A stretch of 64,000 nt of DNA from assembly GCF_033170155.1 (NCBI RefSeq), contig NZ_CP137079.1, positions 558,001-622,000 on the forward strand, written 5' to 3'. The position numbers were made by a program, and so were the translations under genes. Positions 1-64,000 of the stretch are shown here, one piece after another. Position 1 is the stretch's first letter. Every line of letters begins with the position of its first letter. The DNA comes from Raineyella sp. W15-4. Lineage in GTDB: Bacteria; Actinomycetota; Actinomycetes; Propionibacteriales; Propionibacteriaceae. The notes beneath the pieces were generated by a model. That model was not told where the DNA came from. It saw only the letters and a program-made list of their open reading frames with translations, and did no database searches.

Positions 1-2
1 CC

Positions 3-71
3 GCCCTCAGCGCCATGTTCGGCACGAGCAAGCCCAAGCCTCGTACTGGCACACCCAAGACGTCCTCGTAG
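3..71 (+). CDS. C-terminal end of an unidentified protein (partial)
   Basis: An open frame enters from the left edge and stops with TAG at 69-71. The visible 22 residues end in a basic, Thr/Pro/Lys-rich tail (TSKPKPRTGTPKTSS). A strong inverted repeat lies 21 bases downstream, as expected for a gene end. Nothing allows a functional call; it would belong to the integrated element. Confidence 0.3.
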   Translation, partial: ALSAMFGTSKPKPRTGTPKTSS

Positions 72-91
72 GGCGCCCCTCCACCCCAACA

Positions 92-142
92 CCCGGATGA
101 GGACTTGAGCTGCTCACCACGAGCCGCTCAACCTCATCCGGG
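92..142. terminator. Long stem-loop between the upstream gene and the integrase
   Basis: CCCGGATGAGG (92-102) pairs with CCTCATCCGGG (132-142). TTGAGC (105-110) pairs with GCTCAA (126-131), and GCTC/GAGC pair inside the loop. This gives about 21 paired positions with one two-base bulge. No T-run follows, so a classical intrinsic terminator is not certain; it could also be a structured RNA or a recombination-related dyad. Confidence 0.45.
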
Positions 143-210
143 CAACTACCCCGACCAGCACCGAGGACGCATGCAAGGAATAGGGAGAACCTTACGTTGC
201 CAAACATTCC

Positions 211-249
211 CCCTATTTCAATTGCGTCCCATAATTTCATATAATAGGG
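211..249 (+). promoter_or_regulatory. Predicted promoter of the integrase, embedded in an inverted repeat
   Basis: A perfect TATAAT -10 box (240-245) follows TTCAAT (217-222) with a 17-base spacer, in an unusually AT-rich stretch. CCCTATT (211-217) and AATAGGG (243-249) form an inverted repeat that brackets both promoter elements, which would suit an operator. About 150 bases of leader separate it from the integrase start. Predicted from sequence only. Confidence 0.5.
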
Positions 250-397
250 ATGTAGAAAACCGTAAACATGAAGATGTGAAACGGCTGCATGTATCTCCAT
301 CGGGGTCGAGACCACTCAACAGGAACAATCTCCAGGAAGCCACTCACTACAAGGGGTGGTTCTTGTACCCGTCACCACCATAAAAGGAGAACTCATC

Positions 398-2239
<1,842 letters not shown>

Positions 2240-2354
2240 AGAACTGTAGCGCACCGGTCCCCGGGAGAGAAATCGAGGGGCGCGGGTGGACGGCCTCACG
2301 CCGTGTCCGAAACGGGCCGCTCACCGTGCCGAGGCAGGGGTCGAGACCGGCTGC

Positions 2355-3281
2355 TCACCGTGTCCGGGGCAGCAGGGTGAGCAGCGTCGCCTCCGGCCGG
2401 CAGGCGAATCGGTACGGGGCGAACGGCGAGGTGCCGAGTCCGGCGGAGACGTGCAGGGACGCCGTACGCCCCTGCACGGTGTGGGTCGACAGGCCCTTCA
2501 CCCGCCGGCGGTCCAAGTCACAGTTGGTCACCAGCGCCCCATACAGGGGCACGCAGACCTGCCCGCCGTGAGTGTGCCCGGCCAGCAGCAGATCCATGCC
2601 GTCGGCGGTCATCGCGTCGAGCACCCGGGCATACGGGGCGTGCATCACCCCGATGTGCAGGTCGGCCGCCGGATCGGCCGGCCCGGCCACGGCGGCGTAG
2701 TCGTCGCGCCGGATGTGCGGGTCGTCGGTGCCGCGGACCTCGATGTGGTGACCCTGGACGTCCAGGGTGGCCGCAGCGTTGTCCAGGTCCAGCCAGCCCC
2801 GGTCGGTGAAGAGGGTTCGCAGCGCCTCGGTGTCGAGCTCCGCGCGTCGGGTGTCGGAGGAGCTGGGGCCCTTGACCAGGTAGTCGAGGGGGTTCTTCAG
2901 CGTCGGCCGGTAGTAGTCGTTCGAGCCGAAGACGAACACCCCCGGCTTGTCCAGCAGCCGCCCCAGCGCCGCCTCGAGGTGGTCGAGCGCGGAGTCGGAC
3001 GACAGGCTGTCGCCGGTGCTGACCACCAGATCGGGCTCCAGCCCGGCGAGCAGCGAGATCCAGGCCTGCTTCTTGCGGTGTGCCGGCAGCAGGTGGATGT
3101 CGGACAGGTGCAGGATCCGCAGCGGTGCGGTCCCGGCCCGGAGCAGCCGCCGGTTGAAGCGCCGCAGCCGGAACGCGTTCAGTTCGACGAAGTGTCCGTA
3201 CGCCACGCAGCCGGCCGCCACGGCGGTGGCGCCGAGGAGCGTACGGCCGGCGATGCGGCCCCCCGCCCGGCCTCCGGGCAT
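2355..3281 (-). CDS. Membrane-anchored metallophosphoesterase (YkuE/Rv3683-like)
   Basis: Calcineurin-like phosphoesterase, 308 residues. An N-terminal hydrophobic stretch is followed by the two-metal site motifs in order: LSDIHL (D-x-H), STGDSLSSD (GD), GSNDYY in place of the usual GNHD/E, and AGHTHGG (GHxH). The start is one base after the stop of the penicillin-binding protein, so the two are translationally coupled. The same pair is adjacent in mycobacteria (ponA2-Rv3683). Substrate unknown; relatives act on cell-envelope or phospholipid phosphates. Confidence 0.88.
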   Translation of the reverse strand: MPGGRAGGRIAGRTLLGATAVAAGCVAYGHFVELNAFRLRRFNRRLLRAGTAPLRILHLSDIHLLPAHRKKQAWISLLAGLEPDLVVSTGDSLSSDSALDHLEAALGRLLDKPGVFVFGSNDYYRPTLKNPLDYLVKGPSSSDTRRAELDTEALRTLFTDRGWLDLDNAAATLDVQGHHIEVRGTDDPHIRRDDYAAVAGPADPAADLHIGVMHAPYARVLDAMTADGMDLLLAGHTHGGQVCVPLYGALVTNCDLDRRRVKGLSTHTVQGRTASLHVSAGLGTSPFAPYRFACRPEATLLTLLPRTR

Positions 3282-3282
3282 G

Positions 3283-5637
3283 TCAGTTGCCCCCGCTCGG
3301 TGTCGGCGTGGGGGAGGCCTGGGTCTGGTTGTCGCCCTGCGGTGCCGGCCCGGCGGAGAAGGTCAGGTAGACGGTGGAGGACTGGGGCGCCTGGTCCTTC
3401 GGTGAGACGCCGAGGAAGGTGCCGTACGGCGCGGAGTTGTAGAGGTAGGTCTGGTCGACCTGGAAGCCGGCGGCCTCGAGGGCCTTGCGGGCGTCGTCCG
3501 GGGTCATCTGGTCGACCCCCTGGGGCAGGGCGACCATCTGGCCGGGCTGGAACTCCGCCTTCACCTGGCCGAACGAGGTCGCCGGTTTACCCTGCAGCCC
3601 CGCGGTCATCGCGGACTTGTAGATCCGGCCGGCGTCGCCCGACCCGGAGCCGGTCAGCACGGTGCCGGAGACCGGCAGCCGGACGCCCTTCAGAGTCTTG
3701 GTGTGGGTGTTCCAGTACGAGTTGGTCTTGTCGATGGCGATCATCGAGGCGCCGGCCAGCTCCGGGGTGTACCCGACGAACCACACCGTCTGGTTGCTGT
3801 CGGTGGTGCCGGTCTTGCCGGCCTGGTCCTGGTAGCCGTCGACCCGGGCCGGTTTGCCGGTGCCGTTGGCCGACACCCCGGTGAGCACCTTGTTGACCGC
3901 CGCGGCGACACCGGCGTCGACGGTGCGCTGGCAGTTCGCGCTCGGGGTGGCCAGCGGCTTGCCGTCGGCGGTGGTCATCGAGCCGATGATCACCGCGTCG
4001 CAGTGGATCCCGCCGGAGGCGAAGGTCGCCATCGCCTCGGCCATCGACACCGGCGCGATCTCGGCGACGCCCAGCACGAACGACGGGTTACGGTTCATCA
4101 GCTGGACGATGTCGCCGCCGGTGGCCATCTGCACCCCGACCTTCTGGGCCATCTTCGTGGCGTTGCAGATGCCGGTGTCGCGGATCAGCTGGACGTAGTA
4201 GGTGTTGACCGACCAGTCGGTGGCGGTTTGCAGATCCATCGACGCGGCCGACCGGGTCGAGTTCGACACCGTCCACGGCTCGCGCAGGACGAACGGCCCA
4301 CTGCACGAGGTGAAAGTAGTGCCCTGGAAGCTCATCGGGGAGTCGGCCGGGTAGGTCTTGTCGATCGGGATCCCCTTCTCGAACGCGGCCGCCAGGGTGA
4401 AGATCTTGAACGTCGACCCCGCCTGGTAGCCCTCGGCGCCGCCCATCGCCTGGGTGGCGTTGTAGTTGTAGAAGGTCTCGCCGGTCCCGTTGCCCATCGA
4501 CGGGCGGCTCTGCGCCATCGCCTGGATCTCGCCGGTGCCCGGTTTGATCATCACCATCGTGCCGAGGGCCGGGTCCCGATCGGACACCACGCTGGAGACC
4601 GACTTCTGGGTGGCCTCCTGCACCCGCGGATCGATGGTGGTGCGGATGGTGAGACCGCCGCGGTTGAGCATCCGCTGGCGGTCCTCGACGGTCTCGCCGA
4701 GGGCGGGGGAGTTCAGCAGCTCGTGGCGGGCGTACTCACAGACGAACGGGTAGGGGCTCGAGGCGCAGCCGTTGCGGGTCGCGCTGACCTTGGACGCGTC
4801 GAAGTCGGTCGCCTTCGCCTGGTCGACCTGGTCCTTCAGGGTCGGGTCGAGTTCGGCCATCCGGTCCAGCACCACATTGCGACGCTCCAGGGCGGTCTGT
4901 GAGTGCAGCCGCGGGTTGTACGCGTCCGGGTTCTGCACCAGACCGGCGAGCATGGCCGCCTGGGCCAGGGTGAGGTCCTTCGCCGACGTGTTGAAATAGT
5001 GGTGGGCGGCGGCCTCCACGCCATAGGCTCCGTCACCGTAGTAGGCGATGTTGAGATAGCGCTCCAGGATCTGGTCCTTCGACAGCCGCTTCTCCAGAGC
5101 GATCGCGTACCGCATCTCCTGGATCTTGCGGCCGTACGACTTCTCCTGGGCCTGCTTGACGCCCTCTTCGTTGCCGTTCGCCAGCGCGGTCTCGATCTGC
5201 ACCCCCTTGACATACTGCTGGGTGATCGAGGAACCGCCCTGGGTGGCGCCGCCGGCGCTGTTGCGCAGGAAGGCACGCAGGGTGCCCTGAACGTCGATCG
5301 CGCCGTGCTGGTAGAAGCGGTGGTCCTCGATGTCGAGCTGCGCCTGGCGCATCACCGGCGCGATCTCCGACAGCGGCACGTAGACGCGGTTCTCGTCGTA
5401 GAAGGTGGCCAATGTGGTGCCGTCCGCCATCAGCAGAGTGGAACGCTCGGCCTGGGGCGGGGTCTCAAGGTTGGCCGGGAGGTCCTGCAGCCCGGCCGCG
5501 GCGGCCTTCAGCGTCGACGTGGCGACGCCGACCCCGGGCATGACGAAGCCGGCTGCGAGCACGCCAATCAGGACGCTCACGACCAAGAGGGTCAGGACCG
5601 CCTGCGTGCTGCCACCGGGGCGAGGATCTTCCGACAC
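3283..5637 (-). CDS. Bifunctional class A penicillin-binding protein with PASTA domain (PonA2-like)
   Basis: Peptidoglycan glycosyltransferase/DD-transpeptidase, 784 residues from the GTG at 5637. One transmembrane segment (about 12-35) is followed by a GT51 domain with catalytic EDHRFYQHG (Glu104) and GGSSITQQ. The transpeptidase domain has STFK (SxxK), SVN and KTGTT. A C-terminal PASTA domain (about 690-765) precedes a Pro/Thr tail. The frame is open to 6288, but the upstream part is Arg/Pro-rich and lacks homology features, so the internal GTG next to the membrane segment is preferred. Cell-wall synthesis enzyme; PonA2 of mycobacteria is the syntenic counterpart. Confidence 0.92.
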   Translation of the reverse strand: MSEDPRPGGSTQAVLTLLVVSVLIGVLAAGFVMPGVGVATSTLKAAAAGLQDLPANLETPPQAERSTLLMADGTTLATFYDENRVYVPLSEIAPVMRQAQLDIEDHRFYQHGAIDVQGTLRAFLRNSAGGATQGGSSITQQYVKGVQIETALANGNEEGVKQAQEKSYGRKIQEMRYAIALEKRLSKDQILERYLNIAYYGDGAYGVEAAAHHYFNTSAKDLTLAQAAMLAGLVQNPDAYNPRLHSQTALERRNVVLDRMAELDPTLKDQVDQAKATDFDASKVSATRNGCASSPYPFVCEYARHELLNSPALGETVEDRQRMLNRGGLTIRTTIDPRVQEATQKSVSSVVSDRDPALGTMVMIKPGTGEIQAMAQSRPSMGNGTGETFYNYNATQAMGGAEGYQAGSTFKIFTLAAAFEKGIPIDKTYPADSPMSFQGTTFTSCSGPFVLREPWTVSNSTRSAASMDLQTATDWSVNTYYVQLIRDTGICNATKMAQKVGVQMATGGDIVQLMNRNPSFVLGVAEIAPVSMAEAMATFASGGIHCDAVIIGSMTTADGKPLATPSANCQRTVDAGVAAAVNKVLTGVSANGTGKPARVDGYQDQAGKTGTTDSNQTVWFVGYTPELAGASMIAIDKTNSYWNTHTKTLKGVRLPVSGTVLTGSGSGDAGRIYKSAMTAGLQGKPATSFGQVKAEFQPGQMVALPQGVDQMTPDDARKALEAAGFQVDQTYLYNSAPYGTFLGVSPKDQAPQSSTVYLTFSAGPAPQGDNQTQASPTPTPSGGN

Positions 5638-6040
5638 GATCCCGAGCCTACGTGACAGGGGGACTCGACCCAATGGTCCGCGCCGACGGATCGGGGGAAG
5701 CGGCACGGACCGCGGGCCTCGCCGGGTCGGCGAACCCGGGGGCTCGGCCCGCTGACGCGATCCGGACGTGATCCGCCGGCGTGGGCCGGACGTGACGAGG
5801 CTCTCCCGCGGGGAGCAGAGTACGCCGGGTGAGCCAGGGTGCACCGCGGAACCGCTTCGGGCTACGATGACCGAGTAACACCACCTGGGTGATTGGTCCA
5901 CTTCACCGGGCGGACGGCAAACAGGCGCCGCCCGTCGCGGGGACCGATCGGCCAGGTGTGGGACACCGGGGATCAGGGGAGATCCTCGGGCGAGCAATGA
6001 GCCGCACCGCTCCAACGACGGATCGAAAGGCGGGGTCATC
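5638..6040. other. Divergent intergenic region ponA2-like / whiB4-like
   Basis: 403 bases with no convincing gene. The ponA2 frame stays open through part of it but reads as Arg/Pro-rich noise. TACGAT at 5863-5868 could be the -10 box of the WhiB gene; no clear -35 partner is visible. No strong repeat or hairpin noted. Confidence 0.4.
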
Positions 6041-6364
6041 GTGACCGCACTTGTCGGTGAAGACTGGGCAGTACACGCGAACTGCGGGGGCCGTTTCGAC
6101 GAGCTCTTCGCTGAGGGAGCCGCCCAGCGCAAGGCACGGGGTATCTGCATGGGGTGCCCGGTACGGGTGGAATGCCTGGCCGAGGCCCTGGACAACCGGA
6201 TCAACTGGGGGATGTGGGGCGGTCTGACCGAGCGCGAGCGCCGCAAGATCCTCCGCGAGAACCCCGAGATCCGGGAGTGGGCCGACATCCTGCGGGCACA
6301 TGACGGGAAGGTCCCCGGCGCGGCACATCACCCGGCACCCCGGCGGGCGGCCGCGGCGGTCTGA
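6041..6364 (+). CDS. WhiB-family iron-sulfur regulator (WhiB4-like)
   Basis: 107-residue WhiB protein. The four cluster-binding cysteines are Cys15, Cys36, Cys39 and Cys45 (ANCGG, GICMGCPVRVEC), followed by the WGGLTERERR turn and a basic C-terminus. The GTG start at 6041 has AAAGGCGGG upstream. WhiB proteins bind a [4Fe-4S] cluster and the sigma factor and respond to redox or NO. Its position next to ponA2-like and crp genes matches whiB4 (Rv3681c) of M. tuberculosis, hence the subfamily suggestion; the family itself is certain. Confidence 0.92.
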   Translation: MTALVGEDWAVHANCGGRFDELFAEGAAQRKARGICMGCPVRVECLAEALDNRINWGMWGGLTERERRKILRENPEIREWADILRAHDGKVPGAAHHPAPRRAAAAV

Positions 6365-6447
6365 CCGTAGGGCGCGCCCGGGCGTACGGCACCGCAGCGC
6401 GGGGCGTACGCCACCCCGGAGCAACTCGAACACGGAGCAGCTCGAGC

Positions 6448-7203
6448 TCAGAGCAGTTCGAGATACTCCAGTTGCGCCTTGACAGTGAGGGCGGCGGCCT
6501 GGTGGGTCGGTCCCACCAGGTCCCCGTACACCGCGTCGACCAGCGCCGGCACCGACGTGTGGCCGGCCTGGTAGGCCACCCGGATCTGGTCCAGGCGCTG
6601 CTGACGGTGCTCACGGTAGGCGCGGATCCGGGCGATCGGGTCGGTGACGATCGGGCCGTGGCCGGGCATCAGGCGACGGATCCCGTAGAGCTCGGTGAGT
6701 CGCTCCATCTTGTCCAGGGTGGCGAGGTAGAGGGCGAGGTTGCCGTCCGGCCAACTGATCTGGGTGGTGCCGCGGCCCAGGATGGTGTCCCCGCAGAACA
6801 TCACCGGCCCGTCGTCCAGGAACACGATGAAGCCGATCGAGTCACGGGTGTGACCGGGCAGGGTGACGCAGATCACCGCGCTTCCGCCGACCTGGCCGCG
6901 TTCGCCGTCCCTCAGCGGATCGGTCATCGCGATGGTGGGGTCGTACGCCCGGATCGGGCAGCCGGTCCATTCGGCCAGCCGCATCGCGCCGCCGACGTGG
7001 TCGGCATGCCCGTGGGTGATCCAGATCTCCGAGATGCCGTCGGGGCAGGCTCGCCGGACCCGGTCGAGATGGCCGAAGTCGGAGGGGCCCGGGTCGATCA
7101 CCACGGCGGGCGTGCCGTCGCGGCCCGGGATGATCCAGGTGTTCGTGCCCTCCAGCGTCATCGCGCCAGGATTGGGCACCAGGATGCGCTGGGGCTCGGT
7201 CAC
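6448..7203 (-). CDS. Metallo-beta-lactamase fold hydrolase (Rv3677c-like)
   Basis: 251 residues. The N-terminus NPGAMTLEGTNTW is typical of the glyoxalase-II/LACTB2-like branch. The metal site THGHADHVGG (63-72) is followed by further ligands in LPGHTRDS, CGDTILGRG and MPGHGP, so both zinc sites appear intact. Downstream of the RidA gene on the same strand with a 36-base gap, in the order known from mycobacteria. Substrate unknown; thioesters or nucleic acids are typical for the branch. Confidence 0.88.
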   Translation of the reverse strand: MTEPQRILVPNPGAMTLEGTNTWIIPGRDGTPAVVIDPGPSDFGHLDRVRRACPDGISEIWITHGHADHVGGAMRLAEWTGCPIRAYDPTIAMTDPLRDGERGQVGGSAVICVTLPGHTRDSIGFIVFLDDGPVMFCGDTILGRGTTQISWPDGNLALYLATLDKMERLTELYGIRRLMPGHGPIVTDPIARIRAYREHRQQRLDQIRVAYQAGHTSVPALVDAVYGDLVGPTHQAAALTVKAQLEYLELL

Positions 7204-7239
7204 GGTGGATCCTCCTCGCGCCGGGTGTCGGCGCGGTCG

Positions 7240-7698
7240 TCAGGCGAGGGTGACGGTCAGTTCGACCTCGACGGGAGCGTCGAGCGGGAGTACGGCCACG
7301 CCGACGGCACTGCGGACGTGCCGGCCGGCCGCGCCGAAGACGGCGCCGAGCAGCTCACTGGCTCCGTTGGCGACCCCGGCCTGGCCGGTGAACCCGGGGT
7401 CGCTGGCGACGTACACGCAGACCCGGGAGATCCCGGCGATGGCGTCGAGGCCGCCGGCGGCGTCCGCGGCGGCGGCCAGGGCGTTGAGGGCGGCGGTCCG
7501 GGCCAGGTCGTGGCCCTGTTCCGGGGTGACCCCCGCGCCGAGCTTGCCGGTCAGCGGCAGGGCGCCGGCGACCAGCGGCAGCTGGCCGGAGGTGGTCACC
7601 CGGGAGCCCTCGCGCCGCGCCGGGACGTACGCCCCGACCGGGGTCGCGACGGCGGGCAGGGTGAGGCCGAGCTCGGCCAGTCGGCTGGTCGGGGTCAC
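7240..7698 (-). CDS. RidA/YjgF-type imine deaminase
   Basis: 152 residues from a GTG at 7698 preceded by GGAGGACACCAA. RidA family proteins hydrolyse reactive enamines/imines formed by PLP enzymes. Seen here: SGQLPLVAGALPLTGKLG, the helix with LNALAAA, and the C-terminal RSAVGVAVLPLDAPVEVELT, where Arg is the usual carboxylate-binding residue. The start overlaps the stop of the DUF4177 gene in GTGA, so the two are coupled. Confidence 0.87.
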   Translation of the reverse strand: MTPTSRLAELGLTLPAVATPVGAYVPARREGSRVTTSGQLPLVAGALPLTGKLGAGVTPEQGHDLARTAALNALAAAADAAGGLDAIAGISRVCVYVASDPGFTGQAGVANGASELLGAVFGAAGRHVRSAVGVAVLPLDAPVEVELTVTLA

Positions 7699-7859
7699 TT
7701 GGTGTCCTCCAGCGGCCGCTTGAGGTAGGCGACCAGGCTCTCCGGGTTGGGACCGGGGACGACCTGGACCAGTTCCCAGCCGTCGACGCCCCAGTTGTCG
7801 AGGATCTGCTTGGTCGCGTGTGTCAGCACCGGGACGGTCACGTACTCCCACTTGGTCAT
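7695..7859 (-). CDS. DUF4177 small protein
   Basis: 54 residues, too short for many gene callers. It begins MTKWEYVTVPVL, contains DNWGVDGWELVQV and ends with AYLKRP, the hallmarks of DUF4177. The gene lies between crp and ridA on the same strand and overlaps ridA by four bases, exactly as Rv3678A does in M. tuberculosis. Function unknown; the single-domain fold and tight coupling suggest a role tied to RidA or the membrane. Confidence 0.85.
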   Translation of the reverse strand: MTKWEYVTVPVLTHATKQILDNWGVDGWELVQVVPGPNPESLVAYLKRPLEDTK

Positions 7860-7868
7860 GGCGTCAGA

Positions 7869-8546
7869 CTAGCGGGCGCGCCGGGAGATCCGGTCCACGT
7901 CGAGGATGGTGACGGAGCGCGGCTCCAGTCGGATCCAGCCGCGGGCGGCGAAGTCGGCCAGCGCCTTGTTCACCGTCTCCCGGGAGGCGCCGACCAGCTG
8001 GGCCAGTTCCTCCTGGGTCAGGTCGTGGTGCACCAGGATGCCCTCGGGGCGCTGCTCGCCGAACCGGCCGGACAGGTCCACCAAGGCCTTGGCGACTCGG
8101 CCCGGCACGTCGGAGAAGACCAGGTCACTGACCGAGTCGTTGGCGTGCCGCAGCCGTCGGGCCAGCTGGGCCATGATGCCCTGGGCCACCTGCGGATAGT
8201 CCTTCAGCCACTTGACCAGATCGTCGTGCTCCAGACAGCGCAGTTCCGCGGCGGTGACCGCGGTCGCCGTGGTCGATCGCGGCCCGGGGTCGAAGACGGA
8301 CAGTTCGCCGAACATCTGCCCCGGTCCGAGCACCTCCATCAGGTTCTCCCTGCCGGTCGCGCCGGTGCGGCCGAGCTTGATCTTGCCCGACACGACGATG
8401 TAGAGCTGGTTGCCGCTGTCGCCCTCGTGGAAGAGGACGGCTCCCCGGCTCAGGCGGATGCTGGACATCGAGTGGGCCAGGGCGTTGGTCGCCTCGCGGT
8501 CCAGCCCCCGGAAGAGGGGTGCCTGCTTGAGCACGTCCGGATCCAC
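7869..8546 (-). CDS. crp: Crp/Fnr-family cAMP-responsive regulator
   Basis: 225 residues: an N-terminal cyclic-nucleotide-binding barrel with GELSVFDPGPRSTTATA as the phosphate-binding cassette (Glu, Arg, Thr conserved), a long dimerisation helix, and a C-terminal winged helix (LTQEELAQLVGASRETVNKAL). No FNR-type cysteine cluster is seen. It is the positional equivalent of Rv3676 (Crp) and GlxR, global regulators in actinobacteria. Divergent from nth, with about 140 bases between them that would hold both promoters. Confidence 0.93.
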   Translation of the reverse strand: MDPDVLKQAPLFRGLDREATNALAHSMSSIRLSRGAVLFHEGDSGNQLYIVVSGKIKLGRTGATGRENLMEVLGPGQMFGELSVFDPGPRSTTATAVTAAELRCLEHDDLVKWLKDYPQVAQGIMAQLARRLRHANDSVSDLVFSDVPGRVAKALVDLSGRFGEQRPEGILVHHDLTQEELAQLVGASRETVNKALADFAARGWIRLEPRSVTILDVDRISRRAR

Positions 8547-8685
8547 TTTTCCTCCTGCACTGGCCGTGGTTACGGCCCTAGACTAGCCGTTCGGCGTGAG
8601 CGTGTCGCACCGGACGAGGCCCCTGTCACATCGAGCCGTCGCGAACGGCGACCCCGGGAACGCCCCGGGCGGCTACCCTGCTGGG

Positions 8686-9405
8686 GTGACGGCGCGTGAC
8701 GCTCGCGAGGGGCGGGAGACCAGGACGGCGCTGGTCCGGCGTGCCCGCCGGATCGACCGGATCCTCGCCCAGACCTATCCCGACGCCCGGGCGGAGCTGG
8801 ACTTCGGCTCGCCCTGGCAGCTGCTGGTGGCGACCATCCTGTCCGCCCAGACCACCGACGTACGGGTCAACTCCGTCACGCCGGAGCTGTTCCGCCGCTG
8901 GCCTGATCCCGCGGCATTGGCCGGCGCCGACCGTACGGAGCTGGAGGAGGTGCTGCGTCCGCTCGGCTTCTACCGGGCCAAGAGCGAGGCGCTGCTGCAG
9001 CTGGGCCGTCGGCTGTTGGACGACTTCGGTGGTGTGGTGCCACGGACGCTGCCGGAGCTGGTCACTCTGCCCGGGGTGGGCCGCAAGACCGCCAACGTCG
9101 TGCTCGGCAACGCCTTCGGCATCCCCGGGATCACCGTGGACACCCACTTCGGGCGGCTCGCCCGGCGGTTCGGCTGGACCACCCAGACCGATCCGGACAA
9201 GGTCGAGGCCGAGGTCGGGGCGCTGTTCCCGCCGGCGGACTGGGTGATGCTCTGCCACCACCTGATCTGGCACGGCCGGCGCCGCTGCCACGCCCGCCGC
9301 CCGGCGTGTGGGGCCTGTCCGGTGGCTGCGCTGTGCCCGGCGTACGGCGAGGGGGAGACCGACCCGGTGAAGGCTGCGGCGCTGGTCCGGGAACCGCGCC
9401 GATGA
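8686..9405 (+). CDS. nth: Endonuclease III
   Basis: DNA glycosylase/AP lyase for oxidised pyrimidines. 239 residues from the GTG at 8686 (an in-frame GTG at 8596 would add about 30 unconserved residues). Helix-hairpin-helix [12 protein letters not shown] with catalytic Lys134, Asp152 in VDTHF, and the [4Fe-4S] cysteines Cys201, Cys208, Cys211, Cys217 in the classic C-x6-C-x2-C-x5-C spacing. Its stop overlaps the start of the next gene (ATGA). Confidence 0.95.
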
Positions 9406-10103
9406 GGTCGATCGGTCGCGGCGGACGGACTGCGGCGTGGCGCCGGGCGCTGCCGGCTGTTGTCGTGGGGTGGCTTCTGCTGGTGACGGGGTGCGCCGCC
9501 ACCCAGCCGGTGCAGCCGGTCGCCCCGTCGTCCGGCAGCGCCGCCGCGTCGGCAGGCGCCGACGGATCCGCCAGTCCCTCAAGTCCGCCCCCCGACCTGG
9601 TCGGTCGACGTGAATCACTGGGCATCGCGCCGTGCCCGGCGCCGACCGCAGGCGGCGCTGCGGTCGCCAGCACCGCCGGAGCCGATCAGTTGCCGTCCCT
9701 CCTGCAGACCTGCCTGGACGGCTCGGGCTCAGTGGACCTGTCAGCGCTGCGGGGCACCCCGATGGTGGTCAACCTCTGGGCCACCTGGTGCGGTCCCTGT
9801 CGGACCGAGGCGCCGTTCCTCGCCGAGGCGTCGCAGCAGTCCGGGGGATCGGTGCGGTTCGTCGGGGTGGACGTGGCGGACCCCGATCCCGCCGCCGCGC
9901 TGGAGTTCGCGGCCGGCCAGGGGTGGACGTACGCCCAGGTGGCGGACCCTGACCGCGCATTCGCGGGGCGGATCGGCGTGGTGGGGATCCCGCAGACGCT
10001 GTTCGTCGACGCCGACGGGCGGATCGTGTATCGGCACGCCGGGGCGCTCACCTCCGCTGACCAGCTGCGGGGACTGCTGCGCGACCAGCTGGCCATCGGC
10101 TGA
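9402..10103 (+). CDS. Thioredoxin-like lipoprotein (TlpA/ResA type, Rv3673c-like)
   Basis: 233 residues. The signal sequence ends in lipobox LVTGC (Cys31), followed by a Ser/Ala/Pro-rich linker and a thioredoxin domain with active site WCGPC (129-133) and the cis-Pro segment VGIPQT. It is expected to be an extracytoplasmic, membrane-tethered disulfide reductase or oxidase. Overlaps the nth stop by four bases; the same gene follows nth in mycobacteria. Confidence 0.9.
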
Positions 10104-10174
10104 GTGGTGATCTGTGACCGGCACCGCGGTTGTGAAAGGATAGACGGACTGCCCGCGGGGGAGGGGAGAGCTCG

Positions 10175-11098
10175 ATGGTGGCCGGGTACCGCGCGGTGCT
10201 GCACCTGGATGTCGACAGCGACGCCACGGCCGTTGCCGACGTGCAGTTCCGAGCCTGGGTGGACAAACTGTCCCGAGATCGTCGCAAAACGGTCGGGAGG
10301 ATCGAGTGGGACCGATCTGGCGTCTACGTCCTCGGTCCGCACTCCACGTTGACCGTCGTGGAGGACCACGCCGTCGGCGGGGTGCATTCCCTCCTTCTCG
10401 AGTACGTCGAGAGCAATGATGCCGGTGTCTGGACCACGCGCTTGTGTGCATCCGCGGACCCGTTCGATGCCCGGCAGATGCTGGTGTTCGAGGGAGATGG
10501 CGTCGGGCCCGACGGCGAGCCCGCCGAGCCTGCTACGGCTCGACTCGTTCGGGACACCTTGCGGGCAGTCGCGGCGACTGACGGCGCGGTTCCGGTCTTT
10601 TCCGACCCGGTGGCCCTCGAACCGGCCGAGGCGGACTGGCTCGCCGACATCATCGAGAGCGACCGCCGCGTCACGTGCATCGCCCTCGCGCCAGTCGTCC
10701 CAGGGGTCCCGATCGAGCGTTGGCGTGCCATCATCAACTCCTTGACGCGGGACTCGTGGGGATGTGCCTCCTTCTTCGTCCTCGACCAGGAGGCGACCCG
10801 GGTCATCGCGTCCCGGCTGGGGGTCGCGGGCCTGGCACGCCCAGGCTCGCTGCGTCTTCTCACCCCGCCGGCTGGTGCGGGCTCGTGGGGCGACGACCGT
10901 CGGCATCCGGTTTTCGGCGTCGACGTTCTCTCACGTGAACTGGGGGAGAACGGGCGCTTTTCGGAGGACCTTGTCCGGAGGGTGAGCGAGGTGCCCCGCC
11001 GGTACAGTCGCGAAGTCGGCCTGCCGCATGGGCTGGCGGTGACGTTCGATTCGCTCCGTCGTGAGCGTGACCGGCTCACCTACACCCCGCTGTCCTGA
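10175..11098 (+). CDS. Unrecognised protein, first gene of a two-gene cassette
   Basis: 307 residues, not assigned to a family. Starts at ATG 10175 behind GGGGAGGGGAGAG. An N-terminal strand-rich segment (YRAVLHLDVD, YVLGPHSTLTVVEDH, HSLLLEYVES) is followed by a presumed alpha/beta domain with hydrophobic strand VTCIALAPVVPG and the segment ASFFVLDQEATRVI. No signal peptide, transmembrane helix or catalytic motif is obvious. It precedes a second unknown gene by 11 bases, and both sit between genes that are neighbours in related genomes, so the pair probably arrived together. Function unknown. Confidence 0.75.
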   Translation: MVAGYRAVLHLDVDSDATAVADVQFRAWVDKLSRDRRKTVGRIEWDRSGVYVLGPHSTLTVVEDHAVGGVHSLLLEYVESNDAGVWTTRLCASADPFDARQMLVFEGDGVGPDGEPAEPATARLVRDTLRAVAATDGAVPVFSDPVALEPAEADWLADIIESDRRVTCIALAPVVPGVPIERWRAIINSLTRDSWGCASFFVLDQEATRVIASRLGVAGLARPGSLRLLTPPAGAGSWGDDRRHPVFGVDVLSRELGENGRFSEDLVRRVSEVPRRYSREVGLPHGLAVTFDSLRRERDRLTYTPLS

Positions 11099-11109
11099 GG
11101 GGGACAGTC

Positions 11110-12552
11110 ATGGCCCGTCAACCAGGTGGCGCAACGCCGGTGAACGAGTACGGGTACCGCGGTGCCGGAAGCAAACACACACACGCGCCTCCCAAGACCC
11201 GGGTGCTGGTGAGGCTGTTCGACGGCGACGCCTTCGTCGACCGCTTCCTGCGGACCGAAGGCGGGTTTCACTACTTCGCCAACCATCCTCGGGTGAAGTC
11301 TCGACTCGTCTATCAGCTCACCATCCTGACCAAGAGCAAGCAGGCCGCTCGCGGGATCGTGGTGGGGGGCACCGACCAGGCACCCGGCACCCACGGCCAC
11401 ACGGTCGGTGGTGAGGATCGCGCAGTCGGGCCGTCGAAGCGACAGGAAGCAGAGACCCAGCCCGCCGTCCCGTTCGATCTGTTCGCCCAGGAGTTCGCGA
11501 CGTGGACGCCCTGGCCCGCCTTCGGGCGTCCACGAGACATGCTCCTGAGGCCGGTCAGGCGCTACCAGGACGCGTATGCCGCCGCACTGAGCGCTGTACT
11601 CAGGGGTGTGTCGTCGGCCCGGCTGAAACGTCGGTACGCCGGCGCCGGCGAAGATCTCACCGACTACGCGGGATCCGGGCTCGCGGACACCCATATCCGC
11701 GCAGTGGAAGCGGCCGGTGAGGGACTGCCCGATCGCTACGTCGCGGTGCGTGAGTTCGCGTGGATCCATCTCATGCTGACCGCCCTGCCGTTCTGGCAGC
11801 GCATCCTGGAGGGGCGTGACCTCAGCCCGCAGCAGATCACCGGACTCCAGTTCTGGCGCGCCATGGAGGCCATGGTGATGATGCAGGCGCGCGAGAACAA
11901 CCCGAAGATGTACGCCGGGCCGTACGCGGCGACCGAGCATGCCAAGGGGTTCCGCCGCTTCCAGGGCGAGAGCCTCGCAGAGTACGACCTGATGATCCTG
12001 CTGCTCGAGCTGGCCAAGACCCGACCATGGCTCGACATTCTCCCGGCGCCCGCCCACTTCACTCGCGGTCCGAACGGCTCGGCGGTCGTTCTCCTTGATC
12101 GAGAACGACGCGAGGTCGTCGCGGTGCGCGTTCGGGCGGACGATGGTCAGGTGGACTTCGATTCGCCCGACCGGCCCGGCCCGGCCGGCTCCGACACCGG
12201 CATGGTCGTGGTGGTCGACTCAGCACTCGATCTCGGCAATATCGTTCGCCTGAGGTTGCCCGGCGACGGCGCCACTGTCGGAGCGCGGGCCTGGCCCGGC
12301 GTCGTGGCCGCCCAACGCCTCGCGGAACACAGGAAGTACGGAGACGACCTTCGGCACGTGCCTAACCCACCTCAGCTTCTGCACTTCGTCAAGACTGCGC
12401 GCCGGCTCACCGAGGAACGTGCCGGCACCATCGATCTTGCGTTGGAGACGCTCCGCACCAGCATCCTGGGCCGGTTCGCCCGGGAACGCGAGACGAGCGA
12501 ACCCTCCCTCGACGGCGCCGCGCCGCCCCGGGCCCGCACGTCGTCCACGTGA
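11110..12552 (+). CDS. Unrecognised protein, second gene of the two-gene cassette
   Basis: 480 residues, start ATG 11110 behind GAGGGGGGAC, so it is co-transcribed with the gene before it. An N-terminal strand segment (RVLVRLFDGDAFVDRF) leads into a mainly helical middle (about 150-320) with FAWIHLMLTALPFWQ, a Met-rich run AMEAMVMMQARE, and AEYDLMILLLELAKTRPW. A beta-rich part follows (VVLLDRERREVVAVRVR, MVVVVDSALDLG). No membrane segments or known catalytic motif. Codon use resembles the chromosome. Function unknown; a two-protein complex with its neighbour is an inference from coupling. Confidence 0.75.
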   Translation: MARQPGGATPVNEYGYRGAGSKHTHAPPKTRVLVRLFDGDAFVDRFLRTEGGFHYFANHPRVKSRLVYQLTILTKSKQAARGIVVGGTDQAPGTHGHTVGGEDRAVGPSKRQEAETQPAVPFDLFAQEFATWTPWPAFGRPRDMLLRPVRRYQDAYAAALSAVLRGVSSARLKRRYAGAGEDLTDYAGSGLADTHIRAVEAAGEGLPDRYVAVREFAWIHLMLTALPFWQRILEGRDLSPQQITGLQFWRAMEAMVMMQARENNPKMYAGPYAATEHAKGFRRFQGESLAEYDLMILLLELAKTRPWLDILPAPAHFTRGPNGSAVVLLDRERREVVAVRVRADDGQVDFDSPDRPGPAGSDTGMVVVVDSALDLGNIVRLRLPGDGATVGARAWPGVVAAQRLAEHRKYGDDLRHVPNPPQLLHFVKTARRLTEERAGTIDLALETLRTSILGRFARERETSEPSLDGAAPPRARTSST

Positions 12553-12594
12553 CACTGTCGCGGCCTGAGCCGCGCGGACGGAGGACTGCGTACA

Positions 12595-13401
12595 GTGGCG
12601 GTCATGCCGGAGCAGATTCCCGACGTCGAGGGACCGGATTTCCTCGACGATGCGTCAGACAGTCCGGAACGTCCCCGGCCGCTCACCGGGTACCCGCGTG
12701 ACCTCGGCGAGCGGGACGTGGAACTCGACGAGCGGCCCGCCGCCCGGCAGCCGATCCCGTCGGTGCTGCGTACGCTCCGGGTGACGTTGGGTGCGCCGGA
12801 GACCCAGCAGCGGGTGCTGATCGACCGGGCGCCGCAGGGCGGCCGCCGGGCTGCGGTGCTCGCCCTGTTCGACACCCGGCCGCCGGCGCCCCGGCTGCTG
12901 TTCGTGGAGAAGTCGGCGCACCTGCGCCGTCATGCCGGCCAGATCGCATTCCCCGGCGGATCCTGGGCCGAGGGCGACGAGGGGCCGGTCGGCACCGCGC
13001 AGCGGGAGGCCGGGGAGGAAGCCGCTGTCCGTCCCGACTCGTTCCGGGTGCTCGGCGTGCTGCCCACCGCCCATGTCTCGGCCAGCGGCTTCGACGTCGC
13101 CACCGTGGTCGCCTGGTGGCACACCCCGCACCCGGTCGAGGTCAACGACCCCGGGGAGATCGCCGCGCTGCACCAGATCGAGGTGCGTCGACTGGTCGAC
13201 CCGGCCAACCGGGCCACGGTGCGCTACCCCGGCGGCCGGCGCGGGCCGGCGTTCCTGATCGACGACCTTTTCATCTGGGGGCTGACCGCCCACCTGGTCG
13301 ACGCGCTCATCGACCTGGCCGGCTGGACCGTCCCCTGGGACCACGACCGGATCCGCCCGGTCCCGCTGCGCTTCGGCCGGGACCACGACCCGGCCCGCTG
13401 A
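12595..13401 (+). CDS. Nudix hydrolase of the CoA-pyrophosphatase type (Rv3672c-like)
   Basis: 268 residues from GTG 12595 (GGAGG ten bases upstream; ATG 12604 is the alternative). Nudix box: FPGGSWAEGDE ... AQREAGEEAAV, with the REaxEE core intact and the GGx5D form typical of the CoA-diphosphatase branch. LRRHAGQIAFPGG before it fits that branch. An N-terminal extension of about 70 residues is acidic and variable. In mycobacteria it directly follows the thioredoxin-like gene; here the unknown cassette separates them. Confidence 0.87.
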   Translation: MAVMPEQIPDVEGPDFLDDASDSPERPRPLTGYPRDLGERDVELDERPAARQPIPSVLRTLRVTLGAPETQQRVLIDRAPQGGRRAAVLALFDTRPPAPRLLFVEKSAHLRRHAGQIAFPGGSWAEGDEGPVGTAQREAGEEAAVRPDSFRVLGVLPTAHVSASGFDVATVVAWWHTPHPVEVNDPGEIAALHQIEVRRLVDPANRATVRYPGGRRGPAFLIDDLFIWGLTAHLVDALIDLAGWTVPWDHDRIRPVPLRFGRDHDPAR

Positions 13402-13433
13402 GGGGAAAGCCCGCTCGTCCGCCCGCTCAGCAG

Positions 13434-13925
13434 TCAGAGGGTGTCGGCGCCCACCCAGGTCTCGACCGACTTCTGCTGCCGACGTGCCGCGGCGTCCGCC
13501 TCCGCCTGTTCCCGGCCACGGACCAGGGCGGCCTTGGCGGAGTCCACCGTCGTCGTCGCCTGCTCGATCGCCGCGGCCGGTGCCATCCCGTTGCGGGTCG
13601 CCCGCCGGACCCGACTCAGGCCGATCAGCGCGGTGACGGCTGCGAGGATGAGGAAGGCCCCACCGATGGTCAGGAAGCCCCAGGCCGGCCCGGCGGAGAA
13701 CTCGCCGCCGGAGTAGGCCACCGCCAGGCCGAATCCGGCGGCGGTCATCAGGTGGGTGAGGGCGAAGACGGCCATCACCCCTGCCGCGGCGAACAGCCCG
13801 CCACCGATCCCGAGGTTCTTCGCCTTGGGCATGATCTCCGCCTTGGCGAGGTCGATCTCGCCCCTGACGATGGTCTTCACATCGTCGGTGATGTTCTTCA
13901 GGAGGTCGCTGATCTGTTCGGCCAT
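13434..13925 (-). CDS. Phage-holin-family membrane protein (DUF1469, actinobacterial holin-X)
   Basis: 163 residues from ATG 13925 behind AGGAGCTACCCC. An amphipathic N-terminal helix (ISDLLKNITDDVKTIVRGEIDLAKAEI) precedes two transmembrane segments (about 40-65 and 80-105) and a charged Ala/Arg/Glu-rich tail. This is the layout of the putative actinobacterial holin-X family, common as a housekeeping envelope protein rather than in prophages. It converges with the Nudix gene. Role unknown. Confidence 0.82.
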   Translation of the reverse strand: MAEQISDLLKNITDDVKTIVRGEIDLAKAEIMPKAKNLGIGGGLFAAAGVMAVFALTHLMTAAGFGLAVAYSGGEFSAGPAWGFLTIGGAFLILAAVTALIGLSRVRRATRNGMAPAAAIEQATTTVDSAKAALVRGREQAEADAAARRQQKSVETWVGADTL

Positions 13926-14139
13926 GGGGTAGCTCCTGCGTGCTGGGGCGGACGGGCGAGGTGGTACGGGCGGGCGGCGGACCGACGACACCGGCCGACA
14001 CGCCGTCGGATCGGCTCGACGACGCGGCGGTGGACGGCGGAGCGCCGGTCCTCGGCGTCCCTGGTCCATGAGCGTAGTGCCTCGTGAGTGTCGTTTGCGC
14101 GTTCTGGAAGAATGGCCGCGACCACGGGAGGGGAATCAC

Positions 14140-17100
14140 ATGGGCCGACTGGCCGGGTTGAGCATGCGAAACAGGGCCCTGGTCGCTCTGGTCACGGTCT
14201 TCGTCCTGATCTTCGGTGTGGTCAGCACCGGCTCGCTGCGCCAGGAGCTGATCCCGCGGATCTCGGTGCCGGTGGCCGTCGTCTACGCCTCCTACCCCGG
14301 GGCGTCGCCCGCAGTGGTCGAACAACGGGTGACGATCCCGATCGAACAGGCCGTCGCGTCGCTGCAGGGGCTGGACACGAGTTCCTCGGTGTCCACCGCC
14401 GGGTCCGCCACGGTGACCCTGCAGATGCGCTACGGGTCGAACATGTCCTCGGTCCAGCAGGACGCCAAGGCGGCGATCTCGCGGATCGAGGGGGTGTTGC
14501 CGGATGGGGTCACCACCCAGGTGTTCACCGGCAGCATCGACGACGTCCCGGTGCTTCAACTCGCCGTCGCCGACGACACCACCGCCGGACAGCTGGCCGA
14601 GCGGGTCCGGACACTGGTCGTGCCGGAGCTGGAGAAGGTCGACGGCGTCCGCGCGGTGAGCGTCGCCGGCGCCCCCGTCCCCCAGGTGCTGGTTGCGGTC
14701 GACGACAAGAAGCTGTCGGACAAGGGCGTTACCGTCGCCCAGGTGCAGCAGGCGATCGGGACCTCCGGCACCCCGGCCGCGGGCGGTGCGCTGCGCGACG
14801 GCAACCAGGACCTCACCGTCACGGTGGGGGAGCGGTACGTGACCGCGGCCGATGTCGCGGCGGTCACCCTGACCAGCGCGACCGGGCAGGCCGTACGCAT
14901 CGACCAGGTCGCCACGGTCACCGACCGGGAGGCGGCGGCCACCTCGCTGGCCCGGACCAATGGCCGGGAGAGCCTGTCGCTGTCGGTCACCAAGACCCCG
15001 GACGGCAACAGTGTCGCCATCTCAGGCCAGATCCGCGACAAGCTGGCCGGGCTGGACGCCGCGCTGGGCCATGGTGCGCACACCACCGTGGTGTTCGACC
15101 AGGCGCCGTTCATCTCCGAATCGATCCACAACCTGCTCGTCGAGGGCGGCCTGGGCCTGCTGATGGCGGTCGTCGTCATCCTGCTGTTCCTCGCCTCGAT
15201 CCGGCCCACGCTGGTGACCGCGGTGTCGATCCCGGTGTCGGTGCTGATGGCGCTGATCGGGATGGGGTCGGCCGGCTACTCGCTGAACATGCTCACCCTC
15301 GGCGCCCTGACCATGGCCATCGGCCGGGTGGTGGACGACTCGATCGTGGTGATCGAGAACATCCAGCGCCATCTGGGTGAGGGACAACGCCGGACCGACG
15401 CCGTGCTCACCGGTGTCCGGGAGGTCGCCACGGCGATCACCGCGTCGACGCTCACCACGGTGGCGGTCTTCCTGCCGCTGGCACTGGTCGGCGGGCAGGT
15501 CGGCGAGCTGTTCCGCCCGTTCGCCATCACCAGCTCGCTCGCCCTGCTGTCGTCCCTGCTGGTGGCGCTGACCATCGTGCCGGTGCTGGCGTACTGGTTC
15601 CTGCCGGAGCGCTCCCGCAGCCACGTCACCGCCCTGGACGACGCCACCGGCCGGCCGCGGCGTACGCCGATGCAGCGGCTCTACCTGCCCTCGCTGACCG
15701 CCGCGGTCCGTCACCCCTGGGTGACCGTGCTCGTCGCGGTCGTCCTGCTCGGCCTCTCCGGCGTCATGGTGCCGCGGCTGCAGACCGACTTCCTCGGCGA
15801 CACCGGCCAGAACACCCTGACCGTGACGCAGAAGTTCCGGCCGGCGCTGTCCCTGGCCGAGCAGGACCGCCAGGCCGGCATCGTGGAGGCGGCGCTCCGC
15901 GGCGTCACCGGTGTCGAGACGGTGCAGACCACTATCGGTGGTGCCGGGGCGGAGGCGATGTTCACCGGCGGCGGGTCCGACCAGGCGACCTTCTCGGTCA
16001 CCACCGACCCGGCGGCCGACCAGGTGGCGGTGCAACAGCGGGTCCGCGACGCGGTCGACCCGCTGCAGGATGTCGGGGAGGTGGCGGTGGCCGCGCAGGC
16101 CGGCTACGGCACCAGCACCATCGATGTCAAGGTGTCCGCTCCCGACACCGAGCGGCTGCGAATGGCCACCACCGCCGTCCACGAGGCGCTGACCGGTGTC
16201 GACGGATCGGCCGGGGTCACCGACACGCTCGCCGCGGACCGGCCCACCGTGGTGGTGGATCTGGATCGTACGAAGGCGGCCGAGAAGGGCGTCGACGAAC
16301 GGACCGTCGCGGCGACCGTCAAGGCCGCCCTGGCACCCCAGCAGGTGGCCCAGGTCGAGACCGACGGGGTCACCAAGGACGTGATGATCAGCGTCCGTGA
16401 CGCGCCCGTCGGGCTCGACGCGCTGCGCGACCTCCAGGTGCCGGCGACGGTGGTCAAGACGCCGTCGGCGGCGCCCTCTGCCTCCGCCTCGGCCTCCGCC
16501 GGCGCCGGCACGGCCGCGGCTTCCCAGGCAGCCGCCGCGGCGGCGGTGCCGACGACAGTGCATCTGCGGGACATCGCCGACGTACGCCAGGCCGACGTGG
16601 CCACCTCCATCGCCCGGGATCAGGGACGGCGCAGCGCGACCGTGTCCGTCGCCCCGGCCGGGGCCGACCTGGGCGCCGTCACCCGGGCGGTCACCGCGAC
16701 GATCGCCACGGTGAGCGTGCCGGCCGGCGTCACCGTCACCGTCGGCGGTGTCAGCGCCGACCAGCAGAAGGCCTTCAGCCAGCTGGGCCTCGCGCTGCTG
16801 GTGGCCGTCGCGATCGTGTACGTGGTGATGGTGGCCACCTTCAAGTCGCTCATCCAGCCGCTGATCCTGCTGGTGTCCATCCCCTTCGCGGCGATCGGCG
16901 CGGTCGCGGCGCTGGTCGTGACGAACACCCCGCTCGGGGTGCCGTCGATGATCGGTGCGTTGATGCTGGTCGGCATCGTGGTGACCAACGCGATCGTGCT
17001 CATCGACCTGATCAACCAGTACCGGGATCGCGGCCGCGCGATCGACGACGCGGTCCGCGAGGGGGCCCGGCACCGGTTGCGACCGATCGTGATGACCGCG

Positions 17101-17409
17101 CTCGCGACGATCCTCGCGATGGCGCCGATGGGGCTCGGCCTCAGTGGTGGCGGCGTGTTCATCTCCAAGCCCCTGGCGATCGTCGTGATCGGTGGCCTGG
17201 TCTCGTCGACGCTGCTCACCCTGATCCTCGTGCCGGTGCTCTACACGATGGTCGAACGGGTCGGCGAGAGCCGGGCGGTCCGTCACGAGAGCCGGCTGGC
17301 TCGCCGGCTCCAGCCGGTCCCGGTGGAGGCGTTCGGCGACCCCGATCCCCGGGCCGACCCGGACCGCCCCCGGCGGGGGATCACCGACGAACCCGCCACC
17401 GGGATCTGA
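14140..17409 (+). CDS. RND-family efflux transporter (AcrB/HAE1 type)
   Basis: 1089 residues from ATG 14140 behind GGGAGGGG; the longer open frame upstream lacks homology features. AcrB-like layout: a first transmembrane helix, a large periplasmic-type loop, a bundle with RVVDDSIVVIENIQR in helix 4 (the proton-relay Asp pair), a second loop, and a second bundle. The second loop contains a Ser/Ala low-complexity insert (about 785-815). No membrane-fusion or outer-membrane partner is adjacent, as is usual in monoderm bacteria. Substrate unknown. Confidence 0.9.
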   Translation: MGRLAGLSMRNRALVALVTVFVLIFGVVSTGSLRQELIPRISVPVAVVYASYPGASPAVVEQRVTIPIEQAVASLQGLDTSSSVSTAGSATVTLQMRYGSNMSSVQQDAKAAISRIEGVLPDGVTTQVFTGSIDDVPVLQLAVADDTTAGQLAERVRTLVVPELEKVDGVRAVSVAGAPVPQVLVAVDDKKLSDKGVTVAQVQQAIGTSGTPAAGGALRDGNQDLTVTVGERYVTAADVAAVTLTSATGQAVRIDQVATVTDREAAATSLARTNGRESLSLSVTKTPDGNSVAISGQIRDKLAGLDAALGHGAHTTVVFDQAPFISESIHNLLVEGGLGLLMAVVVILLFLASIRPTLVTAVSIPVSVLMALIGMGSAGYSLNMLTLGALTMAIGRVVDDSIVVIENIQRHLGEGQRRTDAVLTGVREVATAITASTLTTVAVFLPLALVGGQVGELFRPFAITSSLALLSSLLVALTIVPVLAYWFLPERSRSHVTALDDATGRPRRTPMQRLYLPSLTAAVRHPWVTVLVAVVLLGLSGVMVPRLQTDFLGDTGQNTLTVTQKFRPALSLAEQDRQAGIVEAALRGVTGVETVQTTIGGAGAEAMFTGGGSDQATFSVTTDPAADQVAVQQRVRDAVDPLQDVGEVAVAAQAGYGTSTIDVKVSAPDTERLRMATTAVHEALTGVDGSAGVTDTLAADRPTVVVDLDRTKAAEKGVDERTVAATVKAALAPQQVAQVETDGVTKDVMISVRDAPVGLDALRDLQVPATVVKTPSAAPSASASASAGAGTAAASQAAAAAAVPTTVHLRDIADVRQADVATSIARDQGRRSATVSVAPAGADLGAVTRAVTATIATVSVPAGVTVTVGGVSADQQKAFSQLGLALLVAVAIVYVVMVATFKSLIQPLILLVSIPFAAIGAVAALVVTNTPLGVPSMIGALMLVGIVVTNAIVLIDLINQYRDRGRAIDDAVREGARHRLRPIVMTALATILAMAPMGLGLSGGGVFISKPLAIVVIGGLVSSTLLTLILVPVLYTMVERVGESRAVRHESRLARRLQPVPVEAFGDPDPRADPDRPRRGITDEPATGI

Positions 17410-17418
17410 CCGGGCGGA

Positions 17419-18162
17419 TCACCAGCGCAGGTGGATGCCGATCGTGATGGACGGCTCCAGCGCCTGCCGCTCCGGGTCGGGCCAGGCCTTCCGGCACTCC
17501 ACCCGGTACGGCAGCATCAGCTCGTGTCCGCGGGCGATGTCGTCGAACAGGCCGCCGACGCCGGCGAGCAGAGCCGTCCGGTCGGGCTCGGGCAGCTGCC
17601 GGATCCGCGGCCGGGACTCGACCATCGCCAGCAGGCCGGCGCGGTCGACCGGCACCCAATGGCGGAACGACCGGGACTCGGCGGAGACGAACCAGCCGCT
17701 GGCGAGGATCTCCTCCTCGGAGGGCCCGGACACCGTGGTCGTCATCGCCGTCGGGTCGTACGCCTGCAGCAGTCCGGCCAACCGACGGACCCACGGCACG
17801 GTGTCGTCCCGCGTCGTCCGCAGCACCCCCAGGTGACCGCCGGGGCGCAGCACCCGGACGGCTTCCGGGAAGGCCGCGGCCGGGCGGGCCCGCTGGCCCG
17901 CGATCGTCACCACGTCGAACCACCGCGGCCGGAACGGGAGCCGGTCGGCGGCGGCCCGGACGACCGTCGCCCCCCCGGCTCGGCCGGACACCAGCTGGGC
18001 GACCCGTGGGTCGGCCGTGATGCCGAACACCCGGTGTCCGCACCGGACCAGGTCCACCGTGAAAGCGCCCTTCCCGGTGCAGAGATCGAGGACCCGGGAA
18101 CCGGCATCCGGCAGCAGCCAGGCCATGGCCGCAGCCGGATGGTGGGTGCGGGGGGAAGCCAT
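17419..18162 (-). CDS. Class I SAM-dependent methyltransferase
   Basis: 247 residues. The Rossmann glycine motif VLDLCTGKGAFT (about 24-35) is followed by VFGITADP (acidic ribose-binding position), FDVVTIAG, and VLRPGGHLGVL, giving motifs I-IV of small-molecule methyltransferases. It converges with the RND gene. The C-terminus YRVECRKAWPDPE resembles the end of other actinobacterial members. Substrate unknown. Confidence 0.85.
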   Translation of the reverse strand: MASPRTHHPAAAMAWLLPDAGSRVLDLCTGKGAFTVDLVRCGHRVFGITADPRVAQLVSGRAGGATVVRAAADRLPFRPRWFDVVTIAGQRARPAAAFPEAVRVLRPGGHLGVLRTTRDDTVPWVRRLAGLLQAYDPTAMTTTVSGPSEEEILASGWFVSAESRSFRHWVPVDRAGLLAMVESRPRIRQLPEPDRTALLAGVGGLFDDIARGHELMLPYRVECRKAWPDPERQALEPSITIGIHLRW

Positions 18163-18205
18163 GCGCCCACTGTACGGGGACCGGATGGGATCGACCCGGA
18201 ACGTG

Positions 18206-18237
18206 CTGTGGGACCCGCCCGGGGGCGGATCCCACAG
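18206..18237. terminator. GC-rich stem-loop upstream of the pilus locus
   Basis: CTGTGGGA and TCCCACAG (18206-18213, 18230-18237) enclose CCGCC/GGCGG around a CGGG loop: 13 base pairs with one mismatched pair. No T-run follows on either strand. It separates the methyltransferase promoter side from the pilus operon and could block read-through. Confidence 0.4.
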
Positions 18238-18465
18238 GACACCTCAGTCCAGGTGATCAGGCGCACTGCCGTGTCGTGCCCATCGGCGGGGAGCCGACTG
18301 CTACGCCCTCGAAGACGGTCGATCGATACGTGGGTGCCTGGCTGCTGTGTGGGGTGTGAACCTTGCTCTATTCATACCAGTAGGGCAGGTGGTCAGGGAA
18401 GACTCCGGCTGTGATTCGACTCACCCAGGGGGTCGGTGATCGACCACCTGTGGGGCGGAGGGTTG

Positions 18466-18501
18466 TCCACAGACGGGTCGTCCGGGCCGGGTCATCCACA
18501 G
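18466..18501 (+). promoter_or_regulatory. Paired TCCACAG motifs ahead of the tad operon
   Basis: TTGTCCACAG (ends 18472) and TCATCCACAG (ends 18501) are direct repeats with TCCACAG starts 29 bases apart, 51 bases before the first pilus gene. The same arrangement, 30 bases apart, recurs before the pilin gene. The first copy also fits the DnaA-box consensus TTGTCCACA. Regulatory role inferred from position and recurrence. Confidence 0.45.
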
Positions 18502-18551
18502 ATCAGCCGCTCCGGCCCCCATCCGAGAGGCGGCCGACCCACTCTCGGGAC

Positions 18552-19763
18552 ATGGATGTGCTGCCTCGTCGCGCCCGTGCCGCGACTCCCGGGACCGACC
18601 GCGGCCCGGCCACCCGGACCACCCCGTCCGGCCCGACCGCACCGGCCCGTCGGCTGCCGATACCGTCCCGGGGCGTCCCGGTGGCGACGAGCGTGCTGGT
18701 CGGCGAGCGGACCGACCTGCTGCGGGCGGTGGAGTCCGTCACCGCCGCCCTCACCACGCCGCCACCTGACTCGCTTCCACCGACGCAGCTGCCGGCCCGG
18801 TGGAGTGCCACCGACGCCGTCCTGATCACCGTCGACGCGGCACCGGCCGTGGCGGAGCTGGGGCTGCCCGCCCGTGACGGTGTGCATCTGCTCGGGGCCG
18901 AGACCGATGTCGACGAGCTGTGCCGATGGTCCGGGCCGTTGGGGGCGAGCCTCGTCGTCGTTCCCCGGGACACCCCGGTGCTCGGCCGGGCCCTGGGTGG
19001 GCCGCCACCCCGCGAGGGGGCTCGTACCCTCGCCGTCGTCTCCGGCGGTGGCGGCGCCGGAGCCTCCACCACGGCCGCCGGGCTGGCCGGCGCAGCCGCG
19101 CTCGACGGCCACCGGCCGGTGCTCGTCGACCTCGATCCGTGGGCGGGCGGGATCGACCTGCTGCTGGGCGCTGAGCGCTCACCCGGCTGGCGGTGGGACG
19201 ACCTGGCCCGTGCCCACGGCGGGGTGGGGTCGCTGGCCGGCCGCCTGCCCGGGGGCGGCGGCGTCGACGTCATCACGATGGGCCGTACGCCCGGCGATCG
19301 ACTCCCCGACGACCGGGCCGTCGACAGCGTTCTCGCCGCGGCCCGGGCGACGTACGACCTGGTGGTGCTCGACGTGTCCCCGCGACCACCGTGGGACCGG
19401 CACCTGGCCCGCGCCGGCACGGTCCTCGTCGTCGCGGGTCCGGGCGTCCGACAGCTCGCTTCGGCCCGCCAGATCGCACTGCACTGCGGCGAGGACGGTC
19501 TCGAGCCGGCGATCGCCGCGCGCCGCGGTGGGGGCGGCCCGACCCGCGAGGCGGACCGGCAGTTGGTGGCGGAGACGGTCGGCTTCCCGGTCGCTGGGAT
19601 GCTGCCCCACGACGCGCGGCTTCCGGTCGCTGCGGAACGCGGCGATCCGCCGTGGCGGGTCGCCCGCCGCGCCTGGGTGGCCGCCTGCGGCGACCTGCTC
19701 GCCACCTTCGACGCGCTCCGGCCGACCGGTCCGGCCTCCCGCAGGCGGGGTGGTGACCGATGA
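18552..19763 (+). CDS. TadZ/CpaE-like protein (septum-site-determining Ssd homologue)
   Basis: 403 residues from ATG 18552; a GTG at 18681 is an alternative. The C-terminal half is a MinD/ParA-like domain beginning LAVVSGGGGAGASTTAAGLA, where the deviant Walker A is degraded (no canonical KGGxGKT lysine), followed by PVLVDLDPWAGGIDLLLG and YDLVVLDVSP. In M. tuberculosis the syntenic gene is ssd (Rv3660c). TadZ proteins localise the Tad pilus machine. The stop overlaps the tadA start (ATGA). Confidence 0.85.
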   Translation: MDVLPRRARAATPGTDRGPATRTTPSGPTAPARRLPIPSRGVPVATSVLVGERTDLLRAVESVTAALTTPPPDSLPPTQLPARWSATDAVLITVDAAPAVAELGLPARDGVHLLGAETDVDELCRWSGPLGASLVVVPRDTPVLGRALGGPPPREGARTLAVVSGGGGAGASTTAAGLAGAAALDGHRPVLVDLDPWAGGIDLLLGAERSPGWRWDDLARAHGGVGSLAGRLPGGGGVDVITMGRTPGDRLPDDRAVDSVLAAARATYDLVVLDVSPRPPWDRHLARAGTVLVVAGPGVRQLASARQIALHCGEDGLEPAIAARRGGGGPTREADRQLVAETVGFPVAGMLPHDARLPVAAERGDPPWRVARRAWVAACGDLLATFDALRPTGPASRRRGGDR

Positions 19764-20908
19764 GTGGACTGGTGGACCTCGACCGACTCCGCCCCGCCCT
19801 CGCCGGGCTGGGACGCCCGCCGACCACCGAGGACGTGGCGGCGGCGATGCGGGCCGAGGGGCTGGTGGTCACCGATGCCCTGCTCTACGACGCGGTCGAG
19901 CGCCTGCACCGCGAGTCGTACGGTGCCGGGGTCCTCGATCCGCTGCTCGCGCTGCCCGGGGTGACCGATGTCCTCGTCAACGGGCCCGACCAGGTGTGGA
20001 TCGACCGCGGCCACGGACTGGAGCGGATGCCGTTGACGTTCGGGTCGGAGGAGGAGGTGCGCCGCCTCGCGCTGCGGCTGGCCGCGCGGGTGGGGCGCCG
20101 CCTCGACGACGCTGCCCCCTATGTCGACGCCCGGCTGCCCGACGGGACCCGGGTGCACGCCGTGCTCGGCTCGGTGGCCGACCCCGGAACCTGTATTTCT
20201 CTCAGAGTCCCGGCTCGGCACCGGTTCAGCCTCGCCGATCTGGTCACCCGGGGCGCGCTGCCCAGCACCGCGGTGCCACTGCTCGAGGGACTGATCGAGC
20301 ACCGGCTGGCCTTTTTGGTCTCCGGCGGGACGGGCACCGGGAAGACCACCGTGCTCGGCACCCTGCTGGGCCTGGTGCCGCACGACCAGCGGCTGGTGGT
20401 GGTGGAGGACTCCCGGGAGCTCGACCCGCCGCACCCCCACTGCGTACGGCTCGAGGGCCGGCCGGCGAACGCCGAGGGCACCGGGGCACTGGGGCTGGCC
20501 GTCCTGGTCCGCCAGGCGCTGCGGATGCGGCCCGACCGGGTGGTCGTCGGCGAGGTGCGCGGAGCCGAGCTCTGTGACCTGCTCGCGGCGCTCAACACCG
20601 GCCACGAGGGCGGCTGCGGGACCGTCCACGCCAACTCCGCCGCCGACGTCCCGGCCCGGCTGGAGGCGCTCGCTGCGCTCGGTGGGCTCGGCCGGGAGGC
20701 GACCCGGACCCAGGCCCTGTCGGCGCTCGACGCGGTGGTCCATTTGCGCCGCGACCACGACGGCCACCGCCGGGTGGCCCAGATCGGCATGTTCGGCCCC
20801 GACGAGGCCGGCGGGATGCACGTCCGGGAGGCGCTCGCCTTCCCCCGCGACGGCACGGTCCGGCGCGGTCCCGCCGGGGAGGAGTTCCTCTCCCGGGTGG
20901 CCCGATGA
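19760..20908 (+). CDS. tadA: Tad pilus assembly ATPase TadA (CpaF)
   Basis: 382-residue type II/IV secretion ATPase that powers Flp pilus assembly. N-terminal domain with VTDVLVNGPDQVWID; Walker A GGTGTGKTT (189-197); Asp box VVVEDSRELDPP; Walker B RMRPDRVVVGEVRGAE; His box TGHEGGCGTVHANS. All catalytic motifs are intact. Overlaps the genes on both sides by four bases. Confidence 0.94.
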   Translation: MSGLVDLDRLRPALAGLGRPPTTEDVAAAMRAEGLVVTDALLYDAVERLHRESYGAGVLDPLLALPGVTDVLVNGPDQVWIDRGHGLERMPLTFGSEEEVRRLALRLAARVGRRLDDAAPYVDARLPDGTRVHAVLGSVADPGTCISLRVPARHRFSLADLVTRGALPSTAVPLLEGLIEHRLAFLVSGGTGTGKTTVLGTLLGLVPHDQRLVVVEDSRELDPPHPHCVRLEGRPANAEGTGALGLAVLVRQALRMRPDRVVVGEVRGAELCDLLAALNTGHEGGCGTVHANSAADVPARLEALAALGGLGREATRTQALSALDAVVHLRRDHDGHRRVAQIGMFGPDEAGGMHVREALAFPRDGTVRRGPAGEEFLSRVAR

Positions 20909-21741
20909 GCACTCCGGCGGGGTGGGTGGCGCTGGCCGCGGCGCTGGCCGTCGCGGCGCTCGTCGGGGTCCCGCCGGGGCGGGCAGCGGGACGGCTGGCC
21001 GGGCAGCCGGTGGCGGAGGCCGCGCCGGCCATCCACCGGGCCGCGGGCGGGCGCCGTCGGGCCGTCCTGGTGCTGCTCGGTGCCCTGCTGGCCGTCCTGG
21101 TAGTGGGGGTCGCGTCCGGCCCGCAGGGCGCTGCGTACGCCGCGATCGGTCTGGTGCCGGCCCTGACCGCGGCGTCCCTGCTCAAGGGACGGGCGCGGGA
21201 GCTGGCGCGGGCCCGTTCCGAGGCCGAGGTCGCCAGGGCCTGCAGCCTGGTTGCCGCCGAGGTCCGGGCGGGCCGGGCTCCCGAGGGGGCGGTCGACCTG
21301 GTCGCCGAGGACTGTCCTGTCCTCGCCCCCGCCGCAGCTGCCCTACTGGTCGGCGACGACGTGGTCCGTACCTGGCGGCACCAGGCCGGTCGGCCCGGTT
21401 GTGGCGGACTGGCCGACCTGGCCCGGGCGTGGGAGGTGTCGCGGGCCTGCGGCGCCCCGATGGGACCCTCCCTCGACCAGGTGGCCGGCGCGCTGGAGCG
21501 CGAGGCGGAGGTGTCCCGGCTGGTCCGCGGCGAACTCGCCTCGGCCCAGGCCACCGGCCGGCTGATGGCCGTGCTGCCCGCGGTGGGGATCGGTCTGGGG
21601 TACTCGATCGGCGGGCGCCCGCTGGACTTCCTGCTGCACACCGCGGTGGGCCTGGCCTGCACGGTCGTGGCCGTGGCGCTCGCGAGCCTCGGAACGCTGT
21701 GGACCACCGCGTTGGCGCGGACGCCCGGACGGGAGCCCTGA
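20905..21741 (+). CDS. tadB: Tad pilus membrane protein TadB
   Basis: 278 residues with two N-terminal hydrophobic segments (about 5-25 and 50-85), a cytoplasmic helical T2SSF-type core (LVAAEVRAGRAPEGAVDLV, LARAWEVSRACGAPMGPSL) and C-terminal hydrophobic segments (from about 210). TadB and TadC form the inner-membrane platform on TadA. Start overlaps the tadA stop. Confidence 0.88.
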   Translation: MSTPAGWVALAAALAVAALVGVPPGRAAGRLAGQPVAEAAPAIHRAAGGRRRAVLVLLGALLAVLVVGVASGPQGAAYAAIGLVPALTAASLLKGRARELARARSEAEVARACSLVAAEVRAGRAPEGAVDLVAEDCPVLAPAAAALLVGDDVVRTWRHQAGRPGCGGLADLARAWEVSRACGAPMGPSLDQVAGALEREAEVSRLVRGELASAQATGRLMAVLPAVGIGLGYSIGGRPLDFLLHTAVGLACTVVAVALASLGTLWTTALARTPGREP

Positions 21742-21743
21742 GA

Positions 21744-22529
21744 ATGGATCCCGGTGCCTCGACCGTCACCCTGGTCGCTGCCGCACTGGCTGCTGCCGTG
21801 GCGCTGGTCCTGCCGGAGCCGCCCGCTGGTCGACGTCGGCTGCGGACCGGCGCCGGCCGGCCGTGGTGGCTCGCCCGGTGGGAGCGGTTCGCCCGTCCGG
21901 TGCCCGGTGCCCCGACCGCCGAGACCCGGGCCCGGGTCGCGATGACCGCCGGCGGGATCGCCGGGGTGGCAGTCCTCACCCTGGCGCCCGGTGCGGGATC
22001 GGTGGCGCCGCTGGTGGTCGGGTCGGCCGCCGCGATCGCGTACCTGGTCAGCGGGCGCATCGTGTCCCCGGCCACCCTGCGCCGCCGACGACGGCTGGCG
22101 GCGGACCTGCCCGGTGCCCTGGAGCTGATGGCCTCCTGTCTGGCTGCGGGGCTGCCGGTCCGCGGTGCGGCAGCGGCCGTCGCCGGGGCATACGGCGGTC
22201 CGCTCGCCGAGGATGTCGGCGGTGTCCTGGCGCAGATCGCCATCGGCGACAGCGAGGGACATGCCTGGCTGCGGCTGGCCGCCGACCCGGCCTGGTCACT
22301 CGTGGCCCGCGACCTGGCTCGATCCGTGCAGAGCGGGTCGACCCTGGTCGATCTGCTGCACCGTCACGCTGAGCGAGCCCGCAAGGAGCGTCATGCGGCC
22401 GTCGTCGCAGCGGCGCGGACCGTCGGGGTCCGCAGCGTCCTGCCGCTGATGACCTGCTACCTGCCCGCCTTCGTGCTGGTCGGCATCGTCCCGGTCATCG
22501 CCGGCACCCTGCCCCGGCTACTGGGGTGA
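21744..22529 (+). CDS. tadC: Tad pilus membrane protein TadC
   Basis: 261 residues from ATG 21744, two bases after the tadB stop. Hydrophobic segments near 5-25 and 70-105, a T2SSF-type core (LADLPGALELMASCLAAGLPVR), and a C-terminal membrane helix (LPAFVLVGIVPVIAGTLP). Partner of TadB. The following pilin gene lies 180 bases downstream with its own leader. Confidence 0.87.
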   Translation: MDPGASTVTLVAAALAAAVALVLPEPPAGRRRLRTGAGRPWWLARWERFARPVPGAPTAETRARVAMTAGGIAGVAVLTLAPGAGSVAPLVVGSAAAIAYLVSGRIVSPATLRRRRRLAADLPGALELMASCLAAGLPVRGAAAAVAGAYGGPLAEDVGGVLAQIAIGDSEGHAWLRLAADPAWSLVARDLARSVQSGSTLVDLLHRHAERARKERHAAVVAAARTVGVRSVLPLMTCYLPAFVLVGIVPVIAGTLPRLLG

Positions 22530-22580
22530 CCGGAGCCGGACGCACACATCGCCGCGAACCCGCCACGATGTCCCGATTCG

Positions 22581-22617
22581 TCCACAGCCCTGTCCCGACC
22601 CGAACCGTCGTCCACAG
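22581..22617 (+). promoter_or_regulatory. Second TCCACAG pair, ahead of the pilin gene
   Basis: TCGTCCACAG occurs twice, with TCCACAG at 22581-22587 and 22611-22617, 30 bases apart, 95 bases before the pilin ATG. This mirrors the pair before the TadZ-like gene and suggests that the pilin unit has its own promoter under shared control. Inference from pattern. Confidence 0.45.
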
Positions 22618-22711
22618 CACCCCGCCGCGGCCGCCCCGTGTCCCCGCCGGTGTCCCACCCTCCGACCGAGCCCGGACCGCAGGGGTGCGGGCACACGAAA
22701 GGGGAACCCCC

Positions 22712-22993
22712 ATGTCCGAGACCACCGCCTCCGACACCACCACGCCCGACCAGACCACCGACCTCACTCCCTCCCCGGCCCGCCGTCGCGGCCGCCTCGC
22801 GGCCCTGGCCGGGCGTCTCCACGACCAGCGGGGGATGGCCACGGCCGAGTACGCCGTGGGGACGGTCGCTGCGGTCGCCCTGGTCACCGCCCTCATCAAC
22901 GTCTTCCGCAACAAGGAGTTCGTCCAGCTGCTGCTGGACCTGGTGAAGGCGATCTTCCAGGCCGTGATGGCCGCCAAGGGACTCGGGATCTGA
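22712..22993 (+). CDS. Flp-type pilin (DUF4244)
   Basis: 93 residues from ATG 22712 behind GAAAGGGG. A charged Thr/Arg-rich N-terminus precedes RGMATAEYAVGT, the prepilin processing region (cleavage after Gly, Glu at position 5 of the mature form), then one hydrophobic helix. Equivalent to Rv3656c. No prepilin peptidase gene is in the window. Confidence 0.87.
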   Translation: MSETTASDTTTPDQTTDLTPSPARRRGRLAALAGRLHDQRGMATAEYAVGTVAAVALVTALINVFRNKEFVQLLLDLVKAIFQAVMAAKGLGI

Positions 22994-23027
22994 CCCTGTC
23001 CCCGGCCCGGGACGCAGGGCGGAGGCA

Positions 23028-23062
23028 CCGGTGGTGGCGGCCCGGGTGGGCGCCACCACCGG
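23028..23062 (+). terminator. 12-bp perfect stem-loop between pilin and TadE genes
   Basis: CCGGTGGTGGCG (23028-23039) and CGCCACCACCGG (23051-23062) pair perfectly around an 11-base loop, within a 170-base gap between genes of one operon. No T-run follows. A partial terminator or mRNA-stabilising hairpin that makes pilin transcript exceed the downstream genes is the likely role. Confidence 0.5.
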
Positions 23063-23164
23063 CGGCCCGGCGTCCCACGCCGGGCCCGATCCCGCCATCT
23101 CGTCCCACGATCCCCTTCCGCGGGCTCGTCCCGCGGATTCACCACCGACCTGGGAAGGACCACC

Positions 23165-23620
23165 ATGACCACCGCGGATCGTCGTCCCGGTTGCCCCGAC
23201 CGAGGCCCGTGCCCTGACCGGGGACTGTGCCCTGACCGGGGACTGTGCCCTGACCGGGGACTGTGCCCTGACCGGCGTCCGCACCCCGATCGGGGCATGG
23301 TCACTGCCGAGCTGGCCGTCGGTACTGTCGCAGTCGTCCTCGTGACGCTGATGTTCGCCTGGGGACTGCATCTGTTCACGCGGCAACTCCTGCTGGAGGA
23401 CACCGTCGCGGAGGTCGCCCGCCAGTCGGCTCGCGGGGACCGGGTAGCTGTGGCTGCCGCCCGGACGGATGCCCCGGCCGGCACCCGCCTCACCGTCACT
23501 CCGGAGGCGAGTGAGGTGCGGGTCCGCGGGGAACTGCCCAGCGGCCCGCCCGGACGACCGGAGGACCTGGTGCTCGTCGCCGAGGCCCGGGTGTTGCTCG
23601 AGCCGGGGAGGGCACGATGA
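23165..23620 (+). CDS. TadE-like pseudopilin with N-terminal CPDRGL repeats
   Basis: 151 residues. A type IV pilin-like motif RGMVTAELAVGT (about 43-54) and a hydrophobic helix identify the TadE family (Rv3655c position). The N-terminus before it is extended by tandem CPDRG(L/P) hexapeptides rich in Cys, unusual for a prepilin leader. Downstream gene overlaps by four bases. The start at 23165 follows TGGGAAGGACC. Minor pilin role inferred from family. Confidence 0.85.
   Translation: MTTADRRPGCPDRGPCPDRGLCPDRGLCPDRGLCPDRRPHPDRGMVTAELAVGTVAVVLVTLMFAWGLHLFTRQLLLEDTVAEVARQSARGDRVAVAAARTDAPAGTRLTVTPEASEVRVRGELPSGPPGRPEDLVLVAEARVLLEPGRAR
23210..23275 (+). repeat. 18-base tandem repeat encoding CPDRGL
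   Basis: Three identical 18-base units (23210-23227, 23228-23245, 23246-23263) beginning TGCCCTGACC are followed by a fourth that matches for 12 bases. All remain in frame in the TadE-like gene, so copy-number change would lengthen or shorten the leader without a frameshift. Confidence 0.9.
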
Positions 23621-24060
23621 AGAGGCGGTGCCGGACGGAGGGCTGGTGCCGGGCGAGGGACCGACGGCCGAAGGACCAGCAGGGTTCGGGAACCCTGCTG
23701 CTGTGCGCCACCGTGGCGATCCTGTTGATGCTGACCTGGGCAGGCGCGGTCGGCGGCGGCTATGCGATGGCCCTGCACCGCGTCCGGGGTGTCGCGGACC
23801 GCGCGGCGCTCGCCGGCGCGGTGGCGTACGCGACGGGAACGGATCCCTGCCCGGTGGCCCGGCGACAGGTCGACGCCGAGGCTCCGGCGGTGCTGGCCGA
23901 GTGCCGCGCGGTGGGTGACCTGCAGCGGTACGTCGTCAGCGTGGAGGTCTTCCGGCTGGTGGCGATCCACGTCCCGGGGCTCCCCGAGGACGTCCGCGCG
24001 GTCGCGCACGCCGGCCCCGGTGAGGTCGGCGTCGCCACCGCGGTGGGGCGGGCGCCGTGA
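23617..24060 (+). CDS. TadE/G-like pilus-associated protein (Rv3654c-like)
   Basis: 147 residues. The basic N-terminus and QQGSGTLLLCATVAILLML (about 21-39) resemble the pilin-like helix of TadE/TadG proteins, followed by GYAMALHRVRGVADRAALAGA, a typical TadG N-terminal stretch. Overlaps the TadE gene by four bases and ends the operon. Corresponds in position to Rv3654c. Confidence 0.8.
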   Translation: MKRRCRTEGWCRARDRRPKDQQGSGTLLLCATVAILLMLTWAGAVGGGYAMALHRVRGVADRAALAGAVAYATGTDPCPVARRQVDAEAPAVLAECRAVGDLQRYVVSVEVFRLVAIHVPGLPEDVRAVAHAGPGEVGVATAVGRAP

Positions 24061-24115
24061 CCCGTCGTCGACCGCCGCCCGTCGGCCCCGGCGGGCGGCA
24101 GGGCAGGATGGGGGC

Positions 24116-24781
24116 ATGGATTCGTGGTTCGAGACGTTCTGCCAGGAGCTCGTCATCCGCCGTTCCCTCGAGCGGACCGGGCAGGCCCTGGTATTGGCCC
24201 GGGAGGATTTCGGCGTGGTCCTGCAGGTCGCCGCCGATTGGAGTGTCGTCCCGGCCGCAGCGCTCGCCGAGGGTCTCGGCCCACGCTGGGTCGGTCTGGT
24301 CCGGGCGGCGGTGATGCCGCTGGTGGAGGCCGACCCGGCGACCGGTACGGAGTGGCAGCCGGGCGCCGCGGCCGGCTACCGCGCCCGCCCGGACGCCGTC
24401 GAGGGGGTGGTGACCGACGTGCTCGTCGTCGACCTGACCGACACGGCCCGCGGCAGCGGGCAGTGGGTCCTGCCGTACCGGGCCGACGACTCCGGTGTGT
24501 CGTTCGCCGCAGCGGTCCGGGCCGGGGAGTGCGCCGACGGGGTGCTCGCCCTGGGCGCGCTGGACCCCCGTGACCCCGGCCGGATCCCTGCCCCGGACGG
24601 CAGCGGACTGCTCTCCCGGGCCCGGGCCAGGCTCACCCTGGACCTCGGTGGCGCGCAGCTGGGCGTACAGCGAGCGGTCGACGCCGATGGCGACGGGTTC
24701 GCGTACGCCACCGAGCCGTACGCCACCCAGCTGAGGGAGGCCGGCATCGACCCGGTGGAGCTGGTCACCCTGGACCTGTGA
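24116..24781 (+). CDS. Protein of unknown function downstream of the pilus locus
   Basis: 221 residues from ATG 24116. No family recognised, no signal peptide or membrane segment. Seen: an N-terminal helical part (LVIRRSLERTGQALVLARED), acidic central strands (VLVVDLTDTARGSG), and DADGDGFAYATEPYATQ, a short Asp/Gly loop that could bind a cation but is not a full EF-hand. Codon use is like its neighbours. The 55-base gap to the pilus operon leaves co-transcription open. Confidence 0.65.
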   Translation: MDSWFETFCQELVIRRSLERTGQALVLAREDFGVVLQVAADWSVVPAAALAEGLGPRWVGLVRAAVMPLVEADPATGTEWQPGAAAGYRARPDAVEGVVTDVLVVDLTDTARGSGQWVLPYRADDSGVSFAAAVRAGECADGVLALGALDPRDPGRIPAPDGSGLLSRARARLTLDLGGAQLGVQRAVDADGDGFAYATEPYATQLREAGIDPVELVTLDL

Positions 24782-24823
24782 GCCCGGAGATCCCGGGCCC
24801 GGGGTGACCGGTGGCCGGTGAGA

Positions 24824-26272
24824 TCAGTCGGTGCGGGCCAGGCCATCGGCCAGCACTCCGGCCAGGGCCGGCCGGGTGGCCCGCAGCCCGAGCACCACGA
24901 ACAGGACGCCGACCGCCATCACCGTGGCGGTGATCAGCAGGGTCACCGGCGACAGCACCAGAGCCGCCCCGACCAGCGGCAGCAGCACCACCACCGCGCT
25001 GGCGATCGAGACCCCCATGACGAACCCCAGCGGCCCCAGCACCGTCCGTCGGCGCGCCCGGTCCTGGCTCGCCAGGTCCATCCCGATCAGGTCGAGCCCG
25101 ACCTCGACCCGGCGGCGGTCGAGCACGGCTGCGCTCTGGTTGATGCCGACCGAGCAGGCGACGGTCGCGAAGGCGAAGACGATGGTCAGCAGCACCCCGG
25201 TCCGGATGTCCTGGATCACCACGAGATCGCCGGCCGTGGCGTGCGCCGAGACCCGCTCCATCAGCGCCACCCCGGTGCCCCCGGCCACTCCGACGAAGCA
25301 GACCGCACCGAGGGCGGCCACCTGTCGCCAGGCCTGCTTCGGCGATTCCAGCACCATCCGGGCGGCCACCAGCGCCTCGGCCGTGCGGGCGCGGCGCAGT
25401 CGTCTGCGGAAGAAGACCGCGAGCAGCCGCGGGCCGACGATGTCGATGACGCCCAGAGCGACGGCGATGGCGAACAGTGCCACCGCCACTACGACCACCG
25501 GGCCGGCCTGGGCCCCGAGCATCGGGGCGAGCTTCGTGGCCAGCGCCGCCACCCCGAGCAGCACCACCCCGGCGGCGATCCGGGCCCGGGAGACCCGCTG
25601 GGCGGTGCTGCGCATCCGCACCCCGAGCGGGGAGATGACGACCGCGCGCAGGCCCAGCGCGGAACTGGCCAGCGCCAGGACCACCAGGGCGGCCACCACC
25701 CCGGCCAGCGGTCCGGGGCCGAGCAGCAGGGCGGCGGCCCCGACCCGGTGCCCGTCGAACGACAGCAGCCCGAGCAGCGGCAGGGACAGTGCATACCCCA
25801 GACAGCCGAGGAGGGCGCCGGCCAGGGCATACGCGCCCGCCTCGGCCAGTGTGACCAACCGGAGGGTCGGCGACGTCGCGCCGATCAGCCGCAACGACGA
25901 CAGCCGGTCGTCCCGTCGACGGGCCGACAGCCTGGCCGCCGAGGACGCCAGGGTGACCAGGGGCAGCACCAGCAACACCACCGCGAGGCTGGACAGCATC
26001 CGGTAGACCCCGGCGGTCTCACCAGGAATCGACCAGAACATCACCGCGCCGCCGGCGACATCGAGGATGATCGTCGAGATGACGGCGAAGGCGGTGACCG
26101 GCAGTCCCCAGGCAGCCCGGTCCCGCAGCGTCGGACGGGCCAGCACGCCCAGCACCGCCCAGGTCACCGGCAGCGGGCCGCGGGGCGCCGGCAACAACAG
26201 CGGCTCGGGCAGGGGTGCAGGCAGCAGGTCCACGGGTGCCGGCCGACCCGACGGGTCCGGTGCCGCGGTCAT
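24824..26272 (-). CDS. ABC transporter permease of the FtsX/MacB-like family
   Basis: 482 residues with about eight to ten predicted membrane segments in two halves. RRRDDRLSSLRLIGAT after the second segment is the FtsX-domain signature, and RRRVEVGLDLIGMD repeats it in the second half. It overlaps the ATPase gene on the same strand by four bases, so the two form an exporter. No accessory lipoprotein or two-component system is adjacent. Substrate unknown; relatives export peptides or lipids. Confidence 0.85.
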   Translation of the reverse strand: MTAAPDPSGRPAPVDLLPAPLPEPLLLPAPRGPLPVTWAVLGVLARPTLRDRAAWGLPVTAFAVISTIILDVAGGAVMFWSIPGETAGVYRMLSSLAVVLLVLPLVTLASSAARLSARRRDDRLSSLRLIGATSPTLRLVTLAEAGAYALAGALLGCLGYALSLPLLGLLSFDGHRVGAAALLLGPGPLAGVVAALVVLALASSALGLRAVVISPLGVRMRSTAQRVSRARIAAGVVLLGVAALATKLAPMLGAQAGPVVVVAVALFAIAVALGVIDIVGPRLLAVFFRRRLRRARTAEALVAARMVLESPKQAWRQVAALGAVCFVGVAGGTGVALMERVSAHATAGDLVVIQDIRTGVLLTIVFAFATVACSVGINQSAAVLDRRRVEVGLDLIGMDLASQDRARRRTVLGPLGFVMGVSIASAVVVLLPLVGAALVLSPVTLLITATVMAVGVLFVVLGLRATRPALAGVLADGLARTD

Positions 26273-27186
26273 CGGTCCGCCCCATCCCGGGCGTCGTCGG
26301 CAGCGCTTCGGGCACTGTCCGCGATGCCCCGTACGCTCCGTACGCCGTTCTCCGCCGGCCGGTGGCCGACGATCGCCGGTGCCGGCTGCCCCTCCGGCTG
26401 CCCCGCGGGATGCCGCTGCGGAGGCCGCTCCGGACGACGGACGTCACTGGTGATCCGGCCGTCGTGCAGGGTGAGGATCCGCGAGCAGCTGCGGGCGACG
26501 TCGGGGTCGTGGGTGACCACGACCAGGGTGCGCCCGCGCCCCGCGGTCGAGGCGATCAAGGCGTCCATGACATCGGCCGCGGTGGTCGAGTCGAGCGCAC
26601 CGGTAGGCTCGTCGGCGAACACGATCGCCGGGTCGATCACCTGTGCCCGGGCGATCGCCACCCGCTGCGCCTGGCCACCGGAGAGTTGGCCGATCCTGCG
26701 GTCGTCCAAGCCGTCCAGACCGAGGGCGGTCAGCCAGCGGGACGCATGCCGCTCTGCGTCGCCCCGGTCCACGCCGTTGAGCAGCAGCGGCAGCGCGACG
26801 TTCTCGACCGCGGTCAGCTCGGGGACGAGCATGCCCTGCTGGAAGACGAAGCCGAGGGACTCGCGCCGCAGCTTGGCCCGCCCGGCGGCATCGAGCTGAT
26901 CGACCCGGACGGCGCCCGAGCCCGCGTCGAGCCGGATCGCCCCGGCGGTGGGGGAGACGATGCCGGACAGGCAGTGCAGGAGGGTCGTCTTGCCGGAGCC
27001 GGACGGACCCATCACGGCGACCGCCTCGCCCGGGTCGATGGTCAGGCTCGTTCCGGCCAGCGCGACCGTCGAGCCGTACGACTTCGCGACGTCCTCTGCG
27101 ACGAGGCAGGGTCGGACGGTGGCGCCGGGTGCGGCGGAGGTGACGGCGCCGGGCGCGGCGGATGGGGGATGCGGCACTGAGGACAT
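26269..27186 (-). CDS. ABC transporter ATP-binding protein
   Basis: 305 residues from ATG 27186. Walker A GPSGSGKTT (60-68), Q-loop GFVFQQGML, signature LSGGQAQRVA, Walker B IVFADEPTGALD, and switch His in VVTHDPD: the LolD/MacB-type subfamily that partners with FtsX permeases. A long Arg/Pro-rich C-terminal tail (about 245-305) is atypical. First gene of the pair with the permease. Confidence 0.92.
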   Translation of the reverse strand: MSSVPHPPSAAPGAVTSAAPGATVRPCLVAEDVAKSYGSTVALAGTSLTIDPGEAVAVMGPSGSGKTTLLHCLSGIVSPTAGAIRLDAGSGAVRVDQLDAAGRAKLRRESLGFVFQQGMLVPELTAVENVALPLLLNGVDRGDAERHASRWLTALGLDGLDDRRIGQLSGGQAQRVAIARAQVIDPAIVFADEPTGALDSTTAADVMDALIASTAGRGRTLVVVTHDPDVARSCSRILTLHDGRITSDVRRPERPPQRHPAGQPEGQPAPAIVGHRPAENGVRSVRGIADSARSAADDARDGADR

Positions 27187-27323
27187 GAACCCACCGTGCC
27201 GCGGACGGGGCCCGGGAGACATCAGGCCGCGGGCGGCTCCCGAGGATCGCCCCGGAGGATGAGAGCCCCTGAGATTCCCCCCGGGGATCAGGGCCGGAAG
27301 CGAGGTGGCCAAGACCTCCCGGT

Positions 27324-27674
27324 TCAGCCCTCGTCCTGGAACGGGCGTACCTCGACCGTCAGCCGGCAGGCCGCGGAGGCCCGTTCGGCGAGTTCGAGTG
27401 CCTCGGTGAGGGTGTCCGCCCGGACCACCCAGAAGCCGCCGAGCTGTTCGGCCCCCGGCAGGTAGCTGCCGCGGTGCATGGTCACCCTCGGCCCGGTGGC
27501 ATCGACCACTGTGGCCTCGGCGGCCGGCAGCAGCCCGCCGGCGAAGACCAGCCGGTGCTGGGCCAGCAGTTCGTCGTTGAAGGCCGCCACCTCGGCCCGG
27601 ATCTGCTCGAACGGTGTGTCCGGGACCGGGGCGATCTCGGCGGCGTGGTGGACGGACAGCAGGTACTGCGGCAT
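27324..27674 (-). CDS. YciI-family protein
   Basis: 116 residues. MPQYLLSVHH at the start and the VRADTLTEALELAERASAA helix near the end are typical of the YCII/DGPF fold, a small ferredoxin-like domain with a conserved His. Such proteins are often linked to ECF sigma factors, but none is adjacent here. Function unknown. Confidence 0.82.
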   Translation of the reverse strand: MPQYLLSVHHAAEIAPVPDTPFEQIRAEVAAFNDELLAQHRLVFAGGLLPAAEATVVDATGPRVTMHRGSYLPGAEQLGGFWVVRADTLTEALELAERASAACRLTVEVRPFQDEG

Positions 27675-27793
27675 GGCGGTTCCTCTCACGGGAGAGCGGC
27701 GATGATGCCACCACCGCCAGTCTGGCCGAGCCACCGCCGGTACGCCACCGGGCCGGCCGGGTGGCGTACGCCGCGAGCCGGGTCGGCTCGGCG

Positions 27794-29086
27794 CTACTGC
27801 CAGCGGCGTCCCCTGAGCAGGCCGATCAGGTGGTCGAGCACCGCCGGGTCCATCCGCAGACCGTTGTGCTCGTACTCGCTGGTCACCCAGGTGCGGCAGT
27901 CCGGCAGCAGCGCGGCGGTCTCCAGGGAGTACTCCAGCGGCACGTACGCGTCGTGCTGGTAGACGGCCGCAGCGACCGGGACCTCGGCCCGGGCGAGTTG
28001 CTCGAGGAGGTAGAGCCGGTTCCACGCGTGCTCGGCGACCAGGTCGGCCACCTCGGCGAACGCCGCCAGCTCGGTGTCCTCGGCGAACAATGAGCGGTGC
28101 AGGTGCTCGCCACCCAGTAGCGTGACGTCCTCGCGGACCTGGTCGGGCATCGTCCGCTCCGCCGCCCAGCGGGTGGCCACCCCGTCGGCGTAGCTGGACT
28201 CGTGCAGCACGGCGTAGAGCGGATTGCGGCCGGTGAAGGGGAGCAACGCCGCCAGGTCGTGGGCGAACGCCGCGGACCCGGGATCCAGCCCCAACAGGTA
28301 GTGGAGCTGCTCCGAGCCGCCCTGCATGCCCAGCCGCAGGCCGACCGTCCGGAAACGATCGGCGGAGACCGGGTCGCCGTTGGGCAGACTGATCCCGCCC
28401 TGCGCGCACAGGGCACTGAGCCGACGGACCCGGTCCCGGTCGCCCGGGAAGCGGCGGTAGTGCTCCTCCGACTTGCGGATCATCGTCCGCCAGGTGGTCG
28501 CGTAGATGTCCTCGATCGGATGGCCGACGGCGCTGAGTCCGCCGGTGAGGAGGGCTCCGGCCAGCGATCCGGGATGCGAGGACAGGTAGTGCAGGGCGGT
28601 GAAGCCGCCGAAGGACTGGCCCAGCACGGTCCACCGCGGCACGCCGAGCGCCTCCCGCACCGCCTCGCAGTCGTGGACGATCTCGTCGGCGCGCAGATGC
28701 GTGAGGTAGGCCGCTTGGTCGGCCACGCCCAGACCGGCGAGTGGCGCGGCGACCCGGGCCTCCACCCGGCCCTCCCGGCGGGCCACCGTGGCGGAGACCG
28801 GGGTGGAGCGCCCGGTGCCGCGCTGGTCGAGCAGCACCACCCGGAACTCCTCCAGGGCCCGCGGCAGCCAGGACGGCCCGGCCGGCACGAGCGTCGGCCG
28901 CGGGGCCTCGTTGCCGGGGCCGCCCTGGAGGAAGACCAGATACGGCCGGTCCTCCCCGCCCTCCCCGGTCACCACCCGGGCGAAGATCTCGATCGTCCCC
29001 GCCGCAGGGTCCGCATGGTCGAGGGGGACGTCGAGGGTGAGGCTGGTGAGGGTCAGGCCGGGCAGGGCTTCGGTGGTCGTACGCAC
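27794..29086 (-). CDS. Alpha/beta hydrolase of the prolyl-aminopeptidase (S33) type
   Basis: 430 residues from GTG 29086. Oxyanion-hole segment FLQGGPGNEA, LLDQRGTGRST, nucleophile elbow VLGQSFGGFTALHYL (Ser), and the catalytic His likely in SEYEHNGLRMD. The fold and length match proline iminopeptidases, which remove N-terminal proline; actual substrate not shown. No signal peptide. Monocistronic. Confidence 0.88.
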   Translation of the reverse strand: MRTTTEALPGLTLTSLTLDVPLDHADPAAGTIEIFARVVTGEGGEDRPYLVFLQGGPGNEAPRPTLVPAGPSWLPRALEEFRVVLLDQRGTGRSTPVSATVARREGRVEARVAAPLAGLGVADQAAYLTHLRADEIVHDCEAVREALGVPRWTVLGQSFGGFTALHYLSSHPGSLAGALLTGGLSAVGHPIEDIYATTWRTMIRKSEEHYRRFPGDRDRVRRLSALCAQGGISLPNGDPVSADRFRTVGLRLGMQGGSEQLHYLLGLDPGSAAFAHDLAALLPFTGRNPLYAVLHESSYADGVATRWAAERTMPDQVREDVTLLGGEHLHRSLFAEDTELAAFAEVADLVAEHAWNRLYLLEQLARAEVPVAAAVYQHDAYVPLEYSLETAALLPDCRTWVTSEYEHNGLRMDPAVLDHLIGLLRGRRWQ

Positions 29087-29261
29087 GATCCTGAGCCTAG
29101 GCCGCCGCGTGGGCGACCGGGCGCGGGCACTGACCCGGCCGGGAGGGCACAGCTCGAGAAGGAAAAGACGGGGAGGAGACGCCCGCCGCTCAGCCATCCT
29201 TTAGCCGGGGCTCAGGAAGCGCTCACGGTCGCCACCGGGATTCCGCCCCGCGGAGGGGATG

Positions 29262-30041
29262 ATGGAGACCCGTCCGGCGAGAGAAAGCGCGAATCCTGCA
29301 ATGTCTGTCCTACACCATCGGCTGCCGGCGCCTCACGGGGCTCTCGCGGAGGACGGCATCTTCCGCCGCTCGGCCCACCCGCTGACGCTCATCCTGCTCG
29401 CGGCCGCGGCGATCCTGGTGATCACCGGGGCGGGGTTCGCACTGACCGCCCGTCCGGTCGACCTCCCGCTGTCCGTCGCGCTGAACGGCCTGCACTCCGG
29501 TGCCCTCGGCACGGTGACCTCGGCCGTCTACCACGTGATCAGCCCGGTCCCCGCGATCATCATCACCGCGGTGATCTGTGCGCTGATCTGGCTGGTCGGC
29601 AAGAACCTGCGTGCGGCCGTCGCCTTCGGCGGCCTGGTGGCGGTCACCTGGATCCCGTCGGCCGTGGTCAAGCTGATCGTCGGCCGGCCCCGGCCCGACG
29701 TGGCGCTGATGCCGCACCCGTTCACACCGGTCCAGACCGACGCCTCGTTCCCCAGCGGGCACACCGTCTTCATCGTCGCCTTCGTGATGGCGGTGGCCTA
29801 CCTGCTGCGGGGCACCCGCTGGTTCGGCCTGTGGGTCGTCGTCGGCGTCGTGCTGGTGCTCGTGGTGGCGGTGTCGCTGTCGATCGACGCGGTGCACTTC
29901 CCGACCGACGTGGCCGCGTCGATCGTCTGGTCGCTGTCGGTCGCGCCGGCGGTCCGGGTGATCGGGGTCGACTGGGTGATGCCGCGGATCCCGTTCCTCG
30001 CCCCGCCCGTGGCGTCGGGTCGGCGGGCGATCGACGGCTAG
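29262..30041 (+). CDS. PAP2-family membrane phosphatase
   Basis: 259 residues with about six membrane segments. The three phosphatase signatures are present: KLIVGRPRP, FPSGHT, and the third motif HFPTDV with catalytic His. Likely an undecaprenyl- or phosphatidyl-diphosphate phosphatase. Start is ambiguous: ATG 29259, 29262 (GGAGGGG upstream) or 29301. Confidence 0.87.
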   Translation: METRPARESANPAMSVLHHRLPAPHGALAEDGIFRRSAHPLTLILLAAAAILVITGAGFALTARPVDLPLSVALNGLHSGALGTVTSAVYHVISPVPAIIITAVICALIWLVGKNLRAAVAFGGLVAVTWIPSAVVKLIVGRPRPDVALMPHPFTPVQTDASFPSGHTVFIVAFVMAVAYLLRGTRWFGLWVVVGVVLVLVVAVSLSIDAVHFPTDVAASIVWSLSVAPAVRVIGVDWVMPRIPFLAPPVASGRRAIDG

Positions 30042-30095
30042 CGAGCCCGCGCCCGGAGCCGCGGCGTCGGGACCGACGTGTCAGGGAACGGCCTC

Positions 30096-30116
30096 CCCCT
30101 ATCCAACTGATAGGGG
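30096..30116. promoter_or_regulatory. LysR-type operator (T-N11-A palindrome)
   Basis: CCCCTATC (30096-30103) and GATAGGGG (30109-30116) form a perfect 8-bp inverted repeat with a 5-base spacer. Its core reads TATC-N5-GATA, a T-N11-A LysR box. It lies 36 bases before the transporter start, and a LysR regulator follows the transporter. Match to that regulator is inferred. Confidence 0.6.
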
Positions 30117-30151
30117 TGCCTGCCGACCTGGGGACTGGTCGGTCCCTTGCG

Positions 30152-31294
30152 ATGCGCCCGACGATGGGCTCCATGACGATGGGCTCCATGACGACTCTCC
30201 TGGCCGGCCCCGCTCCGCGCACGGCAGGCTCCGGCCCCCGTCCCGCAGCGCCGCTGCCGCCGCTCGGCCCGGCCTGGTATCCGGCGGTGATGGGCACCGG
30301 CATCCTCGGCACCCTGCTGCAGACCTCCGCCGGGCGCCTGCCGTGGGGCCACCCGGCGTCCGTGGTGCCGCTGGTGATGTGCTGGACGATCCTGGTCGTG
30401 CTCACCGGCGGATTCCTCGGTCGGATCATCGGTGATCGCGGTGCGCTGACCGAGACCCTGCGCGATATCGACAAGGTGCCGATGTGGGGCACCGTGTCGA
30501 TGGGTGTCCTCGCCGTCGGGTCGTGCACCGCCACCGTGGTGCCGGCGTGGTGGCCCGGCCTCACCCGGACCGCCTGGACGGTCGACGCCGTGCTCTGGGC
30601 GATCGGGACGCTGGTCGGCGTGCTGGCCGCGCTCGGGTTCGGGGCTCGGCTGGTGGGTCGTGACTGCGGGGCGCCGACGACCGTCTGGGGGCTCGCCGTG
30701 GTGGGGCCGATGGTCGCCGCGACGACCGGCGCCGGGCTGGTGCCGCACCTCGCCGGTCAGGGCCGGATCTGGCTGCTGCTGGCGACGGTCGGCTGCTTCT
30801 TCCTGTCGCTGTGTGTCGGCACCATCGTCTTCGCGGTCGCCTACCACCACCACTGGCGGATCGCCCCGATCGCGCTCGCGGCCGCGCCGTCGGCCTGGAT
30901 CCCGCTGGGGATGGTCGGCCAGTCCACCGCGGCGGCCCAGTCGATCGCCGCTCAGGCCAGGCCGATGCTGGCCGGGCAGGCGGCCGCGGTCGTCCACCAG
31001 GCCGCGAACGGCTACGGCTTCGCGATGCTCGGCATCGGCCTGCCGCTGGTCGGGTGGGCGATCGTGGTGACCGCACGGGGCTTCGTCGGCCGGATGCCGT
31101 TCAGCCCCGGATGGTGGGCCCTCACCTTCCCGATCGGGACGCTGGCGCTGGGGGCGACCCTGCTGGGGCAGGGGACCGGCCGTACGGTGCTGACCCTCGC
31201 CGGCGAAGTGGGCACCCTGGTGCTGTGCGGCACGGTGGCGCTGTGCACCGTCGCCTCCCTCCGCGGCATCGCGACCCGTGGGCTCGCGGCCTGA
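30152..31294 (+). CDS. TDT-family transporter (tellurite-resistance/dicarboxylate type)
   Basis: 380 residues, about ten membrane helices. WYPAVMGTGILG in the first helix, GTVSMGVLAVG and FFLSLCVGTIVFAVAYHHHW fit the TehA/Mae1/SLAC1 fold, which moves dicarboxylates, sulfite or other anions. ATG 30152 is used; a 15-base duplication (30164-30193) creates MGSMTMGSMT with several alternative starts. The LysR gene 82 bases downstream and the palindrome upstream suggest substrate-controlled expression. Confidence 0.85.
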   Translation: MRPTMGSMTMGSMTTLLAGPAPRTAGSGPRPAAPLPPLGPAWYPAVMGTGILGTLLQTSAGRLPWGHPASVVPLVMCWTILVVLTGGFLGRIIGDRGALTETLRDIDKVPMWGTVSMGVLAVGSCTATVVPAWWPGLTRTAWTVDAVLWAIGTLVGVLAALGFGARLVGRDCGAPTTVWGLAVVGPMVAATTGAGLVPHLAGQGRIWLLLATVGCFFLSLCVGTIVFAVAYHHHWRIAPIALAAAPSAWIPLGMVGQSTAAAQSIAAQARPMLAGQAAAVVHQAANGYGFAMLGIGLPLVGWAIVVTARGFVGRMPFSPGWWALTFPIGTLALGATLLGQGTGRTVLTLAGEVGTLVLCGTVALCTVASLRGIATRGLAA

Positions 31295-31376
31295 TGGCTC
31301 TCGCCGCCCGGAGGCGATGTCGTCCGGCCGCGGCAGGGCTCGGGAACGACTCGTCCGGCCGTGACATCATCCTCAG

Positions 31377-32273
31377 GTGACCAGCTATCCGAGCCTCGAG
31401 GTGCTCGAGCTGCTCGTCGCGATCGCCGACCACGGCAGTGTCGGCGCCGGTGCCCGGGCGGTCGGCATGGCCGGCCCCAACGCCAGCCGGACGGTGCGGC
31501 GGTTCGAACGTGAGCTGCGGGTGGTGCTGTTCCGGCGTACGCCCCGGGGCAGCGAGCCGACCGAGGCCGGGCAGGCGGTGGTCGCCTGGGCCCGGCCGCT
31601 GCTGCGGCAGGCCGAGGCACTGACGCTGGCGCTGCGTTCGCTGGAATCGGCCGGGCTGGGACAGCTCGACGTGGCGGCGTCGATGACCATCGCCGAGCAC
31701 CTGTTCCCCGGCTGGCTGGCCGAACTGCGGCGCCGGAACCCGGACGACCGGATCCGGCTCCGGGTGGAGAACTCGGCCGAGGTGACCAGGCTCGTACTTG
31801 AGGGGACGGTCGATCTGGGGTTCGTCGAGGATCCCAGTCCGACGCCGGGTCTGACCCACCACCCGGTCACCAGGGACCGCCTCGTGCTGGTCGTCGCCCC
31901 CGACCATGCCTGGCACGGCCGCGCCGGGGTGGATCCCGACGAGCTGGCCGCCACCCCGTTGGTCAGCCGCGAGGTCGGCTCGGGCACCCGGGCGGTCCTG
32001 GAACACGCCCTCGCTCCGCGGACGCTGGCGCCGGCCGCGGTCGTTCTGAACAGCAACGCCGGCGTCCGGGCCAGCATCCAGGCCGGGGTGGCCGCCGGCG
32101 TCCTCAGCGATCTCGTCGTCGCCGATCCGGTCCGGGCGGGCGAACTGGTGGTCGTCCCGATCACCGGCCTCGATCTGGTCCGCCCGCTGCTGGCGGTGTG
32201 GCGGACCGGACAGCCCCCGCGCGGGATCGCGGCCGAACTCGTGGCTGTCGCCGAGCGGAGCGCCGGCCACTGA
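31377..32273 (+). CDS. LysR-family transcriptional regulator
   Basis: 298 residues from GTG 31377. The N-terminal winged helix (LEVLELLVAIADHGSVGAGARAVG) is slightly unusual, with GPNASRTVRRFE as recognition helix. The effector domain contains LGFVEDPSPTPGL and VVAPDHAWHG. It likely controls the TDT transporter before it through the T-N11-A palindrome. Effector unknown. Confidence 0.9.
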   Translation: MTSYPSLEVLELLVAIADHGSVGAGARAVGMAGPNASRTVRRFERELRVVLFRRTPRGSEPTEAGQAVVAWARPLLRQAEALTLALRSLESAGLGQLDVAASMTIAEHLFPGWLAELRRRNPDDRIRLRVENSAEVTRLVLEGTVDLGFVEDPSPTPGLTHHPVTRDRLVLVVAPDHAWHGRAGVDPDELAATPLVSREVGSGTRAVLEHALAPRTLAPAAVVLNSNAGVRASIQAGVAAGVLSDLVVADPVRAGELVVVPITGLDLVRPLLAVWRTGQPPRGIAAELVAVAERSAGH

Positions 32274-32298
32274 CCTGACAGCCCCTGCCGCGGCGGAG

Positions 32299-33273
32299 TC
32301 ACGGCGGCGGTGTCACCCACAGCTGCGTCGAGAGGCGATAGGCGGTGCTGAGATCGCTGTCGTCGTGGACGAGCACCCGGCCGATGACGAGCACCGACCG
32401 GTTCGGTGCGGCGATCTGCTTCATCCCGTCCGGCACCTGCCCCGTCCAGCCGGGGCCGGTGAGGAGGTAGTCCCCGGCCTCGGCGCCGGTGGTGCGCTTG
32501 CCGACATAGGCGAAGTTGGTGTTCGTCACCGGGTCGGTGAACTGCACGGCGTAGTAACGGCCGGCCATGTCCGGCACCTGCAGGACCTGCGCCCCCTCGG
32601 AGAGATCGAGCCAGCCCACGGTGAGGAGAGGCGGCACCCGGTAGCTGCCGTCCAGAATGGTCGGGCCCGGCTCGTACACCCGCAGCCAGAGGATGAACCG
32701 GCCCGCGGGCGCGGGCAACCAATTGGCTTCCCGACCCGCCGGTGCAGTGCGCTGGAGGTGGACATCGACCGAGCCGTCGGCGTTCGGGACGAGCCCGGAC
32801 CGGTCGCTCACGGCGTACCGGTTGATCGGGTTCGGCACGAAACGGTTCTTGGCGTCGCCCATCGTCAGCGACCAGAACGCGTTGTTCGGCGGGAGACCGC
32901 CGGCCGGGAAGTGCAGGACGTAGTCGCGCCGGCCGGTAAGCGTACGGCCCGCGCCGTCCGTGTTCGTCCACCAGTACACCGCCTCGGCGGCCGTGTTGAC
33001 CGGGCCTGGGAAGAGCTGGGCGTACGCGGCGCGCAGCAGCATGCCGGTGCCCGGCTCGCCCAGCCCGAACACGGTGATCCAGCCGTTGACCCTGGTCGCC
33101 TTGAGCCTCGCGTAGAGCTGGGCGGTGACGAAAGCCAGCCCGTAGCCGATGAGGATGCCCTGCAGGATGTCGCTGCGCACCGTCCGCGGCTGGGGGAAGA
33201 AGAGCAGGCGGATGACGAAGCCGACGCAGATCACGCCGATGAGCGCCGCGAACCAGCCCCACCTTCTGCTCAC
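32299..33273 (-). CDS. DUF1254/DUF1214 protein with N-terminal membrane anchor
   Basis: 324 residues from GTG 33273, chosen because GGAGG lies about eight bases upstream. Two hydrophobic segments (about 5-22 and 38-58) are followed by a shortened DUF1254 region and a DUF1214 beta-rich domain (NAFWSLTMGDAKNRFVPN, RFILWLRVYEP). Such proteins are secreted or membrane-tethered with unknown function. Stands alone, with tRNA-Glu upstream. Confidence 0.82.
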   Translation of the reverse strand: MSRRWGWFAALIGVICVGFVIRLLFFPQPRTVRSDILQGILIGYGLAFVTAQLYARLKATRVNGWITVFGLGEPGTGMLLRAAYAQLFPGPVNTAAEAVYWWTNTDGAGRTLTGRRDYVLHFPAGGLPPNNAFWSLTMGDAKNRFVPNPINRYAVSDRSGLVPNADGSVDVHLQRTAPAGREANWLPAPAGRFILWLRVYEPGPTILDGSYRVPPLLTVGWLDLSEGAQVLQVPDMAGRYYAVQFTDPVTNTNFAYVGKRTTGAEAGDYLLTGPGWTGQVPDGMKQIAAPNRSVLVIGRVLVHDDSDLSTAYRLSTQLWVTPPP

Positions 33274-33432
33274 GTTCCCTGCCTCCAGCACCACGGGCCT
33301 GTCCCGCCAGGGGAAGGTGATGACGTCGACGTCTCGGCCACGGTACTCCGGCGTTCCGTGGCCGAGACGGGGACGGAGTCGAGATCCTCTGAGCTGTCCC
33401 AGGGGGGATGGCTCAGACCAGGTGGTGAGCCG

Positions 33433-33508
33433 TGGCATCCCCTACGGGATTCGAACCCGCGCTGCCGCCTTGAAAGGGCGGTGTCCTAGGCCACTAGACG
33501 AAGGGGAC
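33433..33508 (-). tRNA. tRNA-Glu (anticodon TTC)
   Basis: Reverse complement forms a cloverleaf: GTCCCCT pairs with AGGGGAT (one G-U pair), D-arm TCTAGTGGCCTAGGA, anticodon loop CTTTCAA flanked by CCGCC/GGCGG, T-arm GGGTTCGAATCCC. CCA is encoded. No integrase is adjacent. Confidence 0.96.
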
Positions 33509-33637
33509 CCGGTGCTGAGCACCACGGCGCTCCGGACCGTACGGGCGGAGGGCCGACGAACAGCATAGCCCAGCCGACCGCCGGAGGCGATCCGTCGTTG
33601 ATCCTCGACGTCAGAGCCGCTCCCTATCGTGGACGGC

Positions 33638-33976
33638 ATGGATGCGCTCATGAAGGTCCACACCGTGACGATCAACTCGGGCGACCCCTGGGCCCTCGCG
33701 GCGTTCTGGTCGCAGCTCGTCGGCGGCACTCCGGCCGATTCCGGTAACGGGTTCGTGCTGGTCAAGCCGGCGACCGGCATCCGGTTGCTGTTCCAGCAGG
33801 TCAACCGTGCGAGCCGAGACCCCGGCTGGATCCACCTCGACTGCGCGGCGGTGGACCGGGAACGGACGATCGAGGCGGTCGTACGACTCGGCGGCTGGCT
33901 GGTCGAGCACCGCGGCGACAGCAACGGGAACTGGACGGTCCTGTCCGACCCCGAGGGGAACCTGTTCTGCATCTAG
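33638..33976 (+). CDS. VOC-superfamily (glyoxalase-like) protein
   Basis: 112 residues from ATG 33638 (GTG 33629 and ATG 33650 possible). Single domain with paired beta-alpha-beta units: MKVHTVTINSGDPWALAAFW at the start and WTVLSDPEGNLFCI at the end, the latter carrying the usual metal-ligand Glu. Short metal-dependent or antibiotic-binding VOC proteins look like this. Role unknown. Confidence 0.82.
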   Translation: MDALMKVHTVTINSGDPWALAAFWSQLVGGTPADSGNGFVLVKPATGIRLLFQQVNRASRDPGWIHLDCAAVDRERTIEAVVRLGGWLVEHRGDSNGNWTVLSDPEGNLFCI

Positions 33977-34044
33977 GCAGCAACAATCCGGGCACCATCG
34001 AGGCGCTGCTGTTACCGCCCTCGTCGCAGCTCCGCCGGACCTCG

Positions 34045-35436
34045 TCAGTTCACGCTGACGTGCACGTGGTCGTAGTGGTTCGCGGTGGTCGAGCCCCGGT
34101 CAGCCATCAGCCGCCAGCCCTCCGAGGACCGGGCGACCGACCAGATGTGCTGGCGCCAGATGATGTAGCTGATGCCGAGTTCGCTCGCGTGGGCCTGGAG
34201 ATAGGCGGCGATCTGGTCTCCGATGACCTTGTTGGCGCCCGACCAGTTCGGGATCATGCAGTCCACCGCGTGGCCGTCGTTGTGGTCGGAACCCGGCTCG
34301 ACCCGCACGCCGTAATAGGGACCGACCACCGGCCACTGCGTCTCGACGACGTTGACGACCTTCTTGGCCGACGGGACGAGCCCGGAGAGCCCGACCGAAC
34401 CGGGCAGCGCGGACGAGATGATCGACGACGACACGTTCGCCGGGTCGACGGTGGTCGACGTGCCCGGGTTGCTGCTGCTGAGGTACTGGCTCGACATCCA
34501 GCGGGCGGCGCCCTGCCAGACGACCTCGGTCCAGCCGTTGGAGGTCTTGCCGGTGGTGCTGACCTGCTGGCCCTGCTCCAGGGTGGTGACCACGGCGTAC
34601 GAGGTCGACGGGCCGGTGCGGACGTTCACCGAGGTGGTCGCGTACATCGTCCCCGAGCCGGTCACCACGGAGGGGGCCGGCTCGGTGGCGGACGCCCCGG
34701 CAGTGGTGAGATAGCTGCTGGAGACCCACCGCGTCGCCCCGTTGTACAGCACCTGGGTCCAGCCGTTCTGTTCCGTCCCTGTGGTTGTCACCTTGGTGCC
34801 GCGCACCAGGGTGGTGACGACGGCGTACGAGGTGGACGGGCCGGTGCGTACGTTGAGGGCGGTCGTCGTGTACGCGGCCCCGGTGCCCGACCCGGACGAC
34901 CCCCCGGTCGACCCGCCGGAGGAACCGGAGCCGAGATAGACGCTCGACACCCAGTAGGAGTGGCCGTCGCGGGAGATCTGGGTCCACGCCCCGGAGGTCG
35001 TTCCGGTCAGGGTGACCGTGGTGCCCTTGCCCAGGGTGGTGACGACGGCGTATGAGGTGGACGGGCCGGTGCGGACGTTGAGGTTGACGGTCGTCACGGC
35101 CGTCCCCGCCGAACCGGTCGAGACCGGCGTGCTGCCGTCGGTGTCACCGCTGACATAGCGGCTGGCGACGTAGACCCGCCGGCCGTTGAGGTCCACCGGG
35201 GTCCAGCCGTCGGCCGAGTGGCCCAGTGCGGTGATCCGCTGCCCGGTGCTCAGGCCGCCGACGACGGGGTAGGAGAGGCCGGGGCCCGACCTCAGGTTCA
35301 CTCCGGTGATCGCGGTCAACCGGTCGCCCTGCGCCGACTGCGAGAGTGGTCCGAAGACCATGCCCGACGCGGTGACGAGGCCTGCCAACGTCGCCGTGGC
35401 CACCGTCCGCCCGAGGGCGCGTGTCAAGAAGCCCAT
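34045..35436 (-). CDS. Secreted SH3-repeat protein with C-terminal peptidase-like domain
   Basis: 463 residues, start ATG 35436 behind GGAGGGGAAG. A signal peptide is followed by four bacterial SH3 domains; three carry the same motif NVRTGPSTSYAVVTTL, separated by Ser/Gly/Thr linkers. The C-terminal domain (about 350-463) has SDHNDGHAVDCM and NHYDHVHVS, which resemble the HxxxxxxD ... HxH metal site of M15-type peptidases. A cell-wall-binding hydrolase is likely; enzymatic activity is inferred. Confidence 0.85.
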   Translation of the reverse strand: MGFLTRALGRTVATATLAGLVTASGMVFGPLSQSAQGDRLTAITGVNLRSGPGLSYPVVGGLSTGQRITALGHSADGWTPVDLNGRRVYVASRYVSGDTDGSTPVSTGSAGTAVTTVNLNVRTGPSTSYAVVTTLGKGTTVTLTGTTSGAWTQISRDGHSYWVSSVYLGSGSSGGSTGGSSGSGTGAAYTTTALNVRTGPSTSYAVVTTLVRGTKVTTTGTEQNGWTQVLYNGATRWVSSSYLTTAGASATEPAPSVVTGSGTMYATTSVNVRTGPSTSYAVVTTLEQGQQVSTTGKTSNGWTEVVWQGAARWMSSQYLSSSNPGTSTTVDPANVSSSIISSALPGSVGLSGLVPSAKKVVNVVETQWPVVGPYYGVRVEPGSDHNDGHAVDCMIPNWSGANKVIGDQIAAYLQAHASELGISYIIWRQHIWSVARSSEGWRLMADRGSTTANHYDHVHVSVN

Positions 35437-35828
35437 GTCGTCTTCCCCTCCCGACGACCTTCCCGAGTCGCCGTGACGCGCGGGCGCCGAGACCGGTGCC
35501 CGAAGGGGTCGTCGTCGCGGGTGCTTCCCCGGATCCCCTGCCCTTCCCCGACAGGGTGTCCCACACGCGTACGACGACCTCCGTAGCCGACCCTAGGGGC
35601 CGGGTCGTCTCCGGTGAACTCTCAAGCTTCAGTTGACCTTGATTTGACTAGGGGAAATGACAGGCATGTCAGTTGCCCGGGCGTTCCGCGGAGACCTGAC
35701 ACGCCAAAGTGAACAGAAGGTTAACAAAAAGTGTCCAACGGGGGTATTCTTGTTGTGTTGAGGGCGTAACCGGACGCCCCACAACGTGCCCACGACACGC
35801 ATCACCTGCGTGGAAGGAGGAGGTCATC
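35437..35828. other. Divergent intergenic region between the SH3-repeat and ArsC-like genes
   Basis: 392 bases without a gene. The part next to the SH3-repeat gene is GC-rich; 35630-35760 is AT-rich (TTGACCTTGATTTGACTAGGGG, AAGGTTAACAAAAAGTG) and probably holds both promoters. Part of the leader superficially resembles a c-di-AMP riboswitch, but the conserved segments are missing. The ArsC-like gene has an exceptionally strong ribosome site, GGAAGGAGGAGG. Confidence 0.5.
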
Positions 35829-36458
35829 ATGTTGACCGCAGAGGAGCTCGAGGAGCGCTACGCGTACGACACGGCGCAGCTCGCCGACCACTACGAGGGT
35901 GTCTTCACCCCCGACGAGGTGCGGGAAGCGGTCGCCATCTCCCGGGTGCACCTGGAGAAGCAGGCCACGGTGACCGACTTCCTGCCGCTCCTCGTCTCGC
36001 GGATGGCCAAGGAGGAGTTGCTCGCCAAGGCCCAGGCGGAGGGCCGGGTCGCCAAGGCACTGCCGGAGATCCTCTTCGTCTCCGAGCACAACAGCGCCCG
36101 GTCCCACATGGCCGCCGCGCTCACCCGGCAGATGGCCGGCGGCAAGGTGAACGTACGGTGCGCCGGCCTCCACCCGCGGGGCGGCCTGTCCAGCGATGTC
36201 ATCACCGTGCTGGCCGAGCGGGGGATCGCGCTGAAGTACCCGTACCCGATGCCGTTCACCTCCAGCCTGGTGGGGGCCGCCGACGTGGTGGTCACCCTCG
36301 GGGTGCCGGAGTTCTACGACTTCGCCGGCAAGGTGTGGGTGAACTGGGAGGTCCCGTCGCTCGGCGGTGAGGGGCTCGAGTTCGTCCGCGAGGTCGCTGA
36401 CGACCTGGAGCGCCGGATCCGGGTGCTGCTCGCGGAAGAGGTCTCGGTCGCCGCCTGA
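35829..36458 (+). CDS. ArsC-like low-molecular-weight phosphatase fold protein lacking the catalytic cysteine
   Basis: 209 residues from ATG 35829. The N-terminal 75 residues are helical (three-helix-bundle type seen before actinobacterial arsenate reductases). The phosphatase loop reads VSEHNSARSHMAAA: Ser85 takes the place of the nucleophilic Cys of the C-x5-R motif, while Arg91 is kept. The only cysteine is Cys111, outside the loop. Catalysis by the normal mechanism is therefore not expected; a binding or regulatory role is possible. No arsenic genes are nearby. Confidence 0.82.
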   Translation: MLTAEELEERYAYDTAQLADHYEGVFTPDEVREAVAISRVHLEKQATVTDFLPLLVSRMAKEELLAKAQAEGRVAKALPEILFVSEHNSARSHMAAALTRQMAGGKVNVRCAGLHPRGGLSSDVITVLAERGIALKYPYPMPFTSSLVGAADVVVTLGVPEFYDFAGKVWVNWEVPSLGGEGLEFVREVADDLERRIRVLLAEEVSVAA

Positions 36459-36577
36459 CCCGGCGACCTCCCGTCCTCGTCGTCCCCCGGCCGACCGGAT
36501 CCGGTCGGGTTTGGGCGGTCCGGGGCATGATGGCGGGCAGACGCCCGATCGGGCGAGCCCGGGACGGAGGAGGGGAC

Positions 36578-37174
36578 ATGCAGCGGGTGATCGTCTTCGG
36601 AGGTGGCGGTCACGTCGGCACGGCGGCGCGTCGGGCCCTCGAACCCGACCACGAGATCATCAGCGTCGGCCGGCGTACGACCCCGCGGGTGGATGCCACC
36701 GATCCGGCCAGCGTCGAGGCGGTCTTCGCCGCCGTCGGGACCGTGGACGCGATCGTCGCCTGCCTCGGTGACGTCCCCTTCAAGCCGCTCGGTGACCTCG
36801 GACGTGACGACTATCTCGCGGCGTTCCGCGGCAAGGTGCTGCCGCAGCTCGACATCGTCCGGCTCGGCCTCCCGCACCTCCGGGACGGCGGATCGATCAC
36901 CCTGACCACCGGCATCCTGGCCCGCGAGCCGGTCGCGACGGGGGCGGCCGCGGCGCTGGCCAACGGCGCGCTGGAGTCGTACGTGATCGCCGCGGCGACG
37001 GAGCTTCCGCGGGGCATCCGCCTCAACGCTGTCAGCCCCACCGTGCTGGCGACCGCGCCCGAGTACTTCGCTCCGTTCCCCGGTTTCCCGCCGGTGTCGG
37101 CGGAGCTCGTGGGCGCGGCGTTCAAGAAGTCCGTGGACGGCGTGCAGACCGGGCGCGTCTACAGGCTGGACTGA
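36578..37174 (+). CDS. Short-chain dehydrogenase/reductase-like protein
   Basis: 198 residues from ATG 36578 behind GGAGGAGGGG. Cofactor motif VIVFGGGGHVGTAA near the start; RLNAVSPTVL resembles the typical SDR NxVSP segment. The catalytic Tyr-x3-Lys pair is not evident: that region reads ANGALESYVIAAATEL. It belongs to a short SDR branch with altered active site. Next gene starts about 30 bases downstream, so an operon with the radical SAM enzyme is likely. Confidence 0.82.
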   Translation: MQRVIVFGGGGHVGTAARRALEPDHEIISVGRRTTPRVDATDPASVEAVFAAVGTVDAIVACLGDVPFKPLGDLGRDDYLAAFRGKVLPQLDIVRLGLPHLRDGGSITLTTGILAREPVATGAAAALANGALESYVIAAATELPRGIRLNAVSPTVLATAPEYFAPFPGFPPVSAELVGAAFKKSVDGVQTGRVYRLD

Positions 37175-37206
37175 TGATGGGGCCGACGTGAGTGGCGGGG
37201 ACCGAC

Positions 37207-38505
37207 GTGAGCGATGACAACGCCCTGACCGGTGGCAACGCCGTGACCGGTGGCGCCGGCACCGCCACCGGTGGCCGCCGGGTGTCGTTCTCGGTGCTGG
37301 CCAAGCCGACCGGCGCGGCCTGCAACCTGGACTGCACCTACTGCTTCTTCCTCTCCAAGGAACTGCTGTACGACCACGACTCCCAACGGATGAGCGAGGC
37401 CGGGCTGGAGGTGTACCTGCGCAACCTGCTCGATTCACAGCCCGACGGGCCGGTCGAGATCGCCTGGCAGGGCGGTGAGCCGACGCTGCGCGGCCTTCCC
37501 TTCTACCGGCGGGCGGTGGCCCTGGTGGGTGAGCTTGCCCGCCCCGGGCAGCAGGTGTCCTTCGCCCTGCAGACCAACGGCACGCTGTTGGACGACGACT
37601 GGGGCGAGTTCCTCGCCGAACACCACGTCCTCGTCGGCCTGAGCATCGACGGACCCGCCCGGCTCCACGACCACTACCGCGTCAACAAGGCGGGACGCGG
37701 CACGCACGCCCAGGTCCTCCGCGGCTGGCGGACCCTGCAGCGTCACGGGGTGGAGACGAACGTGCTCTGCACGGTCCACCACGCCAACCAGGACCACCCG
37801 GTGGAGGTCTACCGCCACTTCCGTGACGACCTCGGGGCGCGGTTCGTGCAGTTCATCCCGATCGTCGAACGTGTCCCCGCCGACCAGCTCGAGGTGGCCG
37901 AGCGCGGTTGGCGGGTCGACGGCGAGCGGTCCCGACTGCTCTACCGCCAGACCGGCGACGCCGTCACCTCCCGCAGTGTCGAGCCGCGGGCGTACGGGGC
38001 GTTCCTGTCGTCGGTCTTCGACGAGTGGCTGGCACACGACGTGGGCACCGTCTTCGTGCAGGACTTCGACGTCGCGCTCGGTAACCTGTTCGGCCGGCAC
38101 TCGCTGTGCGTGCACTCGCCGGAATGTGGCACCGCCATCGCGGTCGAGCACAACGGCGACGTGTACGCCTGCGACCACTACGTGGAACCCGACTACCTGC
38201 TGGGCAACGTGGCGGACACCCGGCTCGCCGACCTGGTGACGCAGCCCCGGCAGCGGGAGTTCGGCCGGTCGAAGCGCACCGGCCTGCCGACCCAGTGCCG
38301 GGAGTGCCCGGTGCGCTGGGCCTGCCACGGCGGCTGCCCCAAGGACCGGTTCGCCACCACGGCCGACGGGGAGCCCGGCCTGAACTATCTGTGCGAGGGC
38401 TACTACGGCTTCTACCGGCACGCCCAGCCCGCGATCGAACGGATGGGCCGGTTGCTGCTCTCCGGGCGGCCGGCGGCCGAGATCATGGCGGAGGATGCCG
38501 GCTGA
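37207..38505 (+). CDS. Radical SAM enzyme, anaerobic sulfatase-maturase type
   Basis: 432 residues from GTG 37207 (GTG 37192 possible). Radical SAM motif CNLDCTYC (Cys39, Cys43, Cys46), WQGGEPTLRG, and a C-terminal SPASM region with two auxiliary cluster sets (CVHSPECG, CDHYVEPDYLLGN, CRECPVRWACHGGCPKDR, CEGYYGFY). These features match anSME enzymes, which convert a Cys or Ser of sulfatases to formylglycine. No sulfatase gene is in the window, so the partner is elsewhere or differs. Confidence 0.9.
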   Translation: MSDDNALTGGNAVTGGAGTATGGRRVSFSVLAKPTGAACNLDCTYCFFLSKELLYDHDSQRMSEAGLEVYLRNLLDSQPDGPVEIAWQGGEPTLRGLPFYRRAVALVGELARPGQQVSFALQTNGTLLDDDWGEFLAEHHVLVGLSIDGPARLHDHYRVNKAGRGTHAQVLRGWRTLQRHGVETNVLCTVHHANQDHPVEVYRHFRDDLGARFVQFIPIVERVPADQLEVAERGWRVDGERSRLLYRQTGDAVTSRSVEPRAYGAFLSSVFDEWLAHDVGTVFVQDFDVALGNLFGRHSLCVHSPECGTAIAVEHNGDVYACDHYVEPDYLLGNVADTRLADLVTQPRQREFGRSKRTGLPTQCRECPVRWACHGGCPKDRFATTADGEPGLNYLCEGYYGFYRHAQPAIERMGRLLLSGRPAAEIMAEDAG

Positions 38506-38619
38506 CGCCCCGGGGGTTCCGACAGCGGGATACCCGCGTCGGCTGTGGATGGTGCGGGCCGAGGGAGTGTCCACGGCAATCGGAGCGGGCGGGCTGTCGC
38601 TAAGCTAGGGAGCTGACTC

Positions 38620-38692
38620 GGGTCCTTAGCTCAATTGGCAGAGCAGCGGACTTTTAATCCGCGGGTTGTGGGTTCGATTCCCACAGGGCCCA
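38620..38692 (+). tRNA. tRNA-Lys (anticodon TTT)
   Basis: Cloverleaf complete: GGGTCCT pairs with AGGGCCC, D-arm GCTCAATTGGCAGAGC, anticodon loop CTTTTAA, T-arm GTGGGTTCGATTCCCAC. After A73 the genome reads CCC, so CCA is not fully encoded, unlike the other two tRNAs here. That change sits exactly where the integrase element begins. Confidence 0.96.
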
Positions 38693-40322
38693 CCCAAAGT
38701 GTCTTACGGGAACACGCGACATCGGAAGATGTTGAGTGTTCCCGTTTGGCTTCCTTGACTCCGGTCGTCTCACGCACGATGGTCGCGAACGGTTCTGCGA
38801 GGCGCGGGCGTAGTTGCTCGTCCTCAGTGATCTCCAACCGCGTGTAGAACGCTTGGTTCGCGAGTCTCCTGCTCCCGTCGTCGGAGTGAGCGTAGGCGTG
38901 GAGGGCGTTGGTCAGGAGTCGCAGGCTGTCGTGCAGAAACGCGCGCCCACGGACGTGTTGCTCATCATGCACGCGCAGGCGGTACTCGATGTCGGCGAGC
39001 CCGGCGCGGATGCGGTCTTGGTGCCGCTTGAGCGTAGGCAGGTCGATGGCGTCGGCGAAGTGCGCGGCGAGGAGCTTGTCGCTCTCGGCTTCCAGGCGCG
39101 CCCGGTTCGCGGTGAGGTCTGCGAACTCCTGATCCTTGCCCGCGCTGCGCTTGTTGAACGCGGCGTCGACCTCGGCGGCGAGGTGTCGGTAGTCGTCTTC
39201 GCTGATCGTGATGGAGGCGTAGGAGTTCGCGACCAGGCGTTCTGCGACCTGGACGGGCACCGCCCGCCGCGTGCAAGTGGTCTTCTTGGACGCGCGGCCG
39301 GAGCAGACGAAGTAGGCGTAGGTAGTGCCTCTCGGGTTGGTGGCGAAGTCGAGCAGCATCCGCGACCCGCAAGCGCCACAGTGCAGCAGCCCTTTGAGGT
39401 GGTGGGCGTGCTGGACGTGCCGGGTTGCGTGCGCGTTGCGCGCCTTCAGCAGAGATTGCACCTGATCGAAGAGCGCGGGTTCCACGATGGGCTCGTGCGC
39501 TCCAGGGTGGAGCGCGCCCTTGTAGCGGATGACTCCGGCGTAGTACGGGTTCGTCAGCACGCGGTAGAGGGCGTTCTTTCCCAGCGGCCCGGATGGACGC
39601 TTCGGCGTCGGCACGGTGAGCAGCCCTCGCGCGGTGAGGTCGCGCAGGAGTCCGGTGACGGAGGTCTCGCCGTCTGCGTATTGCTCGAACGCCCACGTGA
39701 TGAGCGGGGCTCGTTCGGGATCAACCTCGACGGTGCGTATCTCGCGGCCTTGGTCGTCGGTGCGGCGGACGTTGAGGTAGCCGATGGGTGCTCGCATCGG
39801 GGTGCCGCCCTGGGCGACCTTCTGCCTCAACCCCTTGGTGACCTCGGTCGCAAGGTTACGGCTGTAGAACTCCGCAATGGACGACATGATGCCGTGAACG
39901 AGCATCCCCGAAGGCGTCTGGTCAATGCTCTCGGCGGCGGAGACGAGCGTGACCCCGGCATTGATGAGGGCTTCGTGAATCTTCACGTCGTCGGCCCGGT
40001 TGCGGGCGAGCCGATCGAGCTTGTGAACGATGCAGAACTGCACCCTGGTTGCGGCGATGAACGCCAGCATGTCCTGCAACCCGTCACGATCCGCCGAGCG
40101 CGCCGATTCCCCGGCGTCGATGAACTCCCGTACGATCCGCGCACCCATCTCGTCGGCCTTCCGCGCGTTGGCCTCGCGCTGCGCGGGGATCGAGAACCCC
40201 TCCTCGGTACCACCACGCTCGGCCTGCTCCCGCGTAGACACCCGCAGGTAGGACACGGCGAGCAGCACCGGTGCGTCGGCGGGTCGCTCGGAAGTGTTGG
40301 TGTCGAATGTCGCGGTGCTCAT
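38631..40322 (-). CDS. Large serine recombinase (integrase) whose frame runs into tRNA-Lys
   Basis: 563 residues from ATG 40322 behind GAGGAGG. Resolvase domain with YLRVSTREQ (nucleophile Ser29) and HKLDRLARN; recombinase domain with NPYYAGVIRY; zinc ribbon CGACGSRM ... CSGRASKKTTC intact; coiled coil beyond it. About the last 20 residues are encoded by the antisense strand of tRNA-Lys (VGIEPTTRGLK), and the stop lies in the D-arm. Only remotely similar to the integrase at the left of the window, so the two elements are independent. Confidence 0.92.
   Translation of the reverse strand: MSTATFDTNTSERPADAPVLLAVSYLRVSTREQAERGGTEEGFSIPAQREANARKADEMGARIVREFIDAGESARSADRDGLQDMLAFIAATRVQFCIVHKLDRLARNRADDVKIHEALINAGVTLVSAAESIDQTPSGMLVHGIMSSIAEFYSRNLATEVTKGLRQKVAQGGTPMRAPIGYLNVRRTDDQGREIRTVEVDPERAPLITWAFEQYADGETSVTGLLRDLTARGLLTVPTPKRPSGPLGKNALYRVLTNPYYAGVIRYKGALHPGAHEPIVEPALFDQVQSLLKARNAHATRHVQHAHHLKGLLHCGACGSRMLLDFATNPRGTTYAYFVCSGRASKKTTCTRRAVPVQVAERLVANSYASITISEDDYRHLAAEVDAAFNKRSAGKDQEFADLTANRARLEAESDKLLAAHFADAIDLPTLKRHQDRIRAGLADIEYRLRVHDEQHVRGRAFLHDSLRLLTNALHAYAHSDDGSRRLANQAFYTRLEITEDEQLRPRLAEPFATIVRETTGVKEAKREHSTSSDVACSRKTLWVGPVGIEPTTRGLKVRCSAN
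38706..38745 (+). terminator. Stem-loop directly downstream of tRNA-Lys
   Basis: ACGGGAACAC (38706-38715) and GTGTTCCCGT (38736-38745) form a perfect 10-bp stem. Inside, ACATC and GATGT pair around a GGAA tetraloop. TTTGGCTTCCTT follows on the plus strand. It may terminate the tRNA transcript, but it is also within the 3' coding region of the integrase, where attachment-site arms would lie. Confidence 0.5.
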
Positions 40323-40390
40323 GGTCGGCCTCCTCACCGGGGTACATCTTGGTGTCGATCCTCTCGCGCACCCCTGACAAACTGAAGAGA

Positions 40391-40612
40391 TCAGCAAGGT
40401 GCAGGCGTGAGGTGGTCAGGCGGCGGGATCCCGTAGGGGTCGGGATCGCCGTTCAGCCAGGCGCGGTGCCGGGCCTCTGCGATGCCGAGCACCCACTCGA
40501 TCAGCTTCCCGAGGTCAGGCTCTTCGCGCCGCTTCGCTCGCAGCCGCAGATTCCTCTCGTCGCTTCGCATGCCAGACAGGTGCACCGGCCGCTGCACGAT
40601 GCACACTTTCAT
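40391..40612 (-). CDS. Small protein upstream of the integrase
   Basis: 73 residues from ATG 40612. Charged N-terminal half (MRSDERNLRLRAKRREEPD) and a C-terminal helix with EWVLGIAEARHRAWLNGDPDP. Lies on the same strand as the integrase, with a 68-base gap. No family recognised; coding judged from composition and position only. Confidence 0.45.
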   Translation of the reverse strand: MKVCIVQRPVHLSGMRSDERNLRLRAKRREEPDLGKLIEWVLGIAEARHRAWLNGDPDPYGIPPPDHLTPAPC

Positions 40613-40627
40613 CCATCCGCCCGTCAC

Positions 40628-40653
40628 CACTTTGAGGTCACACTTTGAGGTCA
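40628..40653. repeat. 13-base perfect tandem repeat
   Basis: Two copies of CACTTTGAGGTCA (40628-40640, 40641-40653) stand directly end to end between the small minus-strand gene and the zinc-finger gene. Placement in a divergent intergenic space suits a repressor binding site. Confidence 0.7.
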
Positions 40654-40717
40654 CACGCATCTTGCAGATCGAGGATTCGACACTTACGTCGGTGACGAAA
40701 CAGACGTACCGTAGAAC

Positions 40718-41425
40718 ATGGCCACCAAACGCTACGACCCCGCAGCGACCGACTTCAACGGTCGTTACGCCCGCTGGGTCGCCGCCCTCGAATCGGGCGA
40801 CGATGCCGAGCTGCTGGAAGCCACCGTGGCGCTCCCGACCCTCAACAAGCGTGTACTGGCGAAGCTCGCCGCCGTGGACCGAGACGAACCTGACCCGACG
40901 GCGTGCGCCGAGCAGAAGCGTGTGATCGTGCTGCTCAGCGAGATCAATGCCCACCAGGCCGCACGCCTCCGCGAACGGAAGCAGGCGGAGCAGCGTCGTC
41001 GCGACCGCACCGTCCGGGTCGAGCGTCGAGTCGATCTACCAACCACCTGCGCCCGGTGCGGCACCAAGCTCAAAGAAGTGAAGCCGACCGGCAGACCGCG
41101 CCTGTACTGCTCTCCCGCCTGCCGGAAGTCCGCCTACGAAGACCGCCGCGCCCACCGCGACGGCGCCGTCAAGGTGCAAGTCGTAGAGAAGATCGTCACC
41201 GAGGTGCGAGAACGCCGCATCCAGGTACCCCACCCGCGCAGCGACTGCATCAACGCAGTCCTGGCCGATGACGACCTCATGGTCTCAGTGGTCTGGACAC
41301 TCACAGCCCTCGTGCGAGACCGCACCCGCAAGGCGTACGACCCTGACCAGCCGAAGTTCAAGAGCCTCCACCGTCACACCAGAGCCCTTCACCAGGCCCT
41401 CCTTGAGCGTGCCGGACTCGCCTAA
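40718..41425 (+). CDS. Element-encoded protein with central treble-clef-like zinc finger
   Basis: 235 residues from ATG 40718. Helical, Arg/Glu-rich N-terminal half (ERKQAEQRRRDRTVRVERR). Zinc site CARCGTKLKEVKP ... LYCSPACRKSAYEDRR (about 109-142), of the kind that follows recombinases in actinobacterial elements, then a conserved-looking C-terminal part (DCINAVLADDDLMVSVVWTL). A DNA-binding accessory or regulatory protein of the element is plausible; function unknown. Confidence 0.7.
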   Translation: MATKRYDPAATDFNGRYARWVAALESGDDAELLEATVALPTLNKRVLAKLAAVDRDEPDPTACAEQKRVIVLLSEINAHQAARLRERKQAEQRRRDRTVRVERRVDLPTTCARCGTKLKEVKPTGRPRLYCSPACRKSAYEDRRAHRDGAVKVQVVEKIVTEVRERRIQVPHPRSDCINAVLADDDLMVSVVWTLTALVRDRTRKAYDPDQPKFKSLHRHTRALHQALLERAGLA

Positions 41426-41524
41426 CTAACGCGGAAGAGCGCCCCTTCATGCACATGGGGAGGAGGGCAAGGTTTTGTGACATACTATGCAGGAAAACTA
41501 CCCGTCTCCTTGGAAGGAGCAGAC

Positions 41525-41674
41525 ATGGGTCGCCCACCGAAGCCACCCCAGACGTACATCGCGGACTGCCTCGATTGCGGTCATCACTGGGTATCGCGGG
41601 CTGGCTTTGGCGTGCCCGGCCAGTGCCCAAAATGCCGTAGCGAAAAGATCACAAGTAGGCCAACAGGGTCGTAG
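41525..41674 (+). CDS. Small zinc-ribbon protein
   Basis: 49 residues from ATG 41525, behind GGAAGGAG. Consists of a zinc ribbon: CLDCGHHW ... CPKCRSEKI. Preceded by a 100-base spacer after the zinc-finger gene and a TTGTGACATACTATGC stretch that could be its promoter. Function unknown. Confidence 0.65.
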   Translation: MGRPPKPPQTYIADCLDCGHHWVSRAGFGVPGQCPKCRSEKITSRPTGS

Positions 41675-41722
41675 TCGGACCCTACCGCGCCATGAGATGC
41701 AGGCTCTCGCCAGTAGGCTGGG

Positions 41723-41747
41723 CCGTGAGTGGCGCAGCCACTCACGG
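41723..41747. repeat. Perfect 11-bp hairpin with 3-base loop
   Basis: CCGTGAGTGGC (41723-41733) and GCCACTCACGG (41737-41747) are exact reverse complements around GCA. No T-run follows. It stands 54 bases before the PH-like/SPFH pair, in its probable leader, so attenuation or operator function is possible. Confidence 0.6.
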
Positions 41748-41800
41748 GGGCGTGATCTGGGAACCGAGCAGTCGCCTACGCAGATAGAGACGAGGATTTG

Positions 41801-42376
41801 ATGGCAGCAAGGTACAACTTGCAACCGCATGAAGTGGTGCTACTCAAGGATGAGAGCGTTATGCACGGCGGTTTCTGGTCGGCGTACACGGATGAGTTGA
41901 TGCTGACCAATCTCAACCTTGTGCTGATCAAGAAGGGGATGTTTGGAAACTCGAAGGGTGTTCTGACGTTCCCCGTGGACCAGATAAAGGTCTACAACCA
42001 GCAGGCGCAGGCCGTGATCGGGAAGGCCGCGAACGGCACAGACCTACTGGAGGTCTACTTCCTGAACGGACAGGAGAAGTTCGCATTCCAGTCGGGGGGC
42101 AAGAAGAAGCTTAACGAGTGGATCGCCAAGATCCACCAGGCCGTCACCGGCGAGGAAGCGCCTGCCCAGCAAAGCACGGGCATGGCTCTCCCCGGCGCGG
42201 AAATGGTGGCTGGCGTTCTGAAGGACACGCTCGGCGTGTTCAAGTCCAAGCTCGGCACCAAGTCCGAGACCCCGGTGAAGGTCGCGGGAAAGTGCCGCGG
42301 CTGCGGTGCCCCGGTGACTGGCGTCCAGGGGCAAACGATCACCTGCGAATACTGCGGCTCTGCGCAGCAGCTGTGA
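41801..42376 (+). CDS. PH-like domain protein with C-terminal zinc ribbon
   Basis: 191 residues from ATG 41801. The N-terminal 115 residues are strand-rich and end in an amphipathic helix (KKKLNEWIAKIHQAV), the layout of bacterial PH-like domains. A flexible region follows, then a zinc ribbon CRGCGAPVTGVQGQTITCEYCGSAQQL at the C-terminus in two Cys pairs. No membrane helix. It is 23 bases before the SPFH gene, so both should be co-expressed. Function unknown; a lipid- or protein-binding adaptor is a reasonable guess. Confidence 0.72.
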   Translation: MAARYNLQPHEVVLLKDESVMHGGFWSAYTDELMLTNLNLVLIKKGMFGNSKGVLTFPVDQIKVYNQQAQAVIGKAANGTDLLEVYFLNGQEKFAFQSGGKKKLNEWIAKIHQAVTGEEAPAQQSTGMALPGAEMVAGVLKDTLGVFKSKLGTKSETPVKVAGKCRGCGAPVTGVQGQTITCEYCGSAQQL

Positions 42377-42399
42377 ACGCCAAGTAGAAGGAATCACCG

Positions 42400-43542
42400 A
42401 TGGGAATCATTCAGGCGTTCACCGGCGCTCTCGGCGGCACTTTCGCGGATCAGTGGAAGGACATTATCACCGCCGGGCACTTCACCGAGTACACGGTGGT
42501 CGCTCCGGGCGTCTATCAGCAGACCAACAACGGACGCGGGACGAACTTCAAGGGTTCGGTCGATGTCATCTCCAACGGTTCAAAGATATTTGTCCCTGAG
42601 AACACCGCCGCCTTCATCTTCAGTCAAGCGGGCATCGAGGATGTGGTTACCCAAGCAGGCGGGTACGAATACCGCGCAGGACAACCAAGCATCTTCAGCG
42701 GGGACGGATTCACCGTATCGATCGTGAACCAGACTGTTGATCGCATTGGCTACGGCGGGCAGACCTCGGACCAGAAGTACCTCGCCTTCGTCAATTTGCG
42801 CGAAATTCGTGGGCTCAAGTTCGGCACACGTGGGCCGATGGTTTATCACGACAAGTTCTACGGTGCGGACTTGGAGCTCATGGCGTTTGGGAGCTTCTCT
42901 CTTCGTGTCGTTGACGCCGTCGCATTCGTTCGGAACTTCTTGCCGGCGAACGCGCGCTACTACGCTTTTGACAGCGCCGAGGCTCGCCAGCAGATCTCTT
43001 CCGAGTTCATGCAGGCGTTCCTCGTTGCGGTCAACTCACTCTCGGCAACGCACCGTATTTCTGAGCTGCCTTCACAGGCGGGGTCCATTGCCGAACTGAT
43101 CGCCGATGACAATTCCGCACTCGGATCGTGGATCACTCGATACGGGCTTGACGTGGTCCAGGTCGGTATCGAGAGCATCGAGTTCTCGCCCGAGTCGCGG
43201 GAACTTGTCAAGCAGTACTCCGCGAACAAGATGAACATCTCGGCGTTCGAGGGCATCTCGCAGCAGACTTCAAACGTCGCCGCACAGCAGAAGGTTGCAC
43301 AAGGAGTCCAGGATCACGGACTCGGTGACGCGGGCGGGATGCTATTCGGCATGAATCTTGCCCAAGCGATCAGCCCGATGACCGCAGCACCGGCCACGCC
43401 AGTGGCTCCAATCTCGTCAACACCAGGGTTGTCACTCGACGAGCAGATCGAGTCCGTCAGAAAGCTGAAGGATCTCGTTGATGCCGGGATCCTGTCTCAA
43501 GACGAGTTTGAGGCGAAGAAGAAGCAGGTAATGGGTCTTTGA
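42400..43542 (+). CDS. SPFH-domain protein with C-terminal SHOCT motif (YdjI-like)
   Basis: 380 residues from ATG 42400 behind AGAAGGAATC. The N-terminal region (TEYTVVAPGVYQQ, SKIFVPENTAAFIF) and the band-7/SPFH core, including YGLDVVQVGIESIEF, resemble the YdjI/virion-core-protein-like family. An Ala/Pro linker leads to a SHOCT segment (EQIESVRKLKDLVDAGILS, about 349-380). YdjI of Bacillus subtilis acts at the membrane with a PspA homologue; here it is paired with the PH-like/zinc-ribbon protein. Membrane-stress or phage-defence cargo is an inference. Confidence 0.8.
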   Translation: MGIIQAFTGALGGTFADQWKDIITAGHFTEYTVVAPGVYQQTNNGRGTNFKGSVDVISNGSKIFVPENTAAFIFSQAGIEDVVTQAGGYEYRAGQPSIFSGDGFTVSIVNQTVDRIGYGGQTSDQKYLAFVNLREIRGLKFGTRGPMVYHDKFYGADLELMAFGSFSLRVVDAVAFVRNFLPANARYYAFDSAEARQQISSEFMQAFLVAVNSLSATHRISELPSQAGSIAELIADDNSALGSWITRYGLDVVQVGIESIEFSPESRELVKQYSANKMNISAFEGISQQTSNVAAQQKVAQGVQDHGLGDAGGMLFGMNLAQAISPMTAAPATPVAPISSTPGLSLDEQIESVRKLKDLVDAGILSQDEFEAKKKQVMGL

Positions 43543-43822
43543 CCCCTGGCCTTGTCTTCGCCCAGACGGTGCCGCGATGCACGCCGAACTGCCGGGCGAG
43601 GGCAGTCACGCTGACACCCTGCGCGCGGGCTGTTCGCATAGCGTCCGCTTCCTCGTCGGTCAGCTGTGTTCGAGCGCGTCTCCTTGGCTCTGCGGCAGCC
43701 TCGATCAGTGGGTCGTCAAGCTCACCAGCAGGCTCGGACAGGCCGTCGGACCCTTGATTCCACGCGGAAATCAGCCTCTCAACCCGAGGTCGCCTGTTCC
43801 CGCAACGCTCCATTGCGTCCAC
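43457..43822 (-). pseudogene. Fragment with resolvase-type helix-turn-helix
   Basis: The frame contains LTDEEADAMRTARAQGVSVTALARQFGVHRGTVWAKTR, here cited as a Hin/resolvase-like HTH at about 53-90. After that the frame runs antisense into the SPFH gene, so the original 3' end is missing, and no catalytic recombinase domain precedes it. Likely the remnant of a small recombinase-associated gene cut by the insertion that brought the SPFH cargo. Confidence 0.55.
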
Positions 43823-43825
43823 TAA

Positions 43826-43866
43826 AAGGGCCTGTGGCTAGGGTGAACACCTCGTCACAGGCCCTT
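43826..43866 (-). terminator. Intrinsic terminator (minus strand)
   Basis: AAGGGCCTGTG (43826-43836) and CACAGGCCCTT (43856-43866) form an 11-bp perfect stem with a 19-base loop. On the minus strand a TTTT run follows at once. It sits nine bases past the stop of the gene fragment at 43875-44009. Confidence 0.75.
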
Positions 43867-43874
43867 CTGCCTGG

Positions 43875-44009
43875 CTATGAACCGACCAGCTCCGGCATGC
43901 CGTAGCTGGTCTCGATCGCCAGGTCGTAGGCGGTCTGGATGGCGAGCCAGGCGCGGGCGGTGCTGACGCCCGCAGTCTCCTGACGGACCGCCAGCTTCGA
44001 TACGTGGTC
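43875..44009 (-). pseudogene. C-terminal fragment of an unidentified gene
   Basis: About 44 codons ending in TAG (43877-43875): VSKLAVRQETAGVSTARAW and LAIQTAYDLAIETSYGMPEL are coherent protein-like sequence with a proper terminator behind it. No start or N-terminal part is present; the insertion sequence at 44123 lies just upstream. Family not recognised. Confidence 0.45.
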
Positions 44010-44122
44010 CGCCCGTCGTGGCCCGTGGCCTACTGCCGGTCCGGTGCCTGCCGTTCCAGTCGTTCGGGCGCCGCGGCACGGGACGCGAGGAGGCCGCCGA
44101 CGCCGGGCCCGAGTTCACACAT

Positions 44123-45758
44123 TGGGGTTAGTGACCCCTGATTTTGTCGAGAATGGCTTGGACGTGGTCGGGGATCTCGGGCTCCAGGGTGAGGTGCTGG
44201 CCGTTGATCGTGACGGTCGCTGACCGGATCGGGCGCAGGGTCTGGACGAGTTTGCGGATGGTGACCCCGGACGCCTGTTGGAGGTGACGGCTGATCGCCA
44301 GCGCGGCGAACACGATGGTCAGGTGGGCCTCGATCGTGTCCCGGGTCTGGACGAACACCGGGCGGGCCCGCAGATCTGACTTGGTCAACCGGAACGACGC
44401 CTCGACCTGCCACAGGTCGTGGTAGGCCGTGATGACGGCCTGGCCGTCCATCGTGGCGACCGGCAGGTTCGTCACGTAGCCCTTCAGGCCGGCGAGCCGG
44501 CGGGCCCGGTCGATGGTGTCCTGGTTCAGCTGCTTGTCGGCACCGGCGACCTTCAGGAACCGGGCCCGCGAGACAGGCGCCTTGCCGGCGGCGATCTTCT
44601 CCGCCCGGGCGATCTGGGCATCGATCGCCTTGTCGTCACGCTTACGGCGCTTGAACGAGTACTGGTAGACGATCCGGCGTTCCCTGGCCGCCGACCCGGT
44701 CCCCATCACCCGACTCGATTCGAGGATCTGCCCGTCGGCGAACCAGTCTCCGTGACGTTCGAAGTGGTCGGCCAGGTCATAGGGCGCCTTCGTCAGCCGG
44801 GAGCCGACGATGAACGAGTACCCGGCGTCCTCCAGGGCGTTCAGGTTGCCCGCCGACAACATCCCGGCATCGGCGACCACCACGAGCTCGGCCAGTCCGT
44901 GACGGTCCCGGAAGGCCTTCAGGACCGGGATCAGGGTCTTGGTCTCCCCGATGCTGCCGTCGAACAGGTGGACCTCGAGCGGGAACCCGGACGGGTCGAC
45001 CAGCAGCCCGACCTGAACCTGCGGATCGACCCTGTGCTCCTTGCTCATCCCGACCCGACGCAGGTCGTCCTCGTTGTCGTTCTCGAAGTGGAGGGTCGTG
45101 ACGTCGTAGAGGATCAGGCCACCGGTGCCCTTGACGGCAGCCGAGTAGGCGGCGCAAGCGCGCGCCAGGCGGTCGCGGTAGTCGCGTTCCTTGACCCGGC
45201 GCAGGCACCGGTAGAGCGTGTTCAACGCCGGCGCCGCGACACCGATGTCGTCCAACACGCGCAGCGTGTCGCGTTTCGAGGTCGGCTCGATGATCCGCGC
45301 GCACACCAACGCCCGGAACGTGTCGTCCGCCAAGGCCTCGAACCCGAGCCGGCCATAGGCCTCGACCAGTAGATCCCACAACAGCAGTGAGGCCGTCCCC
45401 GAGACCCGCCCGCCGGCGGCCGTCTGGCGGGGCCGCCCACCGGTCGGTTCGACCGACAGCGTGTCGGCGGGACGGGTCCAGTCGGCAACATCGCCCAGCC
45501 GCGCCCCAGCCTGTTCGACCGGCCCCAGGTCCAGCATGTCCTGACCATCGGGGACCAGCCGTTCGCGGGCCGCGGCCATCAACAACCCCAACTCGGCGTC
45601 GGTATGCGCCGAACCGACGTGATCGACCGCGACGACCTGGCGGCCCTCACGCGTGACGATCTGAACCGCGACGGCTCCCGACGCGGTCCGGACCTTCCGT
45701 ACGAACCGGGACCCCACCCGGGCAGACTACCGGCCCCCAAGGAGTTCTTAGTAACCCC
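44123..45758 (-). mobile_element. IS1634-type insertion sequence, intact
   Basis: A single full-length transposase gene is bounded by short inverted ends: GGGGTTA at 44124-44130 and TAACCCC at 45752-45758, with ACTAA/AGTGA continuing inward imperfectly. Target duplication could not be made out by eye. About 1.64 kb, in the family range. Confidence 0.7.
44128..45717 (-). CDS. IS1634-family DDE transposase
   Basis: 529 residues. Catalytic DDE residues are visible: ILYDVTTLHFE (first Asp), LVVVADAGMLSAGN (second Asp), and WQVEASFRLTKSDL (Glu), with the IS4-type Y-x2-R/E-x6-K signature in the last. Full length and free of frameshifts, so the element may be active. It is clearly different from the second IS1634-type copy 0.4 kb away. 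Confidence 0.92.
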   Translation of the reverse strand: MGSRFVRKVRTASGAVAVQIVTREGRQVVAVDHVGSAHTDAELGLLMAAARERLVPDGQDMLDLGPVEQAGARLGDVADWTRPADTLSVEPTGGRPRQTAAGGRVSGTASLLLWDLLVEAYGRLGFEALADDTFRALVCARIIEPTSKRDTLRVLDDIGVAAPALNTLYRCLRRVKERDYRDRLARACAAYSAAVKGTGGLILYDVTTLHFENDNEDDLRRVGMSKEHRVDPQVQVGLLVDPSGFPLEVHLFDGSIGETKTLIPVLKAFRDRHGLAELVVVADAGMLSAGNLNALEDAGYSFIVGSRLTKAPYDLADHFERHGDWFADGQILESSRVMGTGSAARERRIVYQYSFKRRKRDDKAIDAQIARAEKIAAGKAPVSRARFLKVAGADKQLNQDTIDRARRLAGLKGYVTNLPVATMDGQAVITAYHDLWQVEASFRLTKSDLRARPVFVQTRDTIEAHLTIVFAALAISRHLQQASGVTIRKLVQTLRPIRSATVTINGQHLTLEPEIPDHVQAILDKIRGH

Positions 45759-45785
45759 TTTCACCACCCCGGACGGGAGAATCAC

Positions 45786-46061
45786 CTAGCCAGACAAGCA
45801 TTCACTGCCGAATCGACACGAGATGAGTGAACTCGGGCCGGGGATCAGGGCGAGCGGCCACACCCGATGGCCGCCGCCGATGACGAGGACGGCTGCGATG
45901 ATCGTGATGGAGTAGGCCAACCCGTGCACGGGGCCCAGCACGTGCGAGACCTCCGGCCGATGCACGGTGGCGAGGTTCGCGAGCATCAGCAAGAGCGTGA
46001 CAAGCTCCACCGTGCCGAGATCTGCAGGATGCGACGCGGACTCAAGCCCGAGTTGGTTCAC
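45786..46061 (-). pseudogene. DUF3817-like membrane protein fragment
   Basis: 91-codon frame. VELVTLLLMLANLATVHRP and GPVHGLAYSITIIAAVLVIGGG match the first two membrane segments of DUF3817 proteins; the rest of the family domain is replaced by unrelated sequence (PSSLISCRFGSECLSG). Lies between the two insertion sequences, so truncation by transposition or a linked deletion is likely. Confidence 0.55.
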
Positions 46062-46114
46062 GTAGCCGGATTTTCGAGGGCGAGATGGCTTTGACTAGGG
46101 GCGTTGATTCTCGG

Positions 46115-47659
46115 GGTGTGCACTAAGAAGTGTGGTCGGTAGCCTGTCACGGTGGGGTCGTTCGTGCGGAAGGTCAAGACTGGCTCGGGAGCGACGGCGG
46201 TCCAGATCGTGCACAAGCGTGGCAAGCAGCGTCTCGGGATCGATCACATCGGCTCCGCGCACGACGAGGCCGAACTGGAGTTGCTGCTGCAGGTCGCGCG
46301 TGAACGACTCGCCGCCGACCAAGACGAGCTCGACCTCGCGTGGGAGCCTGCTGGCCGCCCGCCGGGCCAAGCGGTGGTCGAATCGACCGCCTCCGCAGTG
46401 TTGTGGGACGCCCTGTCGGGTGTCTATGACGGGCTGGGGTTCGACGTGCTGGGCGATGAGTGCTTCCGCCAGCTGGTGTCAGCCAGGGTCGTGGAACCGA
46501 CCTCGAAACTGGATTCCATCCGCGTGCTGGAGGGACTCGGCGTGGCGGCGCCCTCGTTGAGCACGATCAAACGGACGTTGCCCCGGATCAACGACCGCGA
46601 CTACCGCGGCCAGCTCGCCCACGCCTGCTGGAATCACGTCAGCGCCCGCGGCGCGGTCGCATTGATCATGTACGACGTCACCACGCTCTACTTCGAGGCT
46701 GAGAACGAGGACACGCTGCGGAAGGTCGGCATGTCGAAGGAGCGCCGCGTCGATCCGCAGATCACCGTCGGGCTGTTGGTCGACCCGTCCGGCTTCCCCC
46801 TCGATCTGCACGTGTTCGAGGGGAACAAAGCCGAGACGACCACCCTGCTGCCCGTGATCGAGGCATTCCAAGCCCGCCACCAGGTGACCGACTTGGTCGT
46901 GGTGGCCGACGCGGGCATGTTGTCGGCGGCGAACCTGAACGCGCTGGAGGACGCCGGGTTCCGCTTCATCGTCGCCGCCCGGCAATCGAAGGCTCCCGCG
47001 GAGTTGGAGTCCCATTTCGAGGCCCACGGCAACTACCTGCCAGACGGCGAAACCTTTGAGGTCACCCGCCCGATGGGCATCGGGAAGGACCGCCGCGACC
47101 GGCGGGTCGTCTGGCACTACCTCGCCACCAGGGCCCGGCGTGACCAGCAGACGCTGAACAAGCAGATCGAGCGCGCCGAGAAGATCGCCACCGGCAAAGC
47201 ACCCATCGGAAAACACCGCTTCATCAAGCTCGAGGGCGCCACCAAGGGCGTGGACTGGGCCCTGGTCGAACGCGCCCGCGCCGCTGCCGGGTTCAAAGGC
47301 TACGTCACCAACATCGAACCTTCGTGCTGGACGGGCCGGCCGTCGTGGCGGCCTACCGGGACCTGTGGCAGGTCGAGGCGTCGTTCCGGATGGCCAAGAG
47401 CGACCTGGCCGCCCGACCGATCTTCCACCGCACCCGCGACTCGATCGAGGCCCACCTCACCGTCGTGTTCGCCGCCCTCGCCGTCGGGCGCACGATCCAG
47501 GCCCGCACCGGACTGTCGATCAAGAAGTTCCTGCTGACCCTGCGGCCATTGCAGTCAGCAGTGATCAACACCGGCACCCAGACCATCACTGTCCCGCCGG
47601 CCATCCCGGTCGAGGCCCAGGCGATCCTCGACCTTCTCACCGGCGAGGGTGTGCACTAA
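46115..47659 (+). mobile_element. Second IS1634-type insertion sequence, decayed
   Basis: The transposase region is bracketed by two copies of GGTGTGCACTAA (46115-46126 and 47648-47659) in the same orientation; the core GTGCAC is self-complementary, so the copies can also act as near-inverted ends. Element about 1.55 kb. Its transposase is frameshifted. Confidence 0.6.
46152..47659 (+). pseudogene. IS1634-family transposase, frameshifted
   Basis: From GTG 46152 the frame runs through IMYDVTTLYFE and LVVVADAGMLSAAN (first and second catalytic Asp) to GYVTNIEPS, then continues as unrelated Arg/Pro-rich sequence to a stop at 47537. The true C-terminus (LDGPAVVAAYRDLWQVEASF with catalytic Glu) resumes in another frame from about 47324. 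One base missing near 47320 explains it. No slippery heptamer is visible, so programmed frameshifting is unlikely. Confidence 0.85.
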
Positions 47660-47886
47660 TTTGAGCCAACTCGGGTCGGGCGTGGCAAGGGCGAGCCGTG
47701 CGGAGGGCGGGAACATGCGCGCGGCGACAGCGACCGGACCGATGGCGAGGATCGCCGCGAGACATGCACCGACAGCAGGAAGGCGTTCACTCCCTCATCG
47801 TCGCGACCTGGGGCAAGCTCACACAATGGCGATCCAGCCATACTTCGCCTGTATCAGGCCATCGGGATGTGGTGTACGCTTCCGCT

Positions 47887-48840
47887 GTGTACTGCGTGGT
47901 GGTGCTGGCTCTTCCCGATGCGATTGCCTTCGATATGGCCATGCCGATCGAGGCGTTTGGCCGCGTACGCCTCCCGGACGGACGGCCGGGGTACCGCGTG
48001 CTCGTCGCGGGCCCGGAGACCTCGGTGCAGGCGGGTCCGCTGGAACTGCGGGTCGAGGAGGGCTTGGAGGCGCTGGAGTGGGCCGACCTCGTCGTGGTGC
48101 CGGGCCGCAACGATCCGCTGCAGCCGTCGCCTCCGGAGGTCCTGGCGGCCCTCCGTGCCGCGTACGACCGTGGGACGCGGATCGCGTCGATCTGTGTGGG
48201 GGCGTTCACGCTCGCCGAGGCGGGCCTCCTCGACGGCCGGAAGGCGACGACGCACTGGCTGACCGCAGACGAGTTCACCAGCCGGTATCCGGCGGTCCGG
48301 TTGGACCTCGATCAGCTCTACACCGACAACGGGAGCATCCTCACCTCCGCCGGTGCGGCCTCCGGGCTCGACCTGTGCCTGTACCTGGTGCAGCGGGACT
48401 ACGGGATGGCCGTCGCCGCGGATGCCGCCCGCCTCGCGGTCGCGCCGCTGCACCGGTCCGGCGGGCAGGCGCAGTACATCCTCCGGAACCGCCCGACCTA
48501 TCGGACGGCGACCCTCGAACCGGTCCTCGCCTGGATCGAGGCGCACGCGCACCGGGCCCTCACCCTCGCCGACATCGCGGCTGCGGCGGACACCAGTGTG
48601 CGGACGCTGGCCCGTCGGTTCAAGGACGAGACCGGGCAGAGCCCCATGCAGTGGGTGTCGGGGGTGCGCATTCGACACGCCCAGGAGCTGCTCGAGACGA
48701 CCGACCACACGGTGGATCGGATCGCCGCCCAGACCGGGTTCTCCACCACGAGCAACTTCCGTGCCCAGTTCGCCCAAACCCTCGGCGTCACCCCCGGCGC
48801 GTACCGGAAGGCGTTCCGTCCCCGGCCGGCGGGCGGGTGA
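47887..48840 (+). CDS. GlxA/FtrA-type AraC-family regulator with DJ-1/PfpI domain
   Basis: 317 residues from GTG 47887 (GTG 47872 also in frame). The N-terminal amidotransferase-like domain has CVVVLALPDAIAFD and the nucleophile-elbow IASICVGAFTLAEAG with Cys. The C-terminal domain is an AraC double helix-turn-helix (TLADIAAAADTSVRTLARRF and GFSTTSNFRAQFAQTLG). These proteins are regulators, not enzymes, in known cases. Targets unknown; it follows directly after the decayed insertion sequence. Confidence 0.9.
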   Translation: MYCVVVLALPDAIAFDMAMPIEAFGRVRLPDGRPGYRVLVAGPETSVQAGPLELRVEEGLEALEWADLVVVPGRNDPLQPSPPEVLAALRAAYDRGTRIASICVGAFTLAEAGLLDGRKATTHWLTADEFTSRYPAVRLDLDQLYTDNGSILTSAGAASGLDLCLYLVQRDYGMAVAADAARLAVAPLHRSGGQAQYILRNRPTYRTATLEPVLAWIEAHAHRALTLADIAAAADTSVRTLARRFKDETGQSPMQWVSGVRIRHAQELLETTDHTVDRIAAQTGFSTTSNFRAQFAQTLGVTPGAYRKAFRPRPAGG

Positions 48841-48999
48841 GGCGGGACGACCCGGCGCCGAGCCCGGTGAGCGCGACCGGGCGCTGGGCCGGGGTTGCGG
48901 TGGGGTTGTGAACTCTCCCGGAATCGCGCGCGTACGCAGCGACCAGAGGGGCCCACGACCTCGAGCCTCGTCCCGAGGCGTCCCACCGCGCCCCTGGTC

Positions 49000-49368
49000 T
49001 CAGGCCTTCGAGTGGATGGTGACGACGTAGCCGTCGGGGTCACGGAAGGCGAACTGGGTCCCGAAGGGACCCTCGAACGGCTCCTGGACGATCGGCACAC
49101 CCGCCTCGACCAGCCGCGCGTGCAAGCCGTCGGCGTCGGCATTGTGGAACCAGACGCCTATGCCTGCGCCGAGCTGGCCGACGGCGTCGAGGTCCACGCC
49201 CGGGAACGGGTCGCGCACCGCGAACGAGACGTCGCCGGCGGAGAACACGGCCGCGGCCGGGTTCGGTACCGGGAGCCGGATCAGCCCGACCGTCTCCTCG
49301 TAGAACGTCGCGGACGCCTCGCGGTCGCGTACCTGGAACGACACGAAATCGGGGCCACTGGTTGTCAT
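49000..49368 (-). CDS. VOC-superfamily protein divergent from a MarR gene
   Basis: 122 residues from ATG 49368. Two beta-alpha-beta3 modules: FVSFQVRDREASATFYEETVGL at the start and GTQFAFRDPDGYVVTIHS at the end (metal-ligand position Glu replaced by Asp/Gly context). Similar to YycE/bleomycin-resistance-like proteins. Divergent from the MarR gene with an 87-base gap that holds twin palindromes, so MarR control is likely. Confidence 0.87.
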   Translation of the reverse strand: MTTSGPDFVSFQVRDREASATFYEETVGLIRLPVPNPAAAVFSAGDVSFAVRDPFPGVDLDAVGQLGAGIGVWFHNADADGLHARLVEAGVPIVQEPFEGPFGTQFAFRDPDGYVVTIHSKA

Positions 49369-49411
49369 GAGCTTCCTCCACTTCCTCGGATCACTTGTTC
49401 CTGGATCACTT

Positions 49412-49456
49412 GTGTCAATACTCTGACACTTAGGAGAGTGTGTCAAACTGTTGACA
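49412..49456. promoter_or_regulatory. Twin MarR-type operators TGTCA-N6-TGACA
   Basis: TGTCA-N6-TGACA occurs at 49413-49428 (extended by one pair to GTGTCA/TGACAC) and at 49441-49456 (TGTCAA/TTGACA). Centres are 28 bases apart. The final A of the second is the first base of the MarR ATG, so repressor binding would cover the start codon. Sites lie in the divergent promoter region with the VOC gene. Confidence 0.7.
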
Positions 49457-49899
49457 TGGAAGAGGTGGGTGGCCGCACCGTGCCGGAGGAACTGGGCGTG
49501 CTGATCAAGGAGACGCAGGCCGTGTTGCACCAGCGGATGGACGAGGTGCTGCGTCCGCTCGCGCTGAGTGTGCCGCAGTACGCGTGCCTGCAGGCCCTGC
49601 AGGACACCCCGGGCATCACCGGCTCCGACCTCGCCCGGCGCGCGTTCGTCTCCCGTCAGTCGATGAACGTCCTGATCCAGGGCCTCGAGAAGCGTGGTCT
49701 GGTCGAGCGGTCCGACGCCCCCGGTCCGCGCCGGGAACGCGCCACGATCCTCACGCCCGCAGCCGTTGCGCTGCTGGTGCAGGCACGTGTCGAGGTCGCT
49801 GGTGTGGTCGGGACGATGACCGACCGGCTTGACGGGGCCGACCGCGATCGGCTCCGTGCACTGCTCGCCAGCTGCCGCGACGCGCTGCTGGGATCGTGA
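49456..49899 (+). CDS. MarR-family transcriptional regulator
   Basis: 147 residues from ATG 49456. Winged helix: YACLQALQDTPGITGSDLARRAF, recognition helix SRQSMNVLIQGLEKRGLVER, wing GPRRERATILT. No ribosome site precedes the ATG, and the overlapping palindrome suggests autorepression with the divergent VOC gene. Ligand unknown. Confidence 0.92.
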   Translation: MEEVGGRTVPEELGVLIKETQAVLHQRMDEVLRPLALSVPQYACLQALQDTPGITGSDLARRAFVSRQSMNVLIQGLEKRGLVERSDAPGPRRERATILTPAAVALLVQARVEVAGVVGTMTDRLDGADRDRLRALLASCRDALLGS

Positions 49900-49954
49900 C
49901 GCGGACTCTCCCGGCGCTCTGCCGGACCCCCACGGCGCCGGGCGGGGGGTGCGC

Positions 49955-51709
49955 TCAGTCCCGCTCGCCGCCCACCTCGACGGCCACCGGCTCGACATGG
50001 GCCGCCGTCCCGATCACCCGGACATGCTTGCCGCGGGCGAGCGAGGCCAGCGCCCCGACGAAGCTCATCACGGCGGCCGCCAGGAACACGATCACCAGGC
50101 CGGACTGGAACGGCGCCGAGATGAGCTGCGGGAAGAACTGCTGCCCGGTCAGGACACCGACATCCGCGGCCGGAAGCTTGTCCAGCACCCCGGTCGGCTC
50201 GAGCATCGACCGGATCGGGTTGTAGCCCAGGAAGGCGGCGAACAGGCTGCCGGTGGGAGGCAGGTTCGCGATCCGGGTGGCGACCCCGGCGGGGACATTG
50301 TGGGCGGTGAGGCCCGCGTAGAGCGCGGTCGGCAGGGTCCCGGCCAGGCCGGCGATCATCAGGGAGAAGAAGACACCGATCGACAGCGAACTGCCGGCGT
50401 TCGTGAACGTGCTCGACATGCCCGACGCGATGCCACGTTCGGAGGCACGTACGCTGCTCATCACGGTGGACCGGTTGGGCGCCGCGAACATGCCCGAACC
50501 GACCCCGTTGAGGAAGCACACCACGGCGAAGAGCCAGTAGGGGAAGTTCACCGGGATCATCAGGAACCCGAGGAAGGTGACGCCGACCAGGGTCAGACCC
50601 AACGGGGCGAAGATCCGCGACCCCAGCCGGTCGGAGATCATCCCCGACAACGGTCCGGCGATGATGAACCCGACCGTCAGCGGCAGCATGTAGATGCCCG
50701 CCCACAGCGGGGTGTCCTCGTACGCGTAACCGTGCAGCGGCAGCCAGATGCCCTGCAGCCAGATGATCAGCATGAACTGGAGGCCGCCCCGCGCCACCGC
50801 CGACAGGAAGGCCGAGAGGTTGCCGAAGGCGAACACCCGGATCCGGAACAACCGTACGTCCACCATCGGGTTGGGGATCCTGCTCTCGTACCAGACGAAG
50901 GCCACGAGGATGGCGAGGCCACCGACGATGCCGGCGATCACCCAGGGGTTGCCCCAGCCGTCCATCCGGTCGCCGTACGGCTGGATGCCGTAGGTGATGC
51001 CGATCAGCAGCGCGGTCAGACCGCCGGCGAAGAGGAGATTGCCGATCGCGTCGAGCGACTCCTTGCCCGCCGCGAGGCGGGCTCGCTCACCCGTCTCCCG
51101 GAGCGAGAGGTAGGCCCACACCGTGCCGATGATGCCGACCGGGACCGAGACCAGGAACACCCAGCGCCAGTGCAGGGCCGCCATCAGGCCGCCGAGCACC
51201 AGCCCGACGAAGGTGCCGGCGAGGCCGGCCACCTGGTTGATGCCCATCGCGGTCCCGCGCTTTCCGGCCGGGAAGGCGTCGGTGATGATCGCGGTCGAGT
51301 TGGCGAAGATCATCGACCCGCCGACGGCCTGGACGAGCCGCCACAGGATCAGCCAGACCGCGCCGGCGCCGCCGACGTACGGGTCGACCGACAGGGCGAT
51401 CGCGGCGAGGGTGAAGACGAGGAAGCCGAGGTTGTAGACGCGCACCCGTCCGTACAGGTCGCCGAGCCGCCCGAAGGTGGTCACCAGGACGGCGGTCACC
51501 AGCAGGTACCCCATCAGCATCCACAGCAGATAGCTCACGTTGCCGGCCTGGAGGGGATCCAGCCGGATGCCGTTGAAGATGGCCGGCATGGCGATCATCA
51601 CGATCGAGCCGTTGATCGACGCCATCAGGGCGCCCAGGGTGGTGTTCGACAGGGCGACCCATTTGTAGCGCTCGGGATGCAGGGCGTGGATACGCGTGGT
51701 GGGACTCAT
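49955..51709 (-). CDS. MFS drug:H+ antiporter (DHA2, 14-helix type)
   Basis: 584 residues with about 14 membrane helices. Motif A-like GRLGDLYGRVRVYNLG between helices 2 and 3, and helix 5 GINQVAGLAGTFVGLVLGG, typical of antiporters. Several MFS pumps of this branch export antiseptics and antibiotics. The start overlaps the stop of the upstream MarR gene (ATGA), so the regulator and pump form an operon. Confidence 0.9.
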   Translation of the reverse strand: MSPTTRIHALHPERYKWVALSNTTLGALMASINGSIVMIAMPAIFNGIRLDPLQAGNVSYLLWMLMGYLLVTAVLVTTFGRLGDLYGRVRVYNLGFLVFTLAAIALSVDPYVGGAGAVWLILWRLVQAVGGSMIFANSTAIITDAFPAGKRGTAMGINQVAGLAGTFVGLVLGGLMAALHWRWVFLVSVPVGIIGTVWAYLSLRETGERARLAAGKESLDAIGNLLFAGGLTALLIGITYGIQPYGDRMDGWGNPWVIAGIVGGLAILVAFVWYESRIPNPMVDVRLFRIRVFAFGNLSAFLSAVARGGLQFMLIIWLQGIWLPLHGYAYEDTPLWAGIYMLPLTVGFIIAGPLSGMISDRLGSRIFAPLGLTLVGVTFLGFLMIPVNFPYWLFAVVCFLNGVGSGMFAAPNRSTVMSSVRASERGIASGMSSTFTNAGSSLSIGVFFSLMIAGLAGTLPTALYAGLTAHNVPAGVATRIANLPPTGSLFAAFLGYNPIRSMLEPTGVLDKLPAADVGVLTGQQFFPQLISAPFQSGLVIVFLAAAVMSFVGALASLARGKHVRVIGTAAHVEPVAVEVGGERD

Positions 51710-52329
51710 CGGATGGCTCCCCGTTCCTCTACTTGGGCGGTCGATTCGTCTTCGTGGGTGGTCGATACCGGGTCTTCGTGGGTGGTCGATACCGGGTCTT
51801 CGTGGGTGGTCGGCCTCGTGCCCGGGCCTCGTTCCGTCGGTGTCGTGTCCGGTTCCGGGACCTCGGTCGGGGGTGGGCCGAGCCGTCGTGGCGCGAGCAG
51901 TTCGGCCTGCCGGTCGACGATCGCGTCGAGGACCCGCCGGAAGGTGTCGCGGTCGGCGTCGGGGACCCCCTCGAACAGTTCCTCCTCGAGCCACTGGATG
52001 GCCGGCCACACCTGCTCGAGCAACTCGTCGGCCGCCGGGGTGGTTCGAGCCAGGAGGCATCGCCCGCCCGCGGGGTCGGGCGTACGTTCCACCCGGCCGT
52101 CCTGTTCGAGGACGGAGAGCATCCCGGCGACCGATGCCGGGGTGATGCGCACCAACCGGGCGAGCTCCGCGCCGGAGATCCCCGGGTTGTCGGCGAGGTG
52201 GCGAAGCATCGAATACTGGGCGATGGTCAGCCCGAACGGACGCAGTGTCCCGTCCGCAAGGGTGCGTACGGCGAGGTGGGCGCGCTTCAACGGACCCAAC
52301 AGGGTGGTACGGCGATCCGGTCTGACCAT
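51706..52329 (-). CDS. MarR-family regulator with repeat-bearing C-terminal tail
   Basis: 207 residues from ATG 52329. Winged helix SMLRHLADNPGISGAELARLV with TPASVAGMLSVLEQDGRVER. The family ends near 150; here a Pro/Thr/Glu tail follows, with the octapeptide TTHEDPVS repeated (PTTHEDPVSTTHEDPV). The tail is encoded by a 24-base DNA repeat and overlaps the pump start. Controls the co-transcribed pump by inference. Confidence 0.88.
   Translation of the reverse strand: MVRPDRRTTLLGPLKRAHLAVRTLADGTLRPFGLTIAQYSMLRHLADNPGISGAELARLVRITPASVAGMLSVLEQDGRVERTPDPAGGRCLLARTTPAADELLEQVWPAIQWLEEELFEGVPDADRDTFRRVLDAIVDRQAELLAPRRLGPPPTEVPEPDTTPTERGPGTRPTTHEDPVSTTHEDPVSTTHEDESTAQVEERGAIR
51751..51812 (-). 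repeat. 24-base tandem repeat in the MarR C-terminus
   Basis: Two identical 24-base units (51751-51774, 51775-51798; each starts TTCGTGGGTGGTCG on the plus strand) and a 14-base third. The unit is a multiple of three, so gain or loss keeps the frame and changes only the tail of the MarR protein. Confidence 0.9.
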
Positions 52330-52485
52330 GGTTCCTATCTTAGGTTCCTTATATTGGCTGTGTGGCTGGGTGAGGGGACTCCCGGCGGGGTGGGGCAGGG
52401 ATACCCGGGCTCGTGCCCGACGTGTGTTCGGGCCCGCGAGAGCGGGGGTGGTGTGGCGCCAGGGGCAGTGTGGCAGGGTGAACGG

Positions 52486-53397
52486 GTGAGAGTCGGATGC
52501 ATCGGACTGGGCGACATCGCCCGGAAGGCCTATCTGCCCGTGCTGGGCGGCCTGGCGGACGTCGAACTCCACGTGCAGACCCGGACCCCGTCGACCCTCA
52601 CCGCGGTAGCCGACGGTCTGCACCTGCCCGGACCGCAGCGCCACGCCGATCTGGAGTCGTTGCTCGATGCCGGCCTGGACGCCGCGTTCATCCACGCGCC
52701 GACCGAGGCTCACCCCCGGATCGTGACGCAGCTGCTGCAGGCCGGCGTCCCGACCTATGTCGACAAGCCGCTCGCCGATGACCTGCAGACCTGCAGCCGG
52801 TTGGTGGCGCTCGCCGAGCAGCGGAACACGTCCTTGATGGTGGGGTTCAACCGGCGCTTCGCCCCCGGTTACGCGGGGTGTCGCGACCACCCGCGGGACC
52901 TCATCGTGATGCAGAAGAATCGCCCCGGGCCCGCCGCCGGGGCGCGCCGGACGGTCTTCGACGACTTCATCCACGTCGTCGACACGCTGCGTTTCCTCGT
53001 CCCCGGCGAGGTCACGGAGGTGGCGACGCGACATCGCGTACGGGAGGGCCGGCTCGAGCACGTGGTCCTGCAGTTGTCGGGGGAGGGGTTCACTGCCCTG
53101 GGGGTGATGAACCGCGTCGCCGGCGTCACCGAGGAGGTGCTCGAGGTCTCCGGCCAGGGGCGCAAGCGAGTCGTACGGGACCTGGCCGACGTGATCGACC
53201 ACCCCGACGGCCTGCCCACCCTGCGCCGCCGGCCGGACTGGGTGCCCGTGCCGCGGCAGCGCGGCATCGAACAGGCCGTCCTGGCGTTCCTGGACGCGGT
53301 GCGTGCGGGCACCGTCCTGTCGGCGCGCGATGCCCTGACCACCCACGCGTTGTGTGAGGACATTGTGGCCCCGCTGGAGGCGTCGGCAGCGGGGTGA
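52486..53397 (+). CDS. Gfo/Idh/MocA-family oxidoreductase
   Basis: 303 residues from GTG 52486. NAD(P)-binding Rossmann motif VGCIGLGDIARKAYLPVL at the N-terminus; YVDKPLADD carries the conserved catalytic-site Lys of EKP (here DKP); GFNRRFAP follows. The C-terminal alpha/beta domain is somewhat short. Sugar or inositol-type substrate expected, not determined. Divergent from the MarR-MFS operon. Confidence 0.88.
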   Translation: MRVGCIGLGDIARKAYLPVLGGLADVELHVQTRTPSTLTAVADGLHLPGPQRHADLESLLDAGLDAAFIHAPTEAHPRIVTQLLQAGVPTYVDKPLADDLQTCSRLVALAEQRNTSLMVGFNRRFAPGYAGCRDHPRDLIVMQKNRPGPAAGARRTVFDDFIHVVDTLRFLVPGEVTEVATRHRVREGRLEHVVLQLSGEGFTALGVMNRVAGVTEEVLEVSGQGRKRVVRDLADVIDHPDGLPTLRRRPDWVPVPRQRGIEQAVLAFLDAVRAGTVLSARDALTTHALCEDIVAPLEASAAG

Positions 53398-53511
53398 CGG
53401 GTTCCGCGGGGTGACGGGTTCCGCGGGGCACGCGTCCTCGTCGCGCTCGTGCGCTCCGTCACTCCTCCTTCTGCTCTGTGTCCGTTCCGCCTGCTGCCCT
53501 CCTGCAGTCCT

Positions 53512-53555
53512 TCCCTTCTGCAGTCGTTCCCTTCTGCAGTCGTTCCCTTCTGCAG
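53512..53555. repeat. 16-base tandem repeat ahead of the HNH gene
   Basis: TCCCTTCTGCAGTCGT occurs at 53512-53527 and 53528-53543, with a 12-base third copy to 53555 and a degenerate copy before it (CCTCCTGCAGTCCT). Each unit holds a CTGCAG palindrome. Location is about 75 bases before the HNH start, in non-coding DNA. Confidence 0.85.
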
Positions 53556-53629
53556 ATTCCGCTCCGGAACGTCAGACCTGCGTGCCAGTCTGGGGGTGTT
53601 ATCGGATATTTGTTCGTATAGGGGGAGTC

Positions 53630-55195
53630 GTGTGGGACTGGTCGGACGCCGTCGGCGCGGATCGGATGCCGCGGGAACAGGCCGAGGATGTCGGGGTCGG
53701 CATCCAGGGCGCCGCGACGGCACAGGCGCGATGCGATGCCCGCCTGTTGGAGTTGGTCGGCGAGTTCGATGCCGGCCTGGGCTGGGCCTGGTTCGACGGG
53801 ATCACCTCGTGTGCGCACTGGTTGACGTGGGCTTGTTCGATGGGTCCGGGGGCGGCCCGGGAGCATCTGCGCGTCGCGCGGGCGCTGCGTTCGATGCCGA
53901 TGGTGGCGGCACGGTTCGCCGAGGGCGAGTTCACCTATTCGAAGGTGCGTGAGTTGACCCGGGTGGCGGGCCGGGTCGAGGAAGCGGAGCTGTGTGAGCT
54001 CGCCAGCCTGCAGACGGCGTCGCAGTTGGCGCGGACTGTTCGGCGGTATCGGGCTCAGGACGGCACTCACCTGGCTCACCTCGCCCGCCGCCGATTGTCG
54101 TGGCGGGAGACCGATGACGGCATGGTGCGACTCAGCGTCACCCTGTTGCCGGAGGAGGCCGCCGTCCTCCGTGGTGCGGTGGAGGCTGCGACCGACCGGC
54201 AGCTCGACACTCCTGACTTCGTCGATTCGCCCGGCGCCACTGATTCGCCTGGCACCGCCGATGCTCCCGACGTCTCAGCCGTTCTCCGGCCCGCCGAGCC
54301 CGCTGTCGGGTCTGAGTCACCAGGTGCTCCGAGCCCTGAGCGGGAGGTGGATCGACCGGTGATCGATCCGGTGGCCGGGTTATGTGAGGTGGCCCGGGGA
54401 TATCTGGAAACTGTTCCCGCCACCTACACCGATGATCCCCACCTGGTCGTCGTGCACGTGGATGCCGAATCCCTGGCCAGCGTCGGTGCCGCCGCCGACG
54501 TCTATGCGGCCGACGTCCGTGCCGCCGAGGTGTCTGCCGGCGGTGATGGCCCTGACGACGTGAACGGCGCGGCTGGCCCGGACGTTCCCGCGGGAACGTC
54601 CGGCGATGCCGGGCCGCGGCACGGCGCCGGGCGGGCGTGGGTCGAGCGCGGCGGGCCGGTCGAGGTCGCCACCGCGGCGCGGCACGCCTGTGACGGGCGG
54701 GTGGTCGGGATGATCATCGACCGCAACGGTGATGTGCTGGCCATGGGCCGCACCCGGCGGTTGGCCTCACCGTCGCAGCGGCGTGCCCTGCGGGTACGCG
54801 ACAGATCCTGCCAGTTCCCCGGTTGCGCCCAACACCGCCGGCTCAAGGCCCACCACATCGTGTCCTGGGCGCAGGGAGGCCCGACCGATCTCAGCAACCT
54901 GGTCCTGCTGTGCCAGGCCCACCACACCTACGTCCACGAAGGAGGTGTCAGTCTGGCGGGCCGGCCCGGCGCCTGGGAGTTCACCCTGCCGGACGGACGC
55001 ACGATCGGCAGGGACGGCCCGGCCACTGCGGGGGCGCGGCCCGACCCTGAGGAGATCGACGAGATCGTATGGTCCGCTGTGGCGGCCGCCGCCGCACAAC
55101 CCGACCGGGTCTTCCCCTCCGGTGCCGGCGCCGGCTTCCGGCTCACTGAGTGCGTCCAACGGCTCTTCGACATCCAACTACCAGCAGCCGCCTGA
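53630..55195 (+). CDS. DUF222 / HNH-endonuclease protein (13E12-repeat type)
   Basis: 521 residues from GTG 53630 (ATG 53667 alternative). An N-terminal DUF222 domain (CAHWLTWACSMGPGAAREHLRVARAL, GEFTYSKVRELT) is followed by a variable Pro/Ser/Asp linker and a C-terminal HNH domain: CQFPGCAQHRRLKAHHI, DLSNLVLLCQAHH, which has the His and Asn of the nuclease and Cys pairs for zinc. Common and multi-copy in actinobacteria; role obscure, possibly mobile or nuclease function. Confidence 0.9.
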   Translation: MWDWSDAVGADRMPREQAEDVGVGIQGAATAQARCDARLLELVGEFDAGLGWAWFDGITSCAHWLTWACSMGPGAAREHLRVARALRSMPMVAARFAEGEFTYSKVRELTRVAGRVEEAELCELASLQTASQLARTVRRYRAQDGTHLAHLARRRLSWRETDDGMVRLSVTLLPEEAAVLRGAVEAATDRQLDTPDFVDSPGATDSPGTADAPDVSAVLRPAEPAVGSESPGAPSPEREVDRPVIDPVAGLCEVARGYLETVPATYTDDPHLVVVHVDAESLASVGAAADVYAADVRAAEVSAGGDGPDDVNGAAGPDVPAGTSGDAGPRHGAGRAWVERGGPVEVATAARHACDGRVVGMIIDRNGDVLAMGRTRRLASPSQRRALRVRDRSCQFPGCAQHRRLKAHHIVSWAQGGPTDLSNLVLLCQAHHTYVHEGGVSLAGRPGAWEFTLPDGRTIGRDGPATAGARPDPEEIDEIVWSAVAAAAAQPDRVFPSGAGAGFRLTECVQRLFDIQLPAAA

Positions 55196-55205
55196 TCGGT
55201 GGTGG

Positions 55206-55511
55206 TCAGAGGCCCTTGGCGTCCCTCATGCGCTCGGGCGTCCAGTACTCGGCGACTGCCTGGTTGATGGCGTCTTCCCTCGTCAGCCCCTGGTCCATCA
55301 GTTCCCTGACCCGCGCCTCCACCTCAGGGGTCAGCGGCGCGGAGGTGGCTGTGGAATCGCTGGACACCGCCCCCGGAGCCGCTGGAGGGGGCCCGGGTAC
55401 GTCCGCGCGGTCGCACCCGGCTACGGCGACCGTGGCGACGACCACCGCTGCTCCGGCGACGATGGTGTGTACGCACCTGGTGCGGTGCCGCTGCCGAATG
55501 TTCCACGTCAT
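55206..55511 (-). CDS. Small lipoprotein
   Basis: 101 residues from ATG 55511 behind GGAGGACGCT. A basic N-terminus and hydrophobic segment end in lipobox VAVAGC (Cys about 33). The mature part has a Pro/Ser linker and a helical segment TPEVEARVRELMDQGLTREDA that resembles a short UBA/CUE-like helix pair. Function unknown. Confidence 0.7.
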   Translation of the reverse strand: MTWNIRQRHRTRCVHTIVAGAAVVVATVAVAGCDRADVPGPPPAAPGAVSSDSTATSAPLTPEVEARVRELMDQGLTREDAINQAVAEYWTPERMRDAKGL

Positions 55512-55698
55512 AGCGTCCTCCGATGGGCCACGCATTCCGAGACGGGACGACACCCGACCAAGCGCCGGCCGCGGTGACATCGCCCAGACTACGGGTGAGC
55601 GGGGTTCGCGGTACGGTGGCGAACTCCGCCGCGTGGCTGAGGTGCGCCGTGACCCAGGACCTCGAGAGGTTGATTCGGTACCGATAGGAGTGGTCGTC

Positions 55699-55848
55699 GT
55701 GGTCGGACGATTCAGTTTCGACTCCTACGTGCAATTCGGCGGATCACCAATGGCCGCGTCGGTCTTTGATCTGCTGCTGCCCGGAGCAATGGCCGCCGCC
55801 GCGTTCGCCACCCTGATCGGGTTCGCGCTCGCGGTGATCGTGATCTAG
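55699..55848 (+). CDS. Possible small membrane protein
   Basis: 49 residues from GTG 55699, eight bases after AGGAG. The C-terminal half is one hydrophobic helix (MAAAAFATLIGFALAVIVI) at the very end of the protein. Coding not certain: GTG start, short length and no known relatives. A tail-anchored peptide would fit. Confidence 0.4.
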   Translation: MVGRFSFDSYVQFGGSPMAASVFDLLLPGAMAAAAFATLIGFALAVIVI

Positions 55849-56039
55849 GTCATGCTGGCCGGGCCGCTCCAGGTCGCGCTGGTCGTGGAGCCATGAACCG
55901 TGATCCGGCGGGCCGGTCGATGCGGTGCCTACCGGGCGCGTCCCCTGCCGCCGTACGCGTCGGCGCAGCCCCTGCAGCGCCACCGACGGGCTGCACTCCG
56001 TTGCTCCGGGCCGAGGGCGGGCGCCGGCCCCGGCGACGG

Positions 56040-56522
56040 CTAGTCGTTCGCTGCCAACTTGCGGAGGATCGGGATCACCGCAGCGAGCCGTGTGCGTTCG
56101 TCGGGCTCGAGGGCGGCTAGCTGGCCGTCGAACCAGCCCTCCATTCGGGCCCGTACGTCGGCGGCGACCGTCGCCCCGGTGTCTGTCGCGCTCAGCAACA
56201 CGCGACGCCCGTCGGCGGGGTCCTTCGAGCGATCGACGTAGTGGAGCTCCTCGAGACGGCGAATGGTCTGACTCATCGAGCCGAGAGAGACTCCGGCGTG
56301 CTCGCAGAGCGCGGTGAGGGTCTGCGGCCCCTTCTTCTGGAGCCGCAACAGGACGCTTGTCGCGGCGTCGCCGAGCTCACCCGGCGGCCGGTGTGAGCGA
56401 TAGCGGCGGTACAAGGCGGAGACCAGCGTCCGCAGTTCGGCGCCGAGCGCCCCGATACCGGCTTCTGTGACGCCGGCTTCTGCGGCAACGGCTTCTGCGT
56501 CGACGCTTGCTCCGTCTCCCAT
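56040..56522 (-). CDS. MarR-family regulator divergent from an MFS pump
   Basis: 160 residues from ATG 56522. Winged helix SVLLRLQKKGPQTLTALCEHAGVSLGSMSQTIRRLEEL with wing DPADGRRVLLS. The N-terminus is extended and Ala/Glu-rich. The 49-base gap to the divergent MFS gene carries an inverted repeat; repression of both genes is expected. Confidence 0.9.
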   Translation of the reverse strand: MGDGASVDAEAVAAEAGVTEAGIGALGAELRTLVSALYRRYRSHRPPGELGDAATSVLLRLQKKGPQTLTALCEHAGVSLGSMSQTIRRLEELHYVDRSKDPADGRRVLLSATDTGATVAADVRARMEGWFDGQLAALEPDERTRLAAVIPILRKLAAND

Positions 56523-56536
56523 GGATGCTTACTATA

Positions 56537-56564
56537 CCTCAGTAGTTAATTAGTGATACTAAGG
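56537..56564. promoter_or_regulatory. Imperfect palindrome between MarR and MFS genes
   Basis: CCTCAGTA (56537-56544) and TACTAAGG (56557-56564) are inverted with one mismatch and a 12-base AT-rich spacer (GTTAATTAGTGA). It covers most of the 49-base divergent promoter space, eight bases before the MFS ATG. Likely MarR operator. Confidence 0.55.
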
Positions 56565-56571
56565 ATTTCGC

Positions 56572-58056
56572 ATGTCAAGGGAACAAGGAAGATCGTGGGA
56601 GACGGATGCTGCAGCGCGCGACGATCTGGATCGCCCCGCGCGCGATGGGCTGGGCGAGTCGAACGCCGTGCGTGACGAGAGGAGCTTGTTCGGCTGGCGT
56701 TTCACCGCCCCGCTGATGCTCGCGTCGACCCTGAACCCGATCAACAGCTCGATGCTGGCAACAGGACTCACCAGCATGGCGCGCGACTTCGCCATCGGCC
56801 CGGGAACGGCGGCAGCGCTGGTCTCGGTGCTGTACCTGTGCGCTGCGATCATGCAGCCCACGTTCGGCAAGCTCGGCGCCGTCCTGGGCGCCCGGCGGGT
56901 CTTCCTGACCGGGCTCGCCATCGTCCTCGTCGGTGGGGTCGTCGGCACGTTCGCGCCATCGTTCGGCTGGCTCCTGGTGTCGCGGGCCCTGCTGGGCGTG
57001 GGGACGTCGGCGGCTTTTCCCACCTCGATGGCGCTCGTACGCCACCGTGCCGACGAGGCCGGCCTGAGCGCGCCGACCCGGGTCATCGGTTCCTTCTCCA
57101 TTGCCGCCCAGGTCACTGTGGTCCTCGGGCTGCCGCTCGGCGGCCTGCTGACCAGCGCCTTCGGCTGGCGGGCCCTGTTCGCGGTGAACGTGCCGCTCGC
57201 CCTGTCGGCCCTCCTCGCCGTGCTCCGCTGGGTCGACCATGACCGCCCCGCCGAGCGATCAGCTCCGCGCGCCGTCCTGGCCGCCCTCGACCTCCCCGGC
57301 ATCGGGCTTTTCGCCGGCGCGACCGTCTGTCTGCTCCTGTTCCTCGGTGACCTGCAGCACCCGTCCTGGCCACTGCTGGCGGCAGCGGTCCTCCTCCTTG
57401 CCCTCCTGGTCATCCGGGAGCTCCGGGTGCCCGAGCCACTCATCGACGTCCGCACTCTCATCCGTCACCCTGCGCTCGCGCGTACGTACCTGCGTCAGCT
57501 CATCGCCGGGCTTGCCGTCTACACCGCCCTGTACGGCGTCAGTCAGTGGATGGGGGAGGCGGCCGGGCTCGGTGCGGCATCCGTGGGGGTGATCATGATC
57601 CCCCTGTCCGCGATCTCGGTCGTCCTGGCTCGTCTCGTCTCCACCCGCGGATGGGTGCGGCCGGCGCTGGTGTCCGGCGCGCTCACCGTCATCGCGGCCG
57701 GCGCGGTCCTCATGGTGGTGCAGGCAGACATGCCTGGGCTCGTCGCCGTTCTCGTCGGCATGTCCGTGCTGTTCGGCGCCGCCAACGGCCTCACGAATGT
57801 GGCCATCCAGACTGCCCTCTACCTCCAGGCGCCCGCCGAGCAGATCGGCACCGCCTCCGGGCTGCTTCGGACGTTCGGCTACATCGGCGCGATCTTCTCC
57901 TCCAGCCTGATGACGATCACCTTCGGCGACCACGCCACCGACGCCGGCCTCCACCTGCAGGGCGCGATCGTCATTGCTCTCGGCACCATCCTCGTCCTGC
58001 TCTCCTTCGACCGACGCCTCCCTGTCGCCGCCCCGCGGGCACCACGCACCGCCTGA
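56572..58056 (+). CDS. MFS transporter (DHA2-like)
   Basis: 494 residues from ATG 56572, with about 14 membrane helices after a 40-residue charged N-terminal segment. PTFGKLGAVLGARRVFLTG fits motif A, and VIGSFSIAAQVTVVLGLPLGG the helix-5 antiporter motif. Divergent MarR regulator and inverted repeat point to inducible multidrug-type export. The phosphatidylethanolamine-binding-like gene follows 17 bases downstream. Confidence 0.9.
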   Translation: MSREQGRSWETDAAARDDLDRPARDGLGESNAVRDERSLFGWRFTAPLMLASTLNPINSSMLATGLTSMARDFAIGPGTAAALVSVLYLCAAIMQPTFGKLGAVLGARRVFLTGLAIVLVGGVVGTFAPSFGWLLVSRALLGVGTSAAFPTSMALVRHRADEAGLSAPTRVIGSFSIAAQVTVVLGLPLGGLLTSAFGWRALFAVNVPLALSALLAVLRWVDHDRPAERSAPRAVLAALDLPGIGLFAGATVCLLLFLGDLQHPSWPLLAAAVLLLALLVIRELRVPEPLIDVRTLIRHPALARTYLRQLIAGLAVYTALYGVSQWMGEAAGLGAASVGVIMIPLSAISVVLARLVSTRGWVRPALVSGALTVIAAGAVLMVVQADMPGLVAVLVGMSVLFGAANGLTNVAIQTALYLQAPAEQIGTASGLLRTFGYIGAIFSSSLMTITFGDHATDAGLHLQGAIVIALGTILVLLSFDRRLPVAAPRAPRTA

Positions 58057-58073
58057 CCCGGATCGGACCACTC

Positions 58074-58652
58074 ATGCCCAGGCTTCTCGACGTCCTCCTC
58101 ACGCCCCTCGGCTGGGCGCTGCGCCGCCACCGCTCCGGCGAGAAGCACAGCGTCCTCTCCCGGCCCGGCTGGGATGCCCCCGCCACCATCACGCTGACCA
58201 GTGACTCCTTCGATCAGGGGGGACGTATCGCTGACCGGCATTCCCTGCCGGGGCGCGGGCAGAACGTCTCACCGCAGCTGAGCTGGTCCGGCATCCCGAC
58301 CGCGGCCCGGCAGCTGCTGCTGGTCTTCGAGGACCTCGACTTCCCCTTCGACCGGCCCGGAGTCCACAGCATCGGACTGCTGCCACCCGACGTGCCCGGC
58401 GTCGCCGAGGGCGGCCTCACTCCGGACCACGGACCCGTCCGCTGGATCCCCACCCGTGACGGCACGCGGATCGGATATGCCGGCCCACGTCCCCTCCCCG
58501 GCCACGGAACCCACCACTACCGCTTCCACCTGATCGCGCTCGACGCGACGATCGACGCGTACGTCGCGCTCCCCGACATCGAGACCCTCGACGCGTGCGT
58601 CGCCGGACACACCATCGCCCGTGGCACCCTCGAAGGACACCAGCGCGGGTAG
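58074..58652 (+). CDS. YbhB/YbcL (Raf-kinase-inhibitor-like, PEBP) protein
   Basis: 192 residues from ATG 58074. PEBP features: ITLTSDSFDQGG, NVSPQLSWSGIP, the anion-pocket region with HSIGLLPPDV, and GTHHYRFHLIALD. Bacterial members have no proven enzyme activity. It follows the MFS gene closely and is likely co-transcribed under the same MarR control. Confidence 0.88.
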   Translation: MPRLLDVLLTPLGWALRRHRSGEKHSVLSRPGWDAPATITLTSDSFDQGGRIADRHSLPGRGQNVSPQLSWSGIPTAARQLLLVFEDLDFPFDRPGVHSIGLLPPDVPGVAEGGLTPDHGPVRWIPTRDGTRIGYAGPRPLPGHGTHHYRFHLIALDATIDAYVALPDIETLDACVAGHTIARGTLEGHQRG

Positions 58653-58688
58653 TGATGCGGATGAGGGTGCGCGCCCGGTGACGCTCGG

Positions 58689-59411
58689 TCAGCGAGGAAG
58701 GCGGCGGGACAAGGCGAGTCCGCGTGCGGAGACCGCAACGTTGCTGAGGATGATCAGACCCATGCCGATCCACTCGTGGAGCCGGAATGCCTGATGGAGC
58801 AGGATCCACCCGGCCAGGGCCGCCCAGACCGGGTTGATGCTGGTGAAGGTGCCGAAGACCTGTGCAGGCACCCGGCGCAGCGCGAGCAGGTCGGCGACGT
58901 ACGGCACGATCGACGACATCAGCCCGCAGGCGAGGGCAAGCACGATGGCCGGCGCGGTGGGAGTGTGGACGGCGAACCAGGCCGCCGCGATCGGTGTCCA
59001 GACGGCAGCGGTGACGAGACTGGCCAGGGCGGTTCCGTGCAGGCCTGGAAGCCGTTGACCGAGGGTTCGGTTGAGCAGGACGTAACAGCCCCACGCCGTC
59101 GCGGCGAGCAGTCCCAGGGCGATGCCGATGACGTCGGTGGAGGGACCGGGGCTGGTCAGCACCAGCACGCCGGCACTGGCCAGCGCGGCGCAGGCGACGT
59201 CGAGCACGCGGCGTGAGCTGGCGATGGCGACGGTGAGTGGGCCGAGGAACTCGAGGGTGACGGCCAGGGCGAGCCCGATCCGGTCGATCGCGGTGTACAG
59301 GCTGAGGTTCATCACGCTGAACACGACCACCAGGCCGAGCCCCGGCCACCACTGGTCCCTGCGCAGGCCACGGAGCCGCGGACGAACGATGGGCGTCAGG
59401 ACGATCGCCGT
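58689..59411 (-). pseudogene. EamA/RhtA-type exporter, 5' end missing
   Basis: From the junction at about 59411 the protein reads AIVLTPIVRPRLRGL, then SLYTAIDRIGLALAVTLEFLGPLTVAIA, and ends with the second EamA domain intact (FTSINPVWAALAGWILLHQ). RhtA-like proteins have two more N-terminal membrane helices (about 60 residues) that are absent. Upstream of the junction the frame runs antisense into the MutS-like gene, with no natural start. Truncated amino-acid/threonine exporter. Confidence 0.8.
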
Positions 59412-60491
59412 GACGAGCTGCCCGACGACTACCTGGCCGACCTGCGGGAGCTGCTGGCGGTGCTGGGCCGCGAGACCGGGGTGCTGATGCATGCGGGGCT
59501 GTCGCCCGGCGGTGAGCTCACCGACCTGCGGCTGCGGGTCGTCCAGCGGGTCGGCCGGTTCTTCCCGCACTACGCGCTGCGCGGCCCGACCTACGTCTTC
59601 ACCCTGCCCGAACGCGACCAGGCCGGATTCGACGCGCTGCGTACGCTGCGGGACCGGGCGCTGTGGAGTGTCGCCAGGGCCGCGGACGAGGCCGGCGAAC
59701 AGGTCCGGGCGTTCTTCGTGGCGCTGCGCCGCCAGACCGCCTTCTACCTGGGCTGGCTCAACCTGAGGGAGCGCCTCGCCGCGGCGGGGATGGCGGTCTG
59801 CCGGCCCGACCCCCGGGCCGACCGGGACGTGTTCCGCGCCCGGGGCCTCTACGACCCGTGCCTGGTGCTGCGGTCCGGAGCAGGGGTGGTGCCCAACGAC
59901 GTCGACACCCGGGGGCACCGACTGTTGGTCGTCACCGGGGCGAACCACGGCGGCAAGACCACCCTGCTCCGGGCGATCGGCCTCGCCCAGCTGCTCGCGG
60001 ACGCCGGCGGCTACGTGCCGGCCACCTCGCTGGCATGCTCCTCGGCCACCGGCGTGCTCACCCACTGGGCACGGGAAGAGGACGCCGGGATGCGCCACGG
60101 CAAACTGGACGAGGAACTGGCCCGGATGAGCGACCTCGTCGACCGGGTCCGGCCGGGCTCGCTGGTGCTGTCCAACGAGTCCTTCTCCTCCACCAACGAG
60201 GCGGAGGCGTCCCAGATCGGCCTCGACGTCTTCCGGGCGTTGGTCGACGCCGGCGTCCGGGTCGTTGTGGTGACCCATCTCTACGACCTCGCCGAGACCC
60301 TGCACGCCACGGGCCGGCCGCCGGCCGTGTTCCTGCGGGCCGAGCGTGGGGCCGACGGCGAGCGTACGTATCGGCTGTCGGCGGGCCCGCCCCTGCCGAC
60401 GGCGTACGCCCGCGACCTCTACCGCCGCGAGTTCGGCGACGACCTGCCGGATGATCCGGAGGGGCTGGCCGGGCCGCCGCGGGTGCCCTAG
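59412..60491 (+). pseudogene. MutS-like ATPase, 5' end missing
   Basis: Homology starts at the junction (DELPDDYLADLRELLAVLGRE) without a start; an ATG at 59460 is internal. The ATPase part is complete: Walker A TGANHGGKTT, ARM-type signature region GSLVLSNESFSSTNEAEA (Walker B SNESF with Glu), and switch VVVTHLYDL. It represents the stand-alone MutS-domain V family; N-terminal connector/lever parts are lost. About 360 residues remain, so partial activity cannot be excluded. Confidence 0.75.
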
Positions 60492-60577
60492 GATCCGGAC
60501 CGAGGGCACGAGGGCACCCAACCTGAGACGCGCGCCGCGTCGCCGGTGGCCGCCGGTCCGGACGAAATGAGGGCGAG

Positions 60578-61291
60578 ATGGCCGTCCCCGAGACTCACGA
60601 CGGTGCGCCGGCAGCCGGCCGGTGGTTCGATCGGTCCAGCGGTGCTGCCGCGCTCGCGTTCGCGGCGGCGTACGTGGTGATCATCGCCCTGTACGTGCCG
60701 CTGGGTGCTGCACCGTCCGACCCGCTCGCCCGGCTGGAGTACCACGGCGCGCACCTGGGCGCGTGGTGGGCGATCCTCACCCTGTCGGTGCTGACCGATC
60801 TGCTGCTGATCCCGGTGACCGTCTCCGCGTACGCGCGGCTGGCCGGCTCCCACCGGCGGACGATGACGGTGGCGGTCGCCTTCGTGGCGCTGTTCGTAGT
60901 GCTCGACCTCGCCGTGACCTGGACCAATTACGCCGCGGTGCTGACCCTGAGCGATGCGTACGCCACCGCCGACGCAGCCCAGCGGGCGGCCGTCGTCGCG
61001 GCCGCCCGGTATCCCGCTTCGCTGCTCGGGTCGACGTTGCTGTTCGTCTACAACAGCCTGACGCTGTCGGTGGGCATCCTGATCACCGGGCTGGTCATGC
61101 GGCGCTCCGGGTTCCGTCGGCCGACCGGCTACCTGGGCATCGCAACCGGGGCCGTCGGCGTCATCGCCGTCGTCGGATCGCTGCTGCTGCCGGCGATCGG
61201 CTCCGCCATCATCCTCGCCTCGCTGCTGACCCTGCTCTGGGTCGCCTTCGTGGGCGTCGACCTGCTCCGCCCTGCGCCTGCGACCGGTTGA
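60578..61291 (+). CDS. DUF4386-like integral membrane protein
   Basis: 237 residues from ATG 60578, six predicted membrane helices. PSDPLARLEYHGAHLGAWWA and the central DLAVTWTNYAAVLTLSDAY between helices are reminiscent of DUF4386 proteins. No enzymatic motif. Monocistronic. Function unknown; family assignment tentative. Confidence 0.7.
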   Translation: MAVPETHDGAPAAGRWFDRSSGAAALAFAAAYVVIIALYVPLGAAPSDPLARLEYHGAHLGAWWAILTLSVLTDLLLIPVTVSAYARLAGSHRRTMTVAVAFVALFVVLDLAVTWTNYAAVLTLSDAYATADAAQRAAVVAAARYPASLLGSTLLFVYNSLTLSVGILITGLVMRRSGFRRPTGYLGIATGAVGVIAVVGSLLLPAIGSAIILASLLTLLWVAFVGVDLLRPAPATG

Positions 61292-61498
61292 GCTGTCCGG
61301 ATCTGGCCGGGCCGGTGGCGGACGTCGGTGACGGGGCCGGCGATGGAGCTGACGAACCGAGGGGCAATGTGTCACTGTCGTGTTACGACCGTGTGTCCGA
61401 GGCGAGACGTACCGGGTTCGGCGGCACCGTCCGCTAGCCTTTTCCCGCAGTCCGGAGGGTGTAGTAGTGCGTTCCGGCCCCAAGAATGAGGTGGATGC

Positions 61499-63301
61499 AT
61501 GAGTCTTTTCGTGAAGAAGACCATCGGTGAGGTCCAGCAGGACCTGGCGGATCCCGAGCGGAGCCTGCGACGCGACCTGTCGGCGTGGGACATCGCCGTG
61601 ATGGGCGTCGCGGTCGCCGTCGGCGCGGGCATCTTCTCCGTCGGGGCGCAGGCCGCCGCCAACTACGCCGGCCCCGCGGTGATCATCTCGTTCATCATCG
61701 CCGCCCTGGTCTGTGGCCTGGCGGTGATGAACTACGCCGAGTTCGCCTCGACGATCCCGGTGTCGGGGTCGGCGTACACGTTCTCGTACGTCTCGCTGGG
61801 GGAACTGATCGCCTGGATCATCGGCTGGGACCTGATCCTCGAGATGCTGATGGCGGCCTCGGTGATCTCCAAGTACTGGGGCATCTACGTCCGCAACGTC
61901 TTCGAGTTCCTGCACGTCGACCTGCCGACGGAGTTCCCCCTCGGCGCGCTCAGCGTCTCCTGGCCGCCGGTGCTCATCGTCGCCCTGTTCACCGTCCTGC
62001 TGGTGCTCGGCACCAAGCTCACCTCTCGGGTCAACGGCGTGCTGACGGTGATCAAGATCGGCATCACCCTGTTCATCATCGTCGCCGGCGCCTTCTACGT
62101 GAAGGCCGCGAACTTCAGTCCCTTCCTGCCGCCGGCCGAGCCCACTGCCGGCTCCCAGGCCTCCGGGGTGATGACGCAGAGCCTGTTCGCCTTCCTCTCC
62201 GGTGCCGCGCCGACCCGCTACGGCGTGTACGGGCTCCTCGCCGCGGCCGCCCTGGTCTTCTTCGCCTTCATCGGCTTCGACATCGTCGCCACCACCGCCG
62301 AGGAGGCCAAGGACCCGCAGCGGACCCTGCCCCGGGGCATCTTCGGCGGCCTGGCCCTGGTCTCCGTGCTGTACGTGGCGGTCACCATCGTCGTCACCGG
62401 GATGGTGAGCTACCAGGCGATGGCCAAGGAGAAGGAGCCCTCGCTGGCCACCGCGTTCCGCCTGGTCGGCGCGAACTGGGTCGGCACGATCATCACCATC
62501 GGCATCCTGATCGGCCTGACGACCGTCATCATGGTGCTGCTGCTGGGCCTGGCCCGGGTGGTCTTCGCAATGAGCCGCGACGGGCTGCTGCCGCGCGGCC
62601 TGTCGCACACCTCGAGCCGCGGCACGCCGGCCCGGCTGCAGATCCTGAGCGGTGTGGTCGTCGCGGCGATCGCCGCCCTGGCCGACGTCAACCAGCTGTC
62701 GGAGATGATCAACATCGGCACCCTGTCGGCGTTCGTGCTGGTGAGCTTCTCCGTGCCGGTGCTGCGGCGCCGCTACCCCGACCTCAAGCGCGGGTTCACC
62801 GTGCCGTGGTCGCCGACCCTGCCGATCATCTCCGGCGTGCTGTGCCTGTGGCTGATGGCCAATCTGGCCGTCGAGACCTGGCTGCGCTTCGTGGTGTGGC
62901 TGCTGGTCGGCCTCACCCTGTACTTCGGCTACAGCTACCGGCACTCCCGGGCCCGGCTCGAACAGGACGCCGAGCTCCCGACGGCGAGCGGTGCGCGCCC
63001 CGGGACGGGGTCGTGGACCGTCGCGGCAGGTGTCCTGGTCGGGCTCTCCCTGGTGGCGGCGATCGGCGCGATCATCGTCCTGCTGGTCGGGCCCGGTGGT
63101 GCCGCGACCCTGTCGGGTGGGGTGGTCTGGGCGCTCATCCTCGGACCGGCGCCCGGGATCGTGGCCGGTCACCTGGCGCTCAGTGGGACCGGGTCGGACA
63201 GCGTCCGGTCCCGGGCGGTCCAGACGATCCTGGCCACCGGCTACGGCACCGCCGCGGTGGCCGTGGTGGTCGGCATCGTGCACGCGCTGGCCGTGCTCTG
63301 A
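61499..63301 (+). CDS. APC-family amino acid permease (cationic amino acid transporter type)
   Basis: 600 residues from ATG 61499, about 12-14 membrane helices. Substrate-binding GAGIFSVGAQ in the first helix and FFAFIGFDIVATTAEEAKDPQRTLP in helix 6 match the CAT/YfnA-type branch. The C-terminal portion has two extra helices after a variable loop. Starts before a hydrophilic VKKTIGEVQQDLADPERSLRR segment typical of the subgroup. Substrate not determined. Confidence 0.9.
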   Translation: MSLFVKKTIGEVQQDLADPERSLRRDLSAWDIAVMGVAVAVGAGIFSVGAQAAANYAGPAVIISFIIAALVCGLAVMNYAEFASTIPVSGSAYTFSYVSLGELIAWIIGWDLILEMLMAASVISKYWGIYVRNVFEFLHVDLPTEFPLGALSVSWPPVLIVALFTVLLVLGTKLTSRVNGVLTVIKIGITLFIIVAGAFYVKAANFSPFLPPAEPTAGSQASGVMTQSLFAFLSGAAPTRYGVYGLLAAAALVFFAFIGFDIVATTAEEAKDPQRTLPRGIFGGLALVSVLYVAVTIVVTGMVSYQAMAKEKEPSLATAFRLVGANWVGTIITIGILIGLTTVIMVLLLGLARVVFAMSRDGLLPRGLSHTSSRGTPARLQILSGVVVAAIAALADVNQLSEMINIGTLSAFVLVSFSVPVLRRRYPDLKRGFTVPWSPTLPIISGVLCLWLMANLAVETWLRFVVWLLVGLTLYFGYSYRHSRARLEQDAELPTASGARPGTGSWTVAAGVLVGLSLVAAIGAIIVLLVGPGGAATLSGGVVWALILGPAPGIVAGHLALSGTGSDSVRSRAVQTILATGYGTAAVAVVVGIVHALAVL

Positions 63302-63377
63302 GACCCGGGCTGCGGCCGGCCGAGCCGTCGGGCCGACCCCGCCCGGAGCCTGACCGGGCGCTGGCATAGTGGTGCCC

Positions 63378-64000
63378 GTGAAGGAGTCCACGCTCACCGC
63401 ACAGTCCCGATCACGCGCCCTGGCAGAGATGGCCGACGACGGCGGCCTCGACCTGCTGGTCGTCGGTGGCGGCGTCACCGGCGCCGGCATCGCCCTTGAC
63501 GCCGTCACCCGCGGCCTGCGCACCGGCCTGGTCGAGATGCAGGACTGGGCGGCCGGTACCTCGTCGCGGTCCTCCCGCCTCGTCCACGGCGGGCTCCGCT
63601 ACCTCTATCAGCTCGACCTGCATCTGGTCTCCGAGGCCCTCGCCGAGCGTGGCCTGCTGCTGGACACCATCGCCCCGCATCTGGTCCACGCCCAGCCGTT
63701 CCTCTGGCCGCTCCGGGTCCCCCTCGTCGAGCGCGGCTACAGCGCCCTCGGCGTCGGCCTGTACGACCTGATCGCCCGGTTCCACGGCGGCCGGGTGCCG
63801 ATCCAGCGGCACTACGACAAGGCCGGCGCGCTCGGCATCTTCCCCGACATCCGGCCCGGGCGGCTGACCGGCGCGATCCGCTTCTACGACGCCCGGGTGG
63901 ACGACGCCCGGCTGGTGATCGACCTGGTCCGCACCGCCGTGTCGTACGGCGCCCTGGCCGCCCCGCGGACCCGGGTGGTCGACTTCGTCCGCCAGCACGG
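63378..64000 (+). CDS. glpD: Glycerol-3-phosphate dehydrogenase, N-terminal part
   Basis: The first 207 residues from GTG 63378; the gene continues beyond the window. FAD-binding motif LLVVGGGVTGAGIALDAVTRG (first 18 shown as VVGGGVTGAGIALDAVTR), SSRSSRLVHGGLRYL and FYDARVDDARL are hallmarks of the GlpD/FAD-dependent glycerol-3-phosphate dehydrogenase family, which feeds electrons to quinones. No neighbouring glycerol genes are visible inside the window. Confidence 0.93.
   Translation, partial: MKESTLTAQSRSRALAEMADDGGLDLLVVGGGVTGAGIALDAVTRGLRTGLVEMQDWAAGTSSRSSRLVHGGLRYLYQLDLHLVSEALAERGLLLDTIAPHLVHAQPFLWPLRVPLVERGYSALGVGLYDLIARFHGGRVPIQRHYDKAGALGIFPDIRPGRLTGAIRFYDARVDDARLVIDLVRTAVSYGALAAPRTRVVDFVRQH

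Follow-up and report, generated by a model that had tools for sequence, protein, structure and literature searches.

The window, that is, the whole 64,000-nucleotide stretch of DNA that was analysed, covers positions 558001-622000 of the 3.96-Mb, single-contig genome of Raineyella sp. W15-4. The locus under study consists of two genes lying head to tail, flanked by the gene of a thioredoxin-like lipoprotein on the left and that of a Nudix hydrolase on the right (Table 1). Both reading frames, of 307 and 480 residues, were found exactly as the original prediction had claimed, with 11 bases between the stop codon of gene 1 and the start codon of gene 2, and the ribosome sites that it had assigned to both genes correspond to purine-rich stretches in front of both ATGs. 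The GC contents at the three codon positions were 0.73/0.51/0.81 for gene 1 and 0.72/0.51/0.81 for gene 2, a coding pattern in each case. The 11-base gap suggests that the two genes are coupled. Inspection by eye of the two proteins revealed no membrane segments in either of them.

Table 1. Coordinates of the gene pair, its parts and its flanks in the window.
Feature	Position	Strand	Description and basis
Left neighbour, thioredoxin-like lipoprotein	9306..10103	+	ORF and Pfam
Insert, ~2.5 kb	10104..12587	.	By-eye flank comparison with the empty site of congener G003
Gene 1	10175..11098	+	307 aa, ATG start; stand-alone N-terminal half of a HEC-07-like protein (ORF, PADLOC, alignment, tree)
Gene 1 residues 115-272, HEC-07-matched stretch	10517..10990	+	PADLOC and alignment
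Gene 2	11110..12552	+	480 aa, ATG start; divergent representative of an unnamed, putatively PD-(D/E)XK-like family, extended at the N-terminus
Gene 2 residues 1-118, additional front part	11110..11463	+	No counterpart in aligned relatives; no Pfam match
Gene 2 residues 131-406	11500..12327	+	hhalign with a profile built from six relatives
Gene 2 residues 291-345, motif region	11980..12144	+	Alignment with relatives, hhalign
Right neighbour, Nudix hydrolase	12595..13401	+	ORF and Pfam; alternative start is the ATG at 12604

The flanking genes gave Pfam matches to HhH-GPD/EndIII (nth), Redoxin/thioredoxin and NUDIX, in agreement with the identities proposed for them. When the Nudix protein was searched in 37 genomes, 36 of them matched, and 17 of those loci were fetched. 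The thioredoxin-like and Nudix genes are adjacent in 14 of the 17 relative loci, as had been expected of a stable locus, and these include three congeners (G001, G002 and G003), in which 41 to 107 bases lie between the ends of the two matches. In two other loci (L129 and L133), nth lies immediately 5' of the Nudix gene and the thioredoxin-like match was not seen. In the last one (L131 of G008, positions 4324-10105), about 5.8 kb of unrelated genes separate the thioredoxin-like gene from the Nudix gene, and the site may therefore have been opened repeatedly within the family. Neither gene 1 nor gene 2 was found at this site in any of the 17 loci at an E value of 1e-4, the three congeners included. 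Comparison by eye with the empty site of G003 showed that the homology stops at the stop codon of the thioredoxin-like gene (10103) and restarts at about 12588, shortly ahead of the start of the Nudix gene. As none of the 17 relative loci has the pair at this position, the simplest account is that it was inserted there, and these flank comparisons support the view that the cassette is a two-gene insertion in a stable backbone.

The insert contains the two cassette genes only. No direct repeats bound it, no tRNA lies at the site and neither cassette gene matches an integrase, that is, the integrase, terminal repeats and tRNA target of a self-integrating mobile element are all missing here. We also considered foreign composition as proof of transfer and rejected it. 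The two cassette genes agree in composition, with a GC3 value of 0.81 in each. The gap of this value to the neighbours is no outlier within the window, and 14 of the 46 called window frames lie below gene 2 in a comparison that used a crude frame caller, which missed gene 1. Elsewhere in the window, a 627-residue frame with Resolvase and Recombinase domains (356-2239, + strand), a serine recombinase, lies in DNA of lower GC content (0.59-0.64) and overlaps a tRNA-Pro gene (2124-2200, - strand). This region, which backbone genes separate from the cassette some 8 kb away, may mark the end of an integrated element. Another frame (42400-43542, + strand) carries a Band_7/SPFH domain and a SHOCT tail, and its GC content of 0.575 is low for the window.

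The two proteins had been described as members of unrecognised families, a description that Pfam, NCBIfam and PHROGs bear out, whereas PADLOC does recognise gene 1. Pfam and NCBIfam returned nothing for gene 1, and PHROGs nothing below an E value of 0.1, while its residues 115-272 matched positions 137-294 of the 553-position profile of HEC-07 (Hma-embedded candidate 07, PDLC04161) with an E value of 1.2e-4. A HEC-07 search of the order sample, in which the model is present in 28 of 196 genomes, also lists the place of gene 1 (E 7.0e-4). HECs are discussed in PMC10855318 and PMC12988326. In the phylum sample, gene 1 matched in 6 of 396 genomes, including its own and G275; the match in the latter (L007, L013) was judged to be chance, being RsmG-like by eye. 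In the family of G034, 4 of 324 genomes matched, G034 among them. The best relative is a 632-residue protein of G034 with 47% identity over residues 1-299 of gene 1, followed by a 619-residue protein of G1132 with 42% identity over residues 1-305, and these two closest relatives match HEC-07 with E values of 5.5e-16 and 1.8e-18.

Family members were then gathered from the fetched loci by an iterated profile, giving 31 proteins, namely gene 1 and 30 others. The false row L013 had entered the N-region profile, which was slightly contaminated as a result, and was dropped from the final set. Four loci whose HEC-07 match is confined to the C-terminal portion of the model (L065, L081, L084 and L085) failed the N-region profile and stand outside the 31. 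The 30 other members comprise 446-847 residues, which leaves gene 1 as the sole short protein among the 31; three further members (L154-L156) comprise 619-714 residues. Full-length proteins are composed of an N-terminal region, a coiled coil (by eye) and a C-terminal region, and the last matched the PADLOC model of NsnC, between positions 180 and 315 of 316, in all seven full-length relatives tested. Another subtype of the family, outside these seven, ends differently, and some members contain two copies of the N-region. The genome that carries the cassette (G000) also encodes an 847-residue HEC-07-like protein (C1:3174035-3175012; L056, 7886-10429) with two N-region copies and another C-terminus.

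Gene 1 differs from these proteins in being the N-terminal half only, followed by a gene of another family. It stops at residue 307, compared with 526-553 positions in the HEC-07 models, and is entirely without the NsnC-like stretch. We take NsnC to be a part of the Menshen system. The Menshen gene set consists of NsnA, NsnB and NsnC, and neither cassette gene gave a PADLOC match to any of the three up to an E value of 1, so that the pair does not make up this gene set. Within the part that is kept, R165, A198, R227 and H244 as well as the upstream W28 are invariant across 16 alignment rows. In a tree of 16 N-regions, gene 1 is sister to the full-length G034 protein with a support of 100/100, on a branch of 1.19 compared with 0.11 for its sister. 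Given this grouping with a full-length protein, descent of the short form from the long one is the simplest reading. A six-frame search of the cassette revealed no significant trace of the missing C-terminal half, and a frameshifted gene 1 with a hidden C-terminal half was rejected, as the best tblastn piece (E 0.005) falls inside gene 1 itself. Judged from these alignments, gene 1 corresponds to the N-terminal half of a HEC-07-like protein and has neither the coiled coil nor the NsnC-like C-terminal domain of its relatives.

To see in what company the gene 1 family occurs, we surveyed 14 loci, each with one or more neighbours run against PADLOC, Pfam or PDB sequences, at unequal depth. Defence-type genes (restriction, BREX, Hma, DISARM or Septu) were present inside the fetched flank in 7 of the 14 loci, a figure that describes an association and not a measured enrichment, since the loci were partly chosen for tight spacing and have no control set. 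In one locus (L010), DrmA and DrmMI lie 3-5 kb from the gene 1 relative, and in another (L011) there is PglX, with adjoining BrxL and a DrmD-like helicase. HmaB and GmrSD_N adjoin the relative in L059 and are followed by HmaC, while L076 has a divergent HmaB; L060 contains a type IIG RM gene with a Swt1-like HEPN gene, and L062 a type IV/GmrSD-type gene with PtuA. In L154, the relative lies directly 3' of HsdM-HsdS-HsdR with a 1-base overlap. Just past this type I restriction operon, which ends in the gene 1 relative, a PADLOC PDC-S01 match was observed (6831-7895, E 1.4e-50). The other loci contain a UvrD-like helicase only (L058), a Radical SAM frame, which lies downstream of the 847-residue protein (L056), or, in the case of the closest relative of all (L009), a DNA polymerase III alpha gene that lies 57 bases ahead of it, and four (L077, L057, L072 and L075) showed no family match for the one neighbour searched in each, three of them against Pfam only. 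A membrane-bearing helical partner of the gene 1 relatives in L010 and L076 was also considered; the two copies have a weak mutual likeness (E 0.008) and none to gene 2. Both the family model and the neighbours, the latter in about half of the full-length relatives that were looked at, thus support a link of gene 1 to defence.

The polymerase gene in L009 may point elsewhere. A tblastn search with the L009 protein matched seven plasmid records, and the three plasmid loci that were inspected place its relatives near dnaE and a DNA ligase gene (L138), near primase genes (L139) and near a PHP-domain protein gene (L140), with no annotated defence system near the gene 1 relatives in any of these three. 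It is therefore possible that extra DNA polymerase III alpha, primase, PHP-domain and ligase genes, on actinobacterial plasmids and in L009, form a second context of the gene 1 family. On this basis the family could serve plasmid or chromosome DNA replication or repair instead of defence, which would make the cassette a repair accessory. The restriction, BREX, Hma, DISARM or Septu genes near half of the surveyed loci, together with the matches of the family to the HEC-07 and NsnC models, speak against such a role, and we regard it as rather improbable.

Gene 2 gave no significant match in Pfam, PADLOC, NCBIfam or PHROGs, the sole listed one being a Pfam family at an E value of 0.2, and nothing significant was found in the PDB. 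A search of 57 genomes returned its own copy only. Weak matches in 12 other genomes among 394 of the class (limit 0.1; L014-L025, best E 0.0016) were judged to be chance, as were those in five other genomes among 198 of the family (L116-L120, E 2.2e-4 to 0.0099), four of which contain stops and two of which (L117 and L120) were inspected. The same judgement was reached for L008, which is antisense of a secD-like frame, for L017, which matched again in the search of the family of G034, and for G746 (E 0.009) in that family. Genuine relatives were found among 197 genomes of the G034 family, in G1110, G908, G898 and G888 (E 5.6e-11 to 6.6e-8), with a second copy in G888 (E 2.4e-4). All four genomes belong to the genus of G034, a different one from that of the cassette's own genome. 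With these relatives in hand, we rejected the notion of gene 2 as a true orphan. A profile search of 191 order genomes then added one more relative, in G019 (L163, E 2.7e-30).

Three of these six relatives comprise 347-376 residues as called and the other three frames 401-476 residues. The longer frames align well only from the start motif onward, and because good alignment begins only at this same motif, their upstream parts were taken as wrong starts. Since the relatives begin at this common start motif, residues 1-118 of gene 2 are extra. An Sm/Hfq-like nature of this N-terminus, suggested by eye, found no support, as PF21979 was not detected in G000 at an E value of 10. The core of gene 2 aligned with the profile of the six relatives (L149-L153 and L163) in hhalign with a probability of 98.2% and an E value of 5.1e-14, and on this profile similarity its membership in their unnamed family is firm.

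All six relatives retain the series ExD ... APxQFE ... NxD ... QxK, which by motif and spacing we take to be the pattern of PD-(D/E)XK nucleases. No Pfam family spans the six, and none of them gave a nuclease match against Pfam, PADLOC or PDB chains. The relatives would thus form an unnamed PD-(D/E)XK-like family, outside the coverage of Pfam and PADLOC, whose putative catalytic residues are intact in the six members other than gene 2. Gene 2 differs from them at these very positions. It keeps the ExD and the PAP turn, while APxQFE reads APAHFT, with H and T for the Q and E of QFE. At NxD it has G for N and A325 for D, and QxK reads R340-V-R342; the hhalign alignment is free of gaps between the NxD and QxK positions. 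The catalytic D and (E/Q)xK, kept in all six relatives, are accordingly absent from gene 2, and as the D, Q and K positions are occupied by A, R and R, gene 2 is probably not a nuclease. It probably represents a nuclease relative that is catalytically dead and carries a new front of 118 residues. A single-sequence structure model of gene 2 reached a mean pLDDT of 35.9, which was too poor for a fold search and lends no support to a nuclease fold or to the helical core put forward for this protein.

With regard to the surroundings of the gene 2 relatives, one of 376 residues (L150) has a macrodomain gene, itself preceded by DarT, at a distance of about 1.2 kb. In L151 and L152, the relative adjoins a frame that by eye resembles an NAD-dependent DNA ligase. 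No HEC-07-like gene is present in any of the five loci L149-L153, and G019 carries one 0.79 Mb away from its gene 2 relative, so the pairing was seen once only. The nuclease-like family and the one relative near the DarT/macrodomain protein weakly suggest a link of gene 2 to defence.

Taken together, the proposal of an exchangeable defence or conflict module was upheld for the insertion in a stable backbone, through the empty sites, and for the defence link of gene 1, and to a weaker degree for that of gene 2. As a working defence or conflict system the pair is at most putative: gene 1 is without its C-terminal half, gene 2 is without its putative catalytic residues, and no second genome with the pair was found among those searched. 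A defence role of the pair itself is plausible, by association.

The losses in both proteins also suit the reading that the pair is a decaying remnant of an inserted defence locus, a truncated sensor with a dead nuclease and no present function. Each gene lacks the parts that define its family, the branch of gene 1 is long, and the pair is confined to one genome among those searched. However, both frames are intact with the codon-position pattern of coding DNA, gene 1 stops at the end of the N-region and retains the residues that are invariant in its relatives, no piece of the lost half is left in the cassette, and the two genes are tightly arranged. We consider decay unlikely.

Alternatively, the pair might be a decoy or dominant-negative inhibitor that serves anti-restriction or self-protection. 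The stand-alone N-domain and the dead nuclease would then block restriction systems, or those of the full-length HEC-07 type, by occupying their partners or their targets. The retention of the N-domain by gene 1 without the C-terminal half, and of much of the family core by gene 2 without D, Q and K, would suit such an inhibitor, and G000 does encode a full-length HEC-07-like protein elsewhere. That protein is nevertheless of a different subtype, with its two N-region copies and different C-terminus; moreover, neither cassette gene matched plasmids or viral contigs and gene 2 matched no phage. We hold this blocking role to be very improbable. A broader version, in which the HEC-07-type domain and the dead PD-(D/E)XK relative with its new N-terminal domain form an immune or counter-immune module that blocks, guards or reports on full-length HEC-07 or restriction systems, with no DNA cleavage, appears to us quite improbable.

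The reading that we prefer, tentatively and at somewhat less than even confidence, takes the cassette for an accessory module of two acquired genes, built from two families of the anti-phage or restriction type and working as a sensor or regulator that does not cut. In such a module, the proteins of gene 1 and gene 2 would be made together and act together. Gene 1 would recognise a signal or nucleic acid related to an invader, and gene 2, its cutting ability lost, would bind DNA or a nucleotide as an adaptor or regulator. The pair would then sense or modulate, without destroying DNA itself. There is a possible parallel in BrxHII, a defence protein in which an inactive REase-fold domain is read by the authors as a nucleotide sensor (PMC12839542). 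The sensor role of that dead nuclease-type domain resembles the one proposed here for gene 2, although BrxHII is another protein and the likeness is no more than a parallel. Literature under the HEC-07 name yielded only an unrelated paper, and under Menshen/NsnC unrelated work, a result that is limited to these names and says nothing further on whether the pair has been published.

On this preferred reading, the pair would show a defence-associated family taken apart, with the HEC-07-like N-terminal half kept alone and joined with a nuclease relative without the cutting residues. If the pair works, the N-domain would be sufficient for recognition, and the cassette would offer a small system in which to learn what HEC-07-like proteins sense.
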